From: Thioalkalivibrio nitratireducens | GTDB lineage: Bacteria; Pseudomonadota; Gammaproteobacteria; Ectothiorhodospirales; Ectothiorhodospiraceae | Reading direction: 5' to 3' | Assembly (NCBI GenBank): GCA_011390385.1 | Contig: JAABSN010000023.1 | Span: 1-27,503, forward strand | DNA length: 27,503 bases | Part shown: positions 1 through 27,503 of the stretch, one piece after another | How the letters are laid out: each line of letters begins with the position of its first letter | Numbering within the stretch: the stretch's first letter is position 1 | Translations under genes and position numbers: made by a program | The notes under the pieces: generated by a model | Told to the model about the DNA's origin: nothing | The model's database searches: none | What the model saw: only the letters and a program-made list of their open reading frames with translations

Positions 1-606
1 CCCGGCGGCATCGGTCCACACCCCACGCCCTTCTGCCGCCGCCGGGAAAAACGATTGCCGGCGCTGCCCGGTCTGCGGCGACGGCATTGCCGGACCCACC
101 GAAGGCTGCGCGAGTGGCCATAGCGGTTCCAGCGCATCCGCAAGCCGACAATGACCATGGCGCGTATCCAGCGGCAGGTTCGTTTCGATCAGGATCAGGT
201 GCTCCCCGGCAACCACGCCTCCCAGCCGCTCGGCCAACACCGCGGTGGATTCGCGCCGCCGATGTATGGCCCGGTCGCGCGGCGCCCCGACTCCCCCCAT
301 ACGCTGTAGACGCGAGCGGAGAGCTTCTGCCCGCGTCGCCGGCTCGGTGGCGCCAGGTCTGGACTCGCGCGGCACGATCGGAGGAGATTCCACGCCTCCA
401 CCGTGCGTCGGTACCTCAGCAGCCTGCCGGCTCTGGGCCACTTCTGCTGCAGTTCGGGCACCCGAGTCCCACAGGCTGCCAGCCAACTCGGCCGCATCGG
501 CAACCAGATCGACGCCGGTCCGGAGCCCCTTCGCATCAGCGGTGGTCGCGGTGCCGTCAGCCCCTGCCTGACGACGGAGCAGGTCAAGCCGGTTCTTGAG
601 ATTCAT
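1..606 (-). CDS. YprB/MrfB-like ribonuclease H-fold exonuclease, N-terminal part (runs off window)
   Basis: An open frame of 202 codons runs from an ATG at 606 to the left edge without a stop, so the C-terminal part is missing. It begins MNLKNRLDLLRRQAG, a start I recognise from proteins encoded next to YprA-type helicases. About 135 residues in comes ERLGGVVAGEHLILIETNLP, the segment that normally precedes the RNase H-like exonuclease domain. That domain, with its DxE catalytic motif, should lie just beyond position 1, so the catalytic residues cannot be checked here. The start lies inside the helicase gene (584-606, 23-bp overlap), which implies translational coupling. In Bacillus subtilis the equivalent pair MrfA/MrfB acts in mitomycin C repair, and a DNA repair role here is inferred from that. 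Residues 20-110 look low in complexity and poorly conserved. Confidence 0.72.
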   Translation of the reverse strand, partial: MNLKNRLDLLRRQAGADGTATTADAKGLRTGVDLVADAAELAGSLWDSGARTAAEVAQSRQAAEVPTHGGGVESPPIVPRESRPGATEPATRAEALRSRLQRMGGVGAPRDRAIHRRRESTAVLAERLGGVVAGEHLILIETNLPLDTRHGHCRLADALEPLWPLAQPSVGPAMPSPQTGQRRQSFFPAAAEGRGVWTDAAG

Positions 607-2992
607 CGCCGCGGAACTGCGCGAGCACTGTCAGCGCTGCCGTCTTCGGGGAAAACCCGCGCACCTCGTCGGACACCAGGATCGGGCCGACGCAGGCAGG
701 GCAGCCATGTCTGCATTCACAGTCGCGAATCAACCGGACCGCACCCGCTACAACCTGATCGCGCTGTTCGTAGAGCGGCTCGGCCAGTCCCACACCCCCC
801 GGATAGTTATCGTAGAGGAACACCGCCGGGCGGAAACGCGTCTCGTGCTCCGGATCCTGTTCGGCGCCATCTGCGCTGCGCATCTGTCCGCGGCCGTCGG
901 CACCCACGGTCGCAAACCAGCGGGCGTCGCCGTCGCCCACTGCGCGGCCGATATCCTGCGGCTCGGACATTGCGAGCAGCGCCGCCACGTGGTGCATCGC
1001 GTAGGCCGCACCGAGGAAGCCATCCAGCGCCTGCTGCCGATTCGGAAAACCCTGTGCAAGCACCTCGGGCGCGACCTCCCACCACACGGCGGTCGTGTGC
1101 ATCTCCTGATCCGGCAGATCGATGTTGCCGTAGCCGATATTCTCGTGGCTGTAATAGCGGATCTTCTTGTACCCGGGAACACGCCGCACCAGATGCACCT
1201 CGCCGTGCGCGGTCTCGGTGCGCCGGTCCTGACGGTGCTCGAAGCGGTCCAGGATCTTCAACCGCGTGTAGTCGATCGCATCGGTGTAATAGTCGACCTC
1301 GGTCCGGGTCACGAAGGCCTTGCGCCCGGCCCAGTCCAGCCGCTCGACCTGCCACGTCTGCGCCTGCACCATGTAGATCGCGCCCTCGTACAGGGTCTCC
1401 GCGGCGCTGGAGAAGTCGACCTCGGCGATGATCTCCCTGCGACCGCCGGTGGTGTCTACCACCACGAAGTTGCCCTCCGCCACCGAGCGCAGGCTCACGC
1501 TCTGCGCCGGATAGCTGTCCTCGGTCCAGTGCCAGGTATCGTCCTCGCGGTGCAACACACCGTTCTCCTCGAGATACCCGAGCAGTTCCTCCAGGTTCTC
1601 CCTTCCGAACCGGTCGCCGCGCCGGAACGGCAACTCGAAGGCCGCGCAGCGCACGTGGTCGAGCAGGATCAAGAGCTGGTCCGGGTCGATGCGTGCGTGT
1701 TCCGGCGAACTGCCGAGGAAGAAGTCCGGGTTGCGGATGATGTACTGGTCCAGCGGCTGGCTGCTCGCAATCAGGACCCCCAGCGATGGGCGCAAGCGTC
1801 GTCCGGCACGACCGAGGCGTTGCCAGGTCGCCGCGATCGTGCCCGGGTAGCCGTTCAGCACACATACGTCGAGGCTGCCGATGTCGACACCCAGCTCCAG
1901 TGCCGAGGTCGCGACCACGCAGTCGACGTTCCCGGCACGCAGCGCCCTTTCGGTCTCGCGCCGCTGCCCGGGCAGGTAGCCGCCGCGGTAGGCCGCGACT
2001 CTTGCCGGCTTGCGCGGATCGGCATCGAACACGTCCTTCAGGTACCTTGTCAGCACCTCGACCATCAGCCGCGATTGCGCAAACACGATGGTCTTCAGTC
2101 CGCTTTTCACCGCCATGCGGGCGATGCGCGTCGCCTGCGAGCGGGCCGACGCGCGAATGCCGAGGTCGGCGTTCACGACCGGCGGGTTCCACAGAAACAG
2201 GTGGCGCTCCCCGGCCGGCGCTCCGCTCTCGGTGATCGCAGTCACCGGATCGCCAATCAGCCCCTCTGCCAGTTCCGCCGGATTCGCGATGGTCGCCGAA
2301 CTGAGCACGAACACCGGGTCCGAACCGTAGAAACGGCAGACGCGCCGCAACCGGCGGATCACGTTCGCGACGTGCGAGCCGAACACGCCGCGGTAGCTGT
2401 GCATCTCGTCGATCACCACGAAACGCAGACTTTCGAAGAACTGCGCCCACTTGGTGTGATGCGGCAACACGCCCTGGTGCAGCATATCGGGGTTGGAGAC
2501 GACGATGTCGCCCTTGGTGCGCACCGCCTTGCGGGCGTCGCCCGGGGTATCGCCGTCGAAGGTGAACGCGCGGATGCCGAGCCCGCCCGCCTCGTTCAGT
2601 TCCGCCAACTCCGCGACCTGGTCCTGCGACAGCGCCTTGGTCGGAAACAGGTACAGTGCCTTGGAGCGGTCCTGCATTGCGGCCTGCAATACAGGCAGGT
2701 TGTAACAGAGCGTCTTGCCCGAGGCGGTAGGCGTAACCACCACGGTGTGCCGGCTCGCGGTGATCGCGTCCCAGGCTTCGCGCTGGTGGCTGTACAGTTC
2801 GCCGATACCCCGGGACCGCAGCGCCGAAGCGATGCGCGGATCGAGTTCGGAAGGCAGCGGCAGCATCCGCGCGGGACGTTCGGGAAGCACCACGCTGCCG
2901 GTTATCCGTCCCTTGTAACGGCCCTCGAGGCGACGCACCATCTGCCGCACCGGGTCATCAGCCCCGATGCCTGCCCTGACCGCTTCTGCCAT
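584..2992 (-). CDS. DEAD/DEAH-type DNA helicase of the YprA/MrfA (DUF1998) family
   Basis: This is a superfamily 2 helicase of about 802 residues. Counting from an upstream GTG at 2998, visible motifs are Walker A TPTASGKT (89-96), motif II DEMH (197-200), motif III SAT (234-236) and motif VI QRLGRAGR (393-400). The C-terminus carries four cysteines (C760, C762, C766, C769) in the pattern CxCxxxCxxC. This matches the zinc-binding site of the DUF1998 domain in MrfA. The family unwinds DNA 3' to 5' and in B. subtilis works with the nuclease MrfB in repair of mitomycin lesions. The gene for that kind of partner overlaps its 3' end here. I prefer the ATG at 2992 because a GAGG lies 9 bases upstream; the GTG at 2998 would add two residues. 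Motif II reads DEMH instead of DEAH, which is within the family's variation. Confidence 0.93.
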   Translation of the reverse strand: MAEAVRAGIGADDPVRQMVRRLEGRYKGRITGSVVLPERPARMLPLPSELDPRIASALRSRGIGELYSHQREAWDAITASRHTVVVTPTASGKTLCYNLPVLQAAMQDRSKALYLFPTKALSQDQVAELAELNEAGGLGIRAFTFDGDTPGDARKAVRTKGDIVVSNPDMLHQGVLPHHTKWAQFFESLRFVVIDEMHSYRGVFGSHVANVIRRLRRVCRFYGSDPVFVLSSATIANPAELAEGLIGDPVTAITESGAPAGERHLFLWNPPVVNADLGIRASARSQATRIARMAVKSGLKTIVFAQSRLMVEVLTRYLKDVFDADPRKPARVAAYRGGYLPGQRRETERALRAGNVDCVVATSALELGVDIGSLDVCVLNGYPGTIAATWQRLGRAGRRLRPSLGVLIASSQPLDQYIIRNPDFFLGSSPEHARIDPDQLLILLDHVRCAAFELPFRRGDRFGRENLEELLGYLEENGVLHREDDTWHWTEDSYPAQSVSLRSVAEGNFVVVDTTGGRREIIAEVDFSSAAETLYEGAIYMVQAQTWQVERLDWAGRKAFVTRTEVDYYTDAIDYTRLKILDRFEHRQDRRTETAHGEVHLVRRVPGYKKIRYYSHENIGYGNIDLPDQEMHTTAVWWEVAPEVLAQGFPNRQQALDGFLGAAYAMHHVAALLAMSEPQDIGRAVGDGDARWFATVGADGRGQMRSADGAEQDPEHETRFRPAVFLYDNYPGGVGLAEPLYEQRDQVVAGAVRLIRDCECRHGCPACVGPILVSDEVRGFSPKTAALTVLAQFRGDESQEPA

Positions 2993-3040
2993 TACCACCT
3001 GCCTCGCTTTCGCTACCGTTGCCGCAGGTCCGGGGCATTG

Positions 3041-3086
3041 AACGGGTCCTGAGGGGAGCCCCCCAGCCCGTCAATGCGAACCCGTT
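3041..3086 (-). terminator. Possible hairpin after the lactate permease gene
   Basis: Read on the minus strand, AACGGGT directly at the permease stop codon pairs with ACCCGTT 32 bases later. An inner GGGG/CCCC pairing sits in between. There is no clear run of T after the stem, so this may only be an RNA-stabilising hairpin or chance. Confidence 0.25.
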
Positions 3087-4854
3087 ACGCCATCGCGGGC
3101 GAGCGACCTCGGTTCAGGTACATGAACAGCAGGAAGGCGAAGACGATCGCAACCCACGCGACGTACCAGTAAGTGGCTGCATAGATGATCGCCATACCCA
3201 GTGCACCGGCGGCCAGCACGTAATAGGTCATCGGTATCAGTGCCTTGCGGATCAGGTCACCCTCCCGCCCGATCAGACCAACGGTGGCCGAGGCTGCCAC
3301 CACGTTATGCACACAGATCATGTTGCCGGCGGCTCCACCGACGGCCTGCAGTGCCACGACGAAGGCCGCCTGGTTGGCATTCAAGTCGATCTGCACGGCT
3401 GTCGCGAACTGGAACAACGAGAACATCATGTTGCTGACCGTGTTCGATCCGGCAATGAACGCGCCCAGCGCCCCGATGATCGGCGAGAACATGGGCCAGG
3501 CCGAGCCTGACACTGCGGACACCCCCTCGGCCAACACCAGCGGCATGGAGGCATAGGCCGAGGCCTGTCCCGACTGGATGAACACCTGGACCATCGGTAC
3601 CGCAAAGAGAAGGGCCACGCTCGCACCAACGATCGTCTTGCCCGACTGCCCCCAGGCCCGGGCGTAGGCACCCCTCTCCCGATACATCTTGTGCAGGAAG
3701 TACGTCACGATCGACGCCACCAGCAGCACCGCTCCGGGAAGGTACAGCGGCTGCGACGAAGTGTTGATGTTGGTGCCGAAAATGCCGGCCCAGGACAGCG
3801 TCATCTCCGGGGAACGCAGGAATGCGGTCACCGGCTCGACGGTGCGGGTGATCACCAGCAGGGCCACCACGACGATGTAGGGAACGAGTGCCTGAAACAT
3901 GGTAATCGCGGCACCCTGGCGCACCGGGTCAGGCTGGTCCTGAAAACGGCTGATCCACTCGGGTTCCCACTTGCTGCGCTCCTCGAACTGGAAAGTGTCC
4001 TTCGGCACGAGAAAGCCGCGCTTGGCCGCGGTGACGGTAATGGCGAGACCGACGAGACCGCCGACGATGGATGGGAACTCCGGACCCAGCAGCCACGCCA
4101 CGAGCAGATAGGGGATGGTGAAGGCGAAACCGGCAAGCAACGCGAATTTCCACGCTTTCAGACCCTCGCGGAAGGAGCGGGACTTGCCGAAGAAGCGTGT
4201 CAGCATGCCGACCATGATCAGCGGGATCAGGAAGCCGACCAGGGTATGAAGAAAGGCCACGTTCACACCGATCTGCAACAGGTAATCGGCAAAGGCAACG
4301 TCGCCGATATGCCCTTCGACGATTTCCTGCCCCGAAAGTCCGGCATTGACACCAACGAGAATCGGGGTCCCCACCGCGCCGAAGGAGACCGGAGTGGACT
4401 GGATGATCAACGCCGAGAGCACGGCAGCCATCGCCGGGAAGCCGATTGCCACGAGCAACGGAGCCGCGACGGCAGCCGGCGTGCCGAATCCCGCCGAACC
4501 CTCGATCAGGGCCCCGAACATCCAGGCGATGATGATCGCCTGGATGCGCCGGTCCGGTGAGATGTCGGTGAATCCCTGCCGCAGCGTCTGCAGCGCGCCG
4601 CTCTCGCGCATGGTGTAAAGCAGCAGGATTGCACCGAAGACGATGAACAGGATGTTGAGCGCCGTGATCACGCCGTGGACACTGGCTGCGGCCACCACCA
4701 GGAAGTCCGTACGCCAGAACAGCAGCGCGATCGCCACCGTGACCACGTAGGCCAGAGGCATCGCATGTTTGGCTGGCCAACGCAGAACGACCAGGAACAG
4801 AAACACCGTGAGCACTGGCATCAAGGCCAGCAGGAACAGGATACCCAGGTTCAT
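3085..4854 (-). CDS. lldP: L-lactate permease (LctP/LldP family)
   Basis: This 589-residue polytopic inner-membrane protein has hydrophobic segments spread over its whole length, beginning immediately with [20 protein letters not shown]. The order of segments and conserved stretches such as [21 protein letters not shown] and [14 protein letters not shown] identify the lactate permease family (TC 2.A.14). This family imports lactate, and often glycolate, with protons. The length is slightly above the roughly 550 residues of the E. coli protein. The ATG at 4854 has an AAGGAG seven bases upstream. It is the last gene after lutABC in the same direction, separated from lutC by 132 bases. That gap may contain a secondary promoter or processing site, but I see no clear one. 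The context makes L-lactate the likely substrate. Confidence 0.93.
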
Positions 4855-4986
4855 GAAAGTGCTCCTTTTCTAATTATTGGTTGCGGCATTCGTCGAGTCT
4901 GCCGGGATGCATGCACGGTGCCCCGCCGTCAGGCACGTGGCTCCACTCGAATATGCACGCACCTGCCTGGGCTGCACCCATCCCTG

Positions 4987-5640
4987 CTAGTGGGCCAGCA
5001 GCACGTGCAGGCTGCGCGGGCCATGAGCACCGAGCTGGATCGTCAGTTCGATGTCCGCGGTACGTGATGGCCCGGTTATCACGTTCACGGTTCTTGGCCA
5101 ACCCTGGTTGCCCCGCTCCCGCAACGCTGCCCACACCGGCTCCAGATGCGGCACGAGATCCTCGGCGCGCAGCACCACGATGTGGTGGTCGGGGAGGAAG
5201 TTCAGCGACGTCGGGTTCTCGGGTCCGGACAGCAGGACCAGACTGCCGTTCTCCGCCACGCCATGCCACGCCAGACTGACACCGACGAGATCCTTGCCCC
5301 GGGTCGGGCCGAAATCAGCCTGAATGCCTGCCGCCGCCCAGTCCAGCGACTCCAGCGATGGAGCGACCACCACCTCTGGAGCCAGCCCATGCCCGGAGAG
5401 ATAGCCCGCCACGGCTCCAGGCACTTCGGCCAATTCCGTGACCTCGCTCATCGTTCCGGAGACTTTTTCCAGTCCAGCCCGGAACACCTGTGACAGGGAT
5501 CCCTCCGGCAGCGTGGGAAGCAATGGCGGGCTGTCGGTTGCACCGCTGCGCGCGTCCAGTGCCCGTCGCGCATCTTCGCCCAACGGGCCGCGCCCGAGCC
5601 CCCGGCGGATCGCTGCCAGCACGGTCTCACGCCCGGTCAC
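4987..5640 (-). CDS. lutC: LutC-type lactate utilisation protein (LUD domain)
   Basis: This 217-residue cytosolic protein has the LUD fold. The family signature TGPSRTADIE is at about residues 189-198, close to the C-terminus, as in LutC/YkgG proteins. It is the third subunit of the LutABC complex, which oxidises L-lactate to pyruvate. It has no cysteine clusters of its own. The start is a GTG at 5640 that overlaps the lutB stop as GTGA (5637-5640), so translation is probably coupled. The first 35 residues are variable, as usual in this family. Confidence 0.9.
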   Translation of the reverse strand: MTGRETVLAAIRRGLGRGPLGEDARRALDARSGATDSPPLLPTLPEGSLSQVFRAGLEKVSGTMSEVTELAEVPGAVAGYLSGHGLAPEVVVAPSLESLDWAAAGIQADFGPTRGKDLVGVSLAWHGVAENGSLVLLSGPENPTSLNFLPDHHIVVLRAEDLVPHLEPVWAALRERGNQGWPRTVNVITGPSRTADIELTIQLGAHGPRSLHVLLAH

Positions 5641-7067
5641 CGGTTGCGCTCCCGTTGCTGGCGTTTCCAGACAGCCATGAAAGTCTCGCCCTGGGGCGCG
5701 GGCAGATCGCGACCACCCTTGAACCAGCTACCGGCCAGCGGCATGCGCGTGAAACGCCCCTTGCGGCCCGCAAGCAGCGCGAGCATCCGTGCCTGTACGC
5801 GCGTGCCCAACCGGTAGATTCGCGGATGCGAAGTGAACCAGACCCAGGCCGCCAGGCCCCAGCGCAGCGGTTTCAGGCCGAGACGCAGCTGGTACTCGCG
5901 ATGGCGCAGGGTGCGCAGCAGGTCCGGCAGTGGAATCCGGACCGGACAGACCTCGGCACAGTGGCCGTTCAACGTGCAGGCGTTGGGCAGATTGCCCGCC
6001 TCCTTCAGGCCGACGCTGAGTGGCGTCAGCACCGAACCCATGGGACCGGGGTACACCCAGCCATAGGCATGGCCGCCGATCGCGCCGTAAACGGGGCAGT
6101 GGTTCATGCAGGCGCCGCAACGGATGCAGCGAAGCATCTCGCGGAACTCGTCCGCCAGCATCGACGAACGGCCGCTGTCGACCAGCACCACGTGATACTC
6201 CTCGGGGCCATCGCTGTCACCCGATCGCTTCGGCCCTGTGCTGAAGGTCGTGTAGGTCGTCAGATCCTGGCCGGTTGCGCTGCGGGCCAGCAGCCGCAGC
6301 AGCGTCGTGGCGTCCTCGGCCGTGGGCACAACCTTCTCGATACCCGCCGTCACGATGTGAACGCGGGGCAGCGAACAGGTGAGGTCACCATTGCCCTCGT
6401 TGGTCACGATCACGCTGGTTCCGGAGTCTGCGATCAGGAAATTCGCACCGGTAATCCCGACGTCGGCCGCAAGATACTTTGCGCGAAGCACCTGCCGCGC
6501 CTCGTTCACCATCTCCGGAACCTCGGAAAGCTTCCGACTCAAACCGTATTTCTGGTGATTTTCGTGGAACAGGTCGGCGATCTGTCCGCGGGTCTTGTGC
6601 ACCGCAGGAACGATGATGTGGCTGGGTGGTTCGTGCGCGAGCTGGATGATGTACTCACCGAGATCGGTCTCCACGACCTCGAAACCGGCCTCTTCGAGCG
6701 CGCCATTGACGCCCACCTCTTCACCCACCATGGACTTGCCCTTGGTGATCATCTTCGCGCCGGCGGCACGACAGATGTCGACCACGATCCGGCGCGCATC
6801 CTCGGCACTGGGGGCCCAATGCACCTTGCCGCCACTGCGCTCGACTGCGTCAGCATAGCGCTCGAGATAATGGTCGAGATGTTCCAGCGTATGATTCTTG
6901 ATCGCAACCGCCCGGTCGCGCAGGGCATCGAACTCGGGCAGGCCGGCGACGGCCCTGGCCCGTTTCACCGCAAATCCGTCCTTGGCACGGTTCAACGCCA
7001 CCTGCAGGGTCTCGTCCTTCAGTGCCCTGACGGAGCGCTCCTTGAATGCGTGGCTCATCGACTGCAT
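5637..7067 (-). CDS. lutB: LutB-type iron-sulfur lactate utilisation protein
   Basis: This 476-residue protein combines an N-terminal LUD domain (roughly 60-290) with a ferredoxin-like domain. The first cluster motif, CIRCGACMNHCP, has cysteines at 314, 317, 320 and 324. A second motif, CTLNGHCAEVCP, has cysteines at 364, 370 and 374. These are the expected [4Fe-4S] ligands for passing electrons from lactate oxidation. The gene lies between lutA and lutC with overlaps on both sides: 1 base with lutA (TGATG) and 4 bases with lutC. The ATG at 7067 is used here. A second ATG three codons later (7058) gives MSHAFKERS, which is nearer to the usual family start, and either is possible. Confidence 0.93.
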   Translation of the reverse strand: MQSMSHAFKERSVRALKDETLQVALNRAKDGFAVKRARAVAGLPEFDALRDRAVAIKNHTLEHLDHYLERYADAVERSGGKVHWAPSAEDARRIVVDICRAAGAKMITKGKSMVGEEVGVNGALEEAGFEVVETDLGEYIIQLAHEPPSHIIVPAVHKTRGQIADLFHENHQKYGLSRKLSEVPEMVNEARQVLRAKYLAADVGITGANFLIADSGTSVIVTNEGNGDLTCSLPRVHIVTAGIEKVVPTAEDATTLLRLLARSATGQDLTTYTTFSTGPKRSGDSDGPEEYHVVLVDSGRSSMLADEFREMLRCIRCGACMNHCPVYGAIGGHAYGWVYPGPMGSVLTPLSVGLKEAGNLPNACTLNGHCAEVCPVRIPLPDLLRTLRHREYQLRLGLKPLRWGLAAWVWFTSHPRIYRLGTRVQARMLALLAGRKGRFTRMPLAGSWFKGGRDLPAPQGETFMAVWKRQQRERNR

Positions 7068-7882
7068 CAGCGCGACCCCCCCGCCGAACCGGGCGGATCT
7101 CCAAGCCCCGGCAAATCGGCCATGCCCGCCAAGACCTCGGCAACGTGGTAGACGTGGACATGACCCCCCTCGCGCCCAAGACGCCCTGCGATGTTGAGCA
7201 GACAGCCGAGGTCCCCACCCAGCACTACATCGGCGCCGGTCGCCGTGATCGCGGCAGCCTTGTCGGCAACCATCCGGCCGGAGATTTCCGGGTATTTCAC
7301 GCAGAAGGTGCCACCAAAACCGCAGCAGACTTCCGAATTCTCCATTTCGCGCAGATCCAGCCCATCGACGCTGGCCAGAAGCCGGCGCGGCTGCGCCTTG
7401 ATGCCCATTGCCCGCAACCCGTGGCAGCTGTCGTGATAGGTGACCACCCGGCCGAACGATGCCTGCACCGTGTTCATGCCTCGGACATCGGTCAGAAAGG
7501 AAATCAGCTCGTGCGTCCTGCCCGCCATGGCTTCAGCGCGCCGCTGCCAGCCGGGCTCCGAAGTGAACAGACGCGGATAGTCGCGCAGCATGCCGGCACA
7601 GGATCCGGAAGGCACGACGACATAATCGAATTGCTCGAAAGCCTCGATGGTATGCCGTGCGGTCTTCGCGGCACCGGCGAGATCCCCGTTATTGTACGAA
7701 GGTTGTCCGCAACAGGTCTGGGTCTGCGGCACATCGACGATGCAACCGGCCTTCTCCAGCAGCGCGACGGCCGCAAGGCCGACATTGGGGCGATAGATAT
7801 CGGCAAGGCAGGTGACGAACAAACCCACTCTCGGGTGCCTGGTGTATTCGGAAGCCGCGGACATTTCCGTGCTGGTGCTCAT
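7067..7882 (-). CDS. lutA: LutA-type lactate utilisation protein (two cysteine-rich CCG domains)
   Basis: This 271-residue protein contains two cysteine-rich CCG domains of the kind found in heterodisulfide reductase and glycolate oxidase subunits. The first has TCCGQPSYNNG with CCG at 57-59. The second has YHDSCH (149-154) followed by VCCGFGGTFCVKYP with CCG at 186-188. These bind iron-sulfur clusters in the LutABC L-lactate oxidising complex. It is the first gene of the operon and its stop overlaps the lutB start by one base. The ATG at 7882 has no convincing ribosome binding site. A second ATG at 7864 (residue 7) would also give a family-typical protein. The tail after about residue 240 is longer than usual and rich in Gly and Pro. 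Confidence 0.93.
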   Translation of the reverse strand: MSTSTEMSAASEYTRHPRVGLFVTCLADIYRPNVGLAAVALLEKAGCIVDVPQTQTCCGQPSYNNGDLAGAAKTARHTIEAFEQFDYVVVPSGSCAGMLRDYPRLFTSEPGWQRRAEAMAGRTHELISFLTDVRGMNTVQASFGRVVTYHDSCHGLRAMGIKAQPRRLLASVDGLDLREMENSEVCCGFGGTFCVKYPEISGRMVADKAAAITATGADVVLGGDLGCLLNIAGRLGREGGHVHVYHVAEVLAGMADLPGLGDPPGSAGGSR

Positions 7883-8117
7883 GGATGGAACGCGACGAAG
7901 CCGATTCGCCCCTCGGGCTGAAGGGGCACCGCGGGCGTGGCTGCAGAGGTATGCGTATCTGGAATCATTTGCCGGACATTGGCCTGATCGGTCCGAACTT
8001 TATAGCCGATATGGAAACCATCCGAAAGCGCACCGAGCAAATTTTGTTGTCGCGAAGGGTCGGCTGGACCATGCGCCACCGGTTGCGAGGTCCTGGCAGC
8101 CTGTCGGACTTGGGCTG
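7883..8117. promoter_or_regulatory. Upstream region of the lut operon
   Basis: These 235 bases separate lutA from palindromic element A and must hold the lut promoter unless transcription starts inside the element. On the minus strand an AT-rich patch around 7995-8010 includes GCTATAAAG, a plausible -10 region. A short perfect palindrome, TCGGTCCGA, lies beside it at 7988-7996 and could be an operator half-site pair. No regulator gene of the LutR/LldR type is adjacent. Function is inferred only. Confidence 0.25.
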
Positions 8118-8389
8118 CTAGTGTCCTGTCACACGTCTAATGGCGTCTTCAGCGAGGCGAGAAGCGGTCAGATGCAAGGCACTTGCCCGCCGAGGTAGCC
8201 ACTCTACCTCAAGGGCAAGTAACGCCGCAGATGGCCGCTTCTCGCCTCGCCCGAAGGGAGCCCCCGAGCGACGCCAGCGCGGCGTTGCAGCGCTTGACAA
8301 TGGAATGGCCATTGCGCTGCGCGCTGCGCCTGGCCCTGACGCCGCTCGGGGGCTCTGAAGACGTCATTAGACGCGTGACAGGACACTAG
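8118..8389. mobile_element. Element A: 272-bp nested palindromic MITE-like element
   Basis: The ends are inverted repeats of 35 bp (8118-8152 and 8355-8389) with two mismatches, beginning CTAGTGTCCTGTCAC. Inside are two large hairpins. Hairpin 1 (8153-8249) has an outer 15-bp stem CGAGGCGAGAAGCGG/CCGCTTCTCGCCTCG. It also has a perfect 8-bp stem ACTTGCCC/GGGCAAGT (8181-8188/8213-8220) and a perfect 7-bp stem GAGGTAG/CTACCTC (8192-8198/8204-8210). Hairpin 2 (8258-8355) is closed by the 13-bp perfect stem GAGCCCCCGAGCG/CGCTCGGGGGCTC. There is no coding sequence or transposase. The element ends six bases before the next gene start. Its core is homologous to element B at 22756-22920. A non-autonomous mobile element is the best guess; a structured RNA gene is the alternative. 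Confidence 0.7.
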
Positions 8390-8395
8390 TGCGCC

Positions 8396-8773
8396 ATGCG
8401 GACAAATGGAGACCCTTTGACTCGGAATCACCCTCAATCTCGCGGGGACCTGCTGGAAGAGGCTGAGCTGTTCGACGCACCCGGCGGGGAATCGCTGCGC
8501 CTGCGCTTTCAGGGCCGGTTCGAAGGCCGGGTGGTGACGTGGCTGACCACACTGCAGGCCATCGGCAACCCGTGCAATACGGCCTACCCCGGCACCACCA
8601 CACCCAGCTACATCGAGGTGGGTGCGGACGGTCCCGACGGCATCCCGATCACTGCAGGTCTGCGGGTCGCCCGAATCGATCTCCCGACGGTACGCAAGGC
8701 GATGATCATGATTCGCGGCTACAAGGGACTCCGCCGCGGACGCTACGAATATGGTGGCGGAAGCGGGATCTGA
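8396..8773 (+). CDS. Small protein of unknown function
   Basis: A 125-residue frame from an ATG at 8396. The middle part (about 35-115) reads like a compact folded domain, with LRLRFQGRFEGRVVTWLTTL followed by YIEVGADGPDGIPITAGL and a basic C-terminus ending in a GRYEYGGGSG tail. I do not recognise a named family. No signal peptide or membrane segment is present. A TTG at 8417 has GGAG five bases upstream and may be the true start, giving 118 residues. Either start lies within 30 bases of element A, so its promoter is either inside the element or was displaced by it. The gene converges on the DUF3293-like gene with 7 bases between the stops. Reading frame length and composition support a real gene, but without homology evidence this is moderate. 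Confidence 0.55.
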   Translation: MRTNGDPLTRNHPQSRGDLLEEAELFDAPGGESLRLRFQGRFEGRVVTWLTTLQAIGNPCNTAYPGTTTPSYIEVGADGPDGIPITAGLRVARIDLPTVRKAMIMIRGYKGLRRGRYEYGGGSGI

Positions 8774-8780
8774 TGCGGGT

Positions 8781-9248
8781 TCACTCGTCGCGCTCAAGCC
8801 GTGCATCGTCATCACCGGCGGCCACGAACATTCGCGGGGGCCGACCCGGCTCCAGCCAGAGATAGGCGATCTGCCCGAATTCCCGTGCCAACCGGTGCAG
8901 CCGTTCGATCGGGATACCCGGGACCAGCAGACTCGTCTCGTCCGGCCATGCGCCAGTCGGGTCCGAGGCATAGCCGGGAAAGGCTTCAAGACCCTCGGCC
9001 TGGAGGATCTGCCAAAGGACCTCATGGCGGCGGAGATTGTCGAGAATCGCAAGCGATCGACTGCCCGGATTGAAGGCGGTAAGCCAGCCTGCAGGCCCGC
9101 GTTCACGCAGCCACGCGGCCAGCGGCTCCGGGACCGGGCAATCGACCCGGAAACGGCAGACCCGTGTGCCGACGGGAACGACATATTCGGCAGCACGATA
9201 AGCCGCGAGCAAAGCGGGATCCACCACCGCTGGAACTCTGGAAGACAT
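8781..9248 (-). CDS. DUF3293-like protein
   Basis: A 155-residue soluble protein starting MSSRVPAVVDPALLAAYRAAEY. The order of conserved features matches what I recall of DUF3293 proteins: an N-terminal AAYRA helix, then WLTAFNPGSR, a central LEAFPGYASDPTGAWPDE segment, and LLVPGIPIERLHRLAREFGQ near the end. The biochemical function of the family is unknown. The frame stays open upstream to 9350, but that extension is low in complexity and the ATG at 9248 gives the family-typical start. The ribosome binding site is weak (GGGGCG). It converges with the small gene at 8396-8773. Confidence 0.75.
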   Translation of the reverse strand: MSSRVPAVVDPALLAAYRAAEYVVPVGTRVCRFRVDCPVPEPLAAWLRERGPAGWLTAFNPGSRSLAILDNLRRHEVLWQILQAEGLEAFPGYASDPTGAWPDETSLLVPGIPIERLHRLAREFGQIAYLWLEPGRPPRMFVAAGDDDARLERDE

Positions 9249-9612
9249 GCTGCACGCCCCGCTCGGAGATTTCATCGAATCAGCAATGCGTGTCGGCGAC
9301 CCATCGCGCGGCCCCCAGACAGCCCATTGCTTTGCCTGAAGCATGCGCATTTCATGATCAGGAGGCCTATCGCAGCAACGAAATTCGACCTCGGTTCACG
9401 CTCCCGTACGGGCAGGATGGGTTGGAAACACTCCAATGATGCGCCACAAGAGAAGCGCTGATTAATGCGTCATCGCGAGGAGCGGAGCGACGCGGCGATC
9501 CATAAGGCATTGATTTCAAAGACTCCGCCTAGATTGCCGCGCTTCGCTCGCAATGACAAGTGCATTAGTCAGCGCTTCCCAAGAGGGAGCGGCATCGGTC
9601 AGAGAGGTGCAG
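9249..9612. other. Intergenic stretch holding palindromic element C
   Basis: These 364 bases lie between the 5' end of the DUF3293-like gene and the 3' end of the 90-residue protein gene. The right part contains element C (9452-9578). In the left 200 bases I see no convincing gene, only the probable promoter region of the DUF3293-like gene. Confidence 0.5.
9452..9578. repeat. Element C: 127-bp inverted-repeat element (GTCATTGCGAG type)
   Basis: The outer arms GAAGCGCTGATTAATGC (9452-9468) and GCATTAGTCAGCGCTTC (9562-9578) are inverted repeats with one mismatch over 17 bp. Inside them, a second inverted pair starts GTCATCGCGAG on the left and ends CTCGCAATGAC on the right. It continues into GCGGCGATC and GATTGCCGC. 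Repeats with the GTCATTGCGAG...GGCAATC consensus are scattered in many bacterial genomes and behave like REP or MITE elements. It encodes nothing. It is unrelated in sequence to elements A and B. Confidence 0.7.
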
Positions 9613-9885
9613 TCACGAGCCGGCAACCCTGGGAGGACGGCGTTGCGGGCGCATCGAAGGCTTGCGCCCCTTTGCTCCCCTGCCCCCGCCGGGCCGGGAT
9701 TCTCCGCCAGATGCAGCACCGTTCGGGCGGTTGCGCTTGTCCGCTTCGACAATCTGGTTCACTGCGGCCAGGGAGATTTCGAGCTCGTTCAATTCATCCC
9801 ATTCGGCCTCGCTGCGCCTGCTGTCCGGGATCGCCAACAGTTCCTGCAGACGGCGCCGCGGAGAGGCTGGTTGAGGTTCGTTCAT
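9613..9885 (-). CDS. Small charged protein of unknown function (90 residues)
   Basis: The ATG at 9885 is preceded by GAAGGAG eleven bases upstream, the best ribosome binding site of any reading in this area, so I use it in preference to a longer upstream frame. The N-terminal half, with RRLQELLAIPDSRRSEAEWD followed by a helical acidic stretch (LNELEISLAAVNQ), looks like a folded helical domain. The C-terminal 35 residues are disordered and very basic (Gly, Arg, Pro, Lys), which could bind nucleic acid. I believe similar short proteins occur in related gammaproteobacteria but cannot name a family. The gene stands alone between element C and the subtilase gene. Confidence 0.6.
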   Translation of the reverse strand: MNEPQPASPRRRLQELLAIPDSRRSEAEWDELNELEISLAAVNQIVEADKRNRPNGAASGGESRPGGGRGAKGRKPSMRPQRRPPRVAGS

Positions 9886-10183
9886 TACGGCGTTTTCTCC
9901 TTCTTCGTTACGGGAAAGCACGATCCATGCGCACGCGTCCGCGTGGTGACGGTTCGGCATGACAGCCGGATCTGCGCTTGAGGAGGCGGAGCACGGTTTC
10001 GGGGAACCGGGGGTATCAATACGCCCTTGCTCTTGCGGCCACGCATGGGTGGCCGATCGTTCGCTCCTGTGCGTAGTGTAGCCCCGCACGGGCAAAAAAG
10101 CCCATAATCCCCTGCCAATCAGCGACAGGCGAGAACGTGACTGCGTTACGGCGGCACTGGCTGCCCGACCGCCCGCAAACCCG
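9886..10183. other. Intergenic region downstream of the subtilase gene
   Basis: I see no gene here. A short GGGC-AAAAAA-GCCC hairpin lies near 10089-10102. It could be a weak terminator for the subtilase gene, although its U-tract would lie in the loop and not after the stem. The segment must also contain the promoter of the 90-residue protein gene. Confidence 0.3.
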
Positions 10184-12763
10184 TCAGCGCAAGGTCCGAG
10201 GCAAAGCGTCCGGCCCTGTCGACTCTGCACGGCCCAGGCCCATCGACGCGACGAAAGGTTCTGCCAAGCCACGGAACCCCACTGAAAAATCAAGGCCATC
10301 CAGATCGCGATCGACCCGCACACGCTCGAACAAAGCCAGCGTCGGGTAGGCCCCACAGGCCTCGCCCGGATCGCAGATCTGCCGGTCGTCGTTCATGTCG
10401 GTACCCGCGGCGATTCTGTATTCGCCCTCTGGCACATTTTCGAAGCCGTATGCGTATCTCCCGTCCACCAGATCCACGCCCTGCTCGGCAACACTCTCCC
10501 CCGTCTCGTCCAGCAACAGGACGTAGATGCGGCCGACGGTATCAACGGCCAGATCCGGAGCCGCGACACGCAGCAGGACGGGAATGTCCAGCGCCTGCTC
10601 CCCGGGCTCGGCCGTGACCCGGATCGTCGCCTCGTACCGACCATCCGCGAGACCGTCCCGCGCGACGCGGACCCGATAGGAGCCGAGCCCGGCTGAATCG
10701 ACGTTCGCAGGTCCGATGGCAAGCCAGGGGGCACCCGAGCCGACACTGGTAACCTGCAGCGTTCCGCCGCCGGCATTACGCAGGGACAACGCCAGCACTG
10801 TTTCGGTGAATCCGAACTCGAGCCGATCGGGAATCGCCGACAACCGCGGCGGAATCTCTTCCACAGCATCCCCACCAGCCGCCTCCAGAACCTTCAACGC
10901 ATTGATCTGCCCCCAGCCCGTTGCGCTGTCCCATCCGGCCGGGGCAATGTCGTCCGTGATCCGGCCCGACTCCATCCACTGCGCGAAAAGATCCGGCGCC
11001 AGGCCCGGTTGCACCGACCGGGCGAGGGCTGCCACCCCGGAGGCCACGGCGGTGGCCATCGAGGTTCCCTGGTAGAAGGCATAGACGGATTGCGGGGAGC
11101 CACTGGTATCGTCGACCAGAGTGCTCAGGATGCCATCCCCATAGCCATCACCGGTCCGGTCCACCCGCATGTCACCGCCGGGCGCCACGAAGTCGAGCGC
11201 ATCGCCAGAACTGCTGTAGGGCGCCCGCTGGTTCACCGCATCCGTGGCACCCACGGCGAACACGGCGGGATACGCGGCCGGGAAACCCACCTCCCCGCCG
11301 TCGTTTCCCGAAGCCGCGATCACGAAAATCCCCCGGTTGCGGATCTCCTGAAAGAAGTCCGCATGGGCCTGCACGAAGGAACCTCCACCGAGACTGAGAT
11401 TGATGACATCAGCCGGCCGCGCCGGCACCGACCCTGAATCGTTGTTCATGCCCGCCGCGTAGCGCACCCCCTGCAAGGTATCGTAGAGTGTGCCCCCATC
11501 CTCCCCCAGTGTTCGGACCGGCAGGATCCTGGCACCCCAGGAGACGCCGGCGACGCCCTTGAGATTATCGGTTGCAGCCGCAACCGTCCCCGCCACGTGG
11601 GTGCCGTGCCATGTACTCTGGCCCAGCCGGGACGGGTCCCCGGGGTCGGCGCCCCCGGCTCTGCCCCGAACGAAATCGTAGCCCGGCAGCAGTTGGCCGC
11701 TCAGGTCCTCATGCCCCAGGAAAACGCCGGTGTCGATGACCGCAACGACCACCTCGGCATCCGGTGCGCGACCGGTGCTGAGGTCCCAGGCCGCCGGCAA
11801 CCCGATGTTGTCATGAAACCATTGCAGTCCCTGCAGCGGGTCATTGGGCAACCGTTGCGGGTGCATCAGGAAATTGGGGGAAACCGTGGCGATTTCCGAC
11901 CGCGCGCGCAGCGCCTTGATCACCAGCAATGTCTGATAACGTTCCTCCAGTTCGTCACTTGCCCAGCGCAGCCAGTCGGTCGATCCGGGGCGCCATCCCG
12001 ACAGCGCCTCCAGTACCTCGCCCGCCTGGCTTTCGGGAACGCGCCAAAGTTGTTCTCGATCAGGGCCTCCGGCGACACTCCGCAATCCGGATGCCTGCAC
12101 AGCCACCGCTTGCGGGAGCATGGCGTCAGAGTGGGTCCGGACGATCATGTCACCAGCCACGAAGGCATCCGACACACGGGGACCGCGGTGGCGATCCCCC
12201 ACCGTCAGTGGACGCGCTGAATCCAGTCGCAATGTGTAATTGCCACGTCCGGACTCGGCGCGCACTTCGACAAGATACCGGCCGTCTTCAGGCGCCGAAA
12301 GGCTCCTCCGCGCGGAGGGCACGAGCGGAAAATCCGATGCAAGCAGCGACGCATCGATCGCCAAACCGTCCTGGTTGTAGAGATACAGGTGGAGATCGAG
12401 ACCAGATCCGTCGGGAAAGTCCAGAACGATCCGTTGCCCGGCCTGCAGATGAACATCGAAAAAATCCGCCACATCGCCAGCGGTGCCAAACCGGCTCACG
12501 GTACCCGGTGCAGCCACGAAACCACCGACGATCGCCGGAGCCACGATCACTTGCGCCTCGTCCACGTGGTTGTTCGACACCCGGGGCGTCTCCGGATCGT
12601 TGGTGTCGGAATCGACGCGGTTCAACGCGTCCGGCGTGATCGAGCCCTCCACGGTAAAGCCCGTGCGCTCGTCCCGATCACTGCCGCCCCCGCCACAAGC
12701 GGCCAGCAATAAACCGATGATCAGGGTGGTGAAGACGGTCCTGGCCCAATTGTTCAGCTTCAT
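10184..12763 (-). CDS. Secreted subtilisin-like (S8) serine protease, predicted lipoprotein
   Basis: The ATG at 12763 (GAGAGGG eight bases upstream) gives 859 residues starting with a lipoprotein signal, with lipobox LLAAC and lipidated Cys at 23, followed by a Gly/Asp linker. A PPC-type beta domain follows at about 85-181. Next is a propeptide-like region at about 200-305, then the peptidase S8 domain. The catalytic triad is visible: Asp344 (VIDTG), His386 (HGTHVAG) and Ser568 (GTSMA), with oxyanion-hole Asn487 (ASGND). After the catalytic domain come a BACON/Ig-like segment and a C-terminal beta domain containing DMNDDRQICDPGEACG, a possible calcium-binding loop. The protein is expected on the cell surface or in the periplasm, where it would degrade proteins. 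It is divergent from a rhomboid gene. The substrate is unknown. Confidence 0.9.
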   Translation of the reverse strand: MKLNNWARTVFTTLIIGLLLAACGGGGSDRDERTGFTVEGSITPDALNRVDSDTNDPETPRVSNNHVDEAQVIVAPAIVGGFVAAPGTVSRFGTAGDVADFFDVHLQAGQRIVLDFPDGSGLDLHLYLYNQDGLAIDASLLASDFPLVPSARRSLSAPEDGRYLVEVRAESGRGNYTLRLDSARPLTVGDRHRGPRVSDAFVAGDMIVRTHSDAMLPQAVAVQASGLRSVAGGPDREQLWRVPESQAGEVLEALSGWRPGSTDWLRWASDELEERYQTLLVIKALRARSEIATVSPNFLMHPQRLPNDPLQGLQWFHDNIGLPAAWDLSTGRAPDAEVVVAVIDTGVFLGHEDLSGQLLPGYDFVRGRAGGADPGDPSRLGQSTWHGTHVAGTVAAATDNLKGVAGVSWGARILPVRTLGEDGGTLYDTLQGVRYAAGMNNDSGSVPARPADVINLSLGGGSFVQAHADFFQEIRNRGIFVIAASGNDGGEVGFPAAYPAVFAVGATDAVNQRAPYSSSGDALDFVAPGGDMRVDRTGDGYGDGILSTLVDDTSGSPQSVYAFYQGTSMATAVASGVAALARSVQPGLAPDLFAQWMESGRITDDIAPAGWDSATGWGQINALKVLEAAGGDAVEEIPPRLSAIPDRLEFGFTETVLALSLRNAGGGTLQVTSVGSGAPWLAIGPANVDSAGLGSYRVRVARDGLADGRYEATIRVTAEPGEQALDIPVLLRVAAPDLAVDTVGRIYVLLLDETGESVAEQGVDLVDGRYAYGFENVPEGEYRIAAGTDMNDDRQICDPGEACGAYPTLALFERVRVDRDLDGLDFSVGFRGLAEPFVASMGLGRAESTGPDALPRTLR

Positions 12764-12976
12764 GCCGTTGGCCCTCTCAAGGGTACGTGTCGCGCGGGAT
12801 GCGGGATCATGTGTGAGCAGGCATTCTGCAGGGTTTGCGAGCGGGGGGCGAACCCCGGAGCGGAGCCCCGCCCACCCACGGAAATGACAGCATCGCAACC
12901 TTGCCGCGCCAGGTTTCACTGGTCATTGGAGCATCGCGCTTGCCTGCAGTTCCTTGACCGCCGTATGTTGGCCCCA
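12764..12976. promoter_or_regulatory. Divergent promoter region between subtilase and rhomboid genes
   Basis: These 213 bases should hold promoters for both divergent protease genes. A GC-rich imperfect palindrome is visible around 12841-12880 (GCGGGGGGCGAACCCC, then GGAGCGGAGCCCCGCCC). I cannot assign -10 and -35 boxes with confidence. Confidence 0.25.
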
Positions 12977-13588
12977 ATGGACGACTCTTCGCACTCCACG
13001 GCGAACGACGGGCAGTATCGACTGCTGGCCCGCCTGGGCGCGGCGCTCCTCTGGCCCTTGCTGGGCGTATCCACGCTTTGGCTGATCACCGCGATTCAAG
13101 GCCTCACCGGGATCGACTACGTATCGCTGGGAATCCTCCCACGAACACTATCCGGCCTTCCCGGGGTGGTGACCGCGCCCCTGATTCACGAATCATGGAG
13201 CCACCTGCTGTCCAACAGCGCGCCGCTGCTCGGCCTTGGCATCATCGCAATGTATGGGTACCCGAATGCCACCCGCAACGCGGTTCCACTGATCTGGCTC
13301 CTGAGTGGCCTCGGTGTCTGGGTGCTCGGTCGGGAGAGCTTTCACATCGGCATCAGCGGACTCACTCATGGACTCATGTTCTTCGTGATCATGATCGGAT
13401 TCATCCGCCGCGACGCACTGTCCATCGCTCTGGCGCTGATCGTTTTCGTGTTGTTCGGAGGGATGGCCTGGGGCGTGATCCCAGGCAAGCCCGCCGTATC
13501 CTACGAATACCACCTCTTCGGCGCCATGGCAGGCGTTGTGTCCGCGATGATGCTGCACCGGCTCGATCCGAGGCCGATCCGAACCTGA
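12977..13588 (+). CDS. Rhomboid family intramembrane serine protease
   Basis: A 203-residue protein with about six hydrophobic segments. The rhomboid signatures are present: HESWSHLLSN (71-80), whose His76 and Asn80 correspond to the oxyanion residues of GlpG, GISG (125-128) with nucleophile Ser127, and EYHLFG with catalytic His179 in the last segment. It is therefore probably an active intramembrane protease of the inner membrane. It has no cytosolic N-terminal domain like that of GlpG. The ATG at 12977 is chosen because the hydrophobic core follows soon after; an ATG at 12965 is also possible, and neither has a strong ribosome binding site. The subtilase gene is divergent. A functional link between the two proteases is only a suggestion. 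Confidence 0.88.
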   Translation: MDDSSHSTANDGQYRLLARLGAALLWPLLGVSTLWLITAIQGLTGIDYVSLGILPRTLSGLPGVVTAPLIHESWSHLLSNSAPLLGLGIIAMYGYPNATRNAVPLIWLLSGLGVWVLGRESFHIGISGLTHGLMFFVIMIGFIRRDALSIALALIVFVLFGGMAWGVIPGKPAVSYEYHLFGAMAGVVSAMMLHRLDPRPIRT

Positions 13589-13690
13589 CGGCGACAAAGG
13601 CCCGAGAACGAAGGCGTCACTATCGTTCATGAACCGCATCCTGTCGATCCGATGGAACCGGAAAGGAGCCCCCGGTCCGGCAACGAATCC

Positions 13691-14608
13691 TCAGTCGCTT
13701 GGCGGCACCGCGTTCCCGATGGGCTCCAGGGCACGAAGATAGATCACCAGCGCACGCCGATCCTCATCGGTCAGGTGGCTGGTACCTTCGCTGATCACGT
13801 CACCCATTGCCCCGCCGGCAAAATCCCCGTCCGGATCCATGCCCAGGTCGAGATAGCGCACCAGGTGTCCCGCGCGCCAGCGCCCGATTCCGGTGTCACG
13901 ATCCGGCGTGATGTTCGGTGCCACATCACCACCGCCCAATCGACCGCCCGCATAAAGCAGGCGCGGGTTCAGTCCCCCCGTCCAAGTCCGTGGCGAATGA
14001 CATTCGGCGCAGTGCACAACCGCTTGCGACAGGTAGGCCCCGCGGTTCCACTCAGCGGAGGCGTTGGGGCTGGGCTCGAACTCGGCGGGACGGAAGTGGA
14101 GGAACCTCCAGACACGCAATCCCGGGCGGAATGCGGCATACCACGCGAGTTCGTGGCTGCGGTTCTCCCGCCGCACCGGTTCCACGGTCTGCAGGTAAGC
14201 CCAGATGGCAGTGATATCGTCGTACCGCATCCGGCTGAACGAAGTGTAGGGAAAGGCGGGGTAGTAATGCCCGCCTCCCGGCCTGATTCCGTACCGTAGC
14301 GCCTGTACGAAGTCCTGCTCGCTCCAGAGCCCGATCCCCGTTTCGGGGTCGGGAGTGATATTGGGCCCGTAGAAGGTCCCAAACGGCGTCTCGATGGCCC
14401 GCCCGCCCGCAAGAAACGGGGCATCGTCCGCCTTTTCGGTGTGGCAGGAGACACAACCGCCCGCACGCAGGAGGTACTCGCCCTCACGCTCCTGTTCCGA
14501 TGCCCCGAGATCGCTGGTCAGCCCAGGGGCGAATACCAGACCAAGGCAGATCAGAAACGGGATACCGGCAATCCGCGCCCGCCTCCCGAACTGGCAAACC
14601 CACAGCAT
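13691..14608 (-). CDS. Periplasmic diheme cytochrome c
   Basis: A 305-residue protein with an N-terminal signal segment (hydrophobic at about 13-30) and two covalent heme sites: CVSCH (C52, C55, H56) and CAECH (C200, C203, H204). The two halves are an internal duplication. Each heme site is followed by an NITPD....GIG.W motif (around 83 and 236) and a later Met-containing loop that can supply the sixth ligand. This layout is typical of the cytochrome subunits that take electrons from periplasmic dehydrogenases. No dehydrogenase gene is adjacent. It lies 11 bases after the cytochrome c' gene and is probably cotranscribed with it. The ATG at 14608 is preferred over a GTG at 14659 that would overlap the upstream gene. 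Confidence 0.87.
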   Translation of the reverse strand: MLWVCQFGRRARIAGIPFLICLGLVFAPGLTSDLGASEQEREGEYLLRAGGCVSCHTEKADDAPFLAGGRAIETPFGTFYGPNITPDPETGIGLWSEQDFVQALRYGIRPGGGHYYPAFPYTSFSRMRYDDITAIWAYLQTVEPVRRENRSHELAWYAAFRPGLRVWRFLHFRPAEFEPSPNASAEWNRGAYLSQAVVHCAECHSPRTWTGGLNPRLLYAGGRLGGGDVAPNITPDRDTGIGRWRAGHLVRYLDLGMDPDGDFAGGAMGDVISEGTSHLTDEDRRALVIYLRALEPIGNAVPPSD

Positions 14609-14619
14609 GGCCGGAGCCG

Positions 14620-15093
14620 TCAGTCGCGGTGCCGGAAATCTTCGTGACAGGACCTGCACGATTGGCCGAGGTCACGGAACGCACTCCTGACCACGGTCTC
14701 ATCGCCCTGCTCGACGGCCTCCAGCAATGCGATGGCTGCCTCGTGATTCTCACGCGAGCGCTCGGCAAATTTCTCCGGCTCTTCCCAGATCGATGGCAGT
14801 GCGTCCGTTTCGCCGAAATCCGAGCCTTCGGGAAACAGGGACGGAATATCCTGTGTGGCATCGACCAGGAAACGCACGTGCATCAGAAGATTTTCGCCAA
14901 AATCGGCGCCGTCGATGACGATGGCCGCGGTAGACGCCATATTGCCCCCGATCGCGCCCATGACTCCCTGTCGGTAATCAATCGTCACCTCCCCTCCCAT
15001 GTCGAAGGCTGGCAGATTTCCCGACGCGCCCAGACCAACGGTCAGCGCGGCGCCGACGAGCAGCTTCCTGACGTTCATACGTTTGATCTTCAT
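14620..15093 (-). CDS. Cytochrome c' (class II, four-helix bundle)
   Basis: A 157-residue periplasmic protein with a cleavable signal (about 1-29, ending near LPAF). The single heme site CRSCH is at the C-terminus (C146, C149, H150), the hallmark of cytochrome c'. The early YRQGVMGAIGGNM (40-52) is the usual first-helix signature, in which the Arg/Gln-Xn-Met region lines the distal heme face. Cytochromes c' bind NO and CO at a five-coordinate heme and are linked to protection from nitric oxide. The ATG at 15093 has GGAGG eight bases upstream. It is followed at 11 bases by the diheme cytochrome gene, so the two may form an electron transfer pair. Confidence 0.9.
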   Translation of the reverse strand: MKIKRMNVRKLLVGAALTVGLGASGNLPAFDMGGEVTIDYRQGVMGAIGGNMASTAAIVIDGADFGENLLMHVRFLVDATQDIPSLFPEGSDFGETDALPSIWEEPEKFAERSRENHEAAIALLEAVEQGDETVVRSAFRDLGQSCRSCHEDFRHRD

Positions 15094-15777
15094 GGCAAAT
15101 TCCTCCGGTAAGGTCGCGGTTGGCTGGCTCCGTTCTTCACGTGCGCGGGATCAGCGGAGGTCGTGCCCGCGCTGGAACCCGCAACGCGCCTGACCATACC
15201 ACGGAGCTTCGCGGCACCGGAATAGCGGAAGCCCCGATCGGGGAGGTGTACGAATCGATTGCGGTACCGAAACCCCTGGTTCACGCCCTGACAGGCGCAA
15301 GTCATTCCTCCTGTCCACGCAGCGCCCTTTTGGTCTAGACTCGCAAGCGTGGGCGATAAGCCCGTTCCCTCCCGGGTTCGAACGATCTCGGGCGAAACTG
15401 TTGCCTGCGGCCCGGCGCTGCGGATTCCGGGTCTCCGAATAACGTGTGCAACCGGGACGAAGCGATGACCGCTCCCGTCTGGCCGGAGGAAGATGTGCAG
15501 CGCAAGAGACCCTGGCAACTGCGGGACCCGAACAGGACCCGGCACGTGCAGTGAGAACCAGGCGTGATTCCGACACACCATGGATCGGTTGTAGAATGGG
15601 CCCCGACCGCCAGGGAGGCATATCCCGAACCGTTCCCCGGAGCCTGCGGGGTACAGCGGTGAGGGTTTCGAACGGACCATCGCGGAGTGAACACATGCAC
15701 GAGCCGCAGACAATGCCGGGCAGGCAGCCGCCGGTTCTTCCGCGACACCGAAGGATTTCGGATGACCGGAGATCCGG
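15094..15777. other. 684-bp gene-free stretch between cytochrome c' and GGDEF genes
   Basis: No reading frame here has the composition or ribosome binding sites of a real gene. The left end must contain the promoter of the cytochrome pair. On the plus strand TTCCGA (15568-15573) and TAGAAT (15592-15597), spaced by 18 bases, form a possible sigma-70 promoter for the GGDEF gene, with a 5' leader of about 170 bases. The middle (about 15150-15550) has no recognisable content. It is the longest gene-free stretch in the window. Confidence 0.4.
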
Positions 15778-16923
15778 ATGCAACGGAGAGCAATCCGGCA
15801 CTTCTCCTCGACCATGGCAGCGATGCTGATGGGAAAGAAAAATGAAGAAGCCGCGTTCGCGGAGAGCGACCGATCCATCAAGGCCGACCAGGTAGAACTC
15901 AAGGGTTTCAATCGCACCCTGGCCGAGATCGAGTGGCTTCTTCTGGTCCTGATACTCGTCTATCTCGTCATCCCGGGAACCGATGTCGACGCGTTTGCCG
16001 TGTCGATGGCCTGCGTCGCCTTTGGCGCTCTCATCATCGCCTTTCGCTATCTGAACCTCTTCACGAGCGAGGCCCGCTGGAAACTCACTGCCGAGACCGC
16101 CGGCATGATCGCGTTGACCGCCTTTGCGATCTGGCACACCGGCAAGGCTGATAGTCCGCTGGTCAATCTGTACCTTCTTCCCATCGTCTTTTCCGCACTG
16201 ACCTTGGGGAAATACATGACGCTTGCCCAGGTAGCCCTGATCACCGCGCTCTACCTGCATGCGTCGCATGGCCTGTTGGGTGATGCCTTCTTCACCTACG
16301 AGACATTCAGCAACACGATGTTCAACTTCGCACCATTTGTTCTCGTCGCGTACCTGACCGCGCTTCTCGCTGCGGATATGAGCTTCGCGCGGAAATTTCT
16401 GCAGTATCTGGCGGAAACCGACGAACTGACCGGACTTCCGAACATGCGGGTTTTCTATGCAGACCTCGAACGCGAGCGGATCAGGGCGGCGCGCGAGGGC
16501 TCGGAACTGACGGTCATGATGATCGACGCCGACAACCTGAAGGCGACCAACGATCGGCTGGGACATGAAGTCGGTAACGAACTGATCATCCGGATGGTCA
16601 AGGCCCTGCAGCACGCGCTCCGCGGGTCAGACCTCGTGGCTCGCTACGGCGGTGACGAATTCACGGTCATGTTGCCCAACACCGGCACGATTGCCGCGAT
16701 GGAGGTCGCCGAGCGCGTTCGAAGGTCGATCGAGCACCTGTCGTTCGACGCCATGGGTGAGCCGGTGAGCACAACCGTAAGCATCGGCCTGGCCACCTAT
16801 CCCGGGATGGCTGCAGACTCGCAGGAACTGCTTTCCAAGGCGGACCAGGCCATGTACATGAGCAAGCGCTCGGGAAGAAACCGCGTCACCGCTCACGCCG
16901 TCGAGGACTTCTCGGCGGCGTGA
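15778..16923 (+). CDS. Membrane-bound diguanylate cyclase (GGDEF)
   Basis: A 381-residue protein. About six hydrophobic segments occupy residues 52-200, forming an integral membrane sensor region. A GGDEF domain follows (about 212-375) with the intact motif GGDEF at 291-295. RGSD at 282-285 fits the RxxD inhibitory I-site five residues upstream, so feedback inhibition by cyclic-di-GMP is expected. The enzyme makes c-di-GMP from two GTP and would act on motility or biofilm decisions. There is no EAL domain. The ATG at 15778 has GGAG six bases upstream; later ATGs at 15814, 15823 and 15829 are alternatives that would remove only a short N-terminal tail. The ligand of the membrane region is unknown. 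Confidence 0.9.
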   Translation: MQRRAIRHFSSTMAAMLMGKKNEEAAFAESDRSIKADQVELKGFNRTLAEIEWLLLVLILVYLVIPGTDVDAFAVSMACVAFGALIIAFRYLNLFTSEARWKLTAETAGMIALTAFAIWHTGKADSPLVNLYLLPIVFSALTLGKYMTLAQVALITALYLHASHGLLGDAFFTYETFSNTMFNFAPFVLVAYLTALLAADMSFARKFLQYLAETDELTGLPNMRVFYADLERERIRAAREGSELTVMMIDADNLKATNDRLGHEVGNELIIRMVKALQHALRGSDLVARYGGDEFTVMLPNTGTIAAMEVAERVRRSIEHLSFDAMGEPVSTTVSIGLATYPGMAADSQELLSKADQAMYMSKRSGRNRVTAHAVEDFSAA

Positions 16924-17092
16924 CTCCAACCGACCGGACACAGCCGTGCGGCCAGAACCTCGCCGCGCGGATGCTCCCGAATGTACGGGACGCCACGCGG
17001 TGTCGTGGATCGTGCGGGCTCGGCTGGAAAGCAGGGGATGCACGGGTTGCCCCCTGTTCCGCGCCACCGAGGGACTCCACCCGGAGATGCCA

Positions 17093-17614
17093 TCAACGGA
17101 ATGGCGACATCGGCATGAGGCTTTCCGGGCGCGTGAACTTGTTGATGTCCACCGACATGCGCCCCATGGTCCCGGTCATGGTCCCCATGGAGTGATTCAT
17201 CTGCGACATCGATGTGTTCATCGTACCGATGTTGCCGGCCATACCCCGGATGTTGACCGCCAGATCGTTCATGTTCTCGCTCATGCTGCGCACGTCCGAG
17301 GCCATCATTTCCATCCCGACACGCACTCGGTTGAAGTCCGCCGACATGCCCGCCTGACCCTCCACCATGCTTTCCGCCATCACCTCCATGCGCCCGGCCA
17401 TGAAGGTCATGTCCTCCGCCATCGTCGATACATCAAGGCCCATCTGGGTCACGGCCCTGGTCATCGTACTCATGTCCCGCCCCATGTTGAACATGAACAG
17501 CCCCATCCCCAGAAACGCCAGCGCCACGCCCACCAACAGAACCCCGACACCGGTCACGCGTGCCGCCGTATTCATGCCACTGGCTGACGCCTTGGCTGTT
17601 CTTTCGTCAGACAT
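17093..17614 (-). CDS. Methionine-rich single-pass membrane protein of unknown function
   Basis: A 173-residue protein with one transmembrane segment at about 19-42 and a long periplasmic part. By my count 30 of 173 residues are methionine, about 17 per cent. In the part after the membrane segment, Met recurs every 3, 4 or 7 residues (for example MSTMTRAVTQMGLDVSTM), the spacing of a coiled-coil heptad with Met in the core positions. Short units such as SMSEN, TMNTSMSQM and TMTGTMGRM repeat near the end. There are no cysteines. The ATG at 17614 has GAGAGG six bases upstream; a GTG at 17620 is also in frame. Met-rich surfaces can bind copper(I), or the repeats may simply form an oligomeric rod. 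I cannot assign a function. Confidence 0.8.
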   Translation of the reverse strand: MSDERTAKASASGMNTAARVTGVGVLLVGVALAFLGMGLFMFNMGRDMSTMTRAVTQMGLDVSTMAEDMTFMAGRMEVMAESMVEGQAGMSADFNRVRVGMEMMASDVRSMSENMNDLAVNIRGMAGNIGTMNTSMSQMNHSMGTMTGTMGRMSVDINKFTRPESLMPMSPFR

Positions 17615-17756
17615 CTCCACCCTCTCCCGATCGCCCCGGTCATTGAGTCCACATTACGGCGTGCAGGACCGAGTGTAGTGCAGATGCTGACCGGAGGGGC
17701 ACGCCCCCCGAGCTACCGGCCACCCGTAGAAGGGCGACCGGTCCGTGCTTTCTCCG

Positions 17757-19160
17757 TCACATCGCCCGGGTTCCGTTCCCGTTCTCGCTCAACTGGTGCA
17801 GCGCATCCAGGGCGCACAGCGCGATCGGGTGCGCCGGAGCGGTCAGCCGGGGATGGCTTCCAAACTGGAACCCGACCAGTTCATGGACGCTCAGCCGGGC
17901 CTGAATCGCGATGCCGATCGCATTCAGTACCTCTGCCGTGGTCGGTCCACCCACCACCTGGCCGCCGAGAAGAAGGCCACTGCGGCTGAACACCAGGAGA
18001 CAGGTCATCATGCGGGTACCGGGCATGCTCGGCGGATGATGGTCGGGAACCTCGACCCGCCCAACGACGACACTCAGCCCCTCGTCACGCGCCGATGTTG
18101 CCGTCATCCCCGCGCAACCGAACGCCAGATCGCCGATCTGGCTGGCGTAGATCGCGATCGTACCGGCGTTGTAACGCTCGTTCCGGAGGCCGAACAGATT
18201 CATTCCGGCGGTGCGGCCCTCGGCCGCCGCAGTGGACGCCAACAGGGAATGCGCCGAACGCCGAAGCAGGAAATCCTGCTTGAAGGCACAATCGCCGACC
18301 GCAAAGATCGCGGGGTCCTCGCGGGTTCTCTGAAAAGCATCGACCCAGATGCCGCCGCCACGGGCCATGGTCAGATCCAATGCCTCCGCGAGCGCGGTAT
18401 TGCGACGGTCCCCGATCGCCACCAGCACGGCGTCCGCCTCGATCCGCTCCCCATTGTCCAGAAGCACCCGCTGCACCGGCCCATCGGCCCCGTCGCCCTC
18501 CAGTGCGACGACACTGGCACCGGTCCGGACCTGCACGCCATTGGCGCGCAGGGCCTGCTCGATCCGCACCGAAACCTCGACGTCGAAGTTGCGCAGCAGG
18601 ACGTGCTGCAGCTGTTCCAGCACCGTCACTGCAATACCGCTCTTGCGCACTTCGTCCGCGAACTCGACTCCGATGAACCCGCCACCGATGACCACGAGCT
18701 GCCGGGCACCCGGGATGAGCTCGTCGAAGAGGTGCTCCAGATGATCGTAGTCCTTCCGGATCGCGAAAACCCCGGGGCGGCGGACACCGGGAATCGCCGG
18801 CAGATGCGGCTCGGTGCCGGTGGCGAGTACCAGCCGATTCCAGTGCACCAGCATTCCGGACTCCGTCAGCGCGGTGTGTGCGACACGGTCCAGGCTGACT
18901 ACTGTGTCGCAAAGCTTCTCTCCACCCACGGCAAGGAACGGGGCATTGCTGAGCAGATCATGCTCCACCCCCTTCAACGTTCCGAAGATGTACGGAATGC
19001 CACACGGCACGACCGGTTCTTCTTCACGCCGTACCAGCAGGATCTTCTTCCCCGGCCAGACCTGGGCCGCGGTAATGGCGGCGCTCATGCCGCCCGGTCC
19101 GCCGCCAATGATCAGGGCATCGACCTCGCGTTCTTCGGCAATTGCTGGCGGTGTACTCAT
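17757..19160 (-). CDS. FAD-dependent pyridine nucleotide-disulfide oxidoreductase, CoA-disulfide reductase/NADH oxidase-like
   Basis: A 467-residue flavoprotein. The FAD-binding glycine motif IIGGGPGGM lies near residues 17-25. The NAD(P)H site VVIGGGFIGVEF is in the middle, and the second FAD motif AIFAVGDCA follows. A single redox cysteine in VVPCGIPY (Cys53) replaces the CxxxxC disulfide of classical members. This is the arrangement of CoA-disulfide reductases, NADH oxidases and NAD(P)H polysulfide reductases, which use a Cys-S-SCoA intermediate. The substrate could be CoA disulfide, CoA persulfide or polysulfide; the sequence does not decide. The ATG at 19160 is preferred because GGGGAAG lies eight bases upstream; an ATG at 19175 adds five residues. 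It is upstream of the Met-rich protein gene (142-base gap) in the same direction. Confidence 0.85.
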   Translation of the reverse strand: MSTPPAIAEEREVDALIIGGGPGGMSAAITAAQVWPGKKILLVRREEEPVVPCGIPYIFGTLKGVEHDLLSNAPFLAVGGEKLCDTVVSLDRVAHTALTESGMLVHWNRLVLATGTEPHLPAIPGVRRPGVFAIRKDYDHLEHLFDELIPGARQLVVIGGGFIGVEFADEVRKSGIAVTVLEQLQHVLLRNFDVEVSVRIEQALRANGVQVRTGASVVALEGDGADGPVQRVLLDNGERIEADAVLVAIGDRRNTALAEALDLTMARGGGIWVDAFQRTREDPAIFAVGDCAFKQDFLLRRSAHSLLASTAAAEGRTAGMNLFGLRNERYNAGTIAIYASQIGDLAFGCAGMTATSARDEGLSVVVGRVEVPDHHPPSMPGTRMMTCLLVFSRSGLLLGGQVVGGPTTAEVLNAIGIAIQARLSVHELVGFQFGSHPRLTAPAHPIALCALDALHQLSENGNGTRAM

Positions 19161-19426
19161 GGCTTGCTTCCCCATGCAGGACAGGATGAGGGAATCGAAG
19201 CAAGTTCCAGACCCTCCTGTCGCCGCCCGGATTCGCTACCCATCACGCCGTGCGCAACCCGCAACGGGCGGTGCCGGGTTTTTGCGCCACCGAATGATCA
19301 CCAGACAGACCCGCGCGTATCCTTGCGAACGGCGCCGCCGTGACGGCATTCGCAACCCGTGCCGCGATCGGAGACACTTGCGCACGGCGCCACCCCGGCC
19401 GCCGAATCAGCCTTGGGACGCGGATC
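19161..19426. other. Divergent intergenic region
   Basis: This region separates the CoA-disulfide-reductase-like gene and the COG2426-like gene, which are divergent. It should contain both promoters, but I cannot pick out boxes with confidence. Part of it (from 19340) is open in frame with the downstream gene. Confidence 0.3.
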
Positions 19427-19870
19427 GTGGAACTTTTCTGGCAATACATTCTTGTCTTCCTGGCCGCGGCTACACCCTGGCTCGAGATCATGCTCGTGAT
19501 CCCGGTCGCCATCGGCCTTGGGCTTTCCCCGATCCCCGTTACCCTGATCAGTTTCATCGGCAACGCGCTGCCCGTCTTCGGCATCGTGGCACTGTTCCGG
19601 CAGTGGGAGCGGCACCGGGGTCCGGTGCGTCGGAACTGGAGCCCGCGCGCGCGCCGCATCTGGAACCGCTATGGGTTACCTGGCATTGCGCTTGCCGGCC
19701 CCGTGATCACCGGCGTCCACCTTGCCACCGTGATGGCTCTCGCACTCGAGGCCGATCGACGACGCACGGTCGTCTGGATGTCCCTGAGCCTCTTCATCTG
19801 GTCAGTGGTGACTCTGGCGGTCACGCTGGCCGGGTTCGAAGGTTTCCGTTGGCTGTTCGCAAGCCCCTGA
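19427..19870 (+). CDS. Small integral membrane protein of the COG2426 (putative small multidrug export) type
   Basis: From a GTG at 19427 this is a 148-residue protein that begins almost directly with a membrane segment (ELFWQYILVFLAAATPWLEI). The pattern PWLEIMLVIPVAIGLGLSP, then ISFIGNALPVFGIVALF, a basic cytosolic loop (about 55-80) and PVITGVHLATVMALALE matches proteins annotated as small multidrug export proteins. Experimental support for that name is thin, and a general inner-membrane protein is the safer reading. The frame extends upstream to an ATG at 19340, but those 29 residues are basic and unlike the family, so I chose the later start. No partner gene is obvious; pckG follows after 271 bases. 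Confidence 0.72.
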   Translation: MELFWQYILVFLAAATPWLEIMLVIPVAIGLGLSPIPVTLISFIGNALPVFGIVALFRQWERHRGPVRRNWSPRARRIWNRYGLPGIALAGPVITGVHLATVMALALEADRRRTVVWMSLSLFIWSVVTLAVTLAGFEGFRWLFASP

Positions 19871-20141
19871 GCTACCCTGACACGATTCCAGCAAAAACCC
19901 TGGTCCGCATGTTGCATTCATGGACATGCATGCGCCTTTTCAATTCGACCGCGGATACCGACGTGCAAAACCGGCGCAGACAGCGCGCCATCCCGGTGCT
20001 TCCGCACCAAAAGTGCCCTTCACAAGACCGCGTCAGCGCTGCCAGGTATTGCGCCCGCCGCCCGGCGTACGCAGCCGATCCAGGCGCGCGCCGGCCCACT
20101 TGAATCCCGTCATTTTCCGTCCTTCCGACATGAGGTGAGCC

Positions 20142-21983
20142 ATGAATCGACCACACACCCAAAACCCCGAATTGCGTGCCTGGGTGGATGAAATCGCCAC
20201 ACTTTGCGAACCCGACACCGTCCAGTGGTGCGACGGTTCCCAGGAGGAATACGACCGGCTGACGGCAGAACTGGTTGCGGCCGGTACCTTCCAGCCCCTG
20301 GATCCGGAAAAATGGCCGGGTTGCTTCGCCGCCAGAAGCGACCCCAGCGACGTCGCACGCGTCGAGGATCGCACGTACGTCTGCAGCGTGAACAAGAAAG
20401 ACGCCGGACCGACGAACAACTGGGTCGATCCCCGCGAAATGAAGAAGACGCTGAAGGGTCTGTTTGCGGGTTGCATGCGCGGCCGGACCATGTACGTGAT
20501 CCCGTTCAGCATGGGCCCGCTCGGGTCGCCGATCGCGCAGATCGGCGTGGAGCTGACCGACTCGCCCTACGTGGTCGTGAACATGCGCATCATGACGCGC
20601 ATGGGTTCCGCGGTACTCGACGTGCTCGACGACGGCCCGTTCGTGAAATGCCTGCACAGCGTTGGCGCACCGCTGGAACAGGGCCAGAAGGACGTGCCCT
20701 GGCCCTGCAACCCCGAGACCAAGTACATCGTCCACTACCCCGAGGAGAAGAGCATCGTCTCCTACGGCAGCGGCTACGGCGGCAACGCGCTGCTCGGCAA
20801 GAAGTGCTTCGCGCTGCGCATCGCCTCGACCATGGCCCGCAACGAGGGCTGGCTCGCCGAACATATGCTGATTCTCGGTGCCGAAGCGCCGGACGGAACC
20901 CGCACCTACATCGCTGCCGCCTTCCCCAGCGCCTGCGGCAAGACCAACCTGGCAATGCTGGTGCCACCGGAACCCTTCCGCGAGGACGGCTGGAAGATCA
21001 CCACGGTGGGCGACGACATCGCCTGGATCAAGCCGGGTCCTGATGGGCGCCTGCGCGCGATCAACCCCGAGGCGGGCTTCTTTGGTGTCGCACCGGGAAC
21101 CAACGAGCAGACCAATGCCAGCGCAATGGCCACCATTCGCAGCAACAGCATTTTCACCAATGTTGCGGTCACCGGGGATGGCGACATCTGGTGGGAGGGG
21201 CTCACCAGGACGCCACCGGAAGGGCTGACCGACTGGCGCGGCCAGCCCTGGGATCCGGCCAGCGGCAAGCCCGCCGCCCATCCCAATGCCCGCTTCACCG
21301 CGCCGGCTTCGCAATGCCCGACGATCGACCCAGCCTGGGAGGATCCGGCGGGGGTGCCGATCCACGCGTTCATCTTCGGCGGACGGCGCAGTACGACGGT
21401 GCCACTGGTGGTACAAGCCTTCAACTGGAACTTCGGCGTGTACATGGCTGCAACGATGGGCTCCGAAACGACGGCCGCCGCCTTCGGCGAACAGGGCAAG
21501 GTGCGCCGCGATCCGTTCGCGATGCTGCCGTTCTGCGGCTACCACATGGCGGATTATTTCAATCACTGGCTGCAGATCGGCCGCGAACTGGCTCACCCGC
21601 CCAAGATCTTCGGGGTGAACTGGTTCCGGCGCGGTCCCAACGGGCAGTTTCTGTGGCCCGGGTTCAGCGAAAACATGCGCGTGCTCAAATGGGTCATCGA
21701 CCGCGTGCACGGGAACCGCCCGGCTGTGGAGAGTTCACTCGGACGCATGCCGCATTACGAGGATCTTGACTGGCGCGGCCTGGAGGATTTCACCCGTGAG
21801 CAGTTCAACGAACTGATGTCCATCGACCGCGAAGCGTGGAAAAAGGAAGTGCATTCGCAGGATGAACTCTTTTCCGAGCTCTATGACAAGCTCCCGAAGG
21901 AGTTCATCTTCATGCGTGAGCTCCTTCTGTCCAGCCTGTGGCGTTCGCCCAAGTACTGGGGCCTCGCGCCCGAGCGCAGCTGA
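20142..21983 (+). CDS. pckG: Phosphoenolpyruvate carboxykinase (GTP)
   Basis: A 613-residue cytosolic enzyme catalysing oxaloacetate + GTP to PEP + GDP + CO2. The GTP-type signature FPSACGKTN is at 261-269, with the reactive Cys265 and the P-loop Lys. The metal-binding VGDDIAWIK follows at 289-297, and the early [18 protein letters not shown] belongs to the same class. The length is normal for the family. The start has a TGAGGTGAGCC leader. It works in gluconeogenesis or in refilling and draining the TCA cycle, so it can use pyruvate carbon coming from the LutABC lactate pathway in this window. It is likely transcribed alone: two hairpins follow the stop codon before rpmB. Confidence 0.96.
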
Positions 21984-22038
21984 CAACCGGGCGCCGCAGT
22001 CGGCATCCCATCCCCACGCCGGAATCGTACGCGATGAT

Positions 22039-22096
22039 CCGGGGCCGGGGCGGCCCCGGGCGTGCGCCCGGACCATCCCGGTTGCACGGTCCGGGC
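22039..22096 (+). terminator. Paired hairpins after pckG
   Basis: The first hairpin, CCGGGGCCG/CGGCCCCGG, has a 9-bp perfect stem and a 3-base loop (22039-22059). The second, GCCCGGACC/GGTCCGGGC (22066-22074/22088-22096), has a 9-bp perfect stem followed by TCTTCTGCT. The downstream T-run is weak, but the placement after the stop codon fits termination of pckG. Confidence 0.55.
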
Positions 22097-22110
22097 TCTT
22101 CTGCTAACGT
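22082..22110 (+). promoter_or_regulatory. Candidate sigma-70 promoter of rpmB-rpmG
   Basis: TTGCAC (22082-22087) and TAACGT (22105-22110) are spaced by exactly 17 bases and end 43 bases before the rpmB start. Each box matches consensus at three of six positions. The -35 box lies in the loop of the second pckG terminator hairpin, so the two signals overlap. Confidence 0.35.
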
Positions 22111-22153
22111 TCACCGCCTTTCGTGAAAGTCGAATCCCTTACTGGAGTTTTCC

Positions 22154-22390
22154 ATGGCACGAGTCTGCCAGGTCACGGGCAAGCGCCCGATCACGGGAAA
22201 CAATGTTTCCCACGCCAACAACAAAACGCGTCGGCGCTTTCTGCCGAATCTGCACTCGCATCGCTTCTGGGTCGAAAGCGAACAGCGCTTCGTGCGTCTG
22301 CGCCTCACCAGCAAGGGGATGCGCGTGATCGACAAGCGCGGCATCGACGCCGTGCTGGCCGATCTGCGTGCACGCGGCGAAAAGGTCTAA
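22154..22390 (+). CDS. rpmB: 50S ribosomal protein L28
   Basis: A 78-residue basic protein starting [20 protein letters not shown], which is diagnostic for L28 of gammaproteobacteria. It has one cysteine only, so it is the zinc-free form. The start has TGGAG six bases upstream. It forms the standard rpmB-rpmG pair with the next gene, 12 bases downstream. Its role is structural in the large ribosomal subunit. Confidence 0.98.
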
Positions 22391-22402
22391 AGGAGAAACG
22401 AC

Positions 22403-22570
22403 ATGGCCAAAGGCGTACGCGACAAGATTCGGCTGGTGTCCAGTGCCGGTACCGGGCATTTCTACACCACCACCAAGAACAAGCGGAACATGCCCGAGAA
22501 GATGCAGATCAAGAAATACGATCCCGTGGTGCGACAGCACGTGATGTACAAGGAAGCCAAGATCAAATAG
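22403..22570 (+). CDS. rpmG: 50S ribosomal protein L33
   Basis: A 55-residue basic protein starting [20 protein letters not shown] and containing [15 protein letters not shown], diagnostic for L33. The CxxC pairs of the zinc-binding form are absent, so it is the zinc-independent version, as in E. coli. AAAGGAG precedes the ATG by seven bases. It follows rpmB by 12 bases and is followed by a strong hairpin, so the two form a complete small operon. Confidence 0.98.
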
Positions 22571-22597
22571 GACCTTGTGCATCGCCGCAGGACCCAC

Positions 22598-22621
22598 AGG
22601 GCCCGGTCAATACCGGGCCCT
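22598..22621 (+). terminator. Hairpin terminator of rpmB-rpmG
   Basis: A perfect 10-bp stem AGGGCCCGGT/ACCGGGCCCT with a 4-base loop CAAT begins 27 bases after the rpmG stop. The following GGCGTTT is only mildly T-rich, but stem strength and position make termination likely. Confidence 0.75.
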
Positions 22622-22755
22622 GGCGTTTCCGCATCGGGTACCGCGGACGCTGGATGAATACATGATCCGCCGGTGCGACTGCCGTAGCCTCGCAACGAAT
22701 TCCCCGTCCGCGCACCGATGCCGGATAACGGTCGGCAGCCGCTCGTGACCAGCCC
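22622..22755. other. Spacer between rpmG terminator and element B
   Basis: With the terminator and element B, this is part of a 401-base stretch without genes (22571-22971). I see no further features in this spacer. Confidence 0.35.
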
Positions 22756-22920
22756 CTAGTGGGCCATGCGGAAAGTACGGTGACTATGGAGCATAGCCAG
22801 AAGCGCCGGAGCAAGGCGGGCAAGTGCAGGAATAGTGGACCTATTTCAAAACTTGCCCAACGCAGCACCGGTGCTTCTGGCGAAGCAATCTGGTACCGAA
22901 CTTTCCGCGTGGCCCACTAG
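22756..22920. mobile_element. Element B: 165-bp nested palindromic MITE-like element
   Basis: The terminal inverted repeats (22756-22781 and 22895-22920) match at 24 of 26 positions and start CTAGTGGGCCATGCGG. Inside is a second stem, CCAGAAGCGCCGGAGC (22797-22812) with GCACCGGTGCTTCTGG (22865-22880), two mismatches. Next is a perfect 8-bp stem GGGCAAGT/ACTTGCCC (22818-22825/22851-22858). Innermost is GGAATAG/CTATTTC (22829-22835/22841-22847) with one mismatched, non-Watson-Crick position. There is no coding sequence. The core aligns with hairpin 1 of element A and the ends share CTAGTG...CACTAG. A non-autonomous mobile element or a structured RNA are the two readings. Confidence 0.7.
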
Positions 22921-22971
22921 ATGCGCGATCCGGTTGCCGCCCCGTCGTAGGGTGACGAATCGTCGTGACCG

Positions 22972-23169
22972 TCAGTCCCCCGTTTCCGCGACTGTCTTGG
23001 CCCACCGTGCCATCATCTGCCCCCAGCGGTGCGCCGTCGCGGGATCGAGTTCGAGTTTCGTGTAACGCCCCCCGTCCCGGATCAGAACCCGTAGCAGCGG
23101 AACGCCGGATTCATGGATGATCTGGCGCAGCTCGATGACCTCGCCGAAGGGTGCTTCGATTGAATCCAT
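22972..23169 (-). CDS. Small conserved-looking protein of unknown function
   Basis: A 65-residue soluble protein beginning MDSIEAPFGEVIELRQIIHE. The pattern of a short beta-rich body (LLRVLIRDGGRYTKLELD) followed by a helix (PATAHRWGQMMARWA) resembles a small family I recall under the name DUF6967, though I cannot verify the number. The ATG at 23169 has GAGG seven bases upstream. It lies 51 bases from element B at its 3' side and is divergent from the chorismatase gene. Function is unknown. Confidence 0.68.
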   Translation of the reverse strand: MDSIEAPFGEVIELRQIIHESGVPLLRVLIRDGGRYTKLELDPATAHRWGQMMARWAKTVAETGD

Positions 23170-23511
23170 GCCGTATCCTCATGCCTGCGAAATGCTGCCA
23201 AAAGCCTTCTGGACGCCAGCGACAGGAACCCGATACGCTCAAGCCGCTTCGGCAAGCCCAACCCTGAAAAGCAGTGAGCCGACGGGACCATGGTGCCGGG
23301 CCGATAACGCAATGAATCTGACCACTCCATCGCTCGATCACCATCCCGCGCTCGGCCCGCCAGAACGCCTGATATCTTCGCACACGGCCCACGGCAGAAC
23401 TACGCTCGTACACGATCAGGCCTTATGCTTGCAGCCATTGAATCCCGGCCGGTACAACAGTCCGGTCAACGGCCCGTCCACACGCCCGGAAAGACCGATC
23501 GGTCATCAACC
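23170..23511. promoter_or_regulatory. Divergent intergenic region upstream of the chorismatase gene
   Basis: A 342-base stretch with no gene that I can support. TTGCAG (23428-23433) and TACAAC (23452-23457), 18 bases apart, could be the promoter of the chorismatase-mutM pair. That reading favours a translation start at 23512 over the in-frame ATG at 23425. Confidence 0.3.
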
Positions 23512-24465
23512 ATGGCTCTGCCGCTGAAAACCCGCCTGCTGCCACCGCGTGCTCCCGAAACGGAGTCTTGCGCGTGTCTGCGAGTGCGCGCCGACCATCC
23601 GCCCGGTATCACCCTGAGCGATGGCTGTTTGATGGTCGCACCGGGTCTGGAGTCCCTTGCAGGCAGTAGCGGCATCGAGGAATGGCGCGCAGATGGCCCT
23701 GGCCGCGCATCGCGAGAGGGTCATGTCCACCTGCTCGAGCACCCTGATGTGATGTTCGCGGCCTGGCACCAGCCCGACGATACGCTCGCGGATACCAGCC
23801 GGCAGGCCTATCTCGACCTCTTCCGTGCCATCCGGGAGCGCGGTTTCCCCTACCCCATCCGCATCTGGAACTACTTCAGTCGCATTCATGGTAACGAAGA
23901 AGGACTGGAACGCTACCAATCCTTCTGTATCGGTCGGGGGCTGGCCCTCGACGAACTCGGGGTCACCGAGGAAAGCATGCCTGCCGCGACCGCGATCGGG
24001 ACCCGCGCCGCTGGCCTGTTTGTCTACCTGATCGCCGCGCGCAGTCCCGGCCAGTCGATCGAGAACCCACGCCAGACCAGCGCCTACCGCTACCCGGAGC
24101 AATACAGCCCGGAGAGCCCCGCATTCGCCCGCGCAACGCGCATCGAGACCGCCCAGGGGCCGCAACTACTGCTTTCAGGCACCGCGAGCATCACGGGGCA
24201 TGAGAGCCGCCATATCGGCGACTGCGTGGCGCAGACGCGCGAGATCCTGGCTAACCTCGATGCCCTGCGCGTCACAGCGGGCAACGACCTGCCTCCCCCT
24301 GTCTGGTTGCGCGTCTACCTGCGCCAGCCGGAAGATTTGCCGGAAGTGGCCGGAATCCTTTCCGGACACTATCCGCACACCCCCGCCGTGCACTGGGTCC
24401 TCGGCGATGTCTGCCGACACGAGCTCCTGATCGAGATCGAGGGCGTGCATGCCCGAGCTTCCTGA
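23512..24465 (+). CDS. Chorismatase-family (FkbO/Hyg5/XanB2-like) protein
   Basis: From the ATG at 23512 this is a 317-residue soluble protein. The family signatures are RIWNYFSRIH followed by GLERYQSFCIGR (117-142), PRQTSAYRYP (186-195), and SGTASITGHESRHIGD with QTREILANL (222-249). Chorismatases hydrolyse chorismate to pyruvate plus a hydroxybenzoate or dihydroxycyclohexadiene carboxylate. XanB2 of Xanthomonas makes 3- and 4-hydroxybenzoate for pigment and ubiquinone. Older annotation calls these proteins pteridine-dependent deoxygenases. Which product is made here cannot be read from sequence by eye. It overlaps mutM by 17 bases. An in-frame ATG at 23425 would add 29 residues unlike the family. 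Confidence 0.82.
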   Translation: MALPLKTRLLPPRAPETESCACLRVRADHPPGITLSDGCLMVAPGLESLAGSSGIEEWRADGPGRASREGHVHLLEHPDVMFAAWHQPDDTLADTSRQAYLDLFRAIRERGFPYPIRIWNYFSRIHGNEEGLERYQSFCIGRGLALDELGVTEESMPAATAIGTRAAGLFVYLIAARSPGQSIENPRQTSAYRYPEQYSPESPAFARATRIETAQGPQLLLSGTASITGHESRHIGDCVAQTREILANLDALRVTAGNDLPPPVWLRVYLRQPEDLPEVAGILSGHYPHTPAVHWVLGDVCRHELLIEIEGVHARAS

Positions 24466-25264
24466 GGTCGAGACGACCCGGCGCGGCCTGGAGCCCCACT
24501 TGCTCGGCCGGAAGATCGAACACCTGGCTCTGCGCGACGCCCGGCTGCGCTGGCCGGTCCCCGATGATCTGCCGGCGCGCCTCGCCGGGCACCGCGTCCT
24601 GGGGCTGAGCCGACGCGCAAAGTACCTGCTTCTGGAGACGGAAGGCCCCGCCCTGCTGTTGCACCTGGGCATGTCGGGGAGCCTGCGCCGAAGCACCCCG
24701 GAAACCCCGTTGCGGACCCACGATCACCTGATCTTCACGCTCGATGATGGTCTCGAGATCCGTCTGCATGACCCGCGCCGGTTCGGCTGCTGCCTGCCGC
24801 TGCCCGCGCCGCCGGCTGTCCATCCGTTGCTGGCATCCCTGGGTCCGGAACCATTGGGCGATGACTTCGACGGCGAGTACCTGTACCGGCTCAGCCGCGG
24901 CCGTCGCGCGGCGGTGAAGTCGTTCATCATGGATCAGCAGGTGGTCGTCGGCGTTGGGAACATCTACGCGAGCGAGTCTCTTTTCCTCGCCGGGATCCGG
25001 CCCGGACGCGCTGCGCGACGGATATCCCGCGGCGAATACCACGAACTGACCGGGCATATTCGAGCGGTGCTCAGCGATGCCATCAGCCAGGGCGGTACGA
25101 CACTGCGCGATTTCGTACGCGAAGACGGCAGCCACGGGTACTTCCGCCAGCACTTGCGCGTTTATGGTCGCGAGGGGCAATGCTGTCCGGTCTGCTCGAC
25201 CCCGATTCGAAACCGCCGCATCGGCAATCGTGCAAGCGCCTACTGCCCGATCTGTCAGCACTGA
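24449..25264 (+). CDS. mutM: Formamidopyrimidine-DNA glycosylase (Fpg/MutM)
   Basis: A 271-residue DNA repair enzyme that removes 8-oxoguanine and formamidopyrimidines and cleaves the abasic site. The start MPELPEVETTRRGL supplies the N-terminal Pro nucleophile and Glu after Met removal. The catalytic Lys is at residue 58 of the translation (RRAKYLLLE). A C-terminal zinc finger has cysteines 246, 249, 266 and 269 (CPVC...CPIC). All key residues are intact. The ATG lies inside the 3' end of the chorismatase gene (17-bp overlap) with GAGG six bases upstream, so the two are probably cotranscribed. Confidence 0.96.
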   Translation: MPELPEVETTRRGLEPHLLGRKIEHLALRDARLRWPVPDDLPARLAGHRVLGLSRRAKYLLLETEGPALLLHLGMSGSLRRSTPETPLRTHDHLIFTLDDGLEIRLHDPRRFGCCLPLPAPPAVHPLLASLGPEPLGDDFDGEYLYRLSRGRRAAVKSFIMDQQVVVGVGNIYASESLFLAGIRPGRAARRISRGEYHELTGHIRAVLSDAISQGGTTLRDFVREDGSHGYFRQHLRVYGREGQCCPVCSTPIRNRRIGNRASAYCPICQH

Positions 25265-25433
25265 GACTCATGGCAGTCCGTCGCGAAGCATGACCGAAGG
25301 CGGATACCGCATCGGCGCACCCGCCGCTGGTGCGGTTCGGCTTCGCCTTTCGGCACCCCAAGCCACGGCGCAGGGTGCCTGTGAGCGCAGCGAATGGCAC
25401 CATCCCCGGCACGCACAGTCACCACCGGGGAGG

Positions 25434-26768
25434 TCAGCCCTCTGCCTTCGCCAGCTCCTCCGCCAGCTGGCGCGCATTGCGCACGCAATCGTTCATGGCG
25501 ATGCCACGGTAGGCATTGCCACCCAGGTGCAGGCCCGGATACCGTTCCACATGGGCGAAGAGTTCGTTGACCATGGCGATGTGTCCGACACGGTAGGAAG
25601 GGATACCGTTGTCCCAGCGCTGGACAAAAGTGACATCGGGCGCCTTGTCCACGCCCATGGTCAACCGTAGTCCCTCGCGGGCCGTCGCGATCAGACCGTC
25701 CTCGTCCTGCTGCACGAGTTCGGGGTTGCGCTGACCCCCGATCATCACCCGCACGCTCCTGGAACCGGTTGGCGCGCGGTCGGGAAAGATACTGCTGTCC
25801 CAGAGCACACCGAGGACCGGCAGACCGGCACTGGTCGTCGTCAGCAGCCCGAAGCCATCCAGCGGGTGATCGAGTTCCTTCCAGCCCAGCCCCACGACGG
25901 CAACCGGCGAATATTCGATCGCTTCGAGCCGACTGGCGAGGTCGGCATCCAGCAATCGCAACATGCCGGCGGCGGCGTGGGCCTGGGTGCTCACCACCAC
26001 CTGATCGAAAACCTCGTCGAAATCACCGGCCCGCACGCGGTATCCGGAATCATCGGACACGACATTCTCCACAGGTGTACCGAGGTGCCAATCGGCGGAT
26101 ATGGTCTGGCGCAGGTGTTCGATGAAACTGCCAACGCCACCCTTGAAGCTCATCAGAATTCCACCCGGTCCCGCCTGCTTCTTGCGCCGAGCGAGCATGC
26201 CGCGGAACAGCCCCCCATGCTCCTGTTCGAGCCGCACCACCAGCGGAAAAGCGGCGTTCACCGAGACCTTGTCCGGCGTAGTGGCATAGATGCCGGCAGT
26301 CATCGCATCCAGAAAGACGTCGGTGAATTCCTTTCCGACCCGTCGGTAGCCGAATTCCTGCAGCGTCTCTTCGCCGTCTCCCTTGCGTTTCGGCACGAAG
26401 AACTCGCCGGCCAGACGCAGCTTCGCACCCATACTGATCAGACGAGTTGCGAGGAAGGGTCCCGGCGCCTCTGGGAGCCGGTGCAACCGATCGGTAAAGA
26501 TGTAACGTTTCCGCGCAGCATCGGAGCTCGGCAGCAACAGACCCTCCGCCCCGGAATCCTTCACCAATTGCATGCTGTCCGGCTTGCTGGTCAGAAACCC
26601 GTTACCCCCGGCCTCGAAGTGAAACCCGTTCAGGGTATCGGTGCGCATCGTGCCGCCGGGGATGGGTTCGGCATCGAAAAGATGAATTTCTCGATCGGAC
26701 TGAGCCTGCTTGAGATAAAAAGCCGTTGTCAGACCGCTGATGCCGGCGCCGATAATCGCAGTGCGCAT
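25434..26768 (-). CDS. hemG: Protoporphyrinogen oxidase (FAD, oxygen-dependent type)
   Basis: A 444-residue flavoprotein with the FAD dinucleotide motif GAGISGL at 7-13 and the C-terminal FAD-contact region LHLGGNAYRGIAMNDCV. The central domain, with DVFLDAMTAGIYATTPDKVS and GGVGSFIEHL, identifies the HemY/PgoX class of protoporphyrinogen oxidases, which convert protoporphyrinogen IX to protoporphyrin IX in heme synthesis. It is unrelated to the small menaquinone-dependent HemG of E. coli. The symbol hemG is used here for EC 1.3.3.4; hemY is also used. The ATG at 26768 has GGAG six bases upstream. It converges with mutM and is divergent from the antiporter gene, so it is probably monocistronic. 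Confidence 0.92.
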   Translation of the reverse strand: MRTAIIGAGISGLTTAFYLKQAQSDREIHLFDAEPIPGGTMRTDTLNGFHFEAGGNGFLTSKPDSMQLVKDSGAEGLLLPSSDAARKRYIFTDRLHRLPEAPGPFLATRLISMGAKLRLAGEFFVPKRKGDGEETLQEFGYRRVGKEFTDVFLDAMTAGIYATTPDKVSVNAAFPLVVRLEQEHGGLFRGMLARRKKQAGPGGILMSFKGGVGSFIEHLRQTISADWHLGTPVENVVSDDSGYRVRAGDFDEVFDQVVVSTQAHAAAGMLRLLDADLASRLEAIEYSPVAVVGLGWKELDHPLDGFGLLTTTSAGLPVLGVLWDSSIFPDRAPTGSRSVRVMIGGQRNPELVQQDEDGLIATAREGLRLTMGVDKAPDVTFVQRWDNGIPSYRVGHIAMVNELFAHVERYPGLHLGGNAYRGIAMNDCVRNARQLAEELAKAEG

Positions 26769-27066
26769 GGTGGACTCCTGGAGAAGGGACGGTTTTCGGG
26801 GCGACGAGCATGGCAGTCTGTGTCAGTCACGCTGAAGAATCCATGATCCATCGCATACCGATGCCGAATTGAAAGTGTTGTGATCGGGATGATGGAGCCT
26901 CGAGTGCCCTGGACGCGCTGACGGTGCTGGGATAGGTTGTGGCGGGTATGTTGGCTCATGACAGTGCGCTTGGACTGGCTGCAGAGCATTCCTCCGTTCT
27001 CTGTCCTGTTCGGGCTACCCGCAGTACGGGATAATCGGCATTCTGACCCTCCCTTGATGGAGCGCC
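26769..27066. promoter_or_regulatory. Divergent region between hemG and the antiporter gene
   Basis: A 298-base divergent intergenic region, slightly lower in GC than its surroundings around 26830-26890. It should contain both promoters. I see no gene and no clear operator. Confidence 0.3.
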
Positions 27067-27503
27067 ATGAAAAAGCGACGGCACGCAAAGGATCGCCTGT
27101 CCTGGATCAGCGCCTACGCGTTGCGTCTGGCGCTGCTGCTGGGCGTCTGGTGGATCCTGAGCGGCAGCACCGATGACTGGTGGTTTGGTCTGCCTCTGGC
27201 CGTGGCCGTCGCCGCGGTCAGCCTGTGGCTGTCGCCTCCCGCACGCTTCCGGCTGCGCCTGCACCGCATGCCCCTCTTCGCCGGCTTCTTCCTCTGGCAG
27301 TCCCTGCTGGCCGGTTGGGACGTGGCAAGGCGCACGCTGAGCCCCGCGCTGCCGCTACATCCCGAGATTCTCCGTCTTCCCCTCGTCCTTCCCGAGGGCG
27401 CTCCGACCTGGTGGCTGATGCTGGTGATCAGCCTGCTGCCGGGTACGCTCAGCGTACGTCTGCGCCCGGACCGCATCCTCGAGGTTCACTGCCTGGACTC
27501 CCA
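27067..27503 (+). CDS. mnhE: Mrp/Mnh-type Na+/H+ antiporter subunit E, partial (runs off window)
   Basis: An open frame of 145 codons from the ATG at 27067 to the right edge without a stop. It starts MKKRRHAKDRLSW and has two hydrophobic stretches early (about 15-60), then a third near 118-130. The segment SLLPGTLSVRL followed by DRILEVHCLD is the MnhE/MrpE signature. Subunit E is part of a multi-subunit Na+(K+)/H+ antiporter in the inner membrane, which helps with alkali or sodium tolerance. Since hemG lies divergently upstream, E is the first gene of its operon here. That suggests an arrangement beginning with E, with further subunits beyond the window. The ATG is preceded by GGAG at four bases. 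Confidence 0.85.
   Translation, partial: MKKRRHAKDRLSWISAYALRLALLLGVWWILSGSTDDWWFGLPLAVAVAAVSLWLSPPARFRLRLHRMPLFAGFFLWQSLLAGWDVARRTLSPALPLHPEILRLPLVLPEGAPTWWLMLVISLLPGTLSVRLRPDRILEVHCLDS

Follow-up and report, generated by a model that had tools for sequence, protein, structure and literature searches.

ERIC sequences have been known since 1990-91, they reportedly occur in Gammaproteobacteria, as Zo is said to have described in 2011, and we know of no mover for them; Correia/NEMIS elements are IS630-related MITEs. ERIC and the IRU and RU-1 elements of Enterobacteriaceae and Vibrionaceae resemble the family reported here in being small, non-coding, palindromic and mobile, in forming one long stem-loop and in having no known mover, and ERIC share with it the motifs AAGGC and AACGC, which lie opposite each other in the stem. 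For ERIC, two papers give TA termini and duplication of TA at the target (PMC2229807, PMC2759123), and in the first of them movement of such repeats by a transposase is treated as hypothetical and the ends of RUP are shared with an IS630 (PMC2229807). The CIR elements of Caulobacter and Brucella, compared here by their description in the same paper, likewise consist of a linker between two long inverted-repeat arms, and differ from the elements A and B described below by a length of about 110 bp and by GANTC (PMC2229807).

The window, that is, the whole stretch of 27,503 nucleotides of Thioalkalivibrio nitratireducens DNA that was analysed, contains two such elements. Element A, of the long type, occupies positions 8118..8389 (272 nt, no strand assigned), with CTAG at either end and TA at 8119-8120 and 8387-8388. 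Its left terminal inverted repeat (8118..8152, plus strand) pairs over 35 nt at 94% with the right one (8355..8389, minus strand). Between them lie two hairpins arranged head-to-head on opposite strands. Hairpin I (8164..8239, plus strand) carries the core GCAAGGC..TAG..CTA..AACGC and reaches 74.9 bits with the covariance model, of which it is itself a training sequence; its outer stem is the inverted-repeat pair 8152-8250. Hairpin II (8268..8344, minus strand), which was outside the training set, reaches 47.7 bits (E 8.9e-13) and has TGG..CCA where hairpin I has TAG..CTA; its outer stem is the inverted-repeat pair 8258-8355. The two are separated by CCCGAAGGG (8250..8258, plus strand), and CCC(GAA/TTC)GGG-like strings are found at the same place in many long elements. 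Element B, of the short type, lies at 22756..22920 on the plus strand (165 nt) and contains a single hairpin (22801..22877, plus strand; 59.9 bits, E 1.3e-16, also outside the training set) between terminal inverted repeats of 26 nt with 92% identity (22756..22781, plus strand, and 22895..22920, minus strand). The inverted repeats of both elements begin with CTAG, so that TA is present at both ends of each, A starting with CTAGTGTCC and B with CTAGTGGGCC. Relative to shuffled sequences, A folds with a z-score of -18.1 and B with one of -14.1. Our preferred reading, to which we give a probability of roughly 0.6, takes A and B for members of a very large, pan-bacterial family of ERIC-like MITEs, non-autonomous DNA transposons that would be moved in trans by TA-targeting transposases.

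A preliminary description of the window, made from the letters alone, had listed the ordered blocks and stems common to A and B, and re-reading of both stretches found them in place. The core pattern fixes 18 bases and leaves the stems other than TAG/CTA free; it matches twice in the window and not once in 100 dinucleotide shuffles. Two of the blocks are not general features of the family. AGAAGCG..GCTTCT, taken as conserved, lies outside the core, AGAAGCG preceding GCAAGGC by 7 nt in A and by 5 nt in B, and is not maintained in other members, and TAG..CTA, taken as fixed, varies in its middle pair among 58 distinct copies of one genome (A-U in 23, G-C in 28, gapped in 7). The span initially assigned to A does hold a hairpin, but this is only the apex of an element that extends from 8118 to 8389 and includes the second hairpin on the opposite strand.

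The core pattern was found in at least 119 stretches of species genomes and in 7 viral contigs, the fold having been checked in some of these stretches only. The titles of the matched records name Gamma-, Beta- and Alphaproteobacteria, Deltaproteobacteria, Gemmatimonadota, Streptomyces, Planctomycetota, Elusimicrobia and Saprospiraceae. Searches with a covariance model, which the preliminary description had named as the way to further copies, indeed revealed them in many genomes. All 60 loci given to the model were matched, many of them being training sequences. The 49 genomes with a pattern hit, which by this choice have at least one match by construction, contain 2 to 98 matches each among at most 98 candidates scored. 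In an even draw from the Pseudomonadota, the phylum of Thiohalobacter, 137 of 398 genomes have a match with an E-value of at most 1e-6, 12 candidates being scored per genome and the centre of the draw being included in the count; for the phylum of Streptomyces the count is 15 of 198, with 24 candidates scored per genome and the centre again included. The E-values of the model are rough, as its calibration was short. The model R1, which was trained without A hairpin II and B, detects both of them, the former on the minus strand. In the Thiohalobacter genome G042, which holds locus L091, R1 finds 69 hairpins, namely 32 pairs and 5 single ones, and the order within the pairs is plus then minus in 32 of 32. 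With lengths counted from a constant point 57 nt ahead of the core, 33 of 48 long elements fall at 271-278 nt and 26 of 31 short elements at 166-170 nt. No hits in viral contigs were obtained with the terminal sequences of A and of B-type elements, and in the plasmid collection no record matches A or B over 80% of its length at any one place (E 1). As judged by the listings of a literature search with most subscription papers outside its scope, the family is not described beyond the known ERIC papers; titles and abstracts gave no paper about repeats with any of six terminal-repeat strings, one of which is contained in PMC4853030 (Xanthomonas oryzae).

Relatives of A and B insert at YTAR and leave TA on both sides. 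Thiodiazotropha endolucinida (L023, genome G001) has 202 copies of the terminal repeat with at most 2 mismatches, and the 20 element copies that were fetched all have TA flanks on either side, preceded by Y (C or T) in 20 of 20 and followed by R (G or A) in 19 of 20, with one C; the A belonged to the pattern by which these copies were selected, whereas T, Y and R did not. Two relatives lacking one of the Thiodiazotropha elements retain a single CTAG at the empty site, and element copies at other places in a relative reach up to 100% identity. In the wider set, TA is present at both ends in 50 of the 79 elements with matched arms, and in 47 of these 50 the distance from TA to GCAAGGC is 51-55 nt; 28 of 107 elements have no matched arms. 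The elements without matched arms or without TA at both ends count against the MITE reading.

The ends themselves are exchangeable to judge from pairwise comparisons, in which one and the same body occurs with different inverted-repeat pairs. A and L179 from Thiohalobacter are alike throughout (ends 91-94%, body 92%), whereas the body of L169 is 90% identical to that of A and its ends only 59-65%; within each of five compared elements, the two arms agree by 88-97%. The ends of B resemble those of L171-L173 from the same Thiohalobacter genome, and the host of the window is therefore probably related to Thiohalobacter. Lone end copies in Thiohalobacter have no insertion sequence behind them; short palindromes or single ends are found instead. 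Separately, L131, L189 and L190 are palindromes of about 37-60 bp that consist of the terminal repeat only, the hairpin body being missing.

When fetched loci were scanned for a further copy of their own end (at most 4 mismatches, 400-4000 bp), no element with a transposase inside turned up, and the spacing of the 69 hairpins in genome G042 implies no transposase-bearing element; both results count against the MITE reading. Of the candidate movers, PF13340 (IS5/IS427) was found in 6 of 13 element-bearing genomes, in 5 of them over the family cut-off, and was absent from 7. PF13358 (IS630) was present in 6 of the 12 element-bearing genomes tested. Its absence from the other 6, together with the joining of a conserved-fold body to many different ends, distinguishes the family from IS630-related MITEs, with which it has in common the TA target, as seen in relatives of A and B, and the non-autonomous nature. 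Speaking against these movers, neither PF13358 nor PF13340 was detected in genomes G042, G022, G001, G036, G033 and G030, despite 28-75 matches. In Shewanella G008, the left end of element L258 and the IS630-type insertion sequence L260 share CTAATACCAATY and later ATGATC, a partial match in which L258 is known from its left end only. An IS5-type insertion sequence of Acinetobacter (CTAGGGCGTGTCCTCATTTG) shows partial likeness to the ends of an Acidovorax element, across genera. These partial matches suggest that the ends of the elements derive from IS630- and IS5-type insertion sequences. A TA-targeting DDE transposase, IS630- or IS5-like, would then cut the tips of the element in trans, and its source would be whichever insertion sequence has matching ends.

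A Y1 (RAYT) transposase, which would act on hairpins in single-stranded form as with REPIN elements, can be considered as a different mover. The inverted hairpin pair and the high copy number are common to REPIN/RAYT systems and the family, the order of the two hairpins and relics of about 37-60 bp fit as well, and Y1_Tnp is present in 12 of 16 element-bearing genomes. It is missing from the remaining 4, one of which is a chromosome-level genome with 71 matches, so that the family has no constant Y1 partner; moreover, the family inserts with a TA duplication, which is not known as part of the RAYT pattern, and its ends differ from copy to copy. We consider a REPIN-like origin of the elements very improbable.

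The fold was analysed with two sets of sequences. Alignment A2 comprised 44 of 45 selected sequences, locus L011 having been left out for its appearance of a chance match; only 52-nt cores were eligible (87 of 120 among the matches listed), and 18 bases are invariant by construction because they are fixed by the pattern. Pairing cells amount to 79.1% as compared to 52.2% in shuffled alignments, and the covariation score is 0.654 versus 0.194 for shuffled and at most 0.246 for slid alignments. There is no excess of pairs changed on both sides (22 versus 21.7 in shuffled alignments) or of further pair types (90 versus 88.4), and relatedness may account for some of the excess in covariation. In genome G042, 67 R1 matches in 33 loci collapsed to 58 distinct rows, for which all counts lean to R1 as the alignment was fitted to it. 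In these rows, model positions 14, 15 and 17 (A, G and C) and both A of AACGC are constant; an exact AAGGC is present in 45, an exact AACGC in 43 and both in 35, TGG/CCA substitutes for TAG/CTA in many, and stem covariation is 0.769 versus 0.193 after shuffling. The conserved parts of the fold are an internal loop of AAGGC and AACGC, a stem P2 tolerant of G.A and an apical stem with a 5-nt loop. The selection for folding proposed in the preliminary description is borne out by many further copies and by covariation above the shuffled and slid controls, in statistics that ignore phylogeny.

The mismatches in the stems, counted irrespective of relatedness, are asymmetric. In P1, the non-Watson-Crick pairs of 107 unique elements comprise 269 G.T and 118 A.C. 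The 75 of these elements with 52-nt cores have 132 G.A and a single C.T among the non-pairs of P2, and 34 G.T and 7 A.C in the outer pairs of P3. Only a slight bias is seen in the terminal repeats, counted in 79 elements (104 G.T and 79 A.C; 51 G.A and 28 C.T). Tandem G.A is compatible with one strand only, in RNA and DNA alike, and the ratio of G.A to C.T in P2 shows that a single strand of the hairpin is under selection for folding.

Selection on one strand only would suit a role in RNA, the core being a mobile intergenic fold that alters transcript decay and is merely spread by transposition; with the head-to-head dimer, transcription of either strand would then yield one copy in the right fold. 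An effect of ERIC on mRNA decay has been reported in Yersinia (PMC2229807). Against a role in transcripts, the orientation of the elements relative to genes pointing one way is unbiased (sense/antisense 4/5 for short elements, 5/10 for long elements and 5/6 for those without matched arms), a weak argument given the small sample and the crude gene calls. Furthermore, nothing in the whole window matches Rfam 15 at the gathering scores, and at a laxer threshold four weak matches with E-values of 1 or more each were seen in 8000-8500, the region covered. Two readings prompted by short strings, a twister-sister ribozyme and an integron attC site, were dropped. An RNA function of the core appears unlikely to us. 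Transposition is the leading inference for the function of the fold, in view of the head-to-head pair and the constant distance of the hairpin from each end, which together give each end of a long element a hairpin on its own strand. A weaker suggestion is that the folded strand takes part in transposition itself, as a component of the substrate, and is not a regulatory RNA; it might then be extruded or single-stranded DNA to which the transposase or a protein of the host binds.

How the family relates to ERIC was assessed from the E. coli ERIC L309 and 11 loci on viral contigs found by their ERIC-type end, among which L310/L312 and L313/L318 are near duplicates by appearance. A and B have the TA termini of ERIC, TA duplication being evident from the empty site of another family member, and AAGGC facing AACGC beside the outer stem, which is our own criterion. 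They differ from ERIC in length (272 and 165 nt versus 127 bp) and lack the ERIC end TATACCC..; ERIC in turn have a longer apical stem, a shorter outer stem and no head-to-head pair. The likeness could be convergent, the ends being owed to a transposase used by both and AAGGC and AACGC being chance 5-mers, and R1 scores only 4.1 bits on the E. coli ERIC and gives no hits in the 11 loci with ERIC-type ends. Speaking for kinship, ERIC-type ends (TATACCC..CTTSAAGATG or a near form) occur in the family elements L014, L126 and L063, and GCGTT and GCCTT, which read AACGC and AAGGC on the other strand, are at corresponding places in 6 of the 12 ERIC-type loci, the near duplicates L310 and L312 included, and in one more with an insert. 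We regard convergence as a serious possibility, at odds below even. The family adds a new and very large form to a known type of element, and its conserved fold is real; of the undescribed system that the preliminary description had suspected, the conserved fold stands, whereas the elements are of the MITE type, kin to or convergent with ERIC, rather than a separate system.

Going further, the hairpin might be an independent, functional nucleic-acid module that is recognised in its folded, single-stranded form by a factor shared among distant bacteria, and that persists by exchanging its terminal repeats and is thereby moved by unrelated TA-targeting transposases, with ERIC as its enterobacterial branch; we put this forward tentatively. 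A structured family across phyla with a strand-specific fold and exchangeable ends provides a handle on ERIC-like movement, as the conserved positions indicate targets for mutation and the ends indicate insertion sequences worth testing.

Several smaller observations were made in the window. The right end of A abuts CTAGTGCGCCATGCGGA (8386-8402), which matches B's left end (22756-22772) at 16 of 17 positions, so that A apparently lies at the tip of a B-type end that survives as a relic. The P2 arms of A (8181-8188/8213-8220) and B (22818-22825/22851-22858) are one pair of 8-mers in swapped order (ACTTGCCC/GGGCAAGT). Inversion of the hairpin alone would not produce this, and the swap may be due to chance or to a former exchange of arms. 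CTGGCAGCCTGTCGGACTTGGG is present in inverted copies at 461-482 and, just left of A, at 8093-8114 (91%), perhaps a further small repeat family. A weak model match at 27315-27366 (14.6 bits, E 0.02) is probably due to chance.

In other genomes, hairpin strands of the Longimicrobiales genome G021 were distributed by replication arm as 26 minus and 7 plus versus 15 plus and 8 minus, a possible bias that was not used because it was counted by eye with arm borders drawn after looking. The same genome contains direct tandem arrays of hairpins with periods of 171 bp and 249 bp (e.g. 3738532-3739291 and 207192-207765). Finally, comparison of L127 with L128, as well as L311 and L320, revealed extra short palindromic inserts within the bodies, with CCCGAAGG or CCCTTCGGG-like strings, and these inserts are common to Thiodiazotropha elements and ERIC-type loci.
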